Shown here: one piece after another, positions 1-64,000 of the stretch
Position numbering within the stretch: the stretch's first letter is position 1
How the letters are laid out: each line of letters starts with the position of its first letter
From: Candidatus Binatus sp.
GTDB lineage: Bacteria > Desulfobacterota > Binatia > Binatales > Binataceae
Direction of reading: 5' to 3'
DNA length: 64,000 bases
Assembly (NCBI RefSeq): GCF_030646925.1
Contig: NZ_JAUSKL010000066.1
Location: 1-64,000, forward strand
The notes under the pieces: generated by a model
What the model was told of the DNA's origin: nothing
Seen by the model: only the letters and a program-made list of their open reading frames with translations
Database searches by the model: none
Made by a program: the position numbers and the translations under genes

Positions 1-3
1 ATC

Positions 4-142
4 CCTTAGCAGGATGTTGATTAAAGGGTGAATTTGGAAAATTCGCCTCCAATCGCGAAGCGTACAAGCCTCTTGAGATCATTCGAGATCAGTAAGTGTG
101 TAGCTAAATCCAACAATTTGTATTTTTCAACAGCCTGCTAGG
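4..142. mobile_element. Possible IS or MITE remnant bounded by imperfect inverted repeats
   Basis: The left edge (about 4-25, core TTAGCAGGATGTTGA) and the reverse complement of 122-142 (core TAGCAGGCTGTTGAAAAA) match at most positions, so the two ends form imperfect inverted repeats about 140 bp apart. A terminus of the type TAGCAGGCTGTTGAAAAA is familiar from the ends of some bacterial insertion sequences. No transposase fits between the ends, so this is a MITE-like element or a deletion scar. The rest of 1-206 holds no gene that I can see. Confidence 0.35.
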
Positions 143-206
143 GAGTCGGGGTGAGATCTTTTACCTTGATCTCTAGCTTCGATTTCGCCGTCGAAAGACC
201 ACTCCC

Positions 207-866
207 TCAAATCGGGTTGCCCCAGGAATCCAGGTACGCGAGTTGTTCGACCGGTTTACGAATCAGCGGGCCGTGGCCGCGCCCGACTGGATAGCCGATC
301 GGAATCGCCGCCGCGGTGTACCACGGATCGGGAATCGACAGCACCTGGCGCACCTCCGGCTCGCACTCGCAGAGCAGTGTCGTGAGCACGCAGCCGAGAC
401 CCTCGACGCGGCACGCGATCAGCAGGTTCTCGACTGCGGTGTACACCGATCCGCCGCCCACGACGGAAACCCGATCCTGTTTCGCATCGGTGATCGCCAT
501 GTTCTTCGGATTGAAGCAGAAGATCGCGATCACCGGCGCCTGGTGAAAATGCTCGCCAAGGTAGTCGCCCGCTTTGAGCGTGCGTTCGGCGCGCGCCCGC
601 GCCTCGGCTGACGCGGTCGCAGGAATCGCGGCGCGGTAAATTTTCGAGTAGTTGATCCATCGCTCGTTGTAGAGACGCCCGATCGGTCCCTTGAGCGCCT
701 GATCCTTCACCGCCACGATTCTCCACGGCTGCACGTTGCCTCCGGTCGGCGCAAAGGTGGCCGCTTCGAGCACGCGATGCAGCACCGCGTCGGGAATTGG
801 ATCGGGCCGCAAGCGCCGCACCGCGCGCAACGTGCTCATCGCTTCGTAAGCTCCCATCTCAGCCAT
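207..866 (-). CDS. Nitroreductase family protein
   Basis: 219 residues, the usual size for an FMN-dependent NAD(P)H nitroreductase or related flavoprotein. The N-terminal FMN-phosphate region (residues 14-26, RAVRRLRPDPIPD) and the FAPTGGNVQPWR stretch (about 38-49) are characteristic. A Gly-rich helix start, VVGGGSVYTAVENLL (about 135-149), corresponds to the dimer and flavin core. The substrate cannot be told from sequence. Nitroaromatics, quinones or enones are all possible. It is the last gene of a minus-strand run, 70 bp downstream of the CPBP protease gene, and may be cotranscribed with it. Confidence 0.85.
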   Translation of the reverse strand: MAEMGAYEAMSTLRAVRRLRPDPIPDAVLHRVLEAATFAPTGGNVQPWRIVAVKDQALKGPIGRLYNERWINYSKIYRAAIPATASAEARARAERTLKAGDYLGEHFHQAPVIAIFCFNPKNMAITDAKQDRVSVVGGGSVYTAVENLLIACRVEGLGCVLTTLLCECEPEVRQVLSIPDPWYTAAAIPIGYPVGRGHGPLIRKPVEQLAYLDSWGNPI

Positions 867-936
867 GATGCCTGCCTCCTGTGGTCACGCGCGCCGCATC
901 GAAAATCAAGATAGGCGCGCGCGCGCCGACGATAGA

Positions 937-1755
937 TCAACCCGCGCCGAGATGCGATTGCCACATGCCGAGCGCCGCGAGCGCAAACAATCCCGCGTCC
1001 ATCAGTCCGTGCGCGAGGATCGCGGCCTCGAGTCCGCGCTTGATATACAGACGCCCGAACACCACGCCCTCCCACGTTTGCGGCATCATCAGGCCACCGA
1101 TCAGCAACCCGAGTTTGTTGTGAAGCAACGGTCCGGCGACGGGCACCAGATGGATCATGCCGAATGCGTACGCCTGCAAAATCGTCGCAATCCAGAGCGC
1201 GGCTTTGCCCGGGCGCTCGGCGCGCGACAGCCGCGAAATTATCCACGCGAACACCGCCGTCAGCACCAGCCGGAACTGGATCTCTTCGCTGAACGCCGCC
1301 GCGATCGCCACCATCGCGCCGACGCCTGCGAGCCTGCCGGGCGCGGTGCCGAGGATCGGCGATTTGGGGAGCGAAATCTGCTCGCCCGCCGGATGCAGAA
1401 CCATCATCGGCACGATCACGATGAACAGCGCGAGCGCGCCGAGAATTGCCGCGAAGAATGCGTAGCGGAGTGCGATCCAGCCGAGGCTACGGAGCGATTC
1501 GGCGGATCGTGCGCCGGCGATTCGCGCGGAAATAATCGGCGCGCCGGGTAAGCCCAAGCCGGCGTTGGACTTGAGCACTGCGGGAATCAGGCCGGTCAGC
1601 GCCGACGCGACAATCAGGAATGGAATCGTGCGCGCGACTTCCGAGCGATCGATCGATTTCAGCATGAGCGCGAGCGGGTACTCGAGCAACGCGCCGATCA
1701 GCGACAGCGCCATCAGCAGTAACGCTTCGCGGAACAGATTCGAGCGGTTCGCCAC
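937..1755 (-). CDS. CPBP family intramembrane metalloprotease
   Basis: 272 residues with about eight hydrophobic segments. All three family motifs are visible: EExxxR at residues 157-162 (EEIQFR), FxxxH at 198-202 (FGMIH) and HxxxD at 249-253 (HGLMD). In this family (CaaX protease and bacteriocin-processing enzyme, Rce1-like) the Glu and His residues form the membrane-embedded active site. The substrate is unknown. The gene lies 18 bp downstream of the DUF2231 membrane-protein gene in the same direction, so a shared transcript is likely. CPBP proteins can prenyl-process proteins, mature peptides or act as non-peptidase scaffolds, and nothing here separates these roles. Confidence 0.85.
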   Translation of the reverse strand: MANRSNLFREALLLMALSLIGALLEYPLALMLKSIDRSEVARTIPFLIVASALTGLIPAVLKSNAGLGLPGAPIISARIAGARSAESLRSLGWIALRYAFFAAILGALALFIVIVPMMVLHPAGEQISLPKSPILGTAPGRLAGVGAMVAIAAAFSEEIQFRLVLTAVFAWIISRLSRAERPGKAALWIATILQAYAFGMIHLVPVAGPLLHNKLGLLIGGLMMPQTWEGVVFGRLYIKRGLEAAILAHGLMDAGLFALAALGMWQSHLGAG

Positions 1756-1773
1756 GGCGGTTTCGATACGCTT

Positions 1774-2256
1774 TTACCTGCGCAAATCGATTGGTTGCGA
1801 ACAGGCGTCGCCGCCCGCGTTGTAGCCGTACACCAACTGCCCGCCGAGATCGGCGCCCGACGCGATCAGCCACAGCAGCGCGAGCAAGCCGGCCAGAAAA
1901 ACATAGCGGCCGCGCGAGGGCATCGGCCGCGCGATCAGCGCCCACACGGTCAGTAATCCCGTCAGGATCGATGCGGCGATCATCAGATGCTTATGATGAT
2001 CGAGCAATTGACGCCGCACCGATTCAGCAATCATCACGCCCGAATCGGCGTAGAGGCCCGTCGCGAGCGATACCGCCGCGCCGATCGCGCCGAGAATCAG
2101 GATCCAGAGCGCGGTCCACTGAAGCCCCTCGCTGCCGCGAAACCACGCGATCGCATAAACCAGCGCCGCGCCGTACAGAAACGCGATCGGGAAGTGGACG
2201 ACCAGCGGGTGAATATTCTGCAGGCCGCCGACGCCCGGCAGCACGCGCTCGATCAC
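1774..2256 (-). CDS. DUF2231-type four-helix membrane protein
   Basis: 160 residues with four hydrophobic segments. The N-terminal helix carries HPLVVHFPIA at residues 16-25, a His pair typical of DUF2231 proteins. A second His-containing segment (LLDHHKHL, about 84-91) lies before the third helix. The spaced intramembrane His residues have led to suggestions of heme or metal binding, but no function is established. The start codon lies 4 bp after the stop of the small secreted Cys protein gene, which points to translational coupling and a common function. Confidence 0.75.
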   Translation of the reverse strand: MIERVLPGVGGLQNIHPLVVHFPIAFLYGAALVYAIAWFRGSEGLQWTALWILILGAIGAAVSLATGLYADSGVMIAESVRRQLLDHHKHLMIAASILTGLLTVWALIARPMPSRGRYVFLAGLLALLWLIASGADLGGQLVYGYNAGGDACSQPIDLRR

Positions 2257-2260
2257 CGCG

Positions 2261-2623
2261 CTACTTTACGGATTCGACGACCAGGAAGTTCGCGCCACCC
2301 TTGCTGTATTCCTTGCCGGTGACAGTGACTTCGTCTTCCATGCGATGCGTCACGTCGTCGGGCAGCGGCGATTCATCCTTGTTCGGCAGCAGAACATAAA
2401 TCTTGTCGGTGCCTTTTTCGACCAGCGCGACCGGGATGCCTTTGGCGGCGCATCTGATCGCACACATCTTGTGGCTCGCGCCTTTCGCACCCATCGTGCC
2501 GTAGCAGTAGCTGTCTTCGAGATTGCCGGTGACGGATTTGGCGGGTGCATCGGCAGCGAGGGCGACGCCGGCTGCTGTGAGCGCGATCGAAACTGAGATT
2601 GCATAAGTTGCGAGCCTGTTCAC
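2261..2623 (-). CDS. Small secreted protein with conserved Cys/His cluster
   Basis: 120 residues. Residues 1-23 form a Sec signal peptide with likely cleavage after ALA. The mature protein has C40, H51, C54 and C58 in a D-x-x-C-(x10)-H-x-x-C-x-x-x-C layout, followed by GIPVALVEKG and a beta-rich C-terminus. I recognise this layout from small periplasmic proteins of unknown function that share the 'C..H..C...C..G.pva' pattern. Metal binding or a redox disulfide is plausible but inferred. It is the first gene of a four-gene minus-strand run, directly coupled to the DUF2231 gene. The start is supported by an upstream GGAGGTG about 8 bases from the ATG. Confidence 0.7.
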   Translation of the reverse strand: MNRLATYAISVSIALTAAGVALAADAPAKSVTGNLEDSYCYGTMGAKGASHKMCAIRCAAKGIPVALVEKGTDKIYVLLPNKDESPLPDDVTHRMEDEVTVTGKEYSKGGANFLVVESVK

Positions 2624-2756
2624 GATTCACCTCCGCAAATTTTGCGCGAATGTTGCATCGATGCGATCTGCGCCGATCTGCGCGTGCGCATCACGTACGC
2701 CGTATAGTTGAGGATACGTTATCGCACGCGGGCCCGAACGGGCCATAGAGAGGATG

Positions 2757-3752
2757 CTAGCGGCGCGCGGAGCGGGCTTCGACCGCCGAGCTTACGTCGC
2801 CACCGCCGAACATCTCGCGCCATCCCTTGCGCCGACGCGATCCTTGCAGGCGCGCGCCCATCCGCTGCAGATGGAGTTGCAAGATTTCCTTCAGCTCTTC
2901 GTTCAGCCGCTCGATTTCGATCTCTTCCGGCATCTTCGGACGCGGCTGTCCTTCGGTGATTCCCTGCCGGCGGCGTCCATAGAGCTGCTGCAGCCGCAAC
3001 TCCGCCTTCGCGAGCATCGCCTTGTACTTGTGATCGAGGCGGCTGAGCGCGTCAGTCATCTCCGCCAGCGCGACGAATCGGCGCCGCATCCGCCACCATT
3101 CGAACAGCGTGAGCGCCATCACGCCGAACATGATCAGCGCCGCGATTCCGATACTAACCGCCGTCGCGCGCCACCACGGCAGCAGCTTGAGGCCGCGCTG
3201 CAATTCCTGGTTGTCGCCGGTCAGTTCCTGCGTTTGCGCCTGCAGAGTTTTGACTTGCTCTTCGGCGGCGTCGGCCTTCTGTTGCGCCGCCTGCGACTGC
3301 GCGTTGAGCGATTCGACCTGGTTCTTCAGCGTCGATACTTCCGCGGCGAACGGCTTGGGCACTTTCAGCACCGCGTCGGCCATCAATTCGCTGTCGGGGT
3401 GCAGCCGGTTTGCCTTCGCCAGGTCATCCGGCGTGATACCGAACATCTGCGCGATCGTCCCCAGAGTGTCGCCGGGGCGCACCGTGTAAGGAATCATGCC
3501 GGCGGGCACGGGCTTGGCGATCGGCTTGGGCGGCGCGTCTTCAGCAGGCTCGTCGGCAGCTTCGGGATCGACGGGCGCAAGCCGCGTCGCAGGCGCCGGT
3601 CGCGGACGGACAGGTCGCGGCGCGGGCGCCGAAGGGGGAATCGTTCGCTCGGAAAAGTCCGATTGCGCAAAACCACTCTGCGCGCTGGCGACGATAACGG
3701 CGATCGCAAGCGCCAGTATGATTCTCGATAACGACATCCACTGCGCGTCCAT
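2757..3752 (-). CDS. LysM-domain, single-pass membrane protein with coiled coils
   Basis: 331 residues. A signal sequence or anchor lies at about 7-29 and a Pro/Ala-rich linker at 38-85. The LysM domain is at about 88-132 (YTVRPGDTLGTIAQMFGI). A Gln/Ala-rich coiled coil runs over 138-187, a transmembrane helix over about 197-219, and a basic, charged helical tail follows to the end. The arrangement resembles FimV/TspA-like peptidoglycan-binding polarity proteins, although the usual TPR tail is absent. The second Met (residue 6) is an equally good start. It probably anchors to peptidoglycan with its tail in the cytoplasm. The gene stands alone. Confidence 0.7.
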   Translation of the reverse strand: MDAQWMSLSRIILALAIAVIVASAQSGFAQSDFSERTIPPSAPAPRPVRPRPAPATRLAPVDPEAADEPAEDAPPKPIAKPVPAGMIPYTVRPGDTLGTIAQMFGITPDDLAKANRLHPDSELMADAVLKVPKPFAAEVSTLKNQVESLNAQSQAAQQKADAAEEQVKTLQAQTQELTGDNQELQRGLKLLPWWRATAVSIGIAALIMFGVMALTLFEWWRMRRRFVALAEMTDALSRLDHKYKAMLAKAELRLQQLYGRRRQGITEGQPRPKMPEEIEIERLNEELKEILQLHLQRMGARLQGSRRRKGWREMFGGGDVSSAVEARSARR

Positions 3753-3795
3753 TGTGGGGCGCCCCCCTTAACTATCAGCGTATGCCAAACTTCGT

Positions 3796-3809
3796 CGTAT
3801 TTGAATACG
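3796..3809. promoter_or_regulatory. Short inverted repeat upstream of the LysM gene
   Basis: CGTATT and AATACG flank a two-base centre in the 155-bp gap between the ROK gene end and the LysM gene start. The position, about 45 bp before the LysM start, suits an operator, but there is no T-run and no known regulator matches. Nothing else stands out in 3753-3907. Confidence 0.25.
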
Positions 3810-3907
3810 GCTAGTGCGGATTCCCGGAATAAAGAAACGTGAAATATTCACGCCAGTCGATGGCCCTAAGGATGGAACGAGCGGCGGATTCGACGTCAAT
3901 TCGCCTA

Positions 3908-4885
3908 TCATTTCCGCTCCGGCGGATGAAGTGCGGCGTAAGCGGCCCCAACCACGCCGCTCGCTGGCCCCAGCGCCGCGCGCACAATCTTCGCCTGCGA
4001 GGCGATCGCCGCAAACGCCCGCACCTTGATTTGCGCGTTCATGGCGTTGCGCATATAGGGCAGGGCGCCGGCGACTCCGCCGCCAATCACCACCAGTTCC
4101 GGATTGAAAGCGTTGAGCAGCGACGCGACCGCGATTCCAAGATAGCTGCCCGCGATCGCGAACAGTTCGAGCGAGAGCGCATCGCCGGCGCGCGCCAGCG
4201 CCGACATCCTGCGCACCGAGAAATTGCCGCCGTCATCGACGATGTTCTCCGGCAGCGGCGCATCGGGCGACAAGTCCAGGCGATGCACCAGCAAGCCTCG
4301 AAGGCCTGAGGCGGAGGCGTACGATTCGAGGCATCCGTGCGAGCCGCAATCGCAGGGCGGGCCGTCGGGATTCACCGTGATATGCCCCAATTCGCCGGCC
4401 ATCCCGCTCCGCCCGTGCACCAGCTTGCCGCCGACGATCAGCCCGCCGCCCACGCCGGTGCCGAGCGTCAACAGCACTACGTCGCTGCGGCCTCGAGCGG
4501 CGCCGCGCCAGAACTCGCCGAGCGCCCACGCGTTAGCGTCGTTCTCGACGATCACCCGGCGGCCGATTCGCGCCTCGAGCATTCTTCTGAGCGGGAACCC
4601 GTGCCATGCCGCGACGTGCGGCGCTGCCCTCACGATTCCGGAGTAAACGTCGAGCGGTCCCGGCACCGCGACGCCGATCGCTTTCGGCGAGCCGAGGCCG
4701 CGGAGGCGAGCGCTCTCGAGCAACGCGATCAGTTGATCACCGATATTTACTGCGACCGCGATGGCGGCGCGCGATGCGTGCGCCGGCCCGCGATTCATCA
4801 GCAGGACTTCGCCGTCAACCGACACGGCGGCGCACCGGATATTGGTGCCGCCCATGTCGAGGCCGACCGTGAACGCGCGCGTCAT
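3908..4885 (-). CDS. ROK family sugar kinase (glucokinase-like)
   Basis: 325 residues. The ATP-binding phosphate-1 motif is GLDMGGTNIRCA (8-19). The ROK catalytic Asp lies in VENDANAW (about D116). The Gly-rich motif LGTGVGGGLIVGGKL follows at 141-155 and GELGHITV at 164-171. The zinc motif CDCGSHGCLE is at 178-187. This set is that of ROK hexokinases, which phosphorylate glucose, N-acetylmannosamine or similar sugars. There is no N-terminal helix-turn-helix, so it is a kinase and not a ROK repressor. Its start overlaps the end of tlyA by 4 bp, so it is the last gene of the xseA-xseB-tlyA operon. Sugar specificity is unknown. Confidence 0.85.
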   Translation of the reverse strand: MTRAFTVGLDMGGTNIRCAAVSVDGEVLLMNRGPAHASRAAIAVAVNIGDQLIALLESARLRGLGSPKAIGVAVPGPLDVYSGIVRAAPHVAAWHGFPLRRMLEARIGRRVIVENDANAWALGEFWRGAARGRSDVVLLTLGTGVGGGLIVGGKLVHGRSGMAGELGHITVNPDGPPCDCGSHGCLESYASASGLRGLLVHRLDLSPDAPLPENIVDDGGNFSVRRMSALARAGDALSLELFAIAGSYLGIAVASLLNAFNPELVVIGGGVAGALPYMRNAMNAQIKVRAFAAIASQAKIVRAALGPASGVVGAAYAALHPPERK

Positions 4886-5736
4886 CGCGGGATGGCGCCG
4901 GAATACTTCATCAACGCGAGGTATTCGCGATTGCCGGCGGCGCCCTCGATCGGCGACTCGATCGCGCCGGCAACTTCGAGTCCGATTTCCTCGGCGAACT
5001 TGATGATCCCGGCCACCGTTTCGCGGCGCAGATTTTCATCACGCACCACGCCCGATTTGCCGACCCTGCCTCTGCCGACTTCGAACTGCGGCTTGATCAA
5101 CGCGACGATATCGGCGGGCGCCTTGATCAGCGGCAGCACCGCCGGGATGACCAATCGCAGCGAAATAAAGCTGGTGTCGATCGCCACCAGGTTCGGCGTG
5201 TAGGGAAGTTCCGCCTTGGTCACCAGCCGGATATTCATCCGATCCATGATCGTGACGCGCGGATCTTCGCGCAGCTTCATCGCGAGCTGGCCGTAGCCGA
5301 CGTCGATCGCGATTACGCCCTTGACGCCGCGCCGCAGCAGTACGTCGGTGAATCCGCCGGTCGAAGCGCCGACGTCCATCGCGAGCCGATCTTCCACCGA
5401 GAGACCGAAATGCTCGAGCGCGGCGATCAATTTGTACGCGCCGCGCGATGCGTATTCGGGGGTCCCGGCTGTCAGCGAAATCTGCGTCGCCGAATCGACT
5501 TTGAGATCGGCCTTGTAGGCGGGCTGTGAATTGACGCGCACCCGGCCCGCCATGATTAGGCGTTGCGCGATTTCGCGGCTGTCGGCAAGGCCTCGGCGCG
5601 CGATTTCGGCGTCGAGTCGGAAGCGCGGCAGCGGCTTTGCAGCGCGCCGCGCGCGGATGCCCGGACCATTGTTAGAAGGGGGTTTCGTCGTCGTCCTTTG
5701 CGCCGGCAGACTTGATTTCCTCGAGATTTTCCTCAA
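4882..5736 (-). CDS. tlyA: TlyA family rRNA 2'-O-methyltransferase (hemolysin A homologue)
   Basis: 284 residues. A basic N-terminal extension (1-38) precedes an S4 RNA-binding domain (about 39-95) and a Rossmann FtsJ/RrmJ-like methyltransferase domain whose SAM motif is AMDVGASTGGFTDVLL. The family 2'-O-methylates cytidines of 16S and 23S rRNA. The first ATG lies 65 bp inside the 3' end of xseB, an unusually long overlap. No ATG exists between there and the S4 domain, so a non-ATG start nearer the S4 domain is possible. The 3' end overlaps the ROK gene by 4 bp. Confidence 0.85.
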   Translation of the reverse strand: MRKISRKSSLPAQRTTTKPPSNNGPGIRARRAAKPLPRFRLDAEIARRGLADSREIAQRLIMAGRVRVNSQPAYKADLKVDSATQISLTAGTPEYASRGAYKLIAALEHFGLSVEDRLAMDVGASTGGFTDVLLRRGVKGVIAIDVGYGQLAMKLREDPRVTIMDRMNIRLVTKAELPYTPNLVAIDTSFISLRLVIPAVLPLIKAPADIVALIKPQFEVGRGRVGKSGVVRDENLRRETVAGIIKFAEEIGLEVAGAIESPIEGAAGNREYLALMKYSGAIPR

Positions 5737-5959
5737 ACGGCAGCGTGCGCAGGTCGCCGCCGGCGCTCCGCGTCAGCAATTCGACCTTGCGCTCGACGTC
5801 GTCGAGTTTCTGATTGAGCAATTTGACGAGCACGACGCCGCGCTCGAATGCCTCGATCGATTCCTCGAGCGTGAGTTCGCCCGAATCGATTCGATTGACG
5901 ATCGCTTCGAGATCCTTCAATTCGTCTTCGAATTTTTTCGCCTTGGCCGCCATCGGCAT
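5672..5959 (-). CDS. xseB: Exodeoxyribonuclease VII small subunit
   Basis: 95 residues, slightly longer than the usual 70-85 because of an acidic tail. The hallmark is the N-terminal helical pair FEDELKDLEAIVNRIDSGEL (residues 10-29), then LTLEESIEAFERGVVL, as in XseB. Several small subunits bind one XseA to form the ATP-independent exonuclease that degrades single-stranded DNA from both ends. The start lies 2 bp after the xseA stop codon. The 3' end is overlapped by the annotated tlyA start. Confidence 0.93.
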   Translation of the reverse strand: MPMAAKAKKFEDELKDLEAIVNRIDSGELTLEESIEAFERGVVLVKLLNQKLDDVERKVELLTRSAGGDLRTLPFEENLEEIKSAGAKDDDETPF

Positions 5960-5961
5960 TG

Positions 5962-7317
5962 CTAGCTCGACCTCGCCGTCGCGCGTGCGCCGAGCCGTCC
6001 TTTCGCGAGCGTGATATCGAGCGAGTCGCCGATCTGAACCGTAGCCGCGTCGAGCACGGCGCGACCGTCGCGCGAATTGATCACCACACTGTAGCCGCGC
6101 TCGAGCACCTTGAGCGGCGACAGCGCGTCGAGCTTGCCGGCCATCGCGCCGACCGCACGGCGGCGGCTCTCGAGTGCGCTTTGCGCGCCGCGCGTCAGGC
6201 GATCATTGATGCGCTCGATTGCCGCTCGCAATTCACGAATCATCGCGGCGGGACCGCGAAGCCGCTGCGATAGATTCTGCACGACGCGATACTCGCCCGC
6301 GATTCGCGACGTGATCGCGCCCGCGAGTTCCGCGTCGAGACCGGCAATCCTTTCGCGCGCTTCGAGCAGCAGGCCCCGCGGATGCCTCAAGCGGCCGGCG
6401 AAATCGTCCACCGTCTCGCGCAAACTCGAGATTTCGCGCTCCATCACGGCGCGCATCGCAGCCTCGATATTGGCGATGCGCTCCTTGAGCTCGGCGTGAT
6501 TTGGCACCACCAGATGCGCCGCCGCGGTCGGCGTAGGCGCGCGCAGGTCGGCGACGAAATCGGCGATCGTGAAATCGACTTCATGGCCAACCGCCGAGAT
6601 TACTGGAATCGCCGAACGCGCGATCGCGCGCGCGACTTTTTCTTCGTTGAAAGCCCACAGATCCTCGAGCGAACCGCCGCCGCGCCCAACTATCAGCACC
6701 TCGGCGCGGCCGTCGCGATTCAGATCGGCGATCGCCGCAGCGATTTCGTCGGCCGCACCAGCGCCTTGCACCTTCGCGGGCCTGAACAGCACGCGCAGGT
6801 TGGGGAACCTATCGAGCATCACGCGCAGCATGTCCGCGAGTCCGGCGCCGCCACGCGCCGTGACGATCCCGACCACGCGCGGCAGGTAGGGCAGGGGGCG
6901 TTTGCGAGCCTGTTCGAACAGCCCTTCAGCTTCGAGGCGGCGCTTCAGTTGCTCGAACGCGACTTGCAGCGCGCCGACGCCGCGCGGCTCCATCTCTTCG
7001 GCATAGAGTTGCAACGCGCCGCGCGAATCGAAGATGCTCACGCGCCCGCGCACGATCACTTCCATGCCGTCGGTGATCTTGAAGCGCAGCCGCGTGAACG
7101 CCGACTTGAACATCACCGCGCTGATCGCGCCGCGCTGGTCTTTCAGCGTGAAGTAGAAATGATTGGACGGCGCCAGGCGAGCATTCGAGATCTCGCCCAC
7201 CACCCAGTATTCATCGAGGTTGGATTCCAGCGCGTCGCGGACCCGCCGCAACAGGTCCGATACACTGATCAGGCCGGAGCGGCGGCCGCGCAGCACGAGA
7301 TCGAGCTGCCCGTCCAT
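5962..7317 (-). CDS. xseA: Exodeoxyribonuclease VII large subunit
   Basis: 451 residues, normal for XseA. The N-terminal OB fold has YWVVGEISNARLAPSNHFYF, and LKDQRGAISAVMFKS follows. The catalytic domain contains VVGIVTARGGAGLADML and the VGRGGGSLEDLWAFNEE block, then AVGHEVDFTIADFVADLRAPTPTAAA in two parts. The long helical C-terminus binds XseB. It is the promoter-proximal gene of the xseA-xseB-tlyA-ROK operon. Confidence 0.96.
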   Translation of the reverse strand: MDGQLDLVLRGRRSGLISVSDLLRRVRDALESNLDEYWVVGEISNARLAPSNHFYFTLKDQRGAISAVMFKSAFTRLRFKITDGMEVIVRGRVSIFDSRGALQLYAEEMEPRGVGALQVAFEQLKRRLEAEGLFEQARKRPLPYLPRVVGIVTARGGAGLADMLRVMLDRFPNLRVLFRPAKVQGAGAADEIAAAIADLNRDGRAEVLIVGRGGGSLEDLWAFNEEKVARAIARSAIPVISAVGHEVDFTIADFVADLRAPTPTAAAHLVVPNHAELKERIANIEAAMRAVMEREISSLRETVDDFAGRLRHPRGLLLEARERIAGLDAELAGAITSRIAGEYRVVQNLSQRLRGPAAMIRELRAAIERINDRLTRGAQSALESRRRAVGAMAGKLDALSPLKVLERGYSVVINSRDGRAVLDAATVQIGDSLDITLAKGRLGARATARSS

Positions 7318-7919
7318 TGCTCTAACCTATCAGAATCGCTCTGGGCTCTCCTACAACGCGGCGTCGATCGATTAACGATTCGCGCATCCTAGCTAGGCGA
7401 TCTCAGTCCGGGCGGCGTCGGCCGGATAGCATCTCGTCAAATTCGCGGCGACCCGAATCGTCCAGAGTTGTCCAACTTGGCTTGCTCTTCGTATTTTTGG
7501 GTAAACTGCCCCTACACTTGAGTGGACCTGTATCAATTGGAATCCTGTTCGCCGGTCATTTCTTTTCATGAGCCACTTTAAACATGTTTCTCTTGACTCC
7601 AACCGATTCACGCCGTATTCTTTTCGCATACAATCGAGAGAACCCCAACGGACGCAAAACGAGTGTCTCCGCAGGAATGTGGGGTTATGCGACCAAAACC
7701 GGGACTTCGGGGAACGCAGCTAACCTTTAGAGCTTTGCGGCTTTCGTTTGTTTCAACGGATGATCGGTCTGCGCGCTTTGCTGCTCATCGGTCCTGTGCT
7801 CATCACCGGTAGCATCACTTGCCGAATTGGTATCTGCCGTAAGCTCGCGAGTGCCGCTAGCCGGTTGGTAAGAAATCTTCTCCGCTCCAATGTCCAAAGG
7901 ACAAGAAAGGCGGTCGGTA
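7318..7919. other. Long non-coding leader region, lower GC than its surroundings
   Basis: No convincing gene lies in this 600-bp stretch between the xseA start and the dimethylformamidase-like start. Its base composition looks more AT-rich than the neighbouring genes, as does the beginning of the broken gene that follows. It contains the long-range stem-loop described separately at 7625-7691 and small hairpins near 7702-7735. Confidence 0.5.
7625..7691 (+). promoter_or_regulatory. Candidate structured RNA leader upstream of a secreted enzyme gene
   Basis: Two helices nest around one axis. CGCAT (7625-7629) pairs with ATGCG (7687-7691) and AACCCCA (7641-7647) pairs perfectly with TGGGGTT (7680-7686). 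An 11-base bulge on the 5' side and a 32-base apical loop complete the fold. Short hairpins follow: CCG/CGG near 7701-7711, and AGCT/AGCT flanking a 9-base loop near 7719-7735. The element lies about 230 bp before the ATG at 7920. It does not match a riboswitch that I can name. Confidence 0.3.
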
Positions 7920-10015
7920 ATGAAACTTCGGCGAACAGTTGGGGGGCATGTAATCTACGCATCGCTGCTGGTCTGCGTCATTGTCCTTTACTTCCAACAG
8001 GTGACGCTTGCGCAATCACAGAATCCGATTCAGCTCGAAAATGCCAAAACGGGCACCACCGCATGGCGATTGAGCAATCCCGCGACAACTCGGCAGATCG
8101 AAGGCTATGCTTCTGCTAACAGCATCAACCGTGGCGATTCGATCAGCTTTTTCGCCAACACCGCGGATCCCACCTTTACTCTCGAAGTCTTTCGCATGGG
8201 ATGGTACGGCGGGATTGGCGGCAGGCGCATCACCCAGCCGATCACTCTTACGGGTCACGTCCAAACGATTCCCACCCCCGACCCAGTAACCGGGATGACG
8301 GAATGTGACTGGCAATTTCCATATACGATAGCCACCTCCAATCTTGACCCGACTCAGTGGGTTAGCGGCTTCTATCTGGTCAAGCTCACCGGCTCTGCCG
8401 GCCAGCAGCGGTACATTCGTAGTGCGCGACGATACCAGGAATTCCGATCTCCTGTTCAACGTAAGCATGAATACCTACGAGGCCTACAACGCATGGGGTG
8501 GCAAATCGCTTTACACTTACAACAGTACCGCAAGCATTCCTCAAGCCCAGCAGGGGGGGCGCCGGCCTGAATTCCGCGGTCAAAGTTTCTTTCAGCCGTC
8601 CTTACGACGGTAGTTGGGGAGCCGGACAGTTATTGAATTTCGACTTCGACATGATCGGGTTTTTGGAAAAGGAAGGGTACGACGTCGCCTATCAGGCCGA
8701 TGTCGACACGCATTTGAACCCCGCTTCGTTAACCCGGCATAAGGGATACATGTCCGTCGCACACGACGAATACTGGACGCTGGAAATGAGGCAGAACGTC
8801 ACGAGTGCCCGCGATCACGGCATCAACCTGGCTTTTTTTGGCGCCAACTCGATTTACTGGCAAGTTCGATATGAGCCTAGCCCCATCAACGGTGCTCCCA
8901 ACCGCACCCTCGTGGGCTACAAGCAAGATGCCGCCAAAGACCCGGCGGCCCAGAATCCCGCTACCTATCCACAGATCACCACTCGATTCCGTTCGCCGCA
9001 CGGCAACTTGCCTGGTCAACCTGAGGACGCGCTTGTGGGTGTTATGTACGACTATGGGCCAGTTGACACCGATATCGTCGTGGTTAACGCGGCTCATTGG
9101 ATCTTTGCCAACACTGGGCTACAGAACGGAAGCAAATTGACTGGATTGCTCGGCTACGAGGTCGATCGCGAGTTCGGCAATCAGCCGGCCAACACGGTCG
9201 TGCTGGCGCACTCTCCATATACAACAAAATCGGGCAGCACCCAGTTTGCGGACATGACCATCTATCGGGCATCAAGTGGAGCATGGGTGTTTGGAGCAGG
9301 CAGTATCCACTGGGACTGGGGTCTCAGCGACATCTCTCCTTGGGGACCTTCTTCGTCGCGGGTCAGCGCGCCCGCACAACAGATGACTCGCAACCTGCTG
9401 AATCAATTTGTAACGGACACCGGTGCGACACCCACCCCATCAAAGACGCCGACCTCGACTCGAACTTCCAGTCGAACGGCGACTCCGACGATCGCTGCGA
9501 CTCCGACGGTGAAGCCAACTTCAACAGTTGTCGCAACACCGACCGCATCTCGGACGGCAACCCCGACTCCGACCGGCACGCCGACGAGGGTCACGCTCCG
9601 CAGCATCGGTACTGGCAGCACAAATATCGGCGGCGGCAGTCAGGTTGTGATTACCAGGCCGGCCAACTTGCAACCTAACGATCTGATGATTGCTGAAATC
9701 GCGGTGCGCGGCGGAACCGGCACGATAATTACCCCGCCTACCGGATGGACACTGGTACGGCGCGATAACTCAGGCTCGAGTGTCGCACAAGCGGTCTATC
9801 GCCGGCTGGTTCCAAGCTCGCCGCCCGAGCCCACCACTTACACCTTTGCGTTCTCGGCCGGCAACGACGCTAAAGGCTTTGGCATCGGAGTCGCTGCAGC
9901 CGATCTACCTCTATCGACCAGCGGTGCGACCGGCAACAAGGTCGCTACTGCGGCTTCGGCCGCGGCCAACGTGGGTTCCTTGCTAGCTCTGTTCCCGCAA
10001 TCTCCAGCCCCATAG
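7920..10015 (+). pseudogene. N,N-dimethylformamidase beta-subunit-like secreted protein, two frameshifts
   Basis: Three consecutive reading frames carry one protein. The first (from ATG 7920, signal peptide included) reads FRMGWYGGIGGRR and ends its homology at YI near 8414. The second begins FVVRDD at 8416 and reaches AQQGG near 8556. The third resumes AGLNSAVKVSFSRPYDG and runs to 10015, with HDEYWTLEMRQNVTSARDHG and the FFGANSIYWQVRYE block. These are hallmarks of the DMFase beta-subunit C-terminal-like family. The second shift lies in a run of seven G (8553-8559), and six G would restore the frame. A Thr/Pro/Ser linker (about 9418-9590) leads to a beta-sandwich tail that ends abruptly. 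Pseudogene, phase-variable tract or assembly error cannot be told apart here. Start support: AAGGCGG 7 bp upstream. Confidence 0.8.
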
Positions 10016-10208
10016 TCTAATGGAGGCAATGAACTGTAACGATCCATTATGTGAGCGCCGGACAGAAAATCCCTCAGTGAAGCGGCCGAATCGACCGTCC
10101 GCTGCATTGATCCCAGTTGAAGTACCATGATGCCGACGTCGGTACCGCGATCTGCGAGCGGCGGTAAATCCGCCTTTGTCATGTTTTTCGGTCCTGGTTG
10201 TGAATGAA

Positions 10209-10883
10209 CTAGAGCAGGCTTTCGACAATCGACTTGGCGAGCGGTTCGCGATATCGCATCCGGCCGAGATAGAGCGGTCCCGCAATTCGTTGTAACGATC
10301 GCTCGTTGGTCCGCGTAGCGGGCGATTCCTCCTGATCGACATCGCAAAGGATAAGGCCTGCCACCTTGAGCGACTTCGCCTCCATGTAGCTCAGTGCAAG
10401 CGTCGCAGCGTTGATGCATCCGGGACGATTCGCGGCCACCGCGACGACTTCCAAATCGAGCATCGCGGCGAGATCGGCAAAGTCGGTTCCCCATGCCACC
10501 GGATCGGCAAGCCCGCCGGCGCCTTCGACCAGCAGTGCGTCGCTCTGATTGGCGATTTCGCGAAAATATCGCGAGATAGTTGCGATATCGGGTGGCGGCG
10601 ATTGCTCGACTTCGGCGGCGACGGCCGGCGCGAGCCGCGAGCGATAGCGATAAGGACAAATCGTCTCGAGCGGTATCGCGCACGAAGCCGCCAGCGCCAG
10701 CGATTGCGCGTCGGCCGAGTACAATTCTCCGTCACGGTCGATACATCCAGTGTCGACCGGCTTCATCACGCCGACTCGCATCCCGCGCGCTCTAAATGCG
10801 AACCCGAGCGCGCATCCGATCGTCGTTTTGCCGACGCCACCCTCCGTGCCCGTGATTAGAAATCGCCGGCCCATCTTCTTCAC
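10209..10883 (-). CDS. bioD: Dethiobiotin synthetase
   Basis: 224 residues. The P-loop GTEGGVGKTTIGCALG (12-27) is followed by MKPVDTGC. LLVEGAGGLADPVAWGTDFADLA in two overlapping parts supplies the substrate and metal-binding Glu-Gly-Ala-Gly-Gly motif. BioD forms the ureido ring of dethiobiotin from diaminopelargonic acid, CO2 and ATP in biotin synthesis. No bioA, bioB or bioF lies nearby, so the pathway is scattered in this genome or the gene was moved. The 190 bp between its stop and the broken gene at 10015 hold no clear gene. Confidence 0.92.
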   Translation of the reverse strand: MKKMGRRFLITGTEGGVGKTTIGCALGFAFRARGMRVGVMKPVDTGCIDRDGELYSADAQSLALAASCAIPLETICPYRYRSRLAPAVAAEVEQSPPPDIATISRYFREIANQSDALLVEGAGGLADPVAWGTDFADLAAMLDLEVVAVAANRPGCINAATLALSYMEAKSLKVAGLILCDVDQEESPATRTNERSLQRIAGPLYLGRMRYREPLAKSIVESLL

Positions 10884-10914
10884 CTGGAGCGCAAATTAGG
10901 AAAAAATCGTACTA

Positions 10915-10934
10915 GCGAGCACAATGATGCTCGC
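10915..10934. promoter_or_regulatory. Palindrome in the divergent bioD / DUF1003 gap
   Basis: GCGAGCA and TGCTCGC form a perfect 7-bp inverted repeat around a 6-base centre. It lies 31 bp upstream of bioD and 71 bp upstream of the divergent DUF1003 gene, a position suited to an operator serving either promoter. No T-run follows, so a terminator is less likely. Confidence 0.3.
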
Positions 10935-11005
10935 GAAACGTCCCAATTGAGCCCCCTTTTCGATGCGCGCGCAATCGCCGCATCCGAAGTCGCGGAGGAT
11001 TATCG

Positions 11006-11527
11006 ATGACCGCAAACAGCATCATAGAAAAATGGGAAAAGGCGCGCATCCGCCACAGCCATCGACACTCGCCAGTTCGGAACATCAACAAGCTGCACGA
11101 AGAGGAGTTCACCCGCGGCCAGCAGATCGCCGACCGGCTGGCGGCAGTGATGGGCAGTTGGCCCTTCATCGTTGTCCAGTCGGTCATGCTCGCGTTCTGG
11201 ATCAGCCTGAACGTCATCGCTTACATCAACCATTGGGATCCTTACCCGTTCATTCTGCTGAATCTCACGCTGAGTTTTCAGGCCGCGTACGCCGCGCCGA
11301 TCATCATGATGTCGCAGAACCGGCAAGCCACGAAGGATCGCCTGATGGCGGAGCAGGACTACGTCGTCAATATCAAGGCGGAGGACGAAGTGAAGTCAAT
11401 CATGGCGCATCTCGAGCAGCAGGACGAAGTCATGATCGACATCCTGCGGCGGATCGAAGCGCAGCATCAGACAATCATGGGACGACTCGACGCCACGCCG
11501 CCGGATGGCAACTCGCCGCAGGCGTGA
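11006..11527 (+). CDS. DUF1003 family membrane protein
   Basis: 173 residues. The N-terminal half has the DUF1003 signature GQQIADRLAAVMGSWPFIV followed by two transmembrane helices (about 52-72 and 82-104), the second ending in APIIMMSQNRQATKDR. A charged helical tail with Glu-Gln repeats follows (AHLEQQDEVMIDILRRIEAQ). The family is a common cytoplasmic-membrane protein of unknown function. It is monocistronic here, followed 28 bp later by a strong terminator hairpin. Confidence 0.88.
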   Translation: MTANSIIEKWEKARIRHSHRHSPVRNINKLHEEEFTRGQQIADRLAAVMGSWPFIVVQSVMLAFWISLNVIAYINHWDPYPFILLNLTLSFQAAYAAPIIMMSQNRQATKDRLMAEQDYVVNIKAEDEVKSIMAHLEQQDEVMIDILRRIEAQHQTIMGRLDATPPDGNSPQA

Positions 11528-11555
11528 TCCTCGCCGCCGCGGATTGCGGAAAAGC

Positions 11556-11594
11556 AAACGCGCCGGGCATCGACGAGATGTCCGGCGCGTTTTT
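11556..11594. terminator. Bidirectional intrinsic terminator
   Basis: AAACGCGCCGG (11556-11566) and CCGGCGCGTTT (11582-11592) form a perfect 11-bp stem around a 15-base loop. A T-run (TTTTT) ends the plus-strand copy and an A-run starts it, so it can stop transcripts in both directions. It lies exactly between the convergent DUF1003 (+) and ctp (-) genes. Confidence 0.85.
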
Positions 11595-11615
11595 CGTCAT
11601 GCTCGCGACTTGGTA

Positions 11616-13094
11616 CTATTGTGGTTTGGTGCTCGATTCAGCCGCCGCTTCGTGCTGCGTCTCGCCCTTGGCCAACTGCAGCTTGAAGGTGTTCCAGTGC
11701 TTCAGAATCTCGATCGCGCGATCGAGTTGCACGTCCTTTTCTTCCTTGGGCTTTTTGTCGTCGCCCTTGGCCTTCTTGGCGTCCTTCCCGTCGCCCTTTT
11801 GCTCATCGGCCTTCGCGTCGCCCTTCCGATCGTCACCTGGCGCAGCGCTTTGATCGCCGGGCTTGGCGTCGGGGCTCTTCGAGGTATCCTTGCCGTTCTT
11901 GAAGTGATGCGGCAAATCGGCCTCGTGAATTTCTGCGCCTTCATTGATTTGCGCGCCCTGCAACTGCAATGACGCGAGCGTCGCCTTGGGCGGTTCTACA
12001 TCGACGTCAGGCGTGATACCGACAGCCTGGATCGAGCGCCCGGTCGGCGTGTAGTAGCGCGCGGTGGTGAGTCTCAGCGCCGAATGATCGTCGAGCGGCA
12101 GGATCGTCTGCACCGAGCCTTTGCCGAAGGTCTGCGTGCCGACGATCACCGCGCGCTTTTGATCCTGCAGCGCGCCGGCCACGATTTCGCTCGCGCTGGC
12201 GCTGCCGCCATTAACCAGCACGACCATCGGATAGTCGTCGAAGCCTTTCTTTTTGTGCGAGAAGTACTTCTGCTGCTGATTGTCCTGCCGGCCTTGCGTG
12301 TAAACGATCAGGCCGCCGTCGAGGAAATCATCCGATACTTTGACCGCCTGGTTCAGCAGGCCGCCCGGATTGTCGCGCAGGTCGAGCACCAGTCCCTTGA
12401 CCTTGCCGTGATCCTTGCTCTGAAAATCGTCGATTGCTTTTTCGAGCGTGTCGTTGGTGCTCTCCTGGAAGGTCGTCACGCGCACGTAGCCGTAGCCGCC
12501 GTCGAGGGTCTTCGACTTGACTGACTGAATCTTGATCACGTCGCGCGCCATCGTGACCGTGAACAGTTCCGGCAGCCCGTTGCGATGCAACAGCAGCTTG
12601 ATCTTGCTGCCCTTGGGCCCGCGCATCTGCTTCACGGCTTCGGTCAGCGACATGTCCTTGGTGAAGTCGTCGTTGATCTTGATGATCTGATCGCCGGCCT
12701 TGAGTCCCGCCCGATAGGCAGGCGTATCTTCGATCGGAGCGACCACGGTCAAAGTGCCGTTCTTGATCGTGATCTCGATACCGAGACCGCCGAAGCTGCC
12801 GCGCGTTTCCACTTCGAGGTCGCGATACAGGTCGGGCGTCAGGTAGGCGCTATGCGGATCGAGCGACGCGAGCATGCCTGTGATCGCGCCGTCGATCAGG
12901 CGTTTGGTCGAGACCGGCTCGACGTAGTTTTTCTGCACGATCGCGAGCACCTTTGCGAAGGTTTCAAGCTCCTCGTAGGTGTCGTTCGGCAACGCCTGCG
13001 CGCGGCGCACCGCGACGGCCTGGATTACCATGAAGCTCGCGATCAGGCAGACAGCCAGAGTGATGGACCATCGATGTCGTGTAGTTACTGACAT
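11616..13094 (-). CDS. ctpA: Carboxy-terminal processing protease (S41 family)
   Basis: 492 residues. A membrane anchor or signal lies at 10-34, a helical N-terminal domain before residue 95, and a PDZ domain at about 95-170 (FGGLGIEI). The S41 catalytic core holds NGGSASASEIVAGAL with the nucleophile Ser in 298-302, and FGKGSVQT with Lys325. The C-terminus is highly charged, Lys/Asp-rich and low in complexity (about 405-455), then ends in a helical segment. CtpA-type proteases trim periplasmic and outer-membrane proteins. It is the last gene of the lgt-tlpA-ctp run, which groups envelope protein maturation functions. Confidence 0.93.
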   Translation of the reverse strand: MSVTTRHRWSITLAVCLIASFMVIQAVAVRRAQALPNDTYEELETFAKVLAIVQKNYVEPVSTKRLIDGAITGMLASLDPHSAYLTPDLYRDLEVETRGSFGGLGIEITIKNGTLTVVAPIEDTPAYRAGLKAGDQIIKINDDFTKDMSLTEAVKQMRGPKGSKIKLLLHRNGLPELFTVTMARDVIKIQSVKSKTLDGGYGYVRVTTFQESTNDTLEKAIDDFQSKDHGKVKGLVLDLRDNPGGLLNQAVKVSDDFLDGGLIVYTQGRQDNQQQKYFSHKKKGFDDYPMVVLVNGGSASASEIVAGALQDQKRAVIVGTQTFGKGSVQTILPLDDHSALRLTTARYYTPTGRSIQAVGITPDVDVEPPKATLASLQLQGAQINEGAEIHEADLPHHFKNGKDTSKSPDAKPGDQSAAPGDDRKGDAKADEQKGDGKDAKKAKGDDKKPKEEKDVQLDRAIEILKHWNTFKLQLAKGETQHEAAAESSTKPQ

Positions 13095-13136
13095 TTCCCT
13101 CTGATATTCCGCGTTTATTTTTGTGGGTTACGTCAT

Positions 13137-13763
13137 TTAAGCAGAAGGCGCGGTCGATTGCACCCCATGCGGCGCGGCCTGCTGCTTGTTTACGGTTTTC
13201 GCATCCTTTGAATCCAGCAGTTGTTGCAGCGCATCCTTCACGTCAGGCCGCGACCAATCGAAAGCGCCCATGTGATGCGCCACGATCCGGCCGCCGCGAT
13301 CGATAATGAAAGTCTCGGGCACGCCCGCCAGATCGTAACTCTCGCCGACCTTGTTCTCGGGATCGAGCAGAATCGTGAAGTGATAGCCGTTCTTCTCGAC
13401 GTACGGCGCCACCGCGGCGCGGCCGCGGGTGTCCTGGCTGACGGCGAGCATCACAAAGTCATGATTGTTTTTGAAGCCGTCGTAGAGCGTTTCCATCGAG
13501 GGCATTTCCTGCCGGCACGGCCCGCACCAGGTGGCCCACAGGTTCAGAAAAACAACTTTGCCGCGCAGCGATTCCAGCGACACCGATCGGCCGTCCAGCG
13601 CTTCGAGCTTGAAGTCCGCCGCCTTGTTTCCCGCCGCCACCGGCGCCTCCGAGCCGAGTCCCGCAACTCGATTTACGCGCGGGCCGCTCAGCCACACCAG
13701 CATCAAGCCCGCGACAATCACGAAGGCCGCGACGATGTACAATGTCCGGTTGCTGATGCTCAT
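13137..13763 (-). CDS. TlpA/ResA-like thiol-disulfide oxidoreductase
   Basis: 208 residues. An N-terminal signal anchor (about 8-26) is followed by a periplasmic thioredoxin fold. The active site WATWCGPCRQEMPSM has Cys80 and Cys83. GVPETFIIDRGGRIV supplies the cis-Pro region. Such proteins reduce periplasmic disulfides, often for cytochrome c maturation. No ccm or res genes are nearby. The gene begins 3 bp after lgt and precedes ctp, so it probably shares their transcript. A 30-residue hydrophilic tail is unusual but not unique. Confidence 0.9.
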   Translation of the reverse strand: MSISNRTLYIVAAFVIVAGLMLVWLSGPRVNRVAGLGSEAPVAAGNKAADFKLEALDGRSVSLESLRGKVVFLNLWATWCGPCRQEMPSMETLYDGFKNNHDFVMLAVSQDTRGRAAVAPYVEKNGYHFTILLDPENKVGESYDLAGVPETFIIDRGGRIVAHHMGAFDWSRPDVKDALQQLLDSKDAKTVNKQQAAPHGVQSTAPSA

Positions 13764-13766
13764 GGC

Positions 13767-14609
13767 TCAGGCCCGCAGCGCCTCTTTCGGTTGACTGATC
13801 GCGCCGGGCTCATTGTCCGCGGTCATCCACAGCGCGATTCCGCCGCCGAGCATCATCACGATCGCGATCAGTTGCGCCTCGCTCAATCCAAAGAGGACCC
13901 GCGGATTGACCCGGATAAATTCCACGATGAAGCGCGCCGCGCCGGCCAGCACGAAATACCAGTAGAGCAACCTGCCTGCCGGATGAGACGTCTTGCGCAT
14001 CGACCACAAAATCATGAACACGCCGATATAGAGGATTGTTTCGTAAATCGGCGCGGGATGCACTCGCACGCCGGGGAAAAATCCCGAGACCAGGCGGTTG
14101 TGCTCATCAAGCTTCAGCACCGTCGAGGAATTCCATCCGATAATCGCGTTCGGAAATGACATCGCCCACGGCACCGTCGAGGGCATCCCCCAATCGCCGT
14201 CGCCCGAGAGCAGGCATCCGATACGCCCGATCGCCTGGCCTATCGCCAGCGCCGGCGCAGACAGGTCCATCGTCACCGTGAAAGGAATTCGATACCATCG
14301 CGATACCAGGAAAACGCCAGCGAGCCCTCCGATCAGTCCACCATAAAAGACGAAACCGGCGCCCGAAAAAATCATCGACATCGGATCGTCGAGGTAGCCG
14401 GGCAGATCGTCGAGGATCGCGTAGATGCGCGAGCCCAGGATTCCTGCGAGCGCCGCGACGATTACCATCGACGATGAATACTCGGGATTGAGTCCGCGCC
14501 GCGTGCAGTCGATCCGGATGACGTAGTCGGCGGCCAAAAAGCCGAGCGCCATCATCAGGCCGAACGCATAAACCGTCAGGGGGCCTAAGTGGAACAGGAT
14601 TGGATACAT
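13767..14609 (-). CDS. lgt: Prolipoprotein diacylglyceryl transferase
   Basis: 280 residues with seven predicted membrane helices. The family core is present: FYGGLIGG at about residues 88-95, the signature region GRIGCLLSGDGDWG (a lineage variant of the GRxGNFxNxE motif), and the late HPAPIYETI segment. Lgt transfers diacylglycerol from phosphatidylglycerol to the lipobox Cys of prolipoproteins at the inner membrane. Several lipoproteins with clear lipoboxes occur in this same window. It is the first gene of the lgt-tlpA-ctp run. Confidence 0.94.
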   Translation of the reverse strand: MYPILFHLGPLTVYAFGLMMALGFLAADYVIRIDCTRRGLNPEYSSSMVIVAALAGILGSRIYAILDDLPGYLDDPMSMIFSGAGFVFYGGLIGGLAGVFLVSRWYRIPFTVTMDLSAPALAIGQAIGRIGCLLSGDGDWGMPSTVPWAMSFPNAIIGWNSSTVLKLDEHNRLVSGFFPGVRVHPAPIYETILYIGVFMILWSMRKTSHPAGRLLYWYFVLAGAARFIVEFIRVNPRVLFGLSEAQLIAIVMMLGGGIALWMTADNEPGAISQPKEALRA

Positions 14610-14700
14610 GACTAGTTATGATTATACGATTTGACGGGCCGTGGCGAAGCTCGCGGTCTCACAGAAGAATTCTAGTTATAAGTACCTATAAGATGCAAAC

Positions 14701-15162
14701 GTGCGCATAGTGCTACAACGCGTCAGTCGCGCCGAAGTTAGGGTAGATGGCCGGGTGATTGGCGCGATAGGCCGCGGCTTTGTAGTGTTGCTCGGCGTAG
14801 CCCGCGACGATACGGAGGCGGACGCCGATTTCATGGCCGATCGAGTGCTCGGGATGCGCGTGTTTGCCGATGATAATCAAAAGATGAACCTCGCGCTCAG
14901 CGCGGTCAATGGCGCAATGCTGGTCGTGTCGCAATTCACGCTGCTCGCCGATACCGACTCTGGACGGCGTCCGTCGTTCACGCCCTCCGCGCCGCCGGAA
15001 CTTGCGCGCCGCCTCTATGAATACTTTCTCTCGCTCGTGCGGAAGTCCGATGTTAAAGTCGAGCAAGGCGAGTTCGGCGCGATGATGGAAGTCGAACTGG
15101 TGAACGACGGCCCGGTCACGATTATTCTCGATACGGCGAGTTCGAAAGGGAGGAACGGCTAG
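14701..15162 (+). CDS. dtd: D-aminoacyl-tRNA deacylase
   Basis: 153 residues, full length for Dtd, with a GTG start (MRIVLQRVSRAEVRVDG). The active-site motif SQFTLLADTDSGRRPSF is complete, as is the C-terminal VNDGPVTIILDT Gly-cis-Pro loop. Dtd hydrolyses D-aminoacyl-tRNA and Gly-tRNA(Ala), keeping D-amino acids out of proteins. It is followed 5 bp later by the DUF1285 gene and then trmL, a translation-quality operon. Confidence 0.96.
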   Translation: MRIVLQRVSRAEVRVDGRVIGAIGRGFVVLLGVARDDTEADADFMADRVLGMRVFADDNQKMNLALSAVNGAMLVVSQFTLLADTDSGRRPSFTPSAPPELARRLYEYFLSLVRKSDVKVEQGEFGAMMEVELVNDGPVTIILDTASSKGRNG

Positions 15163-15167
15163 CATCG

Positions 15168-15653
15168 ATGCCACGCGCGGGATTTTATACCGTCGAGTCG
15201 GGGAAGATTTCGTTTCGGCGCGACGGCAACTGGTACAGCGACGACGAACGGATCGACAATCCGCGCATCGCGCTGCTCTTCAGCCAGAGCATCAAGCGCA
15301 ATCCCGACGGCAGCTACTATCTGCAGGTCGCCGAAGAGCGCGCGTCGATCGCAGTCGAGGATACGCCATACGTCGTGCGGGCGCTCGAGGACGACGAGTT
15401 GGGCGGGTTCGCGATGATCCTCAACGACGACACGCGCGAACCGCTCGATCCGGCGGCGCTGGAAATCGGCGACGACAATGTGCTGTATGCGCGCGTCAAG
15501 GGCGGCATCGATCGCGCGCGGTTCCTGCGCTCGGCCTATTATCATCTGAGCGAACGCTTCGAATCCGACGAGGCCGGTCGCTTCTACGTGAATCTCAGAG
15601 GCAAGCGCTATCCGTTGAAGTCCGCACCCAACGCCGGCGTATCAGGTAACTGA
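15168..15653 (+). CDS. DUF1285-like protein
   Basis: 161 residues. The beginning, ISFRRDGNWYSDDERIDNPR, then IALLFSQSIKRNPDGSYYLQ and VEDTPYVVRAL, follow the pattern of DUF1285 proteins (a two-lobe beta-rich fold of unknown function). The gene starts 5 bp after dtd and ends 12 bp before trmL, so it shares their operon. I infer no activity. A role in RNA or metabolite handling would be a guess based only on neighbours. Confidence 0.65.
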   Translation: MPRAGFYTVESGKISFRRDGNWYSDDERIDNPRIALLFSQSIKRNPDGSYYLQVAEERASIAVEDTPYVVRALEDDELGGFAMILNDDTREPLDPAALEIGDDNVLYARVKGGIDRARFLRSAYYHLSERFESDEAGRFYVNLRGKRYPLKSAPNAGVSGN

Positions 15654-15665
15654 CGGCTCTCCTCG

Positions 15666-16139
15666 ATGCATCTCGTTGAGCCTAATCTGCACATCGTATT
15701 GGTGCGCCCGGAGATTCCGCAGAACACCGGCTCAATCGCGCGGCTCGCGGCGGCTACCAGAACCCGGCTCCATCTCGTGGGGCCGCTCGGTTTCTCGCTC
15801 GAAGATCGTTACCTGAAGCGCGCGGGACTCGATTACTGGCCGCTGGTCGATTTGCGAACCTATCCAGGATGGGACGAATTTGCCGCGGAGCATCCGAATC
15901 CGCCGGCCAAATTTTTCTCGGCGCACGCATCGAAGACGCACCTCGAGGCTGATTTCGCGCGCGGCGATTTCGTGTTCTTCGGCAGCGAGACGCGCGGCCT
16001 CGGGGCTGAGTTTATCGCGGAGAGAATCGAGCGCTGTTACCGGATTCCGATCTTCGAGCCGGGAGTCAGAAGTCTCAATCTGTCGAACGCGGTCTCGATC
16101 GTCGTGTACGAGGCGCTCCGCCAAACCGGGATGCTCTAG
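15666..16139 (+). CDS. trmL: tRNA (cytidine(34)-2'-O)-methyltransferase
   Basis: 157 residues, a minimal SPOUT methyltransferase. N-terminal HIVLVRPEIPQNTGSIARLA binds the tRNA or cofactor knot. FFGSETRGLGAEFI and IPIFEPGVRSLNLSNAVSIV build the trefoil SAM site. TrmL methylates the wobble nucleotide of tRNA(Leu). It is the third gene of the dtd-DUF1285-trmL run. Downstream (16140-16312) lies a gap with fragments of dispersed repeats and no gene. Confidence 0.93.
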   Translation: MHLVEPNLHIVLVRPEIPQNTGSIARLAAATRTRLHLVGPLGFSLEDRYLKRAGLDYWPLVDLRTYPGWDEFAAEHPNPPAKFFSAHASKTHLEADFARGDFVFFGSETRGLGAEFIAERIERCYRIPIFEPGVRSLNLSNAVSIVVYEALRQTGML

Positions 16140-16312
16140 CGCTGCCGGCGAAGCCAGATCGGGATCTTTCGACTCCGGCAGCCTTCCCCATTCGACTACG
16201 CTCAGGGCTTCGGCTCAAGATGACGGAAGAGGGGGCAGGCTCCGCCAGATGCTCGATCACTTCGACCATCACCAGTGAGTCGCGCTGCGCAATCATTCGC
16301 GCCGGAGTCGGA

Positions 16313-17722
16313 TCACTTGCCGATGCAGAATTCGCGGAAGATCGCGTCGAGCACGTCTTCGCTGCTGACGTCGCCGGTGATCGCGCCGAGTGCGTCGGCC
16401 GCAGCCATCACTTCGACTGCAACTATCTCCGGCGGGATCGCGGCGAGCGCTGCGTCGCGCGCATTCTTGAGGGCTCCCAGAGCCGTCGCGAGTGCTTCGC
16501 GATGACGCGCGCGCGAGATCGCGATTCCTTCCGGCGCAGGCACTGCGACGAGCGCATCGACCATTTGCGCAAGCTCGGAGCGCAGCGGCGGCGCCTGCTC
16601 AGCATGAATCGCCGAGATCGCGAGGATCGGAACGCGCACGCCGCGTTCGCGCAACTCGTCGGCGGACAATTTTGAGGGCAGGTCTTGTTTGTTGAGGATC
16701 GCGAGCGCGGCGCCGTCGCGAGTGCGATGATCGTGGATTAGCGCGATCACGTCCGCATCTTCGGCTTCGAACGGCCGCGACGAATCGAACACCGCGATGA
16801 TGAAGTCGGCGTCGCGCGCCGAGCGAAGCGTGCGCTCGATACCGATTCGCTCGACTTCGTCGCCGGATTCGCGCACGCCTGCGGTATCGCTGAGCACGAG
16901 TGCATACGGGCCAAGCTGGATGCTGTCTTCGATCACGTCGCGCGTGGTGCCCGGCACGGCGGTGACGATCGCGCGGTCGGTACCGAGCATCAGGTTGAGG
17001 ATGCTGGATTTGCCGGCGTTGGGCTTGCCGACGATGGTCGCGCGCACGCCGTCGCGAATCAGGCGGCCGCGGGCGAAGCTGTCGTGCAGGAGCGCGACGT
17101 CGGCGATCAGCCGTTCGATGTCGGCGGCGACCGTGCGCCGCGATGGCATCGCGATATCTTCGTCGGAGAAATCGATCTCGACTTCGAGATGCGCCCGAAT
17201 CGCGATCACCTGGGCGCGCAGATGCGCGACGCGTTCCGAGAGCGCGCCTGACAGATGAGATAGCGCCTGCGCGAGAGCAGAATCGCTGCGCGCGGCGACG
17301 ATATCGGCAATCGCTTCGGCCTCGGCCAAATCGATGCGCCCGTTCAGAAAAGCGCGGCGGGTAAATTCGCCCGGCTCGGCCATCCGCGCGCCCGCCGCGC
17401 CCGCCGCGATCGCGAGCGCGACGACGCGCCGCACCACCAGCGGTCCGCCGTGGCATTGCAACTCGGCGACGTCCTCGCCGGTGAGGCTCGCCGGATGCGG
17501 CATCGCGACCGCGAGCGCGCGATCGATGAGCGCGCCGGTGGCCGGATCGATCACGTCGCCGAGGTAGAGTTTGCGCGGTTCGCGTGCGCCGGCGCGTGGG
17601 CGAATGGGATGCCAAATCTTCGCGAGGATTTCGAAGGCGCGCGGCCCGGACATCCGCACGATCGCGACCGCGCCGGCGCCGACTGGCGTGGCGGGGGCGA
17701 CAATCGTGTCATTGAGGTACAT
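16313..17722 (-). CDS. mnmE: tRNA modification GTPase MnmE
   Basis: 469 residues. The start is placed at the Met before YLNDTIVAPATP, because the N-terminal fold begins there. An upstream in-frame Met at 17860 adds nonhomologous residues and would overlap the divergent gene. The tetrahydrofolate domain has VAIVRMSGPRA. The G domain carries GKPNAGKSSILN (G1), PGTTRDVI (G2), DTAG (G3) and NKQD (G4). The C-terminal FCIGK includes the catalytic Cys. MnmE with MnmG installs the 5-substituent of wobble uridine. mnmG is not in the window. Confidence 0.96.
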   Translation of the reverse strand: MYLNDTIVAPATPVGAGAVAIVRMSGPRAFEILAKIWHPIRPRAGAREPRKLYLGDVIDPATGALIDRALAVAMPHPASLTGEDVAELQCHGGPLVVRRVVALAIAAGAAGARMAEPGEFTRRAFLNGRIDLAEAEAIADIVAARSDSALAQALSHLSGALSERVAHLRAQVIAIRAHLEVEIDFSDEDIAMPSRRTVAADIERLIADVALLHDSFARGRLIRDGVRATIVGKPNAGKSSILNLMLGTDRAIVTAVPGTTRDVIEDSIQLGPYALVLSDTAGVRESGDEVERIGIERTLRSARDADFIIAVFDSSRPFEAEDADVIALIHDHRTRDGAALAILNKQDLPSKLSADELRERGVRVPILAISAIHAEQAPPLRSELAQMVDALVAVPAPEGIAISRARHREALATALGALKNARDAALAAIPPEIVAVEVMAAADALGAITGDVSSEDVLDAIFREFCIGK

Positions 17723-17804
17723 TGAAGAGAGGCTAGCATCGCGGATGGCGGGCTCGAAGCCTGCGTCATCGGCATCTCCAACAATCGAGTCGAGGTCAGC
17801 AAAT

Positions 17805-18116
17805 ATGATCCGCGTGATGTATCGATGGACGATCAATCCGGGCGACGAGGAACAGTTCATCGAGCACTGGAAGGGAGGGACGCATCAGATTCAATCGCAC
17901 TGCGAGGGCGCGTACGGCAGCTTCCTGATTCACAGCCGGAAAAATCCTGCGCAGTATTTCGGGGTCGCGCGCTGGGAAAGCAGGGAGGCGTGGAAAGCCG
18001 CGCAACCGATTATTATCGGATTGAAACTGCCGGGGCCGCTGCCGGAGACCACCGAGTTCTACGACGAACTGGCCGACATGCCCGGGGAGCATCCGCGCAA
18101 GAGCGAACTGCCATAG
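17805..18116 (+). CDS. Antibiotic biosynthesis monooxygenase (ABM) family small protein
   Basis: 103 residues, a one-domain ferredoxin-like fold. IRVMYRWTINPGDEEQFIEHW at the start and GVARWESREAWKAAQP in the middle are the two family strands and helix. Members are heme- or quinol-processing monooxygenases, or merely structural relatives with no cofactor. The ATG at 17805 is preceded by GAGGT at a suitable distance. It is divergent from mnmE, with 82 bp between the starts. Confidence 0.7.
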   Translation: MIRVMYRWTINPGDEEQFIEHWKGGTHQIQSHCEGAYGSFLIHSRKNPAQYFGVARWESREAWKAAQPIIIGLKLPGPLPETTEFYDELADMPGEHPRKSELP

Positions 18117-18134
18117 CCGCGGCGGAGGATTTCA

Positions 18135-18248
18135 GGAGTCTGAAACCCCTCACGGGTTTCAGACTCCCTGGGGCGACGCGAAGCCGACTTCGGGCCGCAG
18201 GGCCGAATCGCACTATGATAGAGATGCGGGCTTCGCCCTGTTAGTAAA
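18135..18248 (+). repeat. Dispersed palindromic repeat, copy 1 of 3
   Basis: A 14-bp perfect stem (GGAGTCTGAAACCC / GGGTTTCAGACTCC, 18135-18148 with 18154-18167) is followed by CCTGGGGC and, after an 44-bp insertion specific to this copy, by GATGCGGGCTTCGCCCTG and TTAGTAAAA. The same order of blocks occurs at 51513-51600 and 53663-53728. It sits 19 bp after the ABM gene stop and could act as a terminator or mRNA-stabilising hairpin. Confidence 0.75.
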
Positions 18249-18310
18249 AGACGAAGAGAAGGACGGCGGTCGCGCTCAGAGTTTGTGAAGATTTTGTCAG
18301 TGTAACCTTC

Positions 18311-18414
18311 TGTCATTCCCGCGCGTGGCTGCCGCGCGAGGAATCCCGGAGCGATGCGCGCAGAATAAAAGATCCGGGATTCTTCGGCGTCGCAGCCTTA
18401 GCCTCAGAATGACA
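18311..18414. repeat. Imperfect inverted repeat with TGTCATTC termini
   Basis: The ends TGTCATTC (18311-18318) and GAATGACA (18407-18414) are inverted. Inside, GAATCCCGGA and TCCGGGATTC are inverted as well, giving a long cruciform of about 100 bp. A second partial copy starts at CTGTCATTCC near 18520. Repeats of the type 'GTCATTC...GAATGAC' are scattered in many environmental bacterial genomes. The whole stretch 18117-18615 carries repeats and no gene. Confidence 0.65.
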
Positions 18415-18615
18415 AAGTTGGTCAAGCTCGCTCGGTGCAGAAAAATTCACCAGCTCTCAAGAATGACGGAGAGAGCAGCCTCCGTTCGAGGGCTGTCAAT
18501 TTTTGGTCCGTGCGACCTTCTGTCATTCCTGTGCGAGGTTTCGGAATTCGCCTTCCTCGGGATGATCCCGCCGATTTCTTTTGCCTGCTCGGGCGGATTT
18601 GCATAAGTCATCTGC

Positions 18616-19516
18616 ATGACGATTGAATATCGCGCGCTTGGCAAGACCGGGCTGCGCGTCAGCACGCTCGGCTTCGGCGGATCGGAGGTCGGCTACCAGG
18701 GAGTCGCGCAGAAGACCGTCGATAAAATTTTGAATACCGCGCTCGATGCCGGCATCAACGTGATCGATACCGCCGAATGCTACGCCAACAGCGAGCAACT
18801 GATCGGCAAGGCGATCACGAGCAAGCGCGCGCATGTCGTGCTGATGACCAAGTGTGGGCATGCGCTCGGCTTCATGCGATCGGATTGGGATCCGAAGATG
18901 CTCGCGAAGAGTATCGATCGCAGTCTCAAGCGGCTCCGCACCGATCACGTCGATGTGATGCAATTCCACAGTTGCGACGCCGAGACGCTGGCCAAGCCCG
19001 AGGTGGTCGAGGTGCTGACCCGCGCGCGCCGCGGGCAAGACGCGGTTTATCGGCTATAGCGGCGATTCGAGCGATGCGCTGCACGCGGTCGAGATGGGGA
19101 TTTTCGACACGCTGCAGATTTCGGTGAGTATCGCGGACCAGGAAGGGCTCGAGCGCGTGTTGCCCAAAGCGGCGGCGCGCGGGATGGGCGTGATCGTGAA
19201 GCGGCCGATCGCCAACGCGGCGTGGCGCACCGGCAAGGCGCCGGTCGATCCGTACGCGCGGCCGTATTGGGATCGCCTGCGGATGCTCGGCTACGATTTT
19301 CTGCGCGGCGAGATCGAAGCGTCGATCGCGACTGCGCTCAGGTTCACGCTCGGGTCGCCGGGCGTCAGCACCGCGATCGTGGGGACGACCCGGCCGGAGC
19401 GAATTGCGCAGAATATCGGCTATGCCGCGGCGGGACCGCTCGCGGCGGCGGAGTACGAGGCGATCCGCGCGCGGTGGAAGTCGGTCGCAGGCGCGGACTG
19501 GACCGGCCAGCGCTGA
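18616..19516 (+). pseudogene. Aldo/keto reductase, single frameshift
   Basis: Frame 1 runs from ATG 18616 (YRALGKTGLRVSTLGFGGSE, then DTAECYANSEQLIGKAI and LMTKCGHA) to a stop at 19059. Frame 2 carries the rest from AGKTRFIGYSGDSSDALHAV (from about 19031) to GADWTGQR at 19516. One extra C near 19027-19030, in a CGCGCGCGCC tract, explains the break. Removing it gives a continuous protein of about 299 residues with the catalytic Asp, Tyr and Lys region of the (beta/alpha)8 NADPH reductase family. Frame damage in such a GC tract could be a base-calling error. If real, the gene is inactive. Substrate unknown. Confidence 0.8.
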
Positions 19517-19586
19517 TCGAGTCGGGCAAGTCGATCGCACCGTCTGCACCCTCACCCGCCAACGGCTCGATACTTCGCCGCTGCCG

Positions 19587-19614
19587 ACCTCTCCCGCAAA
19601 AAAGCGGGCGAGGT
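19587..19614. terminator. Hairpin between aldo/keto reductase and dehydrogenase genes
   Basis: ACCTC-T-CCCGC and GCGGG-C-GAGGT pair around an A6 loop. The text CCTCTCCCGC...GCGGG is a common intergenic hairpin in bacterial genomes. There is no T-run on either side, so it may be a repeat or a weak or Rho-aided terminator. It lies 70 bp after the reductase end. Confidence 0.5.
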
Positions 19615-19656
19615 ATAGGACGGTGTGCGGATTCGTGCGACAGAGAGGAAGTCATC

Positions 19657-20523
19657 ATGGAAATTGCATGGATCGGAACCGGTATCATGGGCGCGCCGAT
19701 GGCGCTTCGGCTGCTGCGTGTGGGGCATCGAGTACGCGTCTTCAATCGCACGCCCGAAAAAGCGCGGGCGCTCGCGAACGACGGCGCGATCGTCGCGGCA
19801 GACGCGGCGGCGGCAGTCGCCGGCGCGGAAGTCGTGTTTATCATGGTGTCCGATACGCCGGATGTCGAGGCGGTTGTCACGAAGGCTGAGCCGGCGCTGA
19901 AAGCGGGACAACTCGTGATTGACATGAGTACGATTTCGCCGCGCGCCGAGCGCGCGCTCGCGGCGCGGCTCAAGCGACTCGGCGTCGATTATCTCGACGC
20001 GCCGGTTTCCGGCGGCGACGTCGGCGCGAAAGAGGGCACGCTCACGATCATGGCCGGCGGCGAGGAGAATGCATTCGAGCGCGCGCGTCCGCTGTTCGAG
20101 CATCTGGGGCGTCGCGCGACCTACATGGGCGCGTCGGGCGCCGGGCAGATGACGAAGCTCGCGAATCAGATCGCGGTGGCGCTCGCGCTCGAGGCGGCGT
20201 CCGAAGCGATCAGGTTTGCACAGGCGGGCGGACTCGAGCCGTCGCGCGTGCTCGAGGCGATCGGCGCGGGCGCGGCGGGTTCGTGGCAGCTCGCGAACCT
20301 CGGTCCGAAAATAATCGCGGGCGATTATCGCCCCGGGTTTTTTATCAAGCTGATTCGCAAGGATCTCAGGCTGGTCGCCGACGCCGCGCGCGAATCGAAA
20401 GTAGCGCTGCCGGGACTCGCGATGATGGCCTCGATGTTCAACAGCGCGGCCGCGCTCGGCCACGACCTCGACGGGACGCAGGCGGTGGCGGCCGTACTCG
20501 ACAGATTGGCGGATGTGAAGTAG
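19657..20523 (+). CDS. NAD(P)-dependent beta-hydroxyacid dehydrogenase (HIBADH family)
   Basis: 288 residues. The start ATG at 19657 follows a GAGAGGAAG site. The Rossmann motif is IGTGIMGAPMALRLL (residues 5-19), with an Arg (FNRTPEKA) after beta-2 that favours NADPH. The substrate motif DAPVSGGDVGAKEGTLTIM and the catalytic Lys in GAGQMTKLANQI are intact. Family members oxidise 3-hydroxyisobutyrate, tartronate semialdehyde or succinic semialdehyde, or act as imine reductases. The next two genes are enoyl-CoA hydratases, so a place in valine or acyl-CoA degradation is plausible but unproven. Confidence 0.88.
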   Translation: MEIAWIGTGIMGAPMALRLLRVGHRVRVFNRTPEKARALANDGAIVAADAAAAVAGAEVVFIMVSDTPDVEAVVTKAEPALKAGQLVIDMSTISPRAERALAARLKRLGVDYLDAPVSGGDVGAKEGTLTIMAGGEENAFERARPLFEHLGRRATYMGASGAGQMTKLANQIAVALALEAASEAIRFAQAGGLEPSRVLEAIGAGAAGSWQLANLGPKIIAGDYRPGFFIKLIRKDLRLVADAARESKVALPGLAMMASMFNSAAALGHDLDGTQAVAAVLDRLADVK

Positions 20524-20560
20524 TACCAGAGGCGGATCGGATTTTTTGGAGGCGCGGAAA

Positions 20561-21364
20561 ATGCCGGATTTACTCGTCGAACTGAAGGATCGCGTCCTTT
20601 ACCTGACGCTCAACCGACCCGACAAGCTGAACGCGATGAGCGCCGAGATGATGGGCGGGTTGCTCGACAACCTGAACCGCGCCGCGACCAATCCCGAGGT
20701 CGGCGCGGTGGTGGTGACCGGCGCGGGACGCGGCTTTTGCGCGGGCGGAGATATCGGTGCGATGCGCGAGCGCAACGAAAGCGGGCGCGATGGCGCGGCG
20801 CAGACAATCGAGGAGCGGGTCGCCTCGCTGCGCCGCGGCGAAGAGGCGTCGCTGCTGCTGCACGAGATGCCGAAGGTGACGATCGCGGCGGTCAACGGGC
20901 CGGCGGCGGGCGCGGGACTGAGCGTCGCGATGGCGTGCGATCTTAGAATCGCGTCGGACACGGCGCGCTTTGGCACGGCATTCGCCAAGGTCGGATTCTC
21001 GGGCGATTACGGCGGCACGTGGTCGCTCACGCGGCTGGTCGGCTCGGCCAAGGCGCGCGAACTGTATTTTCTCGGCGACATGATCAGCGCCGAAGAAGCG
21101 CTCAAGCTCGGGCTCGCGAACCGCGTCTATCCGGCGGCGTCGTTCCGCGACGAAGTGCATGCGCTTGCGTCGAGAATCGCGAACGGACCGACGATTGCGT
21201 ACTCGTACATGAAGGCGAATCTCAACGCCGCGATCACGCACGAATTCAAGGAACTGCTCGATCGCGAAGCGTGGGGACAGACGATGACCGCCCGCACGGA
21301 AGATCATCGCGAGGCGGTGAAGGCGTTCCTCGAGAAGCGCAATCCGATGTTCAAGGGCCAGTAG
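20561..21364 (+). CDS. Enoyl-CoA hydratase/isomerase family protein
   Basis: 267 residues. The start at ATG 20561 is chosen because a TTGGAGG site lies 7 bp upstream, and the in-frame ATG at 20546 is inside that site. Crotonase features are LNRPDKLNAMSAEM (about 18-31), GAGRGFCAGGDIGAM (oxyanion hole and CoA loop) and GPAAGAGLSVAMACDLRIA. GLANRVYPAASFRDEV closes the fold. It may hydrate enoyl-CoA or isomerise the double bond. It is the first of two non-identical crotonase genes 140 bp apart. Confidence 0.9.
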   Translation: MPDLLVELKDRVLYLTLNRPDKLNAMSAEMMGGLLDNLNRAATNPEVGAVVVTGAGRGFCAGGDIGAMRERNESGRDGAAQTIEERVASLRRGEEASLLLHEMPKVTIAAVNGPAAGAGLSVAMACDLRIASDTARFGTAFAKVGFSGDYGGTWSLTRLVGSAKARELYFLGDMISAEEALKLGLANRVYPAASFRDEVHALASRIANGPTIAYSYMKANLNAAITHEFKELLDREAWGQTMTARTEDHREAVKAFLEKRNPMFKGQ

Positions 21365-21371
21365 GTCTGAA

Positions 21372-21467
21372 ACCACCAAGTCACGAAGACACGAAGCAAT
21401 ATTCGCGCGCGCAGCCAGTGCGCATCCATTTCCAAACATTTTCTTGGTGTCTTTGTGTCCTGGTGGT
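21372..21467. repeat. Inverted repeat of the ACCACCAAGACAC type
   Basis: The left arm (21372-21396, ACCACCAAGTCACGAAGACA...) and the right arm (21443-21467, read on the opposite strand as ACCACCAGGACACAAAGACA...) agree at about 21 of 25 positions. They flank 46 bp. Dispersed ACCACCAAGACAC repeats occur widely in environmental bacteria. The hairpin occupies the gap between the two crotonase genes and could attenuate or process their transcript. Confidence 0.7.
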
Positions 21468-21504
21468 AATTGACTCTTTTGGGAAACGATCAGGAGGCAG
21501 ACTC

Positions 21505-22305
21505 ATGGACTTCAACACAATCCTGTACGGGGCGCGCGACGGCGTCGCGAAGATCACGATCAATCGTCCCGAGCGGATGAACGGCTACAACGAGACGATG
21601 ATCAAGGAGATGGTCGCGGCGATCGATCTCGCGCGGCAATCCGACGACGTGCGCGTGCTGGTGATCACCGGCAGCGGGCGTGCGTTCTGCGCCGGCGGCG
21701 ATATCAGCGGCGCGCCGGACAGCAGGTCGCGATTCCACGGGCATCCGATGGGACACATGCTCGAGATGCGCGAGGGGTTCCATCAGATCGTGCTGTCGTT
21801 GCATCGCTTCGACAAGCCGGTGATCGCCGCGATTAACGGCGCCGCGGTCGCGGGCGGACTGACGCTGGCGCTCTCGTGCGATTTCAGGATCGCATCGGAC
21901 CAGGCCCGGCTCGGCGACACCGCGCTCAAGTTCGCGCTGCTCTGCGACGAGGGCGGCGCGTACCTGTTCCCGCGCTTCATGGGGCTCGATCGCGCGCTCA
22001 AAATGACGCTGCTCTCGGAAGTGTACGACGCGAAGACGGCGCTCGAATTGGGACTCGTGACCGAGGTGGTCCCGCACGCGGAACTCGACGCGCGGGTGAA
22101 CGACTTTGCGCGCAAGCTGGCCGACGGTCCGCCGCTGGCGATCAGGCTCGCGAAGCGCATGATGTACAAGCAGCGCGAGATGACGCTCGAGAACGCGCTC
22201 GAAGACGCCGCGCTCAACGTGATGATCACCAATCCGTCCGAGGACGTGAGGGAAGGCACTCGCGCTTTTCGCGAGAAACGCAAGCCCGCATTCAAGGGCC
22301 GCTAA
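21505..22305 (+). CDS. Enoyl-CoA hydratase/isomerase family protein
   Basis: 266 residues. The ATG at 21505 is preceded by CAGGAGGC. Crotonase landmarks are INRPERMNGYNETM, GSGRAFCAGGDISGAP and NGAAVAGGLTLALSCDFRIA. GLVTEVVPHAELDARV is the C-terminal signature. It differs from the previous gene through most of its length, so it is a paralogue and not a recent duplication. It probably acts on acyl-CoA together with the preceding hydratase and dehydrogenase genes. Confidence 0.9.
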   Translation: MDFNTILYGARDGVAKITINRPERMNGYNETMIKEMVAAIDLARQSDDVRVLVITGSGRAFCAGGDISGAPDSRSRFHGHPMGHMLEMREGFHQIVLSLHRFDKPVIAAINGAAVAGGLTLALSCDFRIASDQARLGDTALKFALLCDEGGAYLFPRFMGLDRALKMTLLSEVYDAKTALELGLVTEVVPHAELDARVNDFARKLADGPPLAIRLAKRMMYKQREMTLENALEDAALNVMITNPSEDVREGTRAFREKRKPAFKGR

Positions 22306-22340
22306 CTTCGAATCTCTCTGCCGATGGAGGCCTCATCCGC

Positions 22341-22760
22341 ATGCCGATGAAGAAAAAGGACATCGAGAAGCTGCTCAAGAAGCCCAACGTCGCGGTGGTC
22401 GCAGTGACCGCGCCCGGCGGCGCGCCGCACGCGGTGCCGACCTGGTACGAATACGACAAGGGGCAGATTTTTTTTCACACCGGCGCGGAAGCATTCAAGA
22501 CCAAGTGTTTGCAGGCCGATCCGCGCGTCACGCTGGTGGTCGATACCAGGAAACCGCCCTACAAGTCGGTGATCCTGAAGGGCAGCGCGACGCTCGAGGA
22601 AAAGACCGACGACAAGCGGCTCGAGCGGATGGCGCATGCGTACCTCGGCAAGAAGCAGGGCAAGGCCTACGCCAAGGGGCTCAAGGGGCAGAAGGTGATC
22701 GTCGTGAGCTTCAAGCCGGAGCATACGGTGTCGTGGGACTACGGCAAGGAGAGTCCGTGA
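22341..22760 (+). CDS. Pyridoxamine 5'-phosphate oxidase-like (PPOX) flavoprotein
   Basis: 139 residues in a split-barrel fold. The N-terminal helix precedes NVAVVAVTAPGGAPHAVPTW, typical of PPOX-class proteins that bind FMN or F420. IFFHTGAEAFKTKCLQADPR and VILKGSATLEE carry the cofactor and dimer elements. The LLM-class gene near 62.5 kb also belongs to a family that uses F420 in some lineages, but F420 use is not shown here. The ATG follows TGGAGG. Confidence 0.75.
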   Translation: MPMKKKDIEKLLKKPNVAVVAVTAPGGAPHAVPTWYEYDKGQIFFHTGAEAFKTKCLQADPRVTLVVDTRKPPYKSVILKGSATLEEKTDDKRLERMAHAYLGKKQGKAYAKGLKGQKVIVVSFKPEHTVSWDYGKESP

Positions 22761-22777
22761 GCGCGGCGTTGCGGCGC

Positions 22778-22802
22778 ATACGATTCGTATATACACTAGC
22801 AG
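22778..22802 (+). promoter_or_regulatory. brnTA promoter and operator
   Basis: A perfect palindrome ATACGA-T-TCGTAT (22778-22790) overlaps a -10-like TATACA (22790-22795). A -35-like TTGCGG lies 15 bp upstream. BrnA-type antitoxins with their toxin repress their own operon by binding such palindromes, so this is the likely operator. The -10 ends 7 bp before the brnT ATG, so the transcript would be leaderless or nearly so. Confidence 0.5.
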
Positions 22803-23099
22803 ATGCCGTTCGAGTGGGACGAGGCCAAAGATCGCACCAATCTGGCCAAGCATGGAATCGACTTCGACGAAGCAATCCATATCTTCGACGGACCGGTGCT
22901 CGAGATAGTTGATGCGAGGCGCGATTACGGCGAGACGCGCATTTTAGCAATTGGGCTCGCCTCTGGGCGCGAAATTTCACTGGTCTATACCTGGCGCGGA
23001 CCGAATCGAAGAATAATAACCGCGCGGAGGGCACATGCGATTGAGCGAAGAGCATATCGTCAGGCGTTTGCGACCGCTGATCGACAGCGGGAAGACTGA
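22803..23099 (+). CDS. brnT: BrnT family toxin (type II toxin-antitoxin)
   Basis: 98 residues. FEWDEAKDRTNLAKHGIDFDEA (3-24, in parts) is the BrnT signature, followed by GETRILAIGLASGREISLVYTW and RIITARRAHAIERRAYRQ, which holds the catalytic Arg region of this RelE-fold RNase. BrnT cleaves mRNA and halts growth when BrnA is lost. The gene is first in the operon, toxin before antitoxin as usual. Its end extends past the normal family terminus and overlaps brnA by 65 bp. Confidence 0.9.
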   Translation: MPFEWDEAKDRTNLAKHGIDFDEAIHIFDGPVLEIVDARRDYGETRILAIGLASGREISLVYTWRGPNRRIITARRAHAIERRAYRQAFATADRQRED

Positions 23100-23463
23100 T
23101 TGGAAGCGGGTAGATGCGCTGACCGATCGGGAGATCGAGGAAGCGATTGCGTCCGACCCCGACGCGGCGCCGCTGCTCGACGAAGAGTGGTTCCGCACCG
23201 CAAAACTGGTGATGCCCGAGCGCAAGGTGCCGGTCTCGATGCGAATCGATCGCGAGGTGCTGGATTGGTTCAAGCGCGCGGGCCGCGGTTATCTCTCGCG
23301 GATGCATGCAGTGTTGCGCGCCTACGTTGCGGCGCAATCCAAAACAAAAACACGCAAGGCGTCGAAGACGGCGAAGTCCCGCAGTCAGCGCAAAAGCGCC
23401 GGCGCGAAATCAAAAGTGGTCAGTCGTGCGCGGAGCAAGGGCGTGCGTCGTCACGCGAAGTGA
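23035..23463 (+). CDS. brnA: BrnA-type antitoxin with long basic tail
   Basis: 142 residues. The ribbon-helix-helix part VPVSMRIDREVLDWFKRAGR (about 63-82) followed by GYLSRMHAVLRAYVAA matches BrnA, whose N-terminal arm neutralises BrnT. The C-terminal 40 residues are almost all Lys, Arg, Ser and Ala, which is unusual in BrnA and resembles a histone-like or nucleic-acid-binding tail. The overlap of 65 bp with brnT couples the two genes tightly. An internal start closer to the fold is possible. Confidence 0.85.
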   Translation: MRLSEEHIVRRLRPLIDSGKTDWKRVDALTDREIEEAIASDPDAAPLLDEEWFRTAKLVMPERKVPVSMRIDREVLDWFKRAGRGYLSRMHAVLRAYVAAQSKTKTRKASKTAKSRSQRKSAGAKSKVVSRARSKGVRRHAK

Positions 23464-23510
23464 TCCGCGCGCTCTGAAATCTGCGAAGGCTGCGGTGCAA
23501 AAACCCGAGC

Positions 23511-24521
23511 ATGCTGAAGACCAGATTCTGCGAACTGTTCGGAATCGAGTATCCGATTGTGTCGGCGGGAATGGGCGGTGTCGCGCTCGCGAAGCTGGCG
23601 GCGGCGGTTTCCGAAGCGGACGGACTCGGGACAATCGCGCTGGCCGGTATCTCGCCCAGCGGCATACACGACGAAATCGCGGCAGCGCGCAAGCTCACGC
23701 GCAAGCCAATCGCGGTGAATCTTCTGATTCCATTTTTGCGCCCCGGCATCTTCGAGGCGCTCGCCAACGAGCCAATCGCGGCCGTGACGCTTTTCTGGGG
23801 CGATCCCGCGGAACAGATCCCGCCGTGCAAACGACTCGGGCTAAAAGTGATCTGGCAATGCGGCTCCGCGGCTGAAGCGCTCGCAGCAAAACGCGCCGGC
23901 GCCGACGCGATAATCGCCCAGGGCTTCGAGGCAGGCGGGCATGTTCGCGGCGTGGTCACGACGTTTGCGCTGATTCCCGAAGTGCGCGACGCGATCGGCG
24001 ATCTGCCGATGCTTGCGGCGGGCGGAATCGCGGACGGACGCGGACTCGCGGCCGCACTAGCGCTGGGCGCCGACGGCGCGGTATTCGGCACGCGATTTCT
24101 CGCATCGCGCGAATCGGCGGCGCATCCGCTATTCAAGCAGGCGTTGATTGCGGCGCACGCATCGGACACCGTGCATACGAAGCTTTACGATGTCGGATGG
24201 CCCGACGCGGCGCATCGCGTGATCCGGACGCCGCTGTTCGACGCTTGGGAGCGCGCCGGCCGCCCCGAATCCGGCAAGCGTCCTGGCGAGGGCGAATCGA
24301 ACGCGCGGATCAAGCGCCCGGATATCGAGGTGCCGCTGGTCAGATATTCAGTGATGGCGCCTTCGGATTACATTGAGGGCGATATCAGCGGTCTGGCGTT
24401 CTACGCGGGTCAATCGGTGAGTTACGTGCATGAGATCGCGCCGGCTGGCGAGATTGTGCGACAGATTGCGAATGAAGCGCGCGACGTGATCGCGTCGCGC
24501 CTCGCGCCGCTCGCGCGCTAG
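23511..24521 (+). CDS. Nitronate monooxygenase (2-nitropropane dioxygenase-like)
   Basis: 336 residues, a TIM-barrel FMN enzyme. FGIEYPIVSAGMGGVALAKL at the start, GADAIIAQGFEAGGHVRG in the middle and LAAGGIADGRGLAAALALGA mark the FMN-phosphate-binding strands. The GTRFLASRESAAHPLFKQAL block is typical of the family. The His in GGHVRG is the expected catalytic base. Nitronates such as propionate-3-nitronate are the usual substrates, although some homologues are enoyl-ACP reductases (FabK-like). It begins 47 bp after brnA. Confidence 0.88.
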   Translation: MLKTRFCELFGIEYPIVSAGMGGVALAKLAAAVSEADGLGTIALAGISPSGIHDEIAAARKLTRKPIAVNLLIPFLRPGIFEALANEPIAAVTLFWGDPAEQIPPCKRLGLKVIWQCGSAAEALAAKRAGADAIIAQGFEAGGHVRGVVTTFALIPEVRDAIGDLPMLAAGGIADGRGLAAALALGADGAVFGTRFLASRESAAHPLFKQALIAAHASDTVHTKLYDVGWPDAAHRVIRTPLFDAWERAGRPESGKRPGEGESNARIKRPDIEVPLVRYSVMAPSDYIEGDISGLAFYAGQSVSYVHEIAPAGEIVRQIANEARDVIASRLAPLAR

Positions 24522-24535
24522 CTGAACACACGAAG

Positions 24536-24732
24536 TCAGAATGCTTTAGGTAATCCCGCCTGCTTGAGGACTGCGTTAGCCGTGTGCCGAGACAGAATCT
24601 TGTTGTCGACAGTGAAGTGTCTTCTCGATTTCGGACGAAACTAGATTTCGTGATCACTTTGCCGTTACGGATAAACTTGCACCCTCCACTTTTGGGAAGC
24701 TTCTTAACGGCCGGAGTGAAGCTCTGAGCCAT
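24536..24732 (-). pseudogene. HicA-like toxin remnant (frameshift plus internal stop)
   Basis: The start ATG (24732) gives SFTPAVKKL and CKFIRNGK, as in HicA. The frame then shifts near 24657-24662 by one missing base. If a base is added, reading continues GDHEI, an amber codon (24641-24643, where the family has Trp), FRPKSRRHFTVDNKILSRH and TANAVLKQAGLPKAF to the stop at 24536. These end blocks are HicA hallmarks. The gene thus carries at least two lesions. It starts 9 bp after the hicB remnant, preserving the usual hicBA pairing. Confidence 0.82.
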
Positions 24733-24741
24733 CGCGGCGCG

Positions 24742-24983
24742 TCAGGCTTGCAGCCGGAGGCGTTCGCGGTATTCGGCTCGAACTTCGAATCGAACGTCAC
24801 GATCGGACTCGCGATGCTTCTGTGGCAACTGCCCGTTGGCTTCCAGCAGTTCGGGTAACATGACGCGAAGTTTCTTGATCAGCCCATTCAAGTCGCGAGC
24901 TTCGGTTGCGAGTCTCGGACGTCGTTGCTGGTAGCGACCCAAACCCGAGCCTCAGCGTCCCATGAAGCCTTAATCAGGTACAC
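24742..24983 (-). pseudogene. HicB-like (DUF1902) antitoxin remnant, frameshifted
   Basis: From a GTG at 24983, reading gives VYLIKASWDAEARVWVATSND, the HicB beta-strand pair. One base is then missing near 24912-24920. In the next frame it resumes LATEARDLNGLIKKLRVMLP and ELLEANGQLPQ and ends FEVRAEYRERLRLQA. This is the DUF1902 antitoxin pattern. An upstream in-frame GTG at 25031 is also possible. The pair hicB-hicA has decayed in both genes. 25000-25111 otherwise contains no gene. Confidence 0.78.
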
Positions 24984-25085
24984 TCGGTTTTTTGCAGAGT
25001 TTTCATCGGAGCCTAGCGAGCACCTTATCACGCTTAGTACTCGCGCGCTAAAGAGGGCGCTGAGTCGGGCGATGCTTTCGGCTGG

Positions 25086-25112
25086 CTAATGCATCTGAGA
25101 TAATCGCATTAG
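25086..25112 (+). promoter_or_regulatory. Hairpin overlapping the mrp start codon
   Basis: CTAATGC (25086-25092) pairs with GCATTAG (25106-25112) around a 13-base loop. The last G of the stem is the first base of the GTG start of the ATPase gene, and no clear Shine-Dalgarno precedes that GTG. A start-sequestering hairpin or an operator is possible. Confidence 0.3.
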
Positions 25113-26164
25113 TGGCGCGACAAGTTCCAATCGAGGCGGTTTTCGAGGCACTGGGCAGCGTAAAGTACCCGGGCTACTCGGCGGATATCGTCGCGCTTGG
25201 GATCGTCGAGGCAGCCGAAGCAATTCCGACCGGCGGCTACGCGATCACGCTGCGGCAGGCGACCGAGCGCGAAGAAGTCATTCGCGAGCTTGCCGCGAGG
25301 ATCCATCAGGCGCTCACGCACGATCTCGGAATACCCAAAGTCGAACTGAGGGCGCATCGCATCGAGGCGGAACTCGGCGAGAAGACTGGCCGCGTCCGGC
25401 TCGAGGGCATCAAGCATATCGTCGCGGTGGGCAGCGGGAAGGGCGGCGTCGGCAAATCGACGGTGGCGGCGAATCTCGCGCTGGCGCTGGCGAGCCTGGG
25501 GCTTAGCGTCGGGCTGCTCGACGCGGATATCTACGGGCCGTCGATACCGATGATGTTTGGCGTCGGCGCCGAGCGGCCGAAATCCGCGGGCGGGCAGAAT
25601 TTTTATCCGATCGAGAAGTACGGCGTGAAGATGATCTCGATTGGATTTTTTCTGGGCGAGAAGGCGCCAATCATCTGGCGCGGTCCGATGGTGATGGGCG
25701 CGGTGCGGCAGTTTCTGAAAGACACGCTCTGGGGCTCGCAGGATTTTCTGATCGTCGATTTGCCGCCGGGGACCGGCGACGCGCAATTGACGCTTGCGCA
25801 GCAGGTGTCGATCGACGGCGTGGTGATCGTCACGACGCCGCAGGACGTGGCGCTGCTCGACGCGAATCGCGCGGTGAAGATGTTCCGGCAGGTGCATTGC
25901 CCGATTCTCGGCGTGGTCGAGAACATGAGCTATTTCGTTTGTCCCGATTGCGGCGAGCGCGACGAATTGTTCGGCGAGGGCGGCGGCGAGCGGATGGCCA
26001 GGGAAGAAGGCACGCGGGTGCTCGGACGGCTGCCGATTTATCCCGAGGTGCGCGAAGCGGGCGACGCGGGGATGCCGATCGTGATCGCGAATCCGAAGCA
26101 TCCGGCGAGCGCGGCATTTATCGAGCTGGCGCGGCAAATCGTCGAGGCAACCTCCGCAGGCTAA
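25112..26164 (+). CDS. mrp: Mrp/ApbC family Fe-S cluster carrier ATPase
   Basis: 350 residues from a GTG start. An N-terminal MIP18 (DUF59) domain (1-90) precedes the ParA-like P-loop VGSGKGGVGKSTVAANLALA (about 108-127) with the deviant Walker A. LLDADIYGPSIPMMFG, LPPGTGDAQLTL and the C-terminal VCPDCGERDELFGEGG (CxxC for a bridging Fe-S cluster) complete the family pattern. The protein loads Fe-S clusters onto apoproteins. A ferredoxin gene follows 139 bp later. Confidence 0.94.
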   Translation: MARQVPIEAVFEALGSVKYPGYSADIVALGIVEAAEAIPTGGYAITLRQATEREEVIRELAARIHQALTHDLGIPKVELRAHRIEAELGEKTGRVRLEGIKHIVAVGSGKGGVGKSTVAANLALALASLGLSVGLLDADIYGPSIPMMFGVGAERPKSAGGQNFYPIEKYGVKMISIGFFLGEKAPIIWRGPMVMGAVRQFLKDTLWGSQDFLIVDLPPGTGDAQLTLAQQVSIDGVVIVTTPQDVALLDANRAVKMFRQVHCPILGVVENMSYFVCPDCGERDELFGEGGGERMAREEGTRVLGRLPIYPEVREAGDAGMPIVIANPKHPASAAFIELARQIVEATSAG

Positions 26165-26303
26165 AGCCTGTGCCACGCGATTCGAAGGCTGCATACTTGC
26201 CCCCCCTTTCGCGCACCGTTAGTGTTGCGGTTCAATTGAAGCTGGTGGCGGGCCGTGGAAACGCGGCGAATCATACGCGGGGAGATGGTCCCGGAGTTCG
26301 AAA

Positions 26304-26639
26304 ATGTCCACGTTGATCACAGAGGAATGCATCAATTGCGGTGCGTGCGAGCCGGAGTGCCCGAACACTGCGATTTACGAAGGCGGCGCGCAATGGGAGC
26401 AGGATGGCGCGACGAATCCCGCGATCAAGGAAGACATCTATTATATTGTTCCCGACAAGTGCACCGAGTGCGTCGGTTTTTTCGATCAGGAACAATGCGC
26501 GGCGGTATGCCCGGTCGATTGCTGTATCCCGGATCCAAACATTCCGGAGACCGAGGAAGTTTTGATCGAGCGCGCGCGCAAGCTTCATCCTGAGCAGACT
26601 TTCGGCGCCGACTATCCGTCGCGGTTCCGCAAATCCTGA
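26304..26639 (+). CDS. YfhL-like 2[4Fe-4S] ferredoxin
   Basis: 111 residues. The first cluster motif is [19 protein letters not shown]. The second is [22 protein letters not shown], with the insertion of 8 residues between CxxC and CxxxCP that marks YfhL-type (Alvin-type) ferredoxins. A charged 30-residue tail follows. It is a low-potential electron carrier of unknown partner. The gap between mrp and this gene (26165-26303) holds a short CAGGCTAAAGCCTG hairpin and nothing else. Confidence 0.92.
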
Positions 26640-26738
26640 TACTTGAAAATCCCGCCGCGGCGTTTTTCTCGGGGCACGGCAGATGATCGCGCCGAGTCAG
26701 CGCGCGGATTCTGGGTCCGAAAAAATAAGGAGTTTCAG

Positions 26739-28058
26739 TTGGCGATAAAAGAGCCGGTCCGAATCGCTCCGGCGAACGGCAAACTCGGCGTGCTGCTGCC
26801 CGGGATGGGCGCGGTCAGTACTACTTTCATCGCGGGCGTCGAGGCGGTCAAGCGCGGAATCGGCGCGCCGATCGGATCGCTCACGCAACTTGCGACCGTC
26901 CGTCTCGGCAAGCGCACCGAAGGACGCACGCCGCTGATCAAGGATTTCGTACCGCTGGCGAGCTTGAACGATCTCGAGTTCGGCGGCTGGGACATCTACG
27001 AAGACACTGCGTATGAGGCCGCGCGCAATGCGGCGGTGCTCGATCCGGCGCTGCTGGAGAAGGTGCGCGAGCCGCTCGAAAAACTTCATCCGATGGAAGC
27101 GGTGTTCGATCAGGAATACGTGCGCCGAATTCACGGGCCGAACGTCAAGGAAGCGCGCACCAAGATGGACAAGGCCGAGATGTTGATGGACGACATCCGG
27201 GGTTTTCGCGAGCGCACGGGTGTCGCGCGCACGGTGATGGTGTGGTGCGGTTCGACGGAGGTGTTTCATCGGCCCGCGGAAGTTCATCAGACGCTGAAGG
27301 CGTTCGAGGCGGGGCTCGCGAACAACGATCCGGAGATCGCGCCGAGCCAGATTTACGCGTACGCCGCGCTCAAGATGAACATCCCGTATGCGAACGGCGC
27401 GCCGAATCTCAGCACCGATACGCCGGCGCTGCTCGGGCTGGCGCGCGAGCGCAACGTTCCGATCTGCGGCAAGGATTTCAAGACCGGGCAGACGTTGATG
27501 AAGACGATAATCGCGCCGGGGCTGAAGGCGCGGATGCTCGGCCTGTCGGGATGGTTCTCGACGAACATCCTGGGCAATCGCGACGGCGAGGTGCTCGACG
27601 ATCCGGGGTCGTTCAAATCGAAGGAAGAAACCAAGCTCTCGGTGCTCGACGAAATTCTGCAGCCGAAGCTGTATCCCCAGCTCTACGGCAATTTGTTTCA
27701 TTCGGTGAAAATCAATTACTACCCGCCGCGCGGCGACGCGAAAGAGGGCTGGGACAACATCGATATTTTCGGATGGCTCGGCTATCCGATGCAGATCAAG
27801 ATTAATTTTTTGTGCCGCGATTCGATTCTTGCGGCGCCGCTGGTGCTCGACCTCGTGCTGTTCATGGACTTGGCGCAGCGCGCGGAGATGCGCGGAATCC
27901 AGGAGTGGCTGTCATTTTATTTCAAGGCGCCGCTGCACGCGCCGAACCTGTATCCCGAGCACGATATTTTCATTCAGTTGATGAAGCTCAAGAACACGCT
28001 GCGCTGGATGCGCGGTGAGGATTTGATCACGCATCTCGGGCTCGAATACTACGATTGA
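26739..28058 (+). CDS. ino1: Inositol-3-phosphate synthase
   Basis: 439 residues from TTG 26739, preferred because AAGGAG lies 6 bp upstream. A TTG 96 bp earlier would add a poorly conserved extension. The Rossmann loop is VLLPGMGAVSTTFIAGVEA. Later motifs are GSTEVFHRP, CGKDFKTGQTLMKTIIAPGL, STNILGNRDGEVLDDP and FGWLGYPMQIKINFLCRDSI, the INO1 core. The enzyme makes myo-inositol 3-phosphate from glucose 6-phosphate with internal NAD recycling, feeding phosphatidylinositol or compatible solutes. It stands between the ferredoxin and coaBC. Confidence 0.92.
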   Translation: MAIKEPVRIAPANGKLGVLLPGMGAVSTTFIAGVEAVKRGIGAPIGSLTQLATVRLGKRTEGRTPLIKDFVPLASLNDLEFGGWDIYEDTAYEAARNAAVLDPALLEKVREPLEKLHPMEAVFDQEYVRRIHGPNVKEARTKMDKAEMLMDDIRGFRERTGVARTVMVWCGSTEVFHRPAEVHQTLKAFEAGLANNDPEIAPSQIYAYAALKMNIPYANGAPNLSTDTPALLGLARERNVPICGKDFKTGQTLMKTIIAPGLKARMLGLSGWFSTNILGNRDGEVLDDPGSFKSKEETKLSVLDEILQPKLYPQLYGNLFHSVKINYYPPRGDAKEGWDNIDIFGWLGYPMQIKINFLCRDSILAAPLVLDLVLFMDLAQRAEMRGIQEWLSFYFKAPLHAPNLYPEHDIFIQLMKLKNTLRWMRGEDLITHLGLEYYD

Positions 28059-28107
28059 TCGCGTCCTATTTCATAAAGCACTCGTTGCGCTCTAGAATTG
28101 TTGCGCG

Positions 28108-29340
28108 ATGAGCGTGCTGGCGGGCAAAACGATCGTTCTCGGCGTAAGCGGCGGAATTGCCGCTTACAAAGCGGCGGAGATCGTGCGTCTGCTCGTCACC
28201 GCCGGCGCCAATGTCCGGGTGATGATGACGCGCAACGCGACGGAGTTCATCACGCCGCTCACGTTGCAGACGCTCAGCCAGAACCCGGTCGCCACCGACA
28301 CCTTCTCGCTCACGCAGGAATCCCAGATCGGGCACATACGCCTCGCGGACAGTGCCGACGCGATCGTGATCGCGCCGGCGACGGCGGACGTGATCGCGAA
28401 GGCCGCAGTGGGAATCGCGGACGATATCGTGACGACGGTGCTGCTCGCGACGCGAGCCAAAATCGCATTCGCGCCGGCGATGAACGTGCACATGTACGAG
28501 CATCCGACGGTCGCTGAGAATCTCGCCAAATTGAGCGAGCGCGGTGCGGTGATAATCGATCCTGCGGAGGGCGCGCTGGCGTGCGGCTACGAAGGCAAGG
28601 GGCGTCTGCCGGAGCCGGCAATCGTGGTCGCGGAAGTCGAACGGATGCTCTCGGTGCAGGACTTGGCGGACGAAAAAATACTGGTTACGGCGGGACCGAC
28701 GCAGGAGGCGATCGATCCGGTGCGGTTCGTGTCGAATCGATCGTCGGGCAAGATGGGCTTTGCGATCGCGCGCGCGGCGCGGCGGCGCGGCGCTGAAGTG
28801 AAGATCGTCGCAGGGCCGTCGTCGCTCGCGACGCCATACGGGATCGAGCGAATCGAATCGATCAGCGCACAGGAACTGTTGAATGCGACGGCGCAGAATT
28901 TTCCGTGGTGCACGACGCTGGTGATGGCGGCGGCGATCGCGGATTTCAGACCCTCCAATCCGGCAGATCGAAAAATCAAGAAAGATGCGCGCGGAATTCA
29001 GATCGCGATGGAACCGATCGCGGATGCGATGCCGCAACTCGCAGCGAAGAAGGGATCGCGATTGCTAATCGGTTTCGCGGCGGAGACGAACGATTTGGAC
29101 GCGAACGCGCGCGACAAACTGAGGCGCAAGCGCCTCGACCTGATCGTCGCCAACGACGTGACGCAGGAGGGCGCGGGCTTCGGCGTCGATACCAATATCG
29201 TGACGTTGATTGGGGCGGATGGCCGCGCCGAAAGTCATCCGCAGTTGTCGAAAGACGCGGTCGCTGATCTGATCCTCGATCGAATCGCGGCGTTGCGCGC
29301 GGCGAAATCGAAACCGGCGCGGCTCCGCGCCGTACGCTAA
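28108..29340 (+). CDS. coaBC: Bifunctional phosphopantothenoylcysteine decarboxylase / synthetase
   Basis: 410 residues. The CoaC half begins GKTIVLGVSGGIAAYKAAEI, has a catalytic His in GHIRLADSADAIVIAPATAD and the FAPAMNVHMYEHP motif. The CoaB half begins KILVTAGPTQEAIDPVRFVS and contains SNRSSGKMGFAIARAA and NDVTQEGAGFGVDTN. The protein couples Cys to 4'-phosphopantothenate and decarboxylates it in coenzyme A synthesis. Its stop TAA overlaps the ATG of the uracil-DNA glycosylase gene by one base. Confidence 0.96.
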   Translation: MSVLAGKTIVLGVSGGIAAYKAAEIVRLLVTAGANVRVMMTRNATEFITPLTLQTLSQNPVATDTFSLTQESQIGHIRLADSADAIVIAPATADVIAKAAVGIADDIVTTVLLATRAKIAFAPAMNVHMYEHPTVAENLAKLSERGAVIIDPAEGALACGYEGKGRLPEPAIVVAEVERMLSVQDLADEKILVTAGPTQEAIDPVRFVSNRSSGKMGFAIARAARRRGAEVKIVAGPSSLATPYGIERIESISAQELLNATAQNFPWCTTLVMAAAIADFRPSNPADRKIKKDARGIQIAMEPIADAMPQLAAKKGSRLLIGFAAETNDLDANARDKLRRKRLDLIVANDVTQEGAGFGVDTNIVTLIGADGRAESHPQLSKDAVADLILDRIAALRAAKSKPARLRAVR

Positions 29341-30167
29341 TGGGCAGCGCCGAATCGCCGCTGGATCGCCGCACGCTGGTCGAATCGCTGCGCGATTACG
29401 TCGAGCAGATTCGAGAGGAAGGGCTGGAGGGATTGCCCGCGTCGAGCACGGTGGCTCCAGGAGCCATCGCGAAGGCAAGCGCGCCTCCGCAGACTGCGCG
29501 AACGCAGGCCGTCGAAGCGTCGAAGCCTGATATCGCGCCGGGACCGGCGGTCGAGCTGATCTCGAAATATCCGGGACTCGAAAAAGCATCGACGCTGGAC
29601 GAACTTCGCGAATTTATCGGCGATTGCACGCGATGCAAACTCGCGCCGTGCCGGACCAACCTGGTGTTCGGCGTCGGCAATCCGAGCGCGCAGTTGATGT
29701 TCGTGGGCGAGGCGCCGGGCGCCGACGAAGATGCGCGCGGCGAGCCGTTCGTCGGGCGCGCAGGACAATTGCTCACCGACATTATCGAGCGTGGCATGGG
29801 TATCAGCCGCAGCGACGTTTATATCTGCAACGTGATCAAGTGCCGGCCGCCGGACAATCGCAATCCCGAACCGGATGAAGTCGCGTCGTGCGAGCCGTTT
29901 CTGATGCGGCAGATCGATCTCGTGCGGCCGCGCGCGATCGTCGGACTCGGCACGTTCGCGGTTCACGCGATTCTGAAAATCAAAACGCCGATCAGCAAGC
30001 TGCGCGGCAACTGGCACGAGCTGCGCGGCATCCGCATGATGCCGACGTTTCATCCCGCGTATCTGCTGCGCAATCCGGGCGACAAGCGGCTGGTGTGGGC
30101 CGATATCCAGGAAGTGATGAAGTACCTCGGGATGCCGATTCCGCGGCGCGGCGGTTCCAGTTCGTGA
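29340..30167 (+). CDS. udg: Type-4 uracil-DNA glycosylase
   Basis: 275 residues. A variable Ala/Glu-rich N-terminus (1-85) precedes the catalytic domain. [10 protein letters not shown] (about 98-107) and later Cys residues hold the [4Fe-4S] cluster. The active-site motifs are [20 protein letters not shown] and the [10 protein letters not shown]-terminal loop, typical of thermophile-type family 4 UDG (UdgA). It removes uracil from DNA. The start overlaps the coaBC stop, and its stop overlaps the GTG of the NfeD gene, so the three genes form a coupled operon. Confidence 0.93.
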
Positions 30168-31489
30168 AGCTGCGACGAAGCGCGATTGCCGGCGCGAGCA
30201 TCGCGATCATGTTGATTGTCGCGGCGCATATCAGCGTAGCGAATTCTTTGGCCGCCGCGGCGCCGGAGCATCCGTGGGTCGAGCTGATCGCGATCGACGG
30301 ATCGATCAATCCGGCGACGGCGTCGTACATCGACGATGCGATCGCGTCGGCGGACAAGGGCGGCGCCGCGGCGCTGATAATCGAGCTCGATACTCCCGGC
30401 GGCCTACTGACTTCGGCGGAAATAATCGTGAAGCATCTGCTCGCCGCGCCGATACCGGTGATCGTTTATGTCGCACCTTCGGGAGCGGGCGCCGCGTCGG
30501 CGGGAACATTCATCGTCGAAGCTGCGAACATCGCGGCGATGGCGCCCGGCACGACGATTGGCGCGGCGCATCCGGTGGAAGAAGGCGGCGCGGACATCAA
30601 GGGCGTGATGGGGCAGAAGATCGAAAATTTCACTGCGAGCTTTGCGCGATCGATCGCGCAGCAGCGCGGGCGCAATCAGGATTGGATCGAGCAGGCGGTG
30701 CGGCACAGTATCGCGATTGGCGAGCGCGAGGCGTTGGCGAAGAACGTCGTCGATATCGTCGCGCCGGATCTTCGGAGCCTGCTGACGCAGGCGAGCGGGC
30801 GCAAAATCGAAGTGGCGGGCGAATCGCGAACGCTGGCAATCGCGGACGCCGCGGTGCGCCGCGTGCGGATGACGCTCGGCCAGCGGTTCCTTAACACGCT
30901 TTCCGATCCCAACATCGTGTACTTGCTGCTGATGGGCGGGCTGATCGGGCTGTACTTCGAATTTGCGCATCCGGGGGTGATTTTTCCCGGCGTCGCCGGC
31001 GCGATTTGTCTCTTGCTGGCGCTCGCGTCTTTTCAGATTTTGCCGATCAACCTGGCCGGGCTGTTGCTGATTTTTCTCGGCGTCGGACTTTTGATCGCGG
31101 AGGCATTCGTCACCAGCTACGGGATTCTCGGCGTCGGTGGCGTGGTCGCGCTGGTGATCGGATCGCTGTTTCTGATCGATACTTCGAAGACCGATTTGGC
31201 GGTGAGCCACGGAATTATTTATGGCACCGCGGCGGCGCTGACGATGATCATTCTTGGCCTTGGCTATATCGTGACGCGCGAGCGCGGCAGGCCGGTAAAA
31301 ACCGGACCCGAAGGACTACTTGGCGAAGTTGGCGAAGTACGCGAGGCGATCGCGCCGGGTGTGCCGGGCAAAGTTTTCGTACACGGAGAAATCTGGCGCG
31401 CCATCAGCAGCGAGCCGCTCGGCGCCGGCGCTCGCGCGCGCATCAAGGCGATTAAAGGTCTGGAGTTGGAAGTGCAGCGAATAGCTTGA
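30164..31489 (+). CDS. nfeD: NfeD family membrane serine protease
   Basis: 441 residues from the GTG that overlaps the udg stop. Residues 1-40 form a signal peptide or anchor. The ClpP-like domain has IIELDTPGGLLTSAEIIVKH, VAPSGAGAASAGTFIVEA (nucleophile Ser) and TTIGAAHPV. Four membrane helices follow at about 250-360 and a C-terminal OB fold (EGLLGEVGEVRE) ends the protein. NfeD proteases work with stomatin-like proteins, as here: the slipin gene follows 57 bp later. The pair acts in membrane quality control. Confidence 0.93.
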   Translation: MKLRRSAIAGASIAIMLIVAAHISVANSLAAAAPEHPWVELIAIDGSINPATASYIDDAIASADKGGAAALIIELDTPGGLLTSAEIIVKHLLAAPIPVIVYVAPSGAGAASAGTFIVEAANIAAMAPGTTIGAAHPVEEGGADIKGVMGQKIENFTASFARSIAQQRGRNQDWIEQAVRHSIAIGEREALAKNVVDIVAPDLRSLLTQASGRKIEVAGESRTLAIADAAVRRVRMTLGQRFLNTLSDPNIVYLLLMGGLIGLYFEFAHPGVIFPGVAGAICLLLALASFQILPINLAGLLLIFLGVGLLIAEAFVTSYGILGVGGVVALVIGSLFLIDTSKTDLAVSHGIIYGTAAALTMIILGLGYIVTRERGRPVKTGPEGLLGEVGEVREAIAPGVPGKVFVHGEIWRAISSEPLGAGARARIKAIKGLELEVQRIA

Positions 31490-31546
31490 AGTCGAGTTGC
31501 GCGGCGCTCGGTCCGCTACGAGCGCGAGTGCGAAAGGAGAAACGCG

Positions 31547-32326
31547 ATGGTGTCTGGAATTGGCGTAATCGTTTTCATCTTCGTGATGTTTCTCCTCGCG
31601 AGCATCAAGATTCTCAACGAATATGAACGCGGCGTGGTGTTTCGTCTTGGGCGGCTGACGCCCTATCGCGGGCCGGGCATGGTTTTCATTTTGCCGATAA
31701 TCGAGCGGCTGGTGCGAATCGATCTGCGCACGGTGACGCTCGACATTCCGCCGCAGGACGTGATCACCAAGGACAACGTGACCGTCAAAGTCAGCGCGGT
31801 GTTGTATTTTCGCGTCGTCGATCCGTCGCGCGCGGTCACCGAAGTGGCGAACTATTTGTTTGCGACGATGCAGCTTGCACAAACGACATTGCGCTCGGTG
31901 GGCGGCCAGACGGAGCTCGACGAACTGCTCAGCCAGCGCGACAAGCTGAACGCGCGGATCCAGGAGATCGTCGATGCGCAAACCGAGCCGTGGGGAGTCA
32001 AGGTGACGCTGGTCGAGTTGAAGAACATCGATTTGCCGCAGGACATGCAGCGTGCGATTGCGGCGCAGGCGGAAGCCGAGCGCGAGCGGCGCGCGAAAGT
32101 GATCGCGGCGGAGGGCGAATTTCAGGCGGCACAACGGTTGTCGGACGCGGCGGAAATCATGAGCAAGAGTCCGATCACGCTGCAACTGCGGTATTTGCAG
32201 ACGCTCAAGGAGATCGCGACGGATCACAATTCGACGACGGTGTTTCCGCTGCCGATCGATTTGTTCGAGCCATTCCGCGCATTCGCGAAGGCCGCCGCCG
32301 CGCGCGACGAAAAAGACAAGATTTGA
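31547..32326 (+). CDS. Slipin (stomatin/SPFH domain protein)
   Basis: 259 residues. A hydrophobic hairpin at the N-terminus (about 3-22) inserts in the membrane. The SPFH domain reads [20 protein letters not shown], then [19 protein letters not shown]. An Ala/Glu coiled coil ([18 protein letters not shown]) follows, and a short Pro/Phe tail. This is a stomatin-like partner of NfeD, and the two genes are adjacent in many bacteria. The protein oligomerises on the inner membrane. Confidence 0.93.
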
Positions 32327-32422
32327 TCACGCGGTGGCGAGGTCTGAGTTAACGATGCCGCAACATTTGCGCCGCTATAATTTAACGATGAGAGAAAATT
32401 CTGGAGTCATGGGCATTCAACG

Positions 32423-33025
32423 ATGGGCAAGCTGATCATGGTTCGTCACGGCGAGAGCGAGGGCAACGCGATTCGCCGTTTCACGACGTCGGGCGAGGCG
32501 CAAATCACGGAACTTGGACGGCGGCAGGCGCATGAAGCGGCGCAGAAAATCAAGCTGATGTTTCGGCCGACGCTGGTGATCGCAAGCACGTATCTGCGCG
32601 CGCGCGAGACCGGCAGGATCATTGCGGAGGAACTGCAAATCCCGATCGAACTCGAACACGAACTGCGCGAGCAGAGTCTCGGCGAACTCGCGGGGCGGCC
32701 GTACGAATCGGTGCAGGAGGATCCGACTTTCGATCCGAAGCAGTCGTGGCTATGGCGTCCAGCGGGCGGCGAGAGCCATATCGAAGTGCGCGCGCGCGTT
32801 GCGCCGGTGCTCGATCGAATCGTCGCGAAGCATCCGCACGACGAACTTGTGATCGTGAGTCACGGCGGGGTGATGCGATGCACGTGGGCGCACGTGACCG
32901 GCAAATGGGAAGATGCGCACGTGCCGCCGAATTGCGGAATCGTGCTGATCGAGCATCGCGAGGGCGAGTACTTGTCGCCGCGAGTTGTCCATGGCGAAGG
33001 GCCGGCGCGCGAAACCGGCGGATGA
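32423..33025 (+). CDS. Histidine phosphatase family protein (phosphoglycerate mutase-like)
   Basis: 200 residues. The catalytic RHG is MVRHGESEGNAIRRF (6-20). IASTYLRARETGRIIAEEL carries the second substrate Arg, and VIVSHGGVMRC the second catalytic His. This is the branch of alpha-ribazole, cofactor-dependent or acid phosphatases. The substrate is unknown. A TATAAT lies 42 bp upstream of its ATG but without a good -35. It ends one base before recO, convergently. Confidence 0.88.
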   Translation: MGKLIMVRHGESEGNAIRRFTTSGEAQITELGRRQAHEAAQKIKLMFRPTLVIASTYLRARETGRIIAEELQIPIELEHELREQSLGELAGRPYESVQEDPTFDPKQSWLWRPAGGESHIEVRARVAPVLDRIVAKHPHDELVIVSHGGVMRCTWAHVTGKWEDAHVPPNCGIVLIEHREGEYLSPRVVHGEGPARETGG

Positions 33026-33026
33026 T

Positions 33027-33794
33027 TCAGGATTTCAGCGGCAAGATCGAATCGAGAAAATCCTGCGAGCGCAATCGGCGGTCGAGTATCGACGAGATGA
33101 AACGCGCGAGCGCGAGTGCGCCGTCGGGACCGGTCGCAGCGGCGGTAGGAGAATCTTCAATCGGCAGATTGCCCAGGCGTGCGAGAATCGCGGCGCTCTT
33201 CGCACTGACTTTGATCGCGCCTTCGGGGACTCGATCGCGGCATCGCGCGCATACGATCCCGCCGCGCGACACGACGAAGTAAACCGCGGCGCCGTCGTCG
33301 AGGCTGACGTTCGCGCACACGCGGCATCGCGCGAACTCGAGTCCGAATCCAGCCCATCGCATCAGCCGCATCTCGAACGCCTGGCGCAAAGATGATTGAG
33401 CGACGCCAACGCTGAGCGCGGCCATGGCGCCAAGCAGGATGTGATAAGCCTCTGCCGCTTCGCCTTCCTCGGCGGTCAACGCTTCGGTGAGTTCCAGCAT
33501 GTAGCTGCCGAGCGCAATTTTCCCGAGGTCGTCATCGAGCACGTGCTGCGCGAGGTCGGCGGCTTCGGCGCGCGTGATGAATACGAGTTGTCCATGCGGA
33601 CGCCGCCGGAAATGCAAATTGACGTGCGAGAATGGTTCGAGCTTGCGCTCGAAGCGATAACGCGAGGACTTGGCGCCCTTGGCGATTCCGCTCAGCTTGC
33701 CGAATTGCAGCGTGAGCAGCGTGACGATTCGATCGGAGTCGGCGTAGTCGCGCGCGCGCAGCACGATCGCGGGCGTGGATTCTTCCGCGGGCAT
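33027..33794 (-). CDS. recO: DNA repair protein RecO
   Basis: 255 residues. The N-terminal OB fold has IVLRARDYADSDRIVTLLT and the Arg-rich GKLSGIAKGAKSSR. The helical domain carries LTEALTAEEGEAAEAYHIL. A zinc cluster is seen in CRVCANVSLDD and, 13 residues later, CARCRDRVP. RecO loads RecA onto SSB-coated DNA with RecR. The start is 3 bp downstream of the moxR stop, so the two are probably cotranscribed. Confidence 0.92.
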   Translation of the reverse strand: MPAEESTPAIVLRARDYADSDRIVTLLTLQFGKLSGIAKGAKSSRYRFERKLEPFSHVNLHFRRRPHGQLVFITRAEAADLAQHVLDDDLGKIALGSYMLELTEALTAEEGEAAEAYHILLGAMAALSVGVAQSSLRQAFEMRLMRWAGFGLEFARCRVCANVSLDDGAAVYFVVSRGGIVCARCRDRVPEGAIKVSAKSAAILARLGNLPIEDSPTAAATGPDGALALARFISSILDRRLRSQDFLDSILPLKS

Positions 33795-33797
33795 TTT

Positions 33798-34931
33798 CTA
33801 GTCGCCGACGCTGCGGCGGAACAGTGCCTGCTGAATACTTTTGACCTCGGTGCGCATCGTGTCGGCGTCGGCGATCGCGCGGCCGCTGTCGGAAGCCTCT
33901 TTCAGCAGCGTATCGAACCGATTGACGATACTCGCGAGCTTGGCGTTCGCCTCGGTCATCGCGCGCTGCCGCAGTTCCTCGCTTTCCCACACGCCCTCTG
34001 CGTATTCGCGCAGCTCGCGGCTCTCGAATACCAGCTCCTGCAGTTTGTCCTGGTAGCCGCGCACGATTCGCTTGAGCGTATCGACGACTTTGGGCCGCTC
34101 TTCCGGATCCTTCCACAGCACGTGCGCGAGAAACATCAGGTCGTCTTCGATCACTGCTTCGCGGCCGCGCAGCAGCGCGTGCGCGCGCAGAACTGAGAGC
34201 GAGTTTTTCCAGCGCCGATCCGAAACGACGATTTGCTCGCGCGCGAGTTCGCGGCGGATTTGCACGATCGATTGGAGAATCGCGCCGGGAACATCCACGG
34301 CTGCGGCCCTTTCCTGCAATGCGCGCAGTTCGTCGAAGGTGATCGTGGTGCGCGAGCGTTCCGCGCCGCCCGCGAGCATCCGGATGAAACCGTGCTCCTC
34401 GGTGATGTAATCCGCCATGAAGCGCAGCATGAAGCGATCGTAGAGCGCCGTCAGTTCGTCTTCATCGGGCAGTTCATTGGACGCGCCGAACATCGTGATG
34501 AGCGGCACTTTGATTCGCGCGCGGCCGTTGTGAAAAATTCGTTCGTTGATGATCGTCAACAGCGCGTTCAGGATCGAAGAGTTCGCCGTGAAGATTTCGT
34601 CGAGAAACGCGATGTGCGCCTCAGGCAGTTTGAGCGAAGTGACGCGCCGATAGTCGTCTTCCTCGAGTCCCTTCAAACTGACCGCGCCGAAAATTTCTTC
34701 CGGCGTGCTGAATTTCGTGAGCAGCCACTGAAAATAAGCCGCGCCGTCGATGCGATTGCAAAGCTCGTCGGCGAGCATCGATTTGGCGGTGCCGGGCGGT
34801 CCGATGATCAGCAGGTGGTTTGCCGAGAGCATCGCCACGATAGCGCCGTCGATCAGATCGGCGCGCTCGAGGAACATCCGATTCAGTTCCTCGCGGATTT
34901 TCGCGAGTTTGGCGATCGCTGGGTCTGGCAT
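33798..34931 (-). CDS. MoxR family AAA+ ATPase (RavA-like)
   Basis: 377 residues. Walker A is IIGPPGTAKSMLADEL (about 36-51), Walker B is AHIAFLDEIFTANSSILNAL (residues near 105-124), and the sensor region MFGASNELPDEDELTALYDR follows. The C-terminal half is helical. RavA-type chaperones remodel respiratory or membrane complexes, usually with a von Willebrand factor A partner. No such gene is adjacent. Instead recO follows after 3 bp. The upstream 200 bp to the CoA-transferase gene are non-coding. Confidence 0.88.
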   Translation of the reverse strand: MPDPAIAKLAKIREELNRMFLERADLIDGAIVAMLSANHLLIIGPPGTAKSMLADELCNRIDGAAYFQWLLTKFSTPEEIFGAVSLKGLEEDDYRRVTSLKLPEAHIAFLDEIFTANSSILNALLTIINERIFHNGRARIKVPLITMFGASNELPDEDELTALYDRFMLRFMADYITEEHGFIRMLAGGAERSRTTITFDELRALQERAAAVDVPGAILQSIVQIRRELAREQIVVSDRRWKNSLSVLRAHALLRGREAVIEDDLMFLAHVLWKDPEERPKVVDTLKRIVRGYQDKLQELVFESRELREYAEGVWESEELRQRAMTEANAKLASIVNRFDTLLKEASDSGRAIADADTMRTEVKSIQQALFRRSVGD

Positions 34932-35130
34932 CGTCGATGGAAAATCGCCGCGCCGCGGCGTTTGTATGATCTTTACCAGAGGAAGCGCGGAGACTTAAGC
35001 CGGTCGCGAGAAAACTGGAGCATCGCGCGACCGTCGCGCTTGCCCCCGCGCCATTGCGGGCGCTAGATCAATTCAAAGCGTGCGGCCGAACTGATCGAAT
35101 CGTTCCCGCGCGCATCTCAGGAGGGTGGCG

Positions 35131-36330
35131 ATGGAAAAGGCGTTGTCCGGCGTCAAAGTTCTCGACATGACCCAGTTCGAAGCAGGCACCTCGTGCACCG
35201 AGATGCTGGCGTGGCTGGGCGCCGACGTGATCAAGGTCGAATCGCCGAAGCTGGGCGAGCAGGGGCGCTGGATGCTGACGGAAAAGCAGGGCGTCGATTC
35301 GTACTACTTCATCCTGCTCAACGCGAACAAAAGATCGATCACGCTGAACCTCAAGACCGAGAAGGGAAAAGCGATTTTTATCGACCTGATAAAGCAAGTC
35401 GATATTCTCTCAGAAAATTATTCGCTCGGCACGCTCGAGGGCCTCGGCCTCGGCTACGACAAGCTGCGCGAAATAAATCCGCGGCTCATCTATCTGACGA
35501 TCAAGGGCTTCGGCACGCACGGGCCGTACAGCAAATACAAGAGCTTCGACATGATTGCGCAGGCGTCGGGCGGCGCGATGTCGCTCACGGGATTTCCCGG
35601 TTCGCCGCCGCTCAAACCCGGCCCGACGATCGGCGATACCGGCACCGGAATGCATGCGGCAATCGGGGTGCTCGCCGCCTACATCCAGCGCGAGCGCACT
35701 GGCAAGGGGCAGAAGGTCGAGCTTTCGATGCAGGAAGCGGTGCTGAATTTCGTGCGGGTGCCGATGATGGGAACCTACGTCACGAAAAAACCGACGCCGC
35801 GAGTGGGAAATCGTCTCGGGGGTGCGGGTCCGGGCGACCTCTACAAATGCGCGCCAGGCGGCGACAACGATTACTGCTACGTGCTGTGCACCAATTTCGA
35901 GATGTTCGAAAATTTGTGCAAGGCGATGGGCCAGCCAGAAATCGCGCAGGACGAGCGCTTCAAGGAACCGAAGGAACGCGCCAAGCACGTCGAGGAACTG
36001 ACGGCGATCATCACTGGATGGACCGGCAAGCACACCAAGCATGAGGTGATGCGGATGCTCGGCGAGGCCGGTGTGCCGTGCGGCGCGGTGCTGGACAGCG
36101 TCGAGTTGCTGAACGATCCGCACATGAAGGAACGCGGGATGATCGTGACGATCAATCACCCGGTGCGCGGCGAATTCACGATGCCCGGATGTCCGGTGCG
36201 TCTCGAACATTCGCCGGTCGAGGTGAAGTCGGCGCCGCTGCTTGGCCAGCATAACAGCGAAGTTTACGGAGACATGCTGGGCCTCGGCGCGGGGCAGCTC
36301 GACGATCTCAAGCGCGAAGGAATCATCTAG
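35131..36330 (+). CDS. Class III CoA-transferase (CaiB/BaiF family)
   Basis: 399 residues from ATG 35131, which follows AGGAGGG by 5 bp. A GTG two codons earlier is less suited. GVKVLDMTQFEAGTSCTEML starts the fold, LGADVIKVESP holds the CoA site, and NANKRSITLNLKTEKGKAIF follows. The catalytic Asp lies in GPTIGDTGTGMHAAIG. The family moves CoA between carboxylic acids via an anhydride intermediate. The substrate is unknown. The tldD gene follows after 20 bp, an unusual neighbour. Confidence 0.92.
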   Translation: MEKALSGVKVLDMTQFEAGTSCTEMLAWLGADVIKVESPKLGEQGRWMLTEKQGVDSYYFILLNANKRSITLNLKTEKGKAIFIDLIKQVDILSENYSLGTLEGLGLGYDKLREINPRLIYLTIKGFGTHGPYSKYKSFDMIAQASGGAMSLTGFPGSPPLKPGPTIGDTGTGMHAAIGVLAAYIQRERTGKGQKVELSMQEAVLNFVRVPMMGTYVTKKPTPRVGNRLGGAGPGDLYKCAPGGDNDYCYVLCTNFEMFENLCKAMGQPEIAQDERFKEPKERAKHVEELTAIITGWTGKHTKHEVMRMLGEAGVPCGAVLDSVELLNDPHMKERGMIVTINHPVRGEFTMPGCPVRLEHSPVEVKSAPLLGQHNSEVYGDMLGLGAGQLDDLKREGII

Positions 36331-36350
36331 ACCGCGGCGACGATCGCTTG

Positions 36351-37928
36351 ATGGCGCGCGGCGACCTGTTCGAAACAATCGAGTATTTGAAGCGCGATGG
36401 GGAGGGCCTCCTCGCGCGTTTCGCTCGCGCCAATCGCGGCGTCGCGTACGCCGATCTGCGATTCGAGGTCGGCATGAATCGCGCAGGCGCGGCGGTGAAC
36501 GGCGAGCCGCGCGACAGCTCTGAGAGCGAGAGTGCGAGTTATTCGGTATCGGTGCACGTCGCCGGGCAAGGCGGAGCGATCGGACACGGGCAGACCGGCG
36601 CAGAGATCGGCGGGCTGGCGATGAATCGAAGCAAGCTGGTCGCGGAACTGAGGCGCGGACTATCAGAGGCATACGATCGCGCACGATTCAGCGCCCGCGA
36701 GAAAGCGGACCTAGTCAAAAATCTCGGCGATGCCGCGAAGGGCCTTGCGATGCCGCCGCTCGCGCCTCGCGAGCCGGTGCGCGACGAGGTCGAGGCGATC
36801 TTTCAGCGCGATCCGCGCGCGCTCTCGACCGACGAGCTGAAGAAACTTTCGCTCGATGCGTCGCGCGAGGTTGCGGCGCTCGGCGATGCGATCGCGTACC
36901 AGGTCGTCGCGGCGATGACCGAATTGCGCCGCGAAATTTTCATCGACAGCGCGGGCAGCGTCATCTCGCAGGGCTTCGCGTTTTCTCAGGGCGACTGTTA
37001 CGTCGTCGCGCAAGACGGCGACGGCCATCAGGAAAGTTACGACACGATCGGGCAGCAACGCGGTCTCGAATGCCTGAGCGACGGATGGCGCGGCGAGTTG
37101 ATGCCTAATCCGGACCTCGCGACATTTTGCTTTGATCTCGCGAGCGAGGCGCGCGATCTAGCGGCGGCGCCGGTGTTCAAGCCGCCGGACAACGAAGTTG
37201 TGGTCGTGACCGATCCGCATTTCAACGCGCTGGTTGCGCACGAAGTGATAGGCCACCCGTGCGAAGCGGATCGCGCGCTCAAGATGGAAGCCGCGTACGC
37301 GGGCCGAAGCTGGTTTCTTCGATCGATCGCGGAGAACCAGCTTGGCAAGGTCGTGGGCGCTCCGATTTTGTCGGCGTGCTCCGATCCGACGCTCGATGGT
37401 TATGGGCAATATCGCTACGATCATGAGGGCACGCGCGGACGCCGCGTGATGCATATCGATCGCGGCGTGTTCAGCGGGTTCCTCAACTCGCGCGCAACCG
37501 CGGCGGCTCTGAACGCCATGCCGAACGGATCGGCGCGTGCGAGCGAAGGTTATCACGTGCCGCTGATCAGAATGTCGAACACGTTTTTCATACCGGGTGA
37601 GACGGCGCCCGAGCAGATCATCGCGGACGTCGAACACGGTTACTACGTCTGCGGGCATCAGACGCCGTCGATCTCGGAGTCGCGCGAGAATTTCCGGATT
37701 TCGGCGCGCCGCGTGTATGAAATCGAGCACGGACGAATCGGCCGCCTCTATCGATCGGGCAGCGTGATCGCGGATTCAAAGAGTTTCTTCATGAACGTCG
37801 ATGCGGTCGGCAACGACTTGCGTTTGATCGCGATTCCGAATTGCGGCAAGGGCCAGCCGATGCAGGTGAAGCGGATGTCGAACGGCGGGCCGACGCTGCG
37901 CTCGCGGGCGAGGCTCGGTGGCGGCTGA
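36351..37928 (+). CDS. tldD: TldD-family zinc metalloprotease subunit
   Basis: 525 residues. The zinc site is HEVIGHPCEAD (HExxxH), and the family core AHEVIGHPCEADRALKMEAA is well conserved. The Met/Gly-rich ends RMSNTFFIPGE and GHQTPSISESREN match TldD. The N-terminal 90 residues differ from E. coli TldD, so the lineage is distant. TldD with TldE trims unfolded peptides and matures ribosomal peptides such as microcin B17. The ATG at 36351 is used. A TTG three bases earlier is in frame. Its stop overlaps the partner gene's ATG (TGATG). Confidence 0.9.
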   Translation: MARGDLFETIEYLKRDGEGLLARFARANRGVAYADLRFEVGMNRAGAAVNGEPRDSSESESASYSVSVHVAGQGGAIGHGQTGAEIGGLAMNRSKLVAELRRGLSEAYDRARFSAREKADLVKNLGDAAKGLAMPPLAPREPVRDEVEAIFQRDPRALSTDELKKLSLDASREVAALGDAIAYQVVAAMTELRREIFIDSAGSVISQGFAFSQGDCYVVAQDGDGHQESYDTIGQQRGLECLSDGWRGELMPNPDLATFCFDLASEARDLAAAPVFKPPDNEVVVVTDPHFNALVAHEVIGHPCEADRALKMEAAYAGRSWFLRSIAENQLGKVVGAPILSACSDPTLDGYGQYRYDHEGTRGRRVMHIDRGVFSGFLNSRATAAALNAMPNGSARASEGYHVPLIRMSNTFFIPGETAPEQIIADVEHGYYVCGHQTPSISESRENFRISARRVYEIEHGRIGRLYRSGSVIADSKSFFMNVDAVGNDLRLIAIPNCGKGQPMQVKRMSNGGPTLRSRARLGGG

Positions 37929-39451
37929 TGCTCGAATTGGAGGAGCTGAAAAAATTCGTGCACGATGCGGCGCGGGAAATCGCGCGCGAGAAAGACATCG
38001 CAAGCTTCGAAGTTTACGCCGCGACCGCTGAGAATCGCATCGCGCGGATCAATTACACGTCGGACATCCCGTGCCGCGGTCTCGAGGAATTCAAATCGAT
38101 TCACGCCGATGGCTTCCAGGTGCGGATTGCGATGCTCGCGAATCCGCATGAAGTCGGCATCGCGTTCGAAGCGCGTGATTTGAGCCGCGAGGCGCTGCGC
38201 GATGCGCTCGATCGTGCGCGCAGCGCGGCAATCGTCGATCCGCACTTCCCGGGCTTTCCCGATGAGCCGAAGAAAATCGCGCACCGCGCGAGTGACAAGA
38301 GCGATCTGGCGCGCGTCGGCGATCGCGCGATCGCAAATGCGGCGTGGGCGGTGCTCGAAGGCGCGTTGTCCGCGTTTCGAAGATCGAAGGCATCGAGGAA
38401 CGAACATCCGGGACTGATCATCGGCGGAGATGTGTCCGTGATTCGCGACCGAATCGCGGTGTTCAATTCGAATTTCAGCGACATCCGCATCGACCAGAGC
38501 GCGTATTTCAACGCGTCGGCTACATCGATCATCGAATCGCTCGATGCCAAGGGAACTGCGGTCGCGATCGGCGCGAACGCTGCGTCGATGCGCGACGCCG
38601 CTAGCGTGCTCGGCCGCGACGCGGTGAAACGAGCGCTCGCGCTCGCTCATGGCGTGCGCCCGGCGTCGGGGAAATTTCGCGTCGTGCTGGGACCGCAGCC
38701 GATCGCCGAAATTCTCAACTACATGGTGATGGGCTCGCTCACGAGCGGAGCGTTTCACGCGGCGAGTTCGGCGTATCACGCCCGCTTCGGCGAGCAGGTG
38801 ATGGATGCGCGGCTCAGCCTCGCCGACGACCCGGCGCACGCCGCTGGCGCGATGCGCCGTCGAATCACCTGCGAGGGAATTCCCGCGAGCCGCGTCGAAT
38901 TGATCCGCGACGGCAAGCTTGTCGGGTTGCTGTCGAATTTTTACGATACGCATCGATTGCTGACGGATGAGCATCGCAGTGAAAAGCTGGGCGCCGCCGC
39001 CGGCGCGAATCCTGATTTTCCGCCGCTCAGCGGCTACCGATTGGGCGAGGGCGGCGGACGCCGCTTCGATGCGCATCCGGGGTCGGCGGGGACCAATGTC
39101 GTGATGCGGGCGGGGCGCGGCCTCTCCGATCGCGAGTTGATGCGCGCGGTTGGCGACGGCGTCTACATCGGGCGCATCTGGTACACCTATCCGATCAATG
39201 GGCAGCGCGCGGGCGATTTCACCTGCACCGTAACCGGCGATTCGTACGTGATTCGCAACGGCGAAATCGCGGTGCCGCTCGCGCCGAATTGTTTGAGGAT
39301 AAACGCGAACATCGCGCAGGTGTTCGAGAAGCCGATCGCGGTGGGCGCGCGCTCGCGGCCCGCGACGGTTTGGGGATCGCCAGAGGCGTACTACGTTCCC
39401 GCGATCGCCGCGGATGAAATCGATCTCGCCGAAGTTGGCGTCACGGCGTAG
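37928..39451 (+). CDS. pmbA: TldE/PmbA-family protein, partner of TldD
   Basis: 507 residues. The start ATG overlaps the tldD stop. The fold-defining stretches are EFKSIHADGFQVRIAMLANP, GKFRVVLGPQPIAEILNYMV and MGSLTSGAFHAASSAYHARF. NVVMRAGRGLSDRELMRAVG and YTYPINGQRAGDFTCTVTGD complete the C-terminal half. No HExxxH is present, as expected for PmbA/TldE, the non-catalytic partner that forms a heterodimer with TldD. The N-terminus shows a glycine-rich to helical region typical of the modulator domain. Confidence 0.88.
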   Translation: MLELEELKKFVHDAAREIAREKDIASFEVYAATAENRIARINYTSDIPCRGLEEFKSIHADGFQVRIAMLANPHEVGIAFEARDLSREALRDALDRARSAAIVDPHFPGFPDEPKKIAHRASDKSDLARVGDRAIANAAWAVLEGALSAFRRSKASRNEHPGLIIGGDVSVIRDRIAVFNSNFSDIRIDQSAYFNASATSIIESLDAKGTAVAIGANAASMRDAASVLGRDAVKRALALAHGVRPASGKFRVVLGPQPIAEILNYMVMGSLTSGAFHAASSAYHARFGEQVMDARLSLADDPAHAAGAMRRRITCEGIPASRVELIRDGKLVGLLSNFYDTHRLLTDEHRSEKLGAAAGANPDFPPLSGYRLGEGGGRRFDAHPGSAGTNVVMRAGRGLSDRELMRAVGDGVYIGRIWYTYPINGQRAGDFTCTVTGDSYVIRNGEIAVPLAPNCLRINANIAQVFEKPIAVGARSRPATVWGSPEAYYVPAIAADEIDLAEVGVTA

Positions 39452-39457
39452 CGGAAG

Positions 39458-39943
39458 TCACAATTTCTTTTGCCAGAATTCCATCGGGATTTTTTGCGCG
39501 CCGAGGTTCGAGCGATCGAAGCCAAGTTTTCGATAGAGGCCGCGCGCGACGTCGTTGTCCTCGCGCACTTCGAGCGTGATCTTGCAGCATCGGAGTTCGC
39601 GCGCCTTCGCTTCGATCGTTTCCATCAGCAGCTTGCCGACTCCGAGGCCGCGGCAATCTGCGCGCACGCTGATGTCGTGAATGTTGATCAACGGACGCGC
39701 CGCGAACGTCGAAAATCCGAGAAAGCAGACTGTGAAGCCGACGGCTTCCGCGCCTCGATACGCGAGCCAGATCATTTTCGCGGGGTGCTTGCGAAGTTCG
39801 GGAATCAATTCGTCGAGGACGTTAGCGGGGAGCGGTTCGCCGCCTTGCATCGGATCGCGCGCGTAGAGATCCATCAAGCTGAGCAATGCATTCTGGTGCT
39901 CGATCCGATCCAGATCGGCGCTGACGATTTCGATGTTATCCAT
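39458..39943 (-). CDS. GNAT family N-acetyltransferase
   Basis: 161 residues from the ATG at 39943 (MDNIEIVSADLDR). The acetyl-CoA motif A is VRADCRGLGVGKLLMETIEA, followed by CKITLEVREDNDVARGLYRK (motif B). Such proteins acetylate amines or protein N-termini; the substrate is unknown. It lies 7 bp from the end of pmbA in convergent orientation, with no obvious terminator between them. Upstream on the same strand is a lipoprotein gene. Confidence 0.85.
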   Translation of the reverse strand: MDNIEIVSADLDRIEHQNALLSLMDLYARDPMQGGEPLPANVLDELIPELRKHPAKMIWLAYRGAEAVGFTVCFLGFSTFAARPLINIHDISVRADCRGLGVGKLLMETIEAKARELRCCKITLEVREDNDVARGLYRKLGFDRSNLGAQKIPMEFWQKKL

Positions 39944-39972
39944 AAAGTGTTCGATCGAGCTTCGAGCCGCGC

Positions 39973-40428
39973 TTATGAGACCTTCTGATCGTTCTTGTAG
40001 GTCTCTTCCCAATTTTTGAAGCCCTGCGGATCCCATCGCTTCCAGACGCCTTCGCGTTTGCCGTTCCTGTATTGCCCGGTCGCCGCGATTTTGCCGTTCG
40101 TGTACCAGCCGACATGTTCGCCGTCCTGGATGCCGTCCTTGTAGTGATCGATCGACGCCTTTTGGCCATTGTCGTGCCAGCGCGTCCACTCGCCGTTCTG
40201 TTTGCCGTCGTGATACTCGCCTTTCATCATGAGCGAGCCGTCGGGGCCATAAATCGTGAACGGTCCTTCCTTGACGTCTTTGCCATCGACGGTTTTGACG
40301 CACCACGTTTCCGATCCTTCGGGCGGACCTTCGCCCATCAGCCTGCTGCCTGGCGGGCAGGGCGGCGCGACTTTGCACGCGCCAATGAGCAGCGCGATCA
40401 CAACCAAAATAACCAGTCTGGATGCCAT
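39973..40428 (-). CDS. Lipoprotein with MORN-like YwqK repeats
   Basis: 151 residues from MASRLVILVVIALLIGACKV; an earlier ATG 24 bases upstream is less suited. The lipobox LIGAC marks an Lgt substrate. Repeats of the form GEYHDGKQNGEWTRWHDNGQ and GKIAATGQYRNGKREGVWKR match MORN-like (YwqK-type) beta-hairpins. A few YwqK proteins are called antitoxins, but no partner toxin lies here. It is more likely a structural envelope lipoprotein. It is cotranscribed with the GNAT gene 29 bp downstream. Confidence 0.75.
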   Translation of the reverse strand: MASRLVILVVIALLIGACKVAPPCPPGSRLMGEGPPEGSETWCVKTVDGKDVKEGPFTIYGPDGSLMMKGEYHDGKQNGEWTRWHDNGQKASIDHYKDGIQDGEHVGWYTNGKIAATGQYRNGKREGVWKRWDPQGFKNWEETYKNDQKVS

Positions 40429-40593
40429 CGATATTTCATCACTCCGCAGCACGGCGTCGCGAGGCGTTAGCTCGCGTTGATCTCAGAATAGCGCGCGATT
40501 TCAAAACTTGCGATTGCGATTGACGCAACTTCGCGCCTGATGGATTTTTTGCGGCGCGTCGTTCTGTTAAGTTCTAAGTTTGGATACCGAAGC

Positions 40594-41751
40594 ATGAATG
40601 GTCCCGATCAAATCTGGCCGGAGGCGGTCCGTACGCTCGAGAGCGGCAAGCCGTTCGCGCTCGCGACGGTGGTAAATGTGCGCGGCTCGACGCCGCGCGA
40701 AGTCGGCGCCAAGATGATCGTCCGCGACGACGGTCAATTCGGCACGATCGGTGGCGGATGCGGCGAAGCGGAAGTCTTTCGGAAAGCTCGAATACTACTT
40801 GAGGAAGGGAGCGGAGCGCGGCTCGCCGAAGTGGACCTGACCGGCGACTTCGATCAGAAGGAGATCGGCACCTGCGGGGGCATCATGGATGTCTTCGTCG
40901 ATATCTGGTCGCCCGCGCGCGATCTGCCGATTGCGCGGCAGCTTGCCGACGCCGCGGGCCGCAGCGCTCCCGTCGCGCTGCTCACGGTGGTCGATCCGGG
41001 CGCGCGCGCCGAACTGCCGCCGGGTGCGCGCTCGTTTATCGATCCGGCTGCGGTTGAGAACGGCGGCGGCGCGACGATCGAGCTGCCGGAAGCGGCGCGC
41101 GCACAAATTACCGCCTGCACCACCGATGCGATTCCCTCCCTGTTCGAATTCGACAGCACGGGATCGTTGAAACCGATCACGCATCTCGACGCGTCGGGCG
41201 CGCCGCGGTTGTTCGTCGATCCGATCGTCGGTGCGCAGCGGCTGATCATCGTAGGCGCCGGCCATATCGCGATTCCGCTCTGCGCGATGGGCGCGATGCT
41301 CGGCTTTCATGTCACCGTGATCGACGATCGCGCGTCTTTCGCAAATAGGGAGCGCTTCCCGCAAGCCGACGCGATCATCGTGAAGCCCTTCAAGGCGGCA
41401 ATCGAATCGCTCGCGCTCGACGGCCACTGCTACCTGATTTCGGTGACGCGCGGACATGCTTTCGACGAAGAGGCGGTGACCGCGGCGCTGCTGCAGCCGT
41501 GCGGATTCGTCGGCATGATCGGCTCGCGGCGGCGGGTGAAGGCGACGCTCGAGCGCCTCGGCGAGGCGGGTATCCCGCAGGAGCGCCTCGACGAGGTGCA
41601 CGCGCCGCTCGGCATGGCGATCGGCGCGGAGACGCCCGAGGAGATCGCGATTTCGATCATCGCGGAAATTATTCGCGAGCGGCGAACCGGTATCCGCGAC
41701 GATTTCACGCTCGGTGCGCGCTTCGGCCGTCTCAAACGCAACTCGACGTGA
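40594..41751 (+). CDS. xdhC: XdhC/CoxI family protein
   Basis: 385 residues from the ATG at 40594. An earlier ATG at 40540 has no homology upstream. The N-terminal XdhC/CoxI domain has LATVVNVRGSTPREVGAKMI and GTIGGGCGEAEVFRKARILL. The C-terminal XdhC Rossmann domain has IIVGAGHIAIPLCAMGAMLG, VTRGHAFDEEA and GMIGSRRRVKATLERLGEAG. XdhC binds molybdenum cofactor and inserts sulfurated Moco into xanthine or CO dehydrogenases. The partner enzyme is not in the window. The mocA-like gene overlaps its 3' end by 4 bp. Confidence 0.9.
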   Translation: MNGPDQIWPEAVRTLESGKPFALATVVNVRGSTPREVGAKMIVRDDGQFGTIGGGCGEAEVFRKARILLEEGSGARLAEVDLTGDFDQKEIGTCGGIMDVFVDIWSPARDLPIARQLADAAGRSAPVALLTVVDPGARAELPPGARSFIDPAAVENGGGATIELPEAARAQITACTTDAIPSLFEFDSTGSLKPITHLDASGAPRLFVDPIVGAQRLIIVGAGHIAIPLCAMGAMLGFHVTVIDDRASFANRERFPQADAIIVKPFKAAIESLALDGHCYLISVTRGHAFDEEAVTAALLQPCGFVGMIGSRRRVKATLERLGEAGIPQERLDEVHAPLGMAIGAETPEEIAISIIAEIIRERRTGIRDDFTLGARFGRLKRNST

Positions 41752-42353
41752 TTCGCGTCGAGGGAATCATTCTGGCGGCGGGCGAGTCGCGCCGGATGGG
41801 CTATCCCAAGCCGCTGCTGAAGATCGACGGCGTTACGTTTATCGAAAAAATTTCGGCGAGCATGCTCGAGGTCGTGCCGCGCCTCGTGATCGTGCTGGGC
41901 GCTCATGCCGAGCGGATTCGTCCGGCGATTCCGCGCGACGAGCGGATCGCGATTGTCGAAAATCCGAACTATTCGCGCGGCCAGCTTTCGTCGCTCAAGG
42001 TGGGACTCGCAGCGATCGGCGCGCAAGCCGCCGCGGCGATGGTTCAGCTCGGCGATCATCCGCTGGTGCGCGCCGATTCATTCAGGCGGCTTGCCGACGC
42101 CTACGAAAAATCCGGCGTCCCGATTGCGATCGCGCGCCATGCCGGTCGCCGCGGGCATCCGCTGATTTTCGCGCGCGCGCTATTTGCCGAACTGCTCGAC
42201 GCGCCCGAGGACGAGGGCGCCCGCTACGTCGTCAATCGCGATCCCGCACGCGTCATGTACGTTGACCTCGACGATCCGGGGATCAACCTCGACCTCGATA
42301 CTCCCGCCGACCTGAAGCGCGCCGGGCTTGCGCCGCCGCCGCGCTCTAAATGA
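41748..42353 (+). CDS. mocA: MobA-like nucleotidyltransferase (molybdenum cofactor cytidylyltransferase, MocA-type)
   Basis: 201 residues from the GTG at 41748, overlapping xdhC. VEGIILAAGESRRMGYPKPL is the NTP-binding loop, VQLGDHPLVRADSFRRLADA the metal-binding GDxP region, and RRGHPLIFARALF the sugar- or pterin-site motif. MocA adds CMP to molybdopterin for the xanthine dehydrogenase family. Coupling with xdhC fits a Moco-maturation pair. The Mo enzyme itself would be elsewhere. Confidence 0.88.
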   Translation: MIRVEGIILAAGESRRMGYPKPLLKIDGVTFIEKISASMLEVVPRLVIVLGAHAERIRPAIPRDERIAIVENPNYSRGQLSSLKVGLAAIGAQAAAAMVQLGDHPLVRADSFRRLADAYEKSGVPIAIARHAGRRGHPLIFARALFAELLDAPEDEGARYVVNRDPARVMYVDLDDPGINLDLDTPADLKRAGLAPPPRSK

Positions 42354-42399
42354 TAGAATCGGATTGCTGACCGGCCACAGCAACAGGCTGGCGAATGCT

Positions 42400-42427
42400 T
42401 GTAACCTCGGCTGACCTGATGCGTATT
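42400..42427 (+). promoter_or_regulatory. Candidate ECF-type promoter
   Basis: TGTAACC at 42400-42406 and CGTATT at 42422-42427, with 15 bp between, resemble the -35 (xxAAC) and -10 (CGT) of ECF sigma promoters. They are 12 bp before the ATG of the ECF sigma gene at 42439, which suggests autoregulation and a very short leader. The match is by eye only. Confidence 0.35.
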
Positions 42428-42438
42428 AATGTTCAGTT

Positions 42439-43077
42439 ATGTTCGGGCTGGCGCGGCACGCAACTTCCTGGTGGAGCTTGGACGACAAACCCGATCAGGA
42501 TTTAGTCGCCGAGGTCCTTGGCGGAAATACGGAGTCGTTCGGCGAGCTTGCCGCGCGTCATCGGCCACGTATCGAGCGGCTATGCAAGCGATTTTTCTCG
42601 GACGGCGAGATGGCGCGCGATATCGCGCAGGAGAGCTTGATTCGGGCGTACACGGCGCTCGGGACGTATCGCGCCGAGATGCCCTTTCGCGGATGGCTGC
42701 GGGCGATCGTGGTGAACCTGTGCTACGACGAACTGCGGCGCCGGCGGCGGCGTCCCGAGGAATTGGTCGGCGATTTCAGCGCACCGGAAGTGCAGTGGAT
42801 GCAACTGGTAAATCACGCGACGCCGGAGGAGATTGTCGGCGAGAGCGAAGAGCGCCGCGAGGCGCACGATTTGGCGCATCGCCTGCTCGACACGCTGAAG
42901 CCCGAGGATCGGATGGTGATGGTGCTGAAGGAAAGCGAAGAACTGAGTATCAGCGAGATCGCGGCGACGCTCGGCTGGAGCGAAGCCAAAGTCAAAATTC
43001 GAGCGTTCCGGGCGCGCCAGGCGCTGCGCAAGCAGGCCGAGCGGATTTTCGCGGCGGGACGCAGTAGAGAACAATGA
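42439..43077 (+). CDS. ECF sigma factor (sigma-70 family)
   Basis: 212 residues. Region 2 holds DQDLVAEVLGGNTESFGELA and the -10 recognition helix DIAQESLIRAYTALGTYRAE. Region 4 holds LKPEDRMVMVLKESEELSIS and EIAATLGWSEAKVKIRAFRA. A linker of moderate length contains RRRRRPEELVGDF. The family directs transcription to stress or envelope genes. The anti-sigma gene begins inside its last codon (ATGATGAAC), and a Spy-like periplasmic gene ends the operon, so envelope stress is the likely signal. Confidence 0.93.
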   Translation: MFGLARHATSWWSLDDKPDQDLVAEVLGGNTESFGELAARHRPRIERLCKRFFSDGEMARDIAQESLIRAYTALGTYRAEMPFRGWLRAIVVNLCYDELRRRRRRPEELVGDFSAPEVQWMQLVNHATPEEIVGESEERREAHDLAHRLLDTLKPEDRMVMVLKESEELSISEIAATLGWSEAKVKIRAFRARQALRKQAERIFAAGRSREQ

Positions 43078-43538
43078 TGAACTGTTTTGAAACGAGAAAT
43101 GAGTTCCCGGCGTTGTGGCGCAAGACCGCCAGCGCCGAGCGGCGCGCGGAATTGTTGGCGCATCTGGCGGGATGCGCGAAATGCGATCGCGCTTTTCGCG
43201 CCTTCGCACTCACGGCGCCGGTGCTGCACTCGGACTCCGAGCCGCCTGCCGCATCGGCGCGATCGCCGGGAGACCGCCGCGATTTTTCGGCGTTCGATCG
43301 TCCACTTCGGTTCGCTTCGATTCCACGCGTCGAACAAGGCCCGCGTCGATGGCTCGCGATGTCAGCCGCGGCGGCGATTTTCGTGTTTGCCAGCGGCGCC
43401 GCCTATCTATCGGCGCGCTCGTCGAGCGACACTTTGAACGACCTACTGTCGAAGCCGGAGATCAGCGCGACTTCCGAGGCTGCGGCCGATCCGTTCGCGC
43501 CCGAATTGCCATCAATCGAGAGCGATCTTGCCAGCTAG
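43074..43538 (+). CDS. Membrane anti-sigma factor with ZAS-type motif
   Basis: 154 residues. The zinc-binding anti-sigma motif is HLAGCAKC (H, then CxxC), about residues 30-38. A Ser/Pro-rich linker follows, then a transmembrane helix (about 97-114, LAMSAAAAIFVFASGAA) and a periplasmic part of 40 residues. It overlaps the sigma gene by 4 bp, as expected for a cognate anti-sigma. Its 3' end overlaps the next gene's TTG start. Confidence 0.85.
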   Translation: MMNCFETRNEFPALWRKTASAERRAELLAHLAGCAKCDRAFRAFALTAPVLHSDSEPPAASARSPGDRRDFSAFDRPLRFASIPRVEQGPRRWLAMSAAAAIFVFASGAAYLSARSSSDTLNDLLSKPEISATSEAAADPFAPELPSIESDLAS

Positions 43539-43956
43539 ATCGAATATCTGGATGCTTGCGCTCGTTGGGGTTTCCTGCCTGCTAATTGGTTTTGCGGGAA
43601 CCAACCTAGCATACCGGTATCACTACCTGCGGCCGCCCGGCGGCTCGATTATTGAACGGATGGGGCGCGATCTCAATTTGACGCCGGCACAACGGGACAA
43701 GATCGGCGACATCATGCGCGACTCCCGGTTCAAGGTGATCCAGGCGCGCCGCGACTACGAGCATCAGCGTCACCAGCTCTTTTGGAAGGCGCTCACCGAA
43801 GTTCGAGGGGTGCTCACCGCTCAGCAGCAGCAGAAATTCGACCACGAATTTGCGCGTCCGTGGGCGGGACACGACGGACCTGACGACGATTTCGGGCATC
43901 ATCACGGGCCGATGCACGGCCCGGGCGATCCGCCTGCGCCGCCGCCGCCGCGATAA
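43528..43956 (+). CDS. Spy/CpxP-like periplasmic protein
   Basis: 142 residues from a TTG start overlapping the anti-sigma gene. A signal anchor lies at about 8-28. Two LTxxQ-type repeats are seen: LTPAQRDKIGDIMRDSR and LTAQQQQKFDHEFARP, the helical cradle of Spy and CpxP chaperones or metal-binding relatives such as CnrX. The His/Asp/Pro-rich tail (FGHHHGPMHGPGDPPAP) suggests Ni, Co or Cu binding. With the ECF pair it forms an envelope or metal-sensing operon. It ends 3 bp before the convergent TPR gene. Confidence 0.85.
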   Translation: MPARSNIWMLALVGVSCLLIGFAGTNLAYRYHYLRPPGGSIIERMGRDLNLTPAQRDKIGDIMRDSRFKVIQARRDYEHQRHQLFWKALTEVRGVLTAQQQQKFDHEFARPWAGHDGPDDDFGHHHGPMHGPGDPPAPPPPR

Positions 43957-43959
43957 CCT

Positions 43960-44532
43960 CTATAGCGCGCCCATCTGGCGCAGCACTTTCTCTGCTTCGG
44001 ACGACGCCGCGGGATTCTTGGTGTCGGCGAGCGCGATCTTCAGATATTTCATCGCTTCATCGCGGCTGCCTTTCTCCGCGAGCAACTGGCCGATCCGCAG
44101 CGCCGCGAACGAATTTCCCGAATCGATTTCGTACGCCTTGCGATAATAGACCAGCGCGTCCTGCGTTTTTGGCGGCGTGAACGACATGTACGCCTCGCCG
44201 ATATTCAGGTAGGCGCTGACCTGCTTGGGGTCGTGCTTCACCAGTTTTTGATAGACCTTGATCACGTTTTCGAAATCCGAGCGCGAGTTGTAATAGAGGC
44301 CGAGGTAAACGTAGGAGGCGTCATAGTCCGGATCGATTTCGGTCGCCTGCCACAAAAGCTTTACGGCGGCGTTACTGTCGGTCATCTTGATCGCGGCATC
44401 GACCAGCGCCCGCGCCTTGGCCGAGTTTGAATCCTGCGCGAACGCAGTTGTCGCTGCCGGGAGAATCTGAGGCGTGAGGAGAGCGAACAGCAGAGCGATC
44501 CGGACAAGTTTCAGAACAATTCGATCGCGCAT
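43960..44532 (-). CDS. Secreted TPR-repeat protein
   Basis: 190 residues from the ATG at 44532; an earlier ATG at 44628 adds unrelated residues. The signal peptide runs to AFAQD (about 33). Tetratricopeptide repeats follow: AVKLLWQATEIDPDYDASYV, ENVIKVYQKLVKHDPKQVSA and ALRIGQLLAEKGSRDEAMKY are typical. It is likely a periplasmic scaffold of unknown partners. It runs convergently with the ECF operon and divergently from the hydrolase genes. Confidence 0.8.
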   Translation of the reverse strand: MRDRIVLKLVRIALLFALLTPQILPAATTAFAQDSNSAKARALVDAAIKMTDSNAAVKLLWQATEIDPDYDASYVYLGLYYNSRSDFENVIKVYQKLVKHDPKQVSAYLNIGEAYMSFTPPKTQDALVYYRKAYEIDSGNSFAALRIGQLLAEKGSRDEAMKYLKIALADTKNPAASSEAEKVLRQMGAL

Positions 44533-44645
44533 GGCTTCAGGTTGATCGCGGATAATAGTACTAGGATGGTGGCACGAAAGAGTTGCGCTGCAAAGTACGG
44601 CGGCGGTGCGAGAGGACGCGGCACCCACAAGATTAGAAATAGCCG

Positions 44646-45461
44646 ATGAAAGAGCATCGATACAAAGTCAATGGCTTGACGCTTAACTGCGTCGATTACG
44701 GCGGCGAAGGCAAACAGTCGATGCTGTTCATCCACGGTGGCGGGGCGCACGCGCGCTGGTGGGATTTTATCGCGCCGGCGTTTATCGGCGACTTCCACGT
44801 GCTCGCACTCGATCAGCGCGGCCACGGCGAGAGCGAATGGCCCGCGGATTGGTCGTTCAGCTCGGCTCATTACGTTGCGGATATCGACGCGGTGCTCGAT
44901 CAGTGGGGCTTCGGCGCGCCGATTTTGATTGGGCATTCGATGGGCGCGCACAACGTGCTGGCGTACGCGGTCGAGCACAGCGATCGGCTGCGCGCGATGG
45001 TCGCCGTCGATAGTCCCGCCGACTACACCGACGAGTCGGTGGTGTTCATGCGCACTTATGCCGACAAGCCGCCGCGGGTGTTCGGCTCGCTGGAAGAGGC
45101 GGTCGAGAATTTCAAGGTGATGCCGCGCGAGACGATGGCGAAGAAGGAAATCCTCGATCATATCGCGCGCCTCAGCTACAAGCGGCGCGACGACGGTTCG
45201 TGGATTCACAAAGTGGATCGGCGCACGATGATACGGCGGCCGTCGAAGGTGTGGCACTCGCTCTCGAATATCAAATGCCCGTCGTTGATCATCAAGATAA
45301 CGCAGAGTCCGGTGCTCGAACTTAAAGACGCGAAAAAGATGATCGCGAAGATTCCCGATGCTCGCCTGGCGCTAATCGACGATTCGTACCATCACGTGAT
45401 GCTCGACAATCCGGCGGCGCTGATCGCGGCGCTCAAGGATTTCGTCACAGATTTCAAATGA
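44646..45461 (+). CDS. Alpha/beta hydrolase
   Basis: 271 residues. The oxyanion HGGGAHARWW (about 30-39) precedes LALDQRGHGESEWPADWSFS. The nucleophile elbow is GHSMGAHNV (Ser about 100). The catalytic Asp lies near SPVLELKDAK and the His in DDSYHHVMLDNP. The closest types are bromoperoxidase-like or C-C hydrolases. The substrate is unknown. It overlaps the next hydrolase gene by 4 bp. Confidence 0.87.
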   Translation: MKEHRYKVNGLTLNCVDYGGEGKQSMLFIHGGGAHARWWDFIAPAFIGDFHVLALDQRGHGESEWPADWSFSSAHYVADIDAVLDQWGFGAPILIGHSMGAHNVLAYAVEHSDRLRAMVAVDSPADYTDESVVFMRTYADKPPRVFGSLEEAVENFKVMPRETMAKKEILDHIARLSYKRRDDGSWIHKVDRRTMIRRPSKVWHSLSNIKCPSLIIKITQSPVLELKDAKKMIAKIPDARLALIDDSYHHVMLDNPAALIAALKDFVTDFK

Positions 45462-46312
45462 CGCAGCCGGAGAGCCATCCGCCCCCGCACAGCCATCTGC
45501 TCGAAGGATCGCCGCGCTTGCATTACCTCGAGTGGAATCCCGAAGCGCGGAGAACGATCGTGCTGCTGCACGGCAACTCCGCCAACGCTTGGTGGTGGGA
45601 GCCGGTCGCGCGCGCGATCTCGCCGGAGTTTCGAATACTGGCGCTCGATCAACGCGGGCACGGCGACAGCGAATGGGTGCGTCCGCCGTCCTACACGCCG
45701 GCCGACTACGCCGGCGACATCGCGCGGTTGCTCGATCACGCGAGCCGCGGTGATGAAACACCGATGGTCGCAGGACACAGCATGGGCGGGCTCAGCGTGC
45801 TCGCGTTTGCGGAGCGGCATCCGGCGCGCGCGCGAGCGATCGTCGCGATCGATGTGGCAGTCACGTCGAGCCGCGGGCGCGATCGCTATCTGCGGCGGCT
45901 CAAGTCGCTGCCAGTCGTGACGTATCCCGATCTCGAGACTGCGACGGCGCGCTTTCGCCTGATGCCCGACGAAGGCAGCATCGACGCGGGCATTTTGCGC
46001 GAGATCGCCGAGAAGAGTATCGCGCGCACCGAAGACGGCCGCTGGACGCTTAAATTTGATCGCGAGAGTTTTTTCGGCAGTGACGGCCTCGCGGTGCTGG
46101 AGGCGATGAAGAAAATTCAAGTTCCGACATTGTTGGTGCGCGCGGAACATAGCCGGATCATGACCGACGAAGCGGCGCGCGAGGCAGAGGCCTCGAATCC
46201 ATTGGCGGAGTTGGTGACGATTCTCGGTGCGCATCATCACGTGCTACTCGAGAATCCGGCCGCGGTGGCGCAGGTGCTCGAAACCTTCGCCAAAAATGTT
46301 GGTTGGGCCTAA
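45458..46312 (+). CDS. Alpha/beta hydrolase, paralogue of the preceding gene
   Basis: 284 residues. VLLHGNSANAWWWEPVARAI, LALDQRGHGDSEWVRPPSYT and the nucleophile elbow AGHSMGGLSVLAFAERHPAR mirror the preceding gene (LALDQRGHGESEW, GHSMGAHNV), with similar end motifs (HHHVLLENP). The two are a tandem pair of diverged paralogues. Start overlaps the upstream stop by 4 bp. Its stop overlaps the convergent GNAT gene by 4 bp. Confidence 0.87.
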   Translation: MTQPESHPPPHSHLLEGSPRLHYLEWNPEARRTIVLLHGNSANAWWWEPVARAISPEFRILALDQRGHGDSEWVRPPSYTPADYAGDIARLLDHASRGDETPMVAGHSMGGLSVLAFAERHPARARAIVAIDVAVTSSRGRDRYLRRLKSLPVVTYPDLETATARFRLMPDEGSIDAGILREIAEKSIARTEDGRWTLKFDRESFFGSDGLAVLEAMKKIQVPTLLVRAEHSRIMTDEAAREAEASNPLAELVTILGAHHHVLLENPAAVAQVLETFAKNVGWA

Positions 46313-46752
46313 AGTGCGCGCTCCATCGTGCGATGCGGGATGCCGGCTTCGTCGAACACCTCGCCAATCGGAACGTAGCCTTCCTTGAGGTAGAAGCCCT
46401 CGGCGGAAATCTGCGCGTGCAGCACCGCCTTGGTACGCCCGCGGGATCGCGCATGCTCCATCAGGAAGCGCAGGATGCGTTGGCCGATCCCGCGCTCGCG
46501 CAGATTCTTCAGCACCGCCATCCGGCCAATCTTTACTTCATCGGCACCGTGCTCGAGCATCCGGCCGGTTCCCACCGCCTCGCCGTCGATAAGCGCGAGC
46601 GCGTGGAACGCGTGCGCGTCGTCGGCATCGAGTTCGATTTCCCCGGGCACCTGCTGCTCTTCGATAAATACCCGACGCCGAATAGCGAACGCCCGTTGCA
46701 GGTCGTCAGGTGATTCGATCGCGATCACTTTTATGCGCCAGTTCTCTGCCAC
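46309..46752 (-). CDS. GNAT family N-acetyltransferase
   Basis: 147 residues. The start is MAENWRIKVIAIESPDDLQR, with DELFIEEQQVPGEIELDADD-like acidic residues in the middle, and motif A is AVLKNLRERGIGQRILRFLM. The C-terminal LKEGYVPIGEVFDEAGIPHR closes the fold. It belongs to the ElaA/YjcF type of small acetyltransferases. No substrate is evident. Its stop overlaps the hydrolase stop in convergent orientation. Confidence 0.85.
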   Translation of the reverse strand: MAENWRIKVIAIESPDDLQRAFAIRRRVFIEEQQVPGEIELDADDAHAFHALALIDGEAVGTGRMLEHGADEVKIGRMAVLKNLRERGIGQRILRFLMEHARSRGRTKAVLHAQISAEGFYLKEGYVPIGEVFDEAGIPHRTMERAL

Positions 46753-46876
46753 AAAAATTGGAGTATCGCGCGCATCGACGATTCGTCAAATCGGCTTGGT
46801 GCCAAATCGCGAGCCTGTGGTAGGCTGCCAGCGAGCGACTGTCCATCGGCCTTCGCGATGCCGCCGGGAGACCACG

Positions 46877-47857
46877 ATGCCGCAGATTTCGGAAACCATC
46901 TACGCGCCTGAGTTGGAGCGCGGCCAATGGATTCAGCACGGACCGGTCGGCCTGAAAGCGCTGCGCGGCAAGGCGGTCGTGCTGGTCGATTTTTGGGATT
47001 ACACCTGCGTCAATTGCATCAGGACGCTGCCGTACGTCGCGGGATGGCATCGGCGATACGCCGACCGCGGGCTGGTCGTGGTCGGCGTGCACGCGCCCGA
47101 GTTCAGTTTCGCGCGTGAAGGATCGCACGTCGCCGAGGCGGCCAAACGTTTCGGCCTCGAGTATCCAATCGTGCTCGACAATGAATATGCAATCTGGCGC
47201 GCGTACTCGAATCGCTGCTGGCCGGCCAAGTATCTCGTCGATTCGAAAGGGCGCATCCGCTACTACCACTTTGGCGAGGGCTCGTATCAGGAGAGCGAAG
47301 TCGCGATTCAAACTGCGCTCCGCGAGTTGAATCCCACGGCCAGCCTGCCGCCGCCGATCGAACCGATGCGCGACATGGACCGGCCGGGCGTGGTCTGTTA
47401 CCGCGTGACGCCAGAGCTTTACCTCGGACACGCGCGCGGACAGTTCGGAAATCCCGAAGGCGTGACGCGCGATCGTCCCCACGATTATCGCGATATCGGT
47501 CCGCACGTCGAGGGCATGACTTATCTTGCAGGCCGATGGCGCGTCGAAAGCGAGGCGGCGATTGCCGAGATTGCCGGTGCCGCGATTTCGCTCAGATACA
47601 CAGCCAAAGATGTGAACCTGGTGATGGCGCCGCCGGCCGACGCGAGCGTTCGCGTCGAGATCAAGGTTGAAGGCTCACAGAAACCGGGCGAGGACGTGAA
47701 GTTCGAAGGCAATCGCGGATTGGTCACGGTCGATCGGCCGCGGATGTACAGCCTGGTCGCCAACGACTCGGTCGTGTCGGGATCGATCGTGCTGCGCGCG
47801 GAGCAGGCGGGCCTTTCGGTGTACGCGTTCACTTTTATTTCGTGCGCGGTGGCGTGA
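46877..47857 (+). CDS. Redoxin with DipZ-like C-terminal domain
   Basis: 326 residues from the ATG 46877, preceded by GGGAG. The N-terminal thioredoxin-like domain has VDFWDYTCVNCIRTLPYVAG with a CVNC redox centre, then HAPEFSFAREGSHVAEAAKR and VLDNEYAIWRAYSNRCWPAK. The C-terminal beta-rich part (SLRYTAKDVNLVMAPPADAS) resembles the C-terminus of DipZ. The CcdA-type membrane domain that normally precedes it in DipZ is missing and no signal peptide is seen, so this is a soluble version. The electron donor is unknown. Confidence 0.82.
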   Translation: MPQISETIYAPELERGQWIQHGPVGLKALRGKAVVLVDFWDYTCVNCIRTLPYVAGWHRRYADRGLVVVGVHAPEFSFAREGSHVAEAAKRFGLEYPIVLDNEYAIWRAYSNRCWPAKYLVDSKGRIRYYHFGEGSYQESEVAIQTALRELNPTASLPPPIEPMRDMDRPGVVCYRVTPELYLGHARGQFGNPEGVTRDRPHDYRDIGPHVEGMTYLAGRWRVESEAAIAEIAGAAISLRYTAKDVNLVMAPPADASVRVEIKVEGSQKPGEDVKFEGNRGLVTVDRPRMYSLVANDSVVSGSIVLRAEQAGLSVYAFTFISCAVA

Positions 47858-47887
47858 GATCGAGCGAAAACGGAGAGGGGACTGACG

Positions 47888-48685
47888 ATGGCCGAGCAAG
47901 AGCAGCGCGCAACCGACGAGGAAATACGGATCGCTGCGGAAATGGTTCTCGAGGCTCGCTATCCGATCGCGCTGACGGGCGCGGGGATGTCGGTCGAGAG
48001 CGGGATTCCGCCGTTTCGCGGGCCGGGCGGACTCTGGACCAAGTACGGCGAGCCGCCGATGAATGGATTTCAGCGCTTCCTCGCGGATCCGAAAAAGGCG
48101 TGGGAAGAGCGGCTCAGCAAGCGCAACGACGAACTGTTCAAACCGCTCAGCGTCGCGCGGCCGAACCCCGGTCATCACGCGCTGGCGGAACTCGAGCAAC
48201 TCGGCATACTGCGATTCGTGATTACGCAGAACGTCGATGACTTGCATCGGCAGGCCGGGCAGCAATCGCTCGCGGAGATTCACGGCAACTGGACGCTGAT
48301 CCGATGCCTCGATTGCACCAAGCGTTTTCACGCCGACGCGATCAGCCTCGAAGTGCTGCCGCCGGTGTGTCCGCGATGCGGCGGGATGCTGAAGGCCGAC
48401 ACGGTATCGTTCGGCGAGCCGATTCCGACCGACGTGCTCAATCAATGCGCCGAGCATTCCGCACGCGCCGACCTGGTGATCGTGGCGGGAACGTCGGCGA
48501 CGGTCTATCCGGCGGCGGGCTTTGCGCTCGAGGTGAAGCAGCGCGGCGGAACGCTGATCGAAGTCAATCTTTACGATTCGGAAATCACGCGCATCTGCGA
48601 TGTGAGCCTGCGCGGCGGCGCCGCCGAGGTGCTGCCGCGATTGGTCAGCGCGATTGGCGCGATTCGCAAAGCGTCACTGTCGTAA
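47888..48685 (+). CDS. cobB: NAD-dependent protein deacylase (sirtuin, CobB-like)
   Basis: 265 residues. GAGMSVESGIPPFRGPGGLW (NAD site) is followed by TQNVDDLHRQAGQ and the catalytic His in IHGNWTLIRC. The zinc ribbon has CLDC and CPRCGG, two CxxC pairs spaced about 20 residues. GTSATVYPAAGFALEVKQRG ends the Rossmann domain. It removes acetyl or succinyl groups from lysines. It is 30 bp after the redoxin and its 3' end overlaps the convergent glycosyltransferase by 12 bp. Confidence 0.94.
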   Translation: MAEQEQRATDEEIRIAAEMVLEARYPIALTGAGMSVESGIPPFRGPGGLWTKYGEPPMNGFQRFLADPKKAWEERLSKRNDELFKPLSVARPNPGHHALAELEQLGILRFVITQNVDDLHRQAGQQSLAEIHGNWTLIRCLDCTKRFHADAISLEVLPPVCPRCGGMLKADTVSFGEPIPTDVLNQCAEHSARADLVIVAGTSATVYPAAGFALEVKQRGGTLIEVNLYDSEITRICDVSLRGGAAEVLPRLVSAIGAIRKASLS

Positions 48686-50539
48686 GTATCGCGCCGGGAT
48701 CAGATTCTTCGGATCGATATAATCCGGATTCGGCGGCGGCGCGGCGCCGGGCTCGCGCAGATGCAACAGCATCATCCGATCGCTGCCGTCGAGCGAGGTC
48801 GGGTTGCTGATCATCACCACGTCGAAGCGGCTGCGCTGCGCTCGCGAAAGGATGTCGTAGTTGGCGCGCCACGTGAACAGGTACTCAGGCAAGTTCGGCT
48901 CTTTCAGCGAAACGATCGGAATCGTTCGCTGGCTGTAGAATGCGATGCCGTAATTGATCGCGCCGAGGTAGCCGGCCCGCCTGCCATCGATCGCCTTCAT
49001 CGCATGGTCGGTGAAGTTCGCGAGCGAGAGCGTGTTCGCGATCGCTGGCACCACCACGATGTTGACCGCCATCGCGATGAACACCATGCCGGCTGCGCCC
49101 GCGACCACCAGGCGCTCGATTCGAGCGCGCGTGCGGAGCAAAAAAACGCCGGTCAGTTCGAGGGCCACCGGCAGAATCGCCGCCGCGAGCCAATGCTCCC
49201 TGATCGCGGCAATCAGCGCGGCGTTGAATCCGGTCGCGCGAATCTGCATCGGGTGCAGAATCGAGTCGAGAGCATCCGGCCTTGCGATAAGCATCGCGAG
49301 CGATATCAACGCTGCGGTCCCTATCGTCACAAATGCCGCGCCCGAGGCCCGCGTCAGGCGCCGCACCCATCGCTCGGATAGTTCGCGGTGCGCGATCGCG
49401 TCGCGGAGGTAAAGCGCGATCAATGTCGCGAATGCCGGATACATGCAGAGCAGGTAAACGCCGCGCTTGCTCTGCGGGATGTTGTAAAAGACCAGCACCG
49501 CGGCGAACCACACCATCATGTAACGCAGGCGCGAATCGACGGCGCGCGGCTGCCACGTCGCCTGAATCGCGACGATCGGCAGCAGGATCGTCCACGGCAT
49601 AAAGCCGGCCAGCAGCGCCAACTCGGTGTAGTAGAAGCGATGGATATGGCCTTCGTGGAAATCCTGGCCGCCCGCGAGCCGCAGCAAATTTTCCGAGAGG
49701 ATCTGTTTGCGGAAAAATGCCGGGCCACCTTCGATCAAGGCCGCGACGTACCAACTGCCCGCGATCGCGAGCACGATGATCGCGCCGCGAATCAGATTCA
49801 TCTGCGTGATGAGACTCCATCGCCGCTCCAGCGCGATCCAGATGAACGCGACCAGTGCCGGCAGCATCAATCCGATCGGTCCCTTGGTCAGGACCGCGAG
49901 CGCGAGCGCGACGTACATCAGGGTCGTGCGAGTCGTGAGTCCCTCGGCGAACAGGATGAACTCGAAGAACGCGACCTCCATGAAGAAGGTCAATGTCATA
50001 TCGACGCGCGCGCCGGTGGCTGCCTGCAAATATTGAAACGTGGTCGCCATCATCAGCGCCGCGAGTAACGCGACGATGTCGTCGAACAGCCGGCGCACGT
50101 ACAGGTAGCAAACGATCACGCCGGCGATCGCGAGCGCCGCGGACGGCAGCCGCACCGCGAATTCATTGACCCCGCCCGCGACGAACGATGCGAGCGCCGC
50201 CAGCCAATGCATCAGCAGCGGCTTCGACGGCACCTCGATACCCGCGCGCTGCGGCAGGATCACGCCGCCGCCGTGCACAATGTTGAAGACGGTCACCGCC
50301 TCGCGCGGCTCGCCCTTGGTGTAGAGCGGGTAGCCGCCGAGATTAACGAGATAGAGCGCGACGCCGACGATTAGCAGGATCGAAATTGCGTGGCGGCGGT
50401 CGGCGATGAAGCTGAGCCATCGCGGCGCGTCGATTGAACTCGGACGTGCATCTTCGCTCGCGATCGTATGCGTGATCGAAGGATCGATCGCCGGCACTTC
50501 AACCGTCTCTGTATTCTCGCCGCGCTCTGGCATCTGCAA
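48674..50539 (-). CDS. Family 39 (PMT/ArnT-like) glycosyltransferase
   Basis: 621 residues with about eleven membrane helices. The first helix is followed by YPLYTKGEPREAVTVFNIVH, the GT39/ArnT catalytic Asp/Glu loop region (here KGEPREA). PSKPLLMHWLAALASF and VDMTLTFFMEVAFFEFILF follow in the membrane part. Family members transfer sugars from polyprenyl phosphate donors to lipid A or proteins. The nearby uppP makes the carrier lipid, a link at pathway level only. The acceptor is unknown. Its 3' end overlaps the sirtuin gene by 12 bp. Confidence 0.88.
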   Translation of the reverse strand: MQMPERGENTETVEVPAIDPSITHTIASEDARPSSIDAPRWLSFIADRRHAISILLIVGVALYLVNLGGYPLYTKGEPREAVTVFNIVHGGGVILPQRAGIEVPSKPLLMHWLAALASFVAGGVNEFAVRLPSAALAIAGVIVCYLYVRRLFDDIVALLAALMMATTFQYLQAATGARVDMTLTFFMEVAFFEFILFAEGLTTRTTLMYVALALAVLTKGPIGLMLPALVAFIWIALERRWSLITQMNLIRGAIIVLAIAGSWYVAALIEGGPAFFRKQILSENLLRLAGGQDFHEGHIHRFYYTELALLAGFMPWTILLPIVAIQATWQPRAVDSRLRYMMVWFAAVLVFYNIPQSKRGVYLLCMYPAFATLIALYLRDAIAHRELSERWVRRLTRASGAAFVTIGTAALISLAMLIARPDALDSILHPMQIRATGFNAALIAAIREHWLAAAILPVALELTGVFLLRTRARIERLVVAGAAGMVFIAMAVNIVVVPAIANTLSLANFTDHAMKAIDGRRAGYLGAINYGIAFYSQRTIPIVSLKEPNLPEYLFTWRANYDILSRAQRSRFDVVMISNPTSLDGSDRMMLLHLREPGAAPPPNPDYIDPKNLIPARYLRQ

Positions 50540-50630
50540 ACTTTGTTGGGGCCGCGCGCTTTGTCTCGCGACGGTCTCGGACTAACATACCGGCACCAAA
50601 TCGAAATAAGCAGGGGGTCCCCGCGAAAAT

Positions 50631-51458
50631 ATGAAACTCGAAGGCAAAGTGGCAATCGTTACAGGATGCGGCCGCGAACGGGGAATCGGACGCGCGATCG
50701 CGATGCGTCTCGCGAATGACGGCGCCGATATCGTCGCGGCGGATTACTGCCGCTCGATGCCCGGCTATCCAGACGTGAAGTTCGGCCAGATGGAAGAACT
50801 CGAGGGCGTCACCGCCGAGCTGCGCAAACTCGGCCGCCGCGCTATCGCGGTCAAGGTCGATGTAACCGACGAGGCCGAAGTGGCGGTGATGGCGGCGACG
50901 GCGATGAGGGAATTCGGGCATATCGACATCCTGTGCAACAACGCAGGCGGCGGCGTCGGCGGCGGATTCGTCGTCGATCAAACGCTCGATTCGTGGAATC
51001 GCACCGTCGCGATAAATCTGACCGGCACGTTTCTATGCGCCAAGCACGTCGCGCCTAAAATCATTGAAGGCAAGCACGGCGGGCGCATCATCAATACCGC
51101 GTCAATTGCCGGCAAGCGCGGCGGTCCGATGATGGCGGCCTACTGCGCGGCCAAGCACGGCGTGATCGGACTCACGCGGAGCCTCGCGCTCGAACTCGGC
51201 GCATACAATATCACCGTCAACGCGGTATGCCCCGGCTTTGTCGAGACGCAACTGTTCGAGGGCTTGATCAACATGGTCGGCTCGACGCGCAACCTGAATC
51301 GCGAGGCAGTGCTGGAGACGTTTATCGCGCAGGTGCCGATGGGGCGCATGGAGAGCGGCGACGACGTCGCGAACGTGGTCGCGTTTTTGGCGTCGGCGGA
51401 CGGCGGCTACATGACAGGACAGGCGCTGAATATCTGCGGCGGCGTCGAAGTGCACTAG
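50631..51458 (+). CDS. Short-chain dehydrogenase/reductase
   Basis: 275 residues. The cofactor loop is IVTGCGRERGIGRAIAMRLA, with a longer insertion than the usual TGxxxGIG. NNAGGGVGGGFVVDQTLDSW marks the NNAG motif, and the catalytic Tyr-Lys lies in AAYCAAKHGVIGLT with Ser in INTASIAGKR. GQALNICGGVEVH ends the protein. NAD(P) dependence is likely, but the substrate is unknown. Confidence 0.92.
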   Translation: MKLEGKVAIVTGCGRERGIGRAIAMRLANDGADIVAADYCRSMPGYPDVKFGQMEELEGVTAELRKLGRRAIAVKVDVTDEAEVAVMAATAMREFGHIDILCNNAGGGVGGGFVVDQTLDSWNRTVAINLTGTFLCAKHVAPKIIEGKHGGRIINTASIAGKRGGPMMAAYCAAKHGVIGLTRSLALELGAYNITVNAVCPGFVETQLFEGLINMVGSTRNLNREAVLETFIAQVPMGRMESGDDVANVVAFLASADGGYMTGQALNICGGVEVH

Positions 51459-51512
51459 CGCTCGCGGCGCGGAAGCGAAAGCGAGGGCGGAGAGCAGAGA
51501 AGAGAAAATTTT

Positions 51513-51600
51513 CCGAAACCCCTCACGGGTGGAGTTTACCCTGAGCCTCGAAGGGGCCGCTTCCTGGGGCATCAAGATGCGCGCTACGCGCTGTTAGAAA
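51513..51600 (+). repeat. Dispersed palindromic repeat, copy 2 of 3
   Basis: The order CCGAAACCCCTCACGGGT, CTTCCTGGGGCATCAAGATG, CGCGCTACGCGCTGTTAGAAAA repeats that of copies 1 (18135) and 3 (53663). The GAAACCCC stem partner is interrupted here by a 24-bp insertion, while the second hairpin (GCGC...GCGC) is intact. It lies 54 bp after the SDR stop and before a terminator hairpin. 51459-51681 holds no gene. Confidence 0.75.
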
Positions 51601-51643
51601 ATGGATTCCCGATAGGATTCGCGTTCCAAGTTCGAGACTAAAT

Positions 51644-51674
51644 CATGGGCGGACTCAGGCAGAGCCCGCCCATG
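51644..51674. terminator. Terminator hairpin between SDR and Baeyer-Villiger genes
   Basis: CATGGGCGG (51644-51652) pairs with CCGCCCATG (51666-51674) around a 13-base loop. The plus-strand copy is followed by GTTCTTTCT. It lies between convergent genes and can serve both. The T-run is interrupted, so efficiency is uncertain. Confidence 0.6.
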
Positions 51675-51681
51675 GTTCTTT

Positions 51682-53508
51682 CTACTCGACCAAGAGGCCT
51701 TCGAAGTCACCCTGCTCGCGCCATCGCGCAAGCATCTCGTAAAAGCGCACCGCGCCGTCCGGATACTGGCTGCCGAGGAAACCCTGCTTCGCGCTTTTCC
51801 CCTCGCCATTGTAGTAACCCGGCGTGCAGGTGTTCTGGTATTCAGTGATCATGCTCGGGGCCGTCACTATCTTTACCCATTCAGCCTCGGCCTCGGGGGT
51901 CGGTTCCACTGACCTTCCTTCACGATCCTTCACTGCCTTGATGACGTGGGCGATGTGAGTCGCCTGTCCTTCCAGCATGTAAGTGAAGTTCGGCGCGAGG
52001 CCGGTCTGGGTGAGACCCATATGAAAACAGTTCGGGAAGCCATGACTCATAAAGCCGTGATGAGTCTTCATTCCATTCGCCCAATAGTCGGATAGCGGCA
52101 GGCCGCCGCGGCCGTACACTTCAAATTCAGAGCGGCGGGTGTAGGCCGTGCCGACCTCAAAGCCGGTGGCGAAGATCAGACAGTCCACTTCGTACTCGAC
52201 GCCGTCCACGATCACCGCGTTCTCGGTCACGCGCTCGACGCCCTTGCCTTTGGTGTCCACCAGCTTAACGTTGGGCCGGTTGAAGGTGGGCAGGTATTCG
52301 TCGTTGAAGGTGGGGCGCTTGCACCATTGACCGTACCACGGCTTGAGCGCATCGGCGGTCTGCGGATCGCTGACCGTCGAGGAGACGCGATCGCGAATCT
52401 CGTTCATCTTCTGGTAGTCGGCGATTTCCGACATCAGCGCCATCTCTTCGCCGGAAACGTTTGCATCCTTACCCGACATCAGTTTGGCCAGATTCTTGAA
52501 CAGGCTCGTCCACTTGTCGCCGACGAGATCTTCCTCGATCGGGATTCCCGACAGGATCGAGCAGAAGTTGTGGTTGCGATACGCCTGCCATCCGGGGGTG
52601 AGCGTACTGGCCCATTCCGGATCGGTGGGCTTGTTGCCGCGCTCGTCCACCGACGACGGTGTGCGCTGGAACACGTAGAGTTGCTTCGCGTGCTGGCCGA
52701 GATGCGAGACGCTTTGGATCGCGGTCGCGCCGGTACCGACGATACCTACGCGCTTGTCGCTCAGTTTGTGCAATCCGCCGTTGGTATCACCCCCGGTATA
52801 GCTGTAGTCCCAGCGGCTGGTGTGGAACGTATGCCCTTTGAACTTTTCGATTCCCGGAATCGCCGGTAGCTTGGGGCGATTCAAAGGGCCGCTGGACATG
52901 ATCACGAAACGGGCTTTGAAGACGTCGCCGCGATCGGTCTTGACGATCCAGCGCCCTTCCCCATCGTCCCAGCGCGCTTCCTTGACTTGGGTCTGGAAGC
53001 AGGCCCGCTCATACAAATTGAAATGCTTTCCGATCCGCTGAGCGTGCTCGAAAATTTCCGGCGCGAAGGAATACTTTTCCTGCGGCAGATATCCGGTCTC
53101 TTCGAGCAGCGGCAGATACACGTAGGACTCGATATCGCACTGAGCGCCCGGGTAGCGATTCCAGTACCAGGTGCCGCCGAAATCGCCTGCCTTCTCGATG
53201 ATGCGAATGTTGGTGATGCCCTTTTTCTGCAGCCGGGCCGCGGCCAGGAGGCCGCCAAAGCCGCCGCCGACGATCACCGCTTCGAGCTCTTCATTCAAAG
53301 CGGGGCGAGTGAAGCCGGGATCGACATAAGGATCCGAGTTGTAATGCTCGAGCGCGCCGGTGATCTCCCGGTATTGATTGTTCCCGTCCACGCGCAGGCG
53401 CTTCTCGCGCTCCGCCGCATATTTCCGACGTAGTTTGGCCGGGTCGAAGCCCAACTCTTCAGGAGTGGGAATTCTTTTCGATTCTGCTTCCGTTACGCCT
53501 GCACTCAT
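51682..53508 (-). CDS. Baeyer-Villiger flavin monooxygenase
   Basis: 608 residues. The FAD Rossmann loop is [20 protein letters not shown] (about 79-98), with a typical N-terminal extension of 70 residues. The fingerprint FxGxxxHxxxW is [15 protein letters not shown]. The NADP Rossmann loop is [20 protein letters not shown]. The family (phenylacetone and cyclohexanone monooxygenases) inserts oxygen into ketones to form esters or lactones, using NADPH. The ketone is unknown. Nearby are an SDR and two hydrolases further upstream, a combination common in ketone degradation. Confidence 0.93.
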
Positions 53509-53662
53509 CGCATCAGCACTCCTTTTCGATTAGGCAGCATCTCGGTTCCAAGTCTTTGTGTGGGGACTGTCGATGCTGGTTCTCTACTACCTGTCGAAGC
53601 TAGTACAGTTGGCCGCCGCTTTGCCACCCTCGGCGAGACTCGTAATCGGAGGAGAGAAGAAT

Positions 53663-53728
53663 CCGAAACCCCTCACGCGTTTCGGGCTTCCTGGGGCATT
53701 AAGATGCGCGCTACGCGCTGTTAGTAAA
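53663..53728 (+). repeat. Dispersed palindromic repeat, copy 3 of 3
   Basis: CCGAAACCCCTCACGCGTTT, CGGGCTTCCTGGGGC and GATGCGCGCTACGCGCTG then TTAGTAAA, almost unchanged in order relative to copies 1 and 2. This is the shortest and most regular copy, without insertions. The preceding GGAGAGAAGA resembles the flank of copy 2. It lies in a 300-bp intergenic region (53509-53807) upstream of the Baeyer-Villiger gene, with no gene. Confidence 0.75.
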
Positions 53729-53807
53729 TGGGCCGCCGCCAAAACCTACGATAGGAAATAATCGCGTACCGGTGAAACGCGGCACTCGTCGCGATCGAGG
53801 ACGCGCC

Positions 53808-54005
53808 TTAGCTTTTGACCAGCGCGCGGCCGCTGTCGTCGTACTGGTAAGTATCGGCCGGATTCTCGTCGCGCGTTTTCTTGTGGGAGCCGTCGCAGAA
53901 CGGTTTGTTCTTCGAGAGTCCGCAAGCGCAGATGTAAACCGGCAATTCGGTTCCTTGGGCAATTTCGTAGGGAGATTGTTTGTCGAGCTTTACGATTCGC
54001 GCCAT
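53808..54005 (-). CDS. CDGSH iron-sulfur domain protein
   Basis: 65 residues from the ATG at 54005 (MARIVKLDKQSPYEI). The signature CACGLSKNKPFCDGSH holds the 3Cys-1His ligands of a labile [2Fe-2S] cluster, the mitoNEET type. The protein is a single-domain cytosolic form, probably an electron or cluster carrier. An in-frame ATG at 54059 would add an unlikely Ala/Arg leader. It stands alone between the Baeyer-Villiger and EamA genes. Confidence 0.9.
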   Translation of the reverse strand: MARIVKLDKQSPYEIAQGTELPVYICACGLSKNKPFCDGSHKKTRDENPADTYQYDDSGRALVKS

Positions 54006-54115
54006 TGCAATTCCTCGCGTTGATTTGCGCCGGCATTGTGCTGCCGCCGCTAGCGCCACTTAAATCCAGGCCATCGAGATAGTCAATCAAGATCGTCGAT
54101 CACGCCATCAACCGA

Positions 54116-55108
54116 TCAGATCAGCGGTTCGTGAACCGCCTCGATCACTGCGGCGTTGGGCAACTTGCGATGCGCGTCGGCGCCGAGCACCAGCGCGATC
54201 ACGCCGCCCACCGCGATGAGGATTCCGATCGCCTCGCGAGTGGTGGCGTGCTCGCCAAGGAAAAGCACCGCGAACAGGATCGATAACAGCGGAACGCCGG
54301 GAACGACGAGCGCCGTGGTCCACGCCAGCGACAATCGGCTGATCGCGCCATACCAACTGAGCGCGCTCAAAAAGTAGATGAAGAACCCGGTAATCGCGAT
54401 CACGCCGACCGCGTTGAGATCGGACAATTGGGCGAGCGAGGCCGGACGAAAAATCAGCAGCAGGGCGCTCAAGAAGATCGAGGCGTAGAGAAATCTACCG
54501 CCGACCACGCACGGCGGCGTCAGCGGCGGCATCAGCGTGAGCCCGACGATATGCGAAATCTGCCAGAAGAGCGGCGTGACGAAGACCAGCGCCGCGGCCC
54601 ATAGCGGCGAGAAAGCACCGCCGGCCTCGAACACCGAGCCGATTCCCGCCAAGATCAGCGTGGTCGCAAGGATCTGGCGGATCGAGGCCCGTTCGCCGAC
54701 GAATATCGTCGCGAGCACCAGCGAATAGATCGGCTCCGATTGCATCAGCAGGACGCCGGCGACTGCGCCGATTTGCGTCAGCCCGTAGGTCAGCGTCAGG
54801 CTGGTCGCGACGGTGCCCGATAGCGACATCTGCGCGAGCCGTCCGCGGAATCGGCGGTCCACGAGATTCGGCAATTCGCCGCGAAGATAGAGGACCGGTA
54901 GGATGCAAAGCGTCGCGAAGACCACCGCGCCGGTGCAAAACAGCAGCGGGTCTAGGTGGATCGCGCCCCATCGCGTGATGACGGGTTGGCCCGCGCCGAG
55001 TATCGTGCTGATGATCGCGAGTGTCAGCCCGACTTTGAAGGCGCGCTCCCGAATCGAATCGGCTGGCGACCCGGACACTCCTAACGGCGCGGCAGTTTCG
55101 CTTTTCAT
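54116..55108 (-). CDS. EamA/DMT family transporter
   Basis: 330 residues from the ATG at 55108; an upstream ATG at 55201 overlaps uppP and is less likely. Ten membrane helices fall into two EamA repeats, the second starting near GALVFVTPLFWQISHIVGLT-like residues. GAVAGVLLMQSEPIYSLVLA and FGEHATTREAIGILIAVGGV are typical repeat ends. Such exporters carry amino acids or other metabolites. The substrate is unknown. It follows uppP by 22 bp and may share its transcript. Confidence 0.85.
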   Translation of the reverse strand: MKSETAAPLGVSGSPADSIRERAFKVGLTLAIISTILGAGQPVITRWGAIHLDPLLFCTGAVVFATLCILPVLYLRGELPNLVDRRFRGRLAQMSLSGTVATSLTLTYGLTQIGAVAGVLLMQSEPIYSLVLATIFVGERASIRQILATTLILAGIGSVFEAGGAFSPLWAAALVFVTPLFWQISHIVGLTLMPPLTPPCVVGGRFLYASIFLSALLLIFRPASLAQLSDLNAVGVIAITGFFIYFLSALSWYGAISRLSLAWTTALVVPGVPLLSILFAVLFLGEHATTREAIGILIAVGGVIALVLGADAHRKLPNAAVIEAVHEPLI

Positions 55109-55130
55109 TCGAGACTCCGGCGCGACGAAC

Positions 55131-55916
55131 TCAGCCGCGGGCGAAGAAAACGATCGCGACCAGCACTGCCAGCGCGATCCGGTAAATCGAGAACGCGGCA
55201 TAGCTGCGGAGCCGCACGAATCGCAGCAGGCCGGCGATCGCGATCACTCCGAATATCGCCGCGGCCACGAATCCCCAACTAATCTGCGCGGTGAGGCCGC
55301 CGCGGAGCGCCTTGTGGATTTCCATCATGCCGGCGCCGGCGATTATCGGCGTCGCCATCAGGAACGAGAAGTTCGCGGCACTCTCGCGATCGATGCCGAG
55401 CATCCGCGCCGCCGTAATCGTCGCACCCGACCGGGACACTCCCGGCACGATTGCGAGCGCCTGGCTAAGCCCGATTACCAGCGCGTCGATTAGCCCAATA
55501 TCATCAATCGTGCGGCGCTGAGCGCCCACTCGATCCACCACCCAGAGCGCGATACCCATCACTGCGAGGTCGATCGCTATCAGCAGCGGCGAGCGGAAAA
55601 TCGTCTCGGCCTGCTTCTCGAGCAGCAAACCGATGATCGCGCCGGGAATCGACGCGACGATCAGCAGGAACAGCAGCCGTCGCGGAAGTTTCTGGCCGTT
55701 GGCGAGCGACAATCCCATCTCGAGCCATTGCCGCCAGTAGTAGGCCAGGAGCGCCAGCAGCGTCCCCAAGTGCAGCGCGACGTCGAACGCCAGGCCAGGA
55801 TCCTGCCAATGGAGCAGCCACGGAACGAGGATCAAATGCGCGGAACTGGAGACCGGCAGAAACTCGGTCAGACCCTGAACGGCGCCCAAAATTATCGCTT
55901 GAAAGGTAGAAAACAT
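55131..55916 (-). CDS. uppP: Undecaprenyl-diphosphatase
   Basis: 261 residues, eight membrane segments. Catalytic Glu and Arg residues lie in LGAVQGLTEFLPVSSSAHLI and VPGVSRSGATITAARMLGID, the BacA/UppP signatures. It converts undecaprenyl diphosphate to the phosphate carrier for peptidoglycan, O-antigen and ArnT-type sugar transfer. The gene is upstream of the EamA gene on the same strand. 55917-56095 contains no gene. Confidence 0.95.
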   Translation of the reverse strand: MFSTFQAIILGAVQGLTEFLPVSSSAHLILVPWLLHWQDPGLAFDVALHLGTLLALLAYYWRQWLEMGLSLANGQKLPRRLLFLLIVASIPGAIIGLLLEKQAETIFRSPLLIAIDLAVMGIALWVVDRVGAQRRTIDDIGLIDALVIGLSQALAIVPGVSRSGATITAARMLGIDRESAANFSFLMATPIIAGAGMMEIHKALRGGLTAQISWGFVAAAIFGVIAIAGLLRFVRLRSYAAFSIYRIALAVLVAIVFFARG

Positions 55917-56095
55917 AATAATATCAAGTACTTAAAAAGATCTGATGGCTCGTAGAGCGGGCTGGCCAGTTTTGTCGGAATTGCCTATCGGGAGCATCGA
56001 TTTGCCGCCTTTCCCCTTGACCGGGGAGTTGCTTGGTCTAGAATCAAGCGTGGCCTGTGGATAACGAAGTGGATAGCTGGGAGGATAAATTACCT

Positions 56096-56419
56096 ATGAC
56101 TCGAACCAACAGAGGCAAGGTGATCCCTCTGCGCGAAGGAAGCGTGGTCGCCGAAGACGGCGTCCCGGACCAATCCGCAATTTACGACGATATCCATCCC
56201 GGCGATCCGCAACCGTTCCCGGTCGTATCGACCCTGCCGCGATTGCCGGTGATGATCCCCGACGAGATTCTTGACTACTACGGGTGGGTATTCTGCCAAG
56301 GCGGCTTCCTCAATCTTCAGATGACCTTCGAGCAGTTTCTCGCGGTGGTCGCCGCCGTCAGCCCGGCGGGACTCAGCCCCGAATACGATCCGAGTGAGGC
56401 GTCGTATCCGAACGACTGA
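56096..56419 (+). CDS. Hypothetical protein with acidic N-terminus
   Basis: 107 residues from ATG 56096, 11 bp after GGGAGG. A GTG at 56057 is possible but has no better site. The body holds a conserved-looking LPVMIPDEILDYYGWVFCQG and FLNLQMTFEQFLAVVAAVSP, a small helix-beta fold with one Cys. No family is recognised. It is a monocistronic gene with a strong terminator after it, which supports a real gene. Confidence 0.6.
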   Translation: MTRTNRGKVIPLREGSVVAEDGVPDQSAIYDDIHPGDPQPFPVVSTLPRLPVMIPDEILDYYGWVFCQGGFLNLQMTFEQFLAVVAAVSPAGLSPEYDPSEASYPND

Positions 56420-56455
56420 CGGATAAACTTCACGCGCGAGATGAATTTCTCCACG

Positions 56456-56484
56456 ATGCCCGCCAGCCTCCGCTGCGCGGGCAT
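56456..56484 (+). terminator. Intrinsic terminator between convergent genes
   Basis: ATGCCCGC (56456-56463) pairs with GCGGGCAT (56477-56484). An inner CAGC/GCTG pair extends the stem to about 12 bp with one bulged base, and CTCC is the loop. TTCGTT follows. It ends the hypothetical gene and, read from the other side, the lipoprotein gene. Confidence 0.7.
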
Positions 56485-56514
56485 TTCGTTGTCCCGGGGC
56501 GCGACCTCTTCGCG

Positions 56515-57210
56515 TCACGGTGAACCGGAGTCGCGGGACGCCGCGGGCAGCAGAGTGTTGCGGACCCATACGCTCGGCAGGCCGGCCGTATCGGTCGGCG
56601 ATTTGACCCCGTTGTCCTGCGCGATTTGTCGCCAATTGTTTTCGCTGCCGGTGACTCGCTTCGCGAGCGCCTTCAGATCCTCGTTCGGCAGCAATGCGTA
56701 ATTGACGCCGCCAGCTTTCGGCGTCCCGCCGGTCGGCGGGCTCGCGGCGGCAAGCTGGTCGATCTTGGCGAACAGATTGAGCCGCGCAGTAGGCTGGTAT
56801 TTCGCGAGGTTCTGGTCGCCCATGTCTTGCGTGCGGACATTCACCACGATTCGCGAGCGTCGATCGCCCTGCGGCACCACCGAGATTTCGTAGCGATACT
56901 GCGGCTTGACCCCGACCAGGCTCCCGAGCACGCCTGACTGCTCGTCGGCGTCGCGCCACAGCGTGATCAGTTTATTGTCGGGCTTGACCTCGAACAGCAC
57001 GCCCTCGCCGCGGAGCGCATCCTGGGTGAGGACGAAAGCGTCGTGAACGTCGTAGGGGACGTCATGCTCTTCGCCCGCAGCGGCATCGACGCCGCCCCCG
57101 GCTGCCCGATTGGCGAAGTAAGGCGCGTAGCATCCGGCGATCAGCGTCAGGAGGGTCAACGCCGCGATGCCTGCGAGTTGCCGAAATCGGCGAAACATGA
57201 TTAATCGCAT
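56515..57210 (-). CDS. Lipoprotein with LysM-like C-terminal domain
   Basis: 231 residues. The lipobox is LIAGC (about 23-27). A beta-rich middle domain (residues 45-160, PDNKLITLWRDADEQSGVLG) of unknown family follows. The C-terminal part has LLPNEDLKALAKRVTGSENN and WRQIAQDNGVKSPTDTAGLP, which fits the length and spacing of a LysM-like domain. It may link the outer membrane to peptidoglycan. It is divergent from the FAD oxidoreductase gene with 150 bp between. Confidence 0.65.
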   Translation of the reverse strand: MRLIMFRRFRQLAGIAALTLLTLIAGCYAPYFANRAAGGGVDAAAGEEHDVPYDVHDAFVLTQDALRGEGVLFEVKPDNKLITLWRDADEQSGVLGSLVGVKPQYRYEISVVPQGDRRSRIVVNVRTQDMGDQNLAKYQPTARLNLFAKIDQLAAASPPTGGTPKAGGVNYALLPNEDLKALAKRVTGSENNWRQIAQDNGVKSPTDTAGLPSVWVRNTLLPAASRDSGSP

Positions 57211-57360
57211 GATCGAAGAAACCGCGCCCAGCTAGGAAACCATGCGATCATTGCGCGCGCAAGCCGCGTCGGGATGCGAAAGAGCGACCCGGCGTCCGCG
57301 GCCGGGTTTATCGGCGGCGATTGCGCGAGTTTCTCTCACACGGTAATCAATTAATCGCTT

Positions 57361-58722
57361 ATGGCTGATAACGACACGGCATCTTCGCGCCACGTGATGG
57401 CGGTGGTCGGGGGCGCTACGGCGGGTTCCGAAATTGCGCACATCCTCGCCGATCGCGGCGTACTCGTGCTGGTCTTCGAACAGAATCCGCGGCCGTACGG
57501 AAAGATCGAGGACGGGCTGCCGCGATGGCACGTGAAGCAGCGCAAGGACGAGTACGAAGAGATCAACCAGCGCCTCGATCATCCGAATATCGAGTTCGTC
57601 CCTTCGACGCGGCTCGGCGCCGATGTCGATTTCGAGGATCTGCGCACGCGATGGGGCCTCAGCGGGATCGTGCTGTCGCACGGCGCGTGGCGCGACCGGC
57701 CATTCCCGGTCGAGGGCGCCGATCAGTTTATCGATCGCGGGCTGGTGTATCAGAACAAGCTGATTTACTGGTTCAATCACTACCTCGAAGCGAAGTATGA
57801 GGGGCCGCGCTACGAAATCAGCGATGGAGCGATCGTCGTGGGCGGCGGCCTCGCCTCGATCGACGTGATGAAGGTGCTGCAGATCGAGACGGCGATGCGC
57901 GCGCTCAAGGCGCGCGGCCTCGAGACGGACATGCTGAAGCTGGAGCGCGAGGGAATCGAGCCGGTGCTGGCGGCGAATAATCTCAAGTATGCGGACCTGG
58001 GCGTCGCGCCGTGCAAATTATTCTATCGCCGCCGGGTGCTCGATATGCCGCTGTCGGATATCCCGCCCGACGCGCCCCAGAAACGCGCCGACGCGCTCCG
58101 GCAGGCGCGCGCGAAGATCCTCGAGAAGGCGCAGCGCAAATATCTGTTCGAGTTCCAGGAACTGCGCGCTCCGATCGGAGTGATTGCGGAAGATGGCCAA
58201 ATGGTCGGCGTCAATTTCAGCCGGACCGAAGTCGCCGACGGCCAGGTGCGCATCCTGCCCGACGGCGGCGAATCCGCGCGCGCCAAGCTAACTATCTGCT
58301 CGATCGGCAGCATCCCGGAGCCGATTCCCGGAATCCCGCAGAAGGGCGAAGTTTACACCTACGCCGATCAGAAAATCGGGCTGCTGATCGACGGACCGAC
58401 CGCGGTGTTCGCCGCGGGCAACGTGCTGACCGGCAAGGGTAACATCAAGGATTCGCTCGAGAGCGGCACCGAGATCGGAATCCGCGTCGCGGAGGCGTAT
58501 CTTGGATTGTCGGGCGAAGCGGTGGATCTCGCGGAGGGCGCGCGGCGGGTGGCGGCGGCGCAGGGCAATCGGATCGCCGACGCGATGGCTGCGCGGCCCA
58601 AGCTGGACGCGCAGGCGGTCGAGAATCTGCGGTACATGGTGCGCAAGCGCCAGCTCTCGGTCGGCTACGACGGCAGCTATCGCGCGTGGATCGCCAAGGT
58701 CACGCCGCCCGATCTTCAATAG
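57361..58722 (+). CDS. FAD-dependent pyridine nucleotide oxidoreductase
   Basis: 453 residues. The N-terminal dinucleotide loop VMAVVGGATAGSEIAHILAD is shorter than the classical GxGxxG. A second dinucleotide loop is AIVVGGGLASIDVMKVLQIE. CSIGSIPEPIPGIPQKGEVY precedes the final FAD motif VFAAGNVLTGKGNIKDSLES. It resembles the reductase subunits of glutamate synthase or ferredoxin-NADP reductase, with no Fe-S motif of its own. The partner is not apparent. It is transcribed with glyA 168 bp downstream. Confidence 0.72.
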   Translation: MADNDTASSRHVMAVVGGATAGSEIAHILADRGVLVLVFEQNPRPYGKIEDGLPRWHVKQRKDEYEEINQRLDHPNIEFVPSTRLGADVDFEDLRTRWGLSGIVLSHGAWRDRPFPVEGADQFIDRGLVYQNKLIYWFNHYLEAKYEGPRYEISDGAIVVGGGLASIDVMKVLQIETAMRALKARGLETDMLKLEREGIEPVLAANNLKYADLGVAPCKLFYRRRVLDMPLSDIPPDAPQKRADALRQARAKILEKAQRKYLFEFQELRAPIGVIAEDGQMVGVNFSRTEVADGQVRILPDGGESARAKLTICSIGSIPEPIPGIPQKGEVYTYADQKIGLLIDGPTAVFAAGNVLTGKGNIKDSLESGTEIGIRVAEAYLGLSGEAVDLAEGARRVAAAQGNRIADAMAARPKLDAQAVENLRYMVRKRQLSVGYDGSYRAWIAKVTPPDLQ

Positions 58723-58889
58723 ATTCGACGAAAGATTTGCGGTCCGAGGCGGAGCTTTCGCGACGCGCGAGCGCAGCGAGCCCGGAGTCCGGAGCGGAGG
58801 CGAGGGTAATCAAAAGACTGCGCAGCTCAAGTTTTGCCTCGGCAATTCCATGCCTATAGGCTTTCATCCTGAGCGACAGGAGGTGTGGC

Positions 58890-60137
58890 GTGGACGAACT
58901 GCAACGGACTGACCCCGAAATTTACGACCTTATCAAGCGCGAAGAACGCTACGAGATCGATTCGATTCGGCTGATTGCCTCGGAAAACTACGTCTCGAAG
59001 GCCGTGCTCGAAGCGACCGGCTCGATCCTGACAAACAAGTATTCGGAAGGCTACGCGGGACGGCGCTACTACGAGGGTCAGCGCAATATCGACGAGATCG
59101 AGACGCTTGCCGTCGAGCGCGCCAAGGCGCTGTTCAAGGTCGAGCACGCCAACGTACAGCCATACTCCGGGTCGCCGGCCAATGTCGCGGTGTACTTCGC
59201 GCTGCTCAAGCCGGGCGACACGATCATGGGCCTTGCGCTGCCGCACGGCGGGCATCTGACGCACGGATGGCCCGTCAGCGTCACCGGGACGTTCTGGCGT
59301 TCGGCGCAATACGCAGTCGATCGCGAAAGCCACGTGATCGATTTCGACGAGGTGCGCAAACTCGCGCAGAAAGAGCGGCCGAAGATAATCGTGACCGGCG
59401 GCACCGCGTATCCGCGCTTCTGGGATTTCAAAACATTCAGCGAGATCGCCAAAGAAGTGGGCGCCCTGCTGCTGGCCGATATTTCGCACGTCGCCGGATT
59501 GATCGTCGGCGGAGTGCATCCGGATCCAGCGCCGTATGCCGACGTGATCATGACGACCACGCACAAAACGCTGCGGGGTCCGCGCGGCGCGATGATCCTG
59601 TGCCGCGAGCAATTCGCCAACGCGATCGACAAGGCAGTCTTCCCCGGCCTGCAAGGCGGTCCGCACAATCACACCACGGCGGCGATCGCAGTCGCGCTGA
59701 AGGAAGCTGCGACTCCGGAGTTCAAAACGTATGCGCGAAAAACCGTGAGCAACGCGAAGACGCTGGCCGAAGAACTGCTCGCGCGCGGCTTCAGCCTCGT
59801 TTCGGGCGGCACCGACAATCACCTGATACTGGTCGATCTCACCAACAAGAAGGTAATCGGTAAAAAAGGATCGAAGGCGCTCGAGGCCGCAGGGATCGTC
59901 TGCAACTACAACACCGTGCCTTACGATCCGCGCAAACCGTTTAGCCCGAGCGGTCTCAGACTCGGCACGCCCGCGGTGACGTCGCGCGGGATGGGCGATG
60001 CTGAAATGCGGCAAATCGCGGCGTGGATGGATCAAGCGATCGCCAAGGCAAGCGACGAGGCGGTGCTGAAGCGCATCGCGGGCGAGGTCACCGAGATGTG
60101 CCGCAAGTTCCCGGCGCCTGGCCTGTACTTGCCGTAA
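58890..60137 (+). CDS. glyA: Serine hydroxymethyltransferase
   Basis: 415 residues from a GTG preceded by CAGGAGG. PLP-enzyme landmarks are SENYVSKAVLEATGSILTNK, YAGRRYYEGQRNIDEIE, HPDPAPYADVIMTTTHKTLR (PLP Lys) and GPRGAMILCREQFANAIDKA. RLGTPAVTSRGMGDAEMRQI near the end is typical. It interconverts serine and glycine and feeds one-carbon units to folate. The upstream gap (58723-58889) has GC-rich partial repeats and no riboswitch that I recognise. Confidence 0.97.
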   Translation: MDELQRTDPEIYDLIKREERYEIDSIRLIASENYVSKAVLEATGSILTNKYSEGYAGRRYYEGQRNIDEIETLAVERAKALFKVEHANVQPYSGSPANVAVYFALLKPGDTIMGLALPHGGHLTHGWPVSVTGTFWRSAQYAVDRESHVIDFDEVRKLAQKERPKIIVTGGTAYPRFWDFKTFSEIAKEVGALLLADISHVAGLIVGGVHPDPAPYADVIMTTTHKTLRGPRGAMILCREQFANAIDKAVFPGLQGGPHNHTTAAIAVALKEAATPEFKTYARKTVSNAKTLAEELLARGFSLVSGGTDNHLILVDLTNKKVIGKKGSKALEAAGIVCNYNTVPYDPRKPFSPSGLRLGTPAVTSRGMGDAEMRQIAAWMDQAIAKASDEAVLKRIAGEVTEMCRKFPAPGLYLP

Positions 60138-60175
60138 GAGCAATAGCGATTTCGCATCAAGATTTGTGCGCTCGC

Positions 60176-60445
60176 CTATAGCCGCTGGCGGGAAGCGTCC
60201 GACGCGATGATCCCGCCCATCGGGAATCGGCGACAGTTGGTATTGCCGGGATCGCAGGCCATGCAATTCTCGCCGCGGTTGTCGCACACGGTATGCATCG
60301 GTCTTAAGTCAAGCTGCCGTTCCTGGTGGCTGTGAGGATACGGTCCAATCACGTAGGGATTCGCCGGCTGCAAGCACGCAGGCATCGACGCCGCGGCGAT
60401 CAGCAGCATCGCAACTCTTAGGCTGTTCAGGCTTCTCGAAGGCAT
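60176..60445 (-). CDS. Small Cys-rich lipoprotein
   Basis: 89 residues from ATG 60445, which follows GAGGTG. The lipobox SMPAC (about 20-24) follows a hydrophobic stretch. The mature part is short and has four more Cys: CDNRGENCMACDPGNTNCRR. No family is recognised. A disulfide- or metal-binding lipoprotein is possible. The upstream 60446-60685 stretch has no gene. Confidence 0.55.
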   Translation of the reverse strand: MPSRSLNSLRVAMLLIAAASMPACLQPANPYVIGPYPHSHQERQLDLRPMHTVCDNRGENCMACDPGNTNCRRFPMGGIIASDASRQRL

Positions 60446-60685
60446 CGACGTACACCTCGTCGTCGATTTTTGGAGCATCATCGGCGCCAGCGATTTGTCA
60501 GTAGGCGCAACGCCCTGATCTCTGCGCAAATTGTTCCTTGTAATAAATTCAAATTACCTGCGCGCGTAATTGAAGGTACTGCGAGCGGAAAAAAAATTCC
60601 GGTCGGCTTGTGACGCGAGGGCGTAGCTCGCTCAGCATGACGTGACGCCAGGAACTGGCCTTTCGCGAGTAGGTAGCGACTACCT

Positions 60686-62236
60686 TTACTGATTGAAGGC
60701 GGCTTCCACCTTGCGAGGTCCACTACCGGCGCGAATCGATTGCTCGAGAGTCGTTAGACGTGCTGCTACCGCGATGCTCATAGCATGAAGCTCACGCTTA
60801 TTACTTGCTCTCAATTCTTCCATCTGTGCCTTCAACTGAGTTAGCTGAGCAGATTGAGTCTGATTCGTTCTTGTCAGCTCAACGAGCTGGTTGGCTTGGT
60901 GCTCATTTCGCCTGCTCTCTTTCTGCAACTCGTTCAATAACATCGTCGATAGCATCGAGTAGCGCACCGACTGAACTTTTCCGTCCATAGCGTGCACCAC
61001 CAACTCCGGATAGATGCGTTCGACTTCTTCCGCGACCAGACCGTACTGTTTCGTGCCTAGCTGGTCGTCCTTGTACCGAAACGTTACCGGACGGAGCTTC
61101 AACAAAGCCTCGCTCGAGGCTCCCATGTCATCGATGTCGTGCTTGTAGCGGGCGGAAGACACTACTATTCCAAGGCGACCGCTGCCATTGATCACTACGT
61201 CGCTGCCGCTCACCGCGCTGCCGAGGATGCCTGCAATGTAGGTCGCAGTCTGGACGCCTTGAGTACCGATTCGAATGGTGGCTGATTCAGCCGCGATTCC
61301 CTGATTACCAATGTCAATGTTGTTCTTGCCTGTAGTCAGATTGAACCCTGAACTGAAGCCAAGAGCGATGTTGTTCTGGCCGGTAGTGTTCTTGAACAGG
61401 GCGTTCACCCCGTAGGCGTTATTGTTGTTGCCGGTCGTGTTGTTGAAGAGCGCCTGCAAACCGGTGGCAGTGTCATTGTTGCCGGTGCTGTTGGTGTAAA
61501 GCGCCACCGAGCCGGTCGCTGTGTTATTGAGGCCTGTGGTGTTGCCATAGAGCGCGCGCCGGCCGGTAGCGGTATCGTTGGTGCCGGAATCGTTGGTGAA
61601 TAGAGCGCCCGATCCGCTGGCGGTGTTGTTATAACCGGTGGTGTTGTCGAACAGTGATTGAAATCCGGCGGCCGTGTTGTCATGGCCGGTGAGGTTCCTG
61701 AAGAGCGATTGCACACCGCTGCCGGTATTTTGAAAACCAGTCGTGTTCGCCTCGAGGGCCTTCGTTCCATCGGCGGTGTTGTAGTTGCCCGTCGAGTTGA
61801 AGACCAGCGCGTTCACGCCAGTCGCGGTATTGAAGAAGCCCGAGCTGTTGCTTTGCAGAGCCGCCAATCCGGTGGCGGTGTTGTCGTGTCCGGTATTGTT
61901 GCCGAACAATGCTTGCCATCCAAGGGCAGTATTGTTTTTGCCGGTGGTATTGCTGTTGAGCGATTGAACTCCGTTCGCGGTATTGAGATTGCCGGTGGTG
62001 TTGTTTTGCAGAGCACCCGAACCGGTCGCGGTATTCTGCACGCCAGAAGTGGTGGCATTGAGCGCATTGGCGCCGATCGCGGTATCGTCAGTGCCAGTTG
62101 TGACGCTTGCTAGTGCGCCGTCGCCCAGTTTGGTGTTGGTCGAGAACGCCGACGCAATTCCGGCCCACGACAGCCCTATCACCAATGCGGTTATCGAAAA
62201 CAGGAAAGTCTTAACTGTCTGGTTCCGCTTGTTCAT
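60686..62236 (-). CDS. Repeat-rich surface protein with S74 intramolecular chaperone domain
   Basis: 516 residues. A signal peptide (1-30) precedes sixteen 17-residue repeats (34-305), pattern NTAxGxxALxxNTTGxx, as in trimeric beta-helix heads of YadA-like and phage tail proteins. VVSSARYKHDIDDMGASSEA (about 358-377) opens the peptidase S74 domain, the intramolecular chaperone that trims itself off phage tail spikes. A coiled coil follows (430-500). There is no YadA outer-membrane anchor and no PEP or LPXTG signal. It is secreted or surface-bound by an unknown route. Confidence 0.85.
   Translation of the reverse strand: MNKRNQTVKTFLFSITALVIGLSWAGIASAFSTNTKLGDGALASVTTGTDDTAIGANALNATTSGVQNTATGSGALQNNTTGNLNTANGVQSLNSNTTGKNNTALGWQALFGNNTGHDNTATGLAALQSNSSGFFNTATGVNALVFNSTGNYNTADGTKALEANTTGFQNTGSGVQSLFRNLTGHDNTAAGFQSLFDNTTGYNNTASGSGALFTNDSGTNDTATGRRALYGNTTGLNNTATGSVALYTNSTGNNDTATGLQALFNNTTGNNNNAYGVNALFKNTTGQNNIALGFSSGFNLTTGKNNIDIGNQGIAAESATIRIGTQGVQTATYIAGILGSAVSGSDVVINGSGRLGIVVSSARYKHDIDDMGASSEALLKLRPVTFRYKDDQLGTKQYGLVAEEVERIYPELVVHAMDGKVQSVRYSMLSTMLLNELQKESRRNEHQANQLVELTRTNQTQSAQLTQLKAQMEELRASNKRELHAMSIAVAARLTTLEQSIRAGSGPRKVEAAFNQ
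61322..62137 (-). repeat. Coding tandem repeat, 16 units of 51 bp
   Basis: The repeat region spans 816 bp with no insertion or deletion, so the 51-bp period is exact while the codons vary. Each unit encodes 17 residues with fixed N, G, A/S, L and T-T-G positions. The regular period with variable codons suggests selection on protein shape and not recent slippage. Confidence 0.85.
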
Positions 62237-62283
62237 GGATACCTTGCCTCAAAATGGTTGAGATATAGCGGCATCGCGCCTAC

Positions 62284-62478
62284 TTATCGTTTGAGCGGCG
62301 CCGGACCGTCTTCGTTTCCTTTCGATGATGCGCCAACTGCTTTGATTTGCGCAAATCGACCCGGCGGCAATGAAGAGAACCCGGCGCGGGCAATCACGCG
62401 GCGCGAAAATAGAAGCAGGAGAGCCAACAGCGTCGCGACACTCAAAGGCGGCGCGATCAACGCGACATTTTCAGGCAT
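62284..62478 (-). CDS. Possible small membrane protein
   Basis: 64 residues. The ATG lies 5 bp inside the end of the LLM-class gene, a coupling-type overlap. The N-terminus has one hydrophobic helix, PLSVATLLALLLLFSRRVIA (residues 12-31), ending in Arg-Arg, and the rest is low in order. No family is recognised. The translational coupling is the main support, and a chance frame is possible. Confidence 0.3.
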   Translation of the reverse strand: MPENVALIAPPLSVATLLALLLLFSRRVIARAGFSSLPPGRFAQIKAVGASSKGNEDGPAPLKR

Positions 62479-63475
62479 TCGCGAGGGCGCGCATCGTGGC
62501 GGAATAATCGCGGGCGCTGGTCGCGGCGGGACCGATCGGAAACACGACTGGATGAGTCACGCCGGCGGCGCGAAATCGCGCGACGAAATCGCGGCCGGCC
62601 TGCGCGGGTCCGAACACCGCGATTTTGCGGCACGACTCTTCCTTGATTGCCGTGGGCGCGTCGTCGCGCTTGCCTTCCTTCCATAGCCGCCGCACTTCCT
62701 CGAACTCCGCCGACAACCCGTAGCGCGCGAACATCTTGTTGTAACTATCGACGAACGCGTAGCCGGCCAACTCGCGCCGGAACGAATCGACGGCCTTGTC
62801 TTCCTCCTCGGTGATGCACATGCGGATGTAGATGCCAACGTCGATTGCGGCGGGATCGCGGCCCGCGGCTTTGGCGCCGGCGTGAATATGCTGGACCATC
62901 GGCGCAATCGCATCCGGCGGCGAGTAGTTCATCAGGACGCCGTCGGCAATTTCGCCGGCGAGATGGAGCATCGGCGCATTCAGACCGGCGAGGTAGATTT
63001 TCGGCGGTCGCGGCGCGGTCGCGCGCATCCCGAGGCGGAAGTCGGATTTGTAAACCTCGCCCTCGAACTTCGAGCGCCCGTCGGTGAAGAGTTGGCGCAT
63101 GATCGCGACGCACTCGCGCATCGCGGTGACCGGTTTTCTATACGATGCGCCGTGCCATCGCTCGACGATTACCGGACTCGAGACGCCGAGACCCGCAATC
63201 GCGCGTCCGCCCGAGAGTTCATTGATGGTGAGAAAGCCCATCGCCATCACGCCGGGCGTGCGAATCTGAATTGGCACGACGCCGGTTGCGAGTTCGGCTT
63301 TTTTGGTGTTGAGCGCGAGTGCGGCGAGGCTGACGAAAGCGTCGGGGCCGGAGACTTCGGCGATCCAGAGCGAGGTGTAGCCGAGTTGTTCGGCTTCGCT
63401 GACAATTGCGAGGCGATCGGCGAGCGGGGCGCCGAATATCGAGGTGTGCAGGCCGAGCTTTTTTTCTGATGGCAT
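62471..63475 (-). CDS. LLM-class flavin-dependent oxidoreductase
   Basis: 334 residues, a bacterial luciferase-like TIM barrel. LGLHTSIFGAPLADRLAIVS opens it, then SLWIAEVSGPDAFVSLAALA, and LATGVVPIQIRTPGVMAMG with INELSGGRAIAGLGVSSPV. KIYLAGLNAPMLHLAGEIAD follows. It is of the F420- or FMN-dependent 5,10-methylene-H4MPT-reductase type, widespread in actinobacteria and in uncultured lineages. Cofactor and substrate are unknown. The PPOX-class protein at 22.3 kb is a distant hint of F420 use. Confidence 0.88.
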   Translation of the reverse strand: MPSEKKLGLHTSIFGAPLADRLAIVSEAEQLGYTSLWIAEVSGPDAFVSLAALALNTKKAELATGVVPIQIRTPGVMAMGFLTINELSGGRAIAGLGVSSPVIVERWHGASYRKPVTAMRECVAIMRQLFTDGRSKFEGEVYKSDFRLGMRATAPRPPKIYLAGLNAPMLHLAGEIADGVLMNYSPPDAIAPMVQHIHAGAKAAGRDPAAIDVGIYIRMCITEEEDKAVDSFRRELAGYAFVDSYNKMFARYGLSAEFEEVRRLWKEGKRDDAPTAIKEESCRKIAVFGPAQAGRDFVARFRAAGVTHPVVFPIGPAATSARDYSATMRALANA

Positions 63476-63579
63476 CGAAGTTTCCGCGCGACGAGATTTT
63501 CACGGATTGTGTAACTAATCGCGCATCGCCGCAAGGCAAGCCTGGCGCCGCGGTTTCTCGAATCGATTTAGGAGATGCG

Positions 63580-64000
63580 CTAGCGGATTCGCGGAGCGCT
63601 CAGCGCGCCGGTGATCTGATAGGCCTCGGGGGAACCCGGCGGATGCGGCGGCAGCAGCGCGGGCAAGAATCTAAACCGGTCCGCCCCGGCGGGCGTCGGC
63701 GTAAGGGTGAACTGCAACGCGAGGATGGTCGAATCGGCGTCGGGACCGATTTGAATGGTTCCGCTCGCGTCGAGGATCAGGTCGCCGCCCGCAGTCTTCA
63801 GACTCTCGATCGTCAGGACGCCCTGATCGAGTTTGAACTTTGCGACCGCGTTGGCGAGTCGAATCGGCGTGATGACCGTGCTGAGAAGCAGGCTTGATGC
63901 GCTGAGATCGCCGCGGCCGGTGTTCTTTTCAAAGTCGTCGCGCGAGATCCAGAATTCGCCGTTGCCCGAGAGGATTCCCGACGCGGTCACGCCGGGCAAC
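63580..64000 (-). CDS. GspN/AsmA-like C-terminal fragment (5' end outside the window)
   Basis: At least 139 residues are visible; no start is seen, so the gene continues past the edge. LSGNGEFWISRDDFEKNTGR, LKTAGGDLILDASGTIQIGP and the end YQITGALSAPRIR match the beta-rich tail of type II secretion protein GspN or AsmA-like proteins, where repeats of short strands (SGTIQI) and a final GxLxxPR are typical. GspN fits deltaproteobacteria. No other gsp gene is in view. Confidence 0.55.
   Translation of the reverse strand, partial: LPGVTASGILSGNGEFWISRDDFEKNTGRGDLSASSLLLSTVITPIRLANAVAKFKLDQGVLTIESLKTAGGDLILDASGTIQIGPDADSTILALQFTLTPTPAGADRFRFLPALLPPHPPGSPEAYQITGALSAPRIR

Follow-up and report, generated by a model that had tools for sequence, protein, structure and literature searches.

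The window, a stretch of 64,000 nucleotides from a genome of Candidatus Binatus sp., carries on its minus strand a gene for a protein of 516 residues, which by sequence belongs to the S74-domain proteins and in which sixteen 17-residue repeats stand ahead of the S74 domain. We judge it fairly likely that this is a Sec-exported protein of the phage-fibre type, trimeric and self-cutting, which is released or surface-bound and is one of a repertoire of nine members. In what follows, G000 denotes this genome and G003 its nearest congener; L-numbers denote loci or stretches, and L017 is the stretch that holds the window gene. The parts of the gene are as follows.

60686..62236, minus: S74 fibre-like protein, whole ORF with a signal-peptide-like start, 516 aa (ORF and Pfam)
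62147..62236, minus: signal-peptide-like N-terminus, residues 1–30, ending in ASA before an F (by eye)
61322..62137, minus: 16 units of 17 residues, residues 34–305, consensus NTATGxxALxxNTTGxx
61160..61321, minus: conserved linker, residues 306–359, IRIGTQGxQTATYIAGI...GRLGIV, up to the predicted cut between V359 and S360 (alignment; the cut is placed by comparison with MyRF and endoNF)
60998..61159, minus: Peptidase_S74 core (Pfam and alignments)
61157..61159 and 61142..61144, minus: predicted Ser-Lys dyad, S360 and K365 respectively (alignments)
60725..60958, minus: long C-terminal helix, residues 427–504 (helix in both models; a trimeric coiled coil is expected from MyRF)

Architecture of the window protein

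The Pfam family Peptidase_S74 (PF13884) matches residues 360–413 with 46.4 bits against a cut-off of 22. At E<=1, the other Pfam families in the protein amount to two weak coiled-coil matches, and the YadA anchor PF03895 is absent. The initial annotation had described repeats joined to an S74 domain with no anchor, and the ORF, the Pfam matches and the 16 × 17 units bear this architecture out. At the N-terminus, residues 4–22 form a helix of low pLDDT in the structure model, and comparable signal-like starts were recognised by eye in the eight other G000 copies.

An exact 51-bp period over 816 bp, with codons that vary, had also been claimed and is confirmed. All 15 spacings between units are 17 residues, there is no indel over the 816 bp, and the conserved repeat residues are each encoded by several codons. 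The autocorrelation at lag 17 is 0.52, compared with a maximum of 0.20 over lags 8–39 in 2000 shuffles. Between adjacent units, identity averages 52% for the protein and 59% for the DNA. These identities, taken with the variety of codons, indicate a period that is kept at the protein level, in an array that did not arise by recent duplication of DNA.

The full-protein model, a single chain built from 18 sequences, has a block of pLDDT 90–95 at residues 121–240, with short strands every 17 residues, and a pLDDT below 50 over residues 323–403. The S74 part modelled alone reached a mean pLDDT of 60.7 and was used for the helix only. Since the pLDDT of the S74 core is below 50 in both models, modelling does not confirm the S74 fold. 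The repeats are predicted to form a parallel beta-solenoid, of either handedness, and the beta-helix on which the initial annotation had staked its reading is thus present as a prediction. Foldseek returned nothing from the PDB at E<=0.001. Its candidates, when re-aligned, included the upper tail protein of phage Andhra (Z 18.8 over 297 residues), the Pam1 tailspike (Z 18.2) and phi29 gp12 (Z 15.9), together with the bacterial Vag8 autotransporter (Z 18.7) and alginate epimerases (Z ~14). Since the solenoid also matches autotransporters and sugar epimerases, the fold is a common one and does not fix the function. Sequence searches of the PDB turned up nothing useful with the single protein and, with the alignment, one weak match to a long tail fibre. 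Among predicted viral structures, the best match was an FhaB-like adhesion protein of Bodo saltans virus (E 1.9e-18). The best matches in that set include giant viruses, namely Bodo saltans virus, a marseillevirus and Tupanvirus, hinting that fibres of this predicted type may also reach viruses of eukaryotes.

The putative active site reads S360-S-A-R-Y-K365 (SSARYK), with S rather than the D of SDxxxK in second place. In MyRF, the dyad S587/K592 is the equivalent of S911/K916 in phage endoNF, and S587A and K592A proteins stayed uncleaved, according to the available text of PMC8326128 (see also the available part of PMC3742443). The serine and lysine of the window protein are five residues apart, the same spacing as in those dyads. 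Both residues are invariant in 18 of 18 sequences of alignment A1, the window's included, and in 19 of 19 of alignment A2. A1 comprises the nine G000 sequences, eight of the ten from G003 and one from G023; L023 and L026, omitted from A1 and A2, both carry SSARYK. The S74 active residues, the second point on which the earlier reading had been made to depend, are therefore in place. By analogy, a cut between V359 and S360 is predicted to give pieces of 32.9 kDa (residues 31–359) and 17.8 kDa.

Neighbourhood and export

The initial annotation had further held that the gene lies outside any phage context and that a YadA anchor is lacking, and both statements stand. The Pfam-assigned neighbours of the window gene are SHMT and a luciferase-like monooxygenase, with type II secretion genes beyond the window's end. 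When ten proteins that flank four of the nine S74 loci of G000 were scanned against PHROGs, no phage structural family was matched; the matches of these ten are metabolic, ABC, ParA-like or unknown. The YadA anchor was found in none of the seven genomes of the genus, G000 included, and the E. coli control was positive. A YadA-type autotransporter was rejected on the lack of an anchor in both the protein and the seven genomes.

The type II cluster lies at C66:63580-70000 (L017:7581-14001) and holds T2SSM, L, K, an N-methyl pseudopilin and G. Its first Pfam-recognised gene, T2SSM, is ~1 kb past the monooxygenase gene, after an ORF with no Pfam match. The cluster's GspG is the only GspG match above cut-off in G000, and a full GspD is on contig C38. 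GspG and GspD have matches in 7/7 genus genomes (G000 included), above the curated cut-off in 6/7 and 5/7, respectively; over a set of 20 genomes, all 20 have GspG matches, 18 of them above cut-off. In G001, G003, G005 and G006, a single contig carries both the monooxygenase and GspG, within ~9 kb of each other; S74 genes are present in just one of these four genomes, G003. In G004, the two are split between two contigs.

The initial annotation had suggested a search of the genome for a dedicated exporter. No dedicated exporter or anchor was found in the genome, nor any conserved partner at the nine loci. The type II genes near the window gene were considered for the role and rejected as unproven, being equally near the monooxygenase in the S74-less G001, G005 and G006. 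Type II secretion exports folded proteins, and for that reason we take general type II secretion to be the likeliest, though putative, route for the protein, whose signal was read by eye.

The course of events that we propose is as follows. The phage-fibre-type protein would be exported by Sec, given the signal peptide read by eye, and three chains would meet in the periplasm through the C-terminal helix and the S74 domain. The 16-coil beta-solenoid would then fold, after which the S74 domain would cut itself off between V359 and S360, so that each chain would contribute ~33 kDa (residues 31–359) to the fibre and a piece of ~18 kDa would be discarded. The folded fibre would leave the cell or sit on its surface, most likely by general type II secretion, and may bind glycans or other surfaces along the faces of its repeats. 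Nine divergent versions at scattered sites would make up a repertoire in which the heads differ and the chaperone end is recombined between copies.

We think it unlikely that the protein is instead a structural part of the periplasm or envelope that never leaves the cell, with S74 serving only as a folding aid. The missing outer-membrane anchor, dedicated exporter and common partner gene would suit such a protein. However, a type II secretion system is present in the genome, and the presence of nine divergent copies is more easily reconciled with a repertoire than with a structural role. Moreover, the MAT (mosaic adhesive trimer) fibres of Bdellovibrio bacteriovorus are surface-displayed, and the available text of the MAT paper does not mention YadA at all (PMC10769870).

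It is very improbable that the protein belongs, as a remnant or in working order, to a prophage, tailocin or extracellular contractile injection system (eCIS) and binds to a particle instead of being secreted on its own: S74 proteins are fibres in phages and in some eCIS operons (available part of PMC8213781), G000 does have a phage sheath gene among ORFs that by eye look like phage structural genes, and in L030, from a genome of the same class, an S74 ORF lies among phage-like-looking ORFs (by eye), but signal-peptide-like N-termini are seen by eye in 9/9 G000 copies, every copy is alone among unrelated genes, with no phage structural family in the ten neighbours from four loci, and the sheath gene is on another contig, C78 (L084, C78:68000-82977), which is without an S74 match, and recurs in 7/7 genus genomes with or without S74 genes.

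Copies, sites and the two gene ends

The nine S74 genes of G000 lie on nine contigs, and all nine products have, by eye, a signal, mostly 17-residue repeats, S74 and a charged helix-like tail. In some copies the period is interrupted by units of 16 residues or longer, and in the eight other than the window's the repeats begin soon after the signal (by eye). No neighbour is common to the nine loci; the cross-matches between neighbours, at 22–38% identity, are members of large enzyme or transporter families. Upstream DNA is shared by three copies only (L009, L010 and L016). A shared mobile element around the copies was rejected on these two grounds.

G003 is the nearest congener by DNA, its fabH being 89% identical, compared with 82–84% in the others. 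It has ten S74 matches, and ten is a lower bound on its genes, since matches also sit at the extreme ends of four more contigs: C59 and C153 break off within repeat genes, and on C102 and C53 a terminal 31–36 bp match near the S74 motif. The five other congeners gave no S74 match. In G005, a 357-residue ORF (L046:3235-4308) has a signal-like start, 17-residue repeats and a helix-like tail, joined in frame with the S74 core missing. Among the 19 located genes of G000 and G003, there is a single tandem pair, two S74 fibre genes 63 bp apart at L021:439-3738 in G003. Two further G003 genes may be pseudogenes or assembly errors: at L025:5461-7668, the signal-bearing start and the rest are in two separate ORFs, and at L026:5742-7271, the reading frame diverges from that of the family beyond RYSML, beside an unread base.

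When the nine G000 loci are compared with nine G003 stretches, neighbours are shared at three: L009/L019, L013/L023 and L016/L026. At the site of L013, the arsA-like gene is separated from fabH by 27 bp in G001, G004, G005 and G006 and by 132 bp in G002; the site is thus a clean 27-bp empty site in four congeners. G005 has a 131-bp gap at the site of L009. The lptB locus, read in L042–L045 (G001, G006, G004 and G005, in that order), is a variable site: G000 and G003 have an S74 gene there, G005 has almost nothing, and G004 and G006 carry a lipoprotein-like ORF of 95 residues. At L013:10514-10628, an intergenic element of ~50–110 bp was noted that is dispersed in the genome; it has at least 38 matches in G000, at 73–96% identity, and more in congeners. 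The window gene's own site is without a counterpart. SHMT and the monooxygenase are on different contigs in G001, G003, G004, G005 and G006, and other genes adjoin them in G001, G003, G005 and G006, the four covered on both sides. It follows that the window gene lies at a rearrangement in the G000 genome or in its assembly.

The two ends of the genes were compared by separate trees. The C-end DNA tree uses 480 columns and 20 genes. The N-end tree, anchored at the mature N-terminus, uses 426 columns and 15 of the 20 genes, omitting L011, L013, L024, L025 and L028, which have no comparable start. At the C-end, nine of the ten G003 genes form one clade (100/98), and the tenth, L024, lies outside it, grouping with G023 or G435. 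At the N-end, a single G003 clade is rejected (AU p=7e-39), the window gene groups with L021b and L022 of G003 (98/98.9), and L016 groups with L026 (90/89). When C-ends are required to pair by locus, L013/L023 is rejected (p=1.6e-6), L009/L019 is weakly rejected (p=0.038), and the syntenic L016/L026 is not rejected (p=0.076). The pairing L017/L021b gives p=0.0025, for a post hoc pair; the groups L017+L021b and L017+L021b+L022 were defined after the identities were known. Pairing is rejected for the N-ends of the syntenic L009/L019 as well (p=2.8e-8), and a common site therefore does not imply a common head.

Every window between 119 residues ahead of S360 and ~50 beyond it shows an excess of identity within a genome (permutation p 0.002–0.008; 18 genes, L024 and L028 omitted). 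Further upstream, a single window is at p=0.046 and the others are not significant; this loss of signal may come in part from repeats that are out of register. When five genes are added, support for the G003 clade is unchanged (100/98), and all the G000 and G003 genes except L024, 18 in number, fall into one group (99/95). From these trees, homogenisation of the chaperone end is clear in G003; the G000 genes form no supported C-end clade.

The conflict between the trees means that the chaperone end has apparently been recombined between loci, and gene conversion or recombination of this end between scattered copies would be its plainest cause. Independent duplications together with alignment slips in the repeats, and no recombination at all, would be an improbable account. 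Repeats can slip in register, many forks are weak in both trees, and five of the 20 rows are absent from the N-end tree. Yet the N-end rows are anchored at the mature N-terminus and still refuse one G003 clade, the C-ends of nine G003 genes hold together, the excess identity has bounds on either side of S360, and base composition affects both ends alike.

Starting from recombination of the chaperone end, we put forward a further idea as a tentative possibility, namely that a phage-type fibre has been turned by a bacterial lineage into a dispersed gene library. Copies would land cleanly between housekeeping genes, each with its own repeat head, and gene conversion would spread the shared trimerising, self-cutting end. 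If this is true, one cassette could serve the maturation of every head, and heads would be swappable between sites, a cellular counterpart of the modular host-range switching in phage tail fibres. Most descriptions of S74 domains come from phage spikes, the transcription factor MyRF and some contractile injection systems; Bdellovibrio fibres joined this list in 2024. An S74 form that stands alone, occurs in many copies, is apparently secreted and evolves in a way of its own would suggest that repertoires of phage-type fibres exist in bacteria outside the known predators. The 516-residue protein would also offer a compact model for the exit of a folded trimer with no anchor, and recombination of the chaperone end is testable from sequence alone.

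Relatives and comparison with known systems

S74 genes (PF13884) are present in 29 of 395 genomes of the phylum, G000 counted, and the nine of G000 are the highest number, the next being 8; G003, with ten, is outside this draw. Within the family, 6/41 genomes have them, as do 5/38 of the nearest relatives tried, G000 being counted in both. Twenty stretches from twelve other genomes of the phylum hold 22 ORFs that match the S74 profile. The strongest period is 17 in seven of these (faintly in L057), and 20 of the 22 have an N-terminal hydrophobic stretch by simple count. At L029:6486-9959, in G024 of the same class, a 1157-residue ORF combines collagen-like GXX triplets with 17-residue NTASG repeats, and an S74 match lies just downstream. 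The scan of genome contigs with the window protein gave a single locus, the end of a Spartobacteria contig, 66% identical in its best segment, and the 2.1 Mb searched of that Spartobacteria genome has no PF13884 match. The scan of viral contigs also gave one locus. In open-licence papers, no repeat-S74 family in bacteria was found beyond the Bdellovibrio and eCIS work.

By tblastn, 223 phage records match at E<=1e-5, ten of which align over a single stretch of 80% or more of the protein. The top-ranked is the tail protein gp37 of Roseobacter phage CRP-1, with 94% coverage and 32% identity. The 55 plasmid records are mostly E. coli phage-type fibres that match the S74 end; among them is a Hymenobacter volaticus 'tail fiber domain-containing protein', WP_245126780.1, 34.6% identical over 78% of the query. 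The repeat and S74 are shared by the Roseobacter phage fibre and the Hymenobacter plasmid protein, which supports the suggestion of the initial annotation that this is a bacterial version of a phage fibre.

CRP-1 gp37 resembles the window protein in the 17-residue period and repeat motif, the S74 end and a helix-like C-terminus, and it too has S after the motif serine (SSRRYK). In contrast, it has no signal-like start, and its gene adjoins genes annotated as tail structural and tail fibre. Fibres of phage particles are encoded with phage structural genes, which is not so for the window gene, judging by the ten neighbours from four of the nine loci. The Hymenobacter protein has, by eye, a signal-like start, 17-residue repeats, S74 with SDARFK and a helix-like tail; it differs in having another stretch between signal and repeats (by eye) and in coming from a member of the Bacteroidota. 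YadA-type trimeric autotransporters are likewise secreted repeat proteins with a coiled coil, and trimers are expected in both cases, but the window protein has S74 in place of the YadA anchor.

Of the systems described so far, the MAT fibres come closest. Among the 21 MATs of B. bacteriovorus, 13 have S74; self-cleavage at the serine is reported for one S74 MAT, the predator displays members on its surface, and one non-S74 MAT binds glycans of a prey species, as described in the available text of PMC10769870. As far as that text goes, the S74 subgroup shares with the window family a signal peptide (by eye in the latter), a beta-rich fibre (predicted in the window protein), a C-terminal S74 and many paralogues, and is not described as part of a phage particle. 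All 21 MATs have a conserved beta-rich N-terminal domain of ~130 residues right after the signal peptide, which is missing from the window protein, whose repeats start at residue 34. MATs are typically ~1,000 residues long, compared with 516 here, and the motif of the S74 MATs is SDxxxK rather than SSARYK, so that the Ser and Lys positions are kept and the Asp is not. Membership in the MAT superfamily, judged against the paper's description and not against MAT sequences, was accordingly rejected on the N-terminal domain and the SDxxxK motif. The layout is also reversed: MATs have a conserved N-terminus and varied tips, whereas the window family has varied repeats and a conserved C-end. By analogy with both systems, the window protein would be expected to act in the manner of a phage fibre and a MAT fibre, and its function would be adhesion, in a use similar to that of the MAT fibres.
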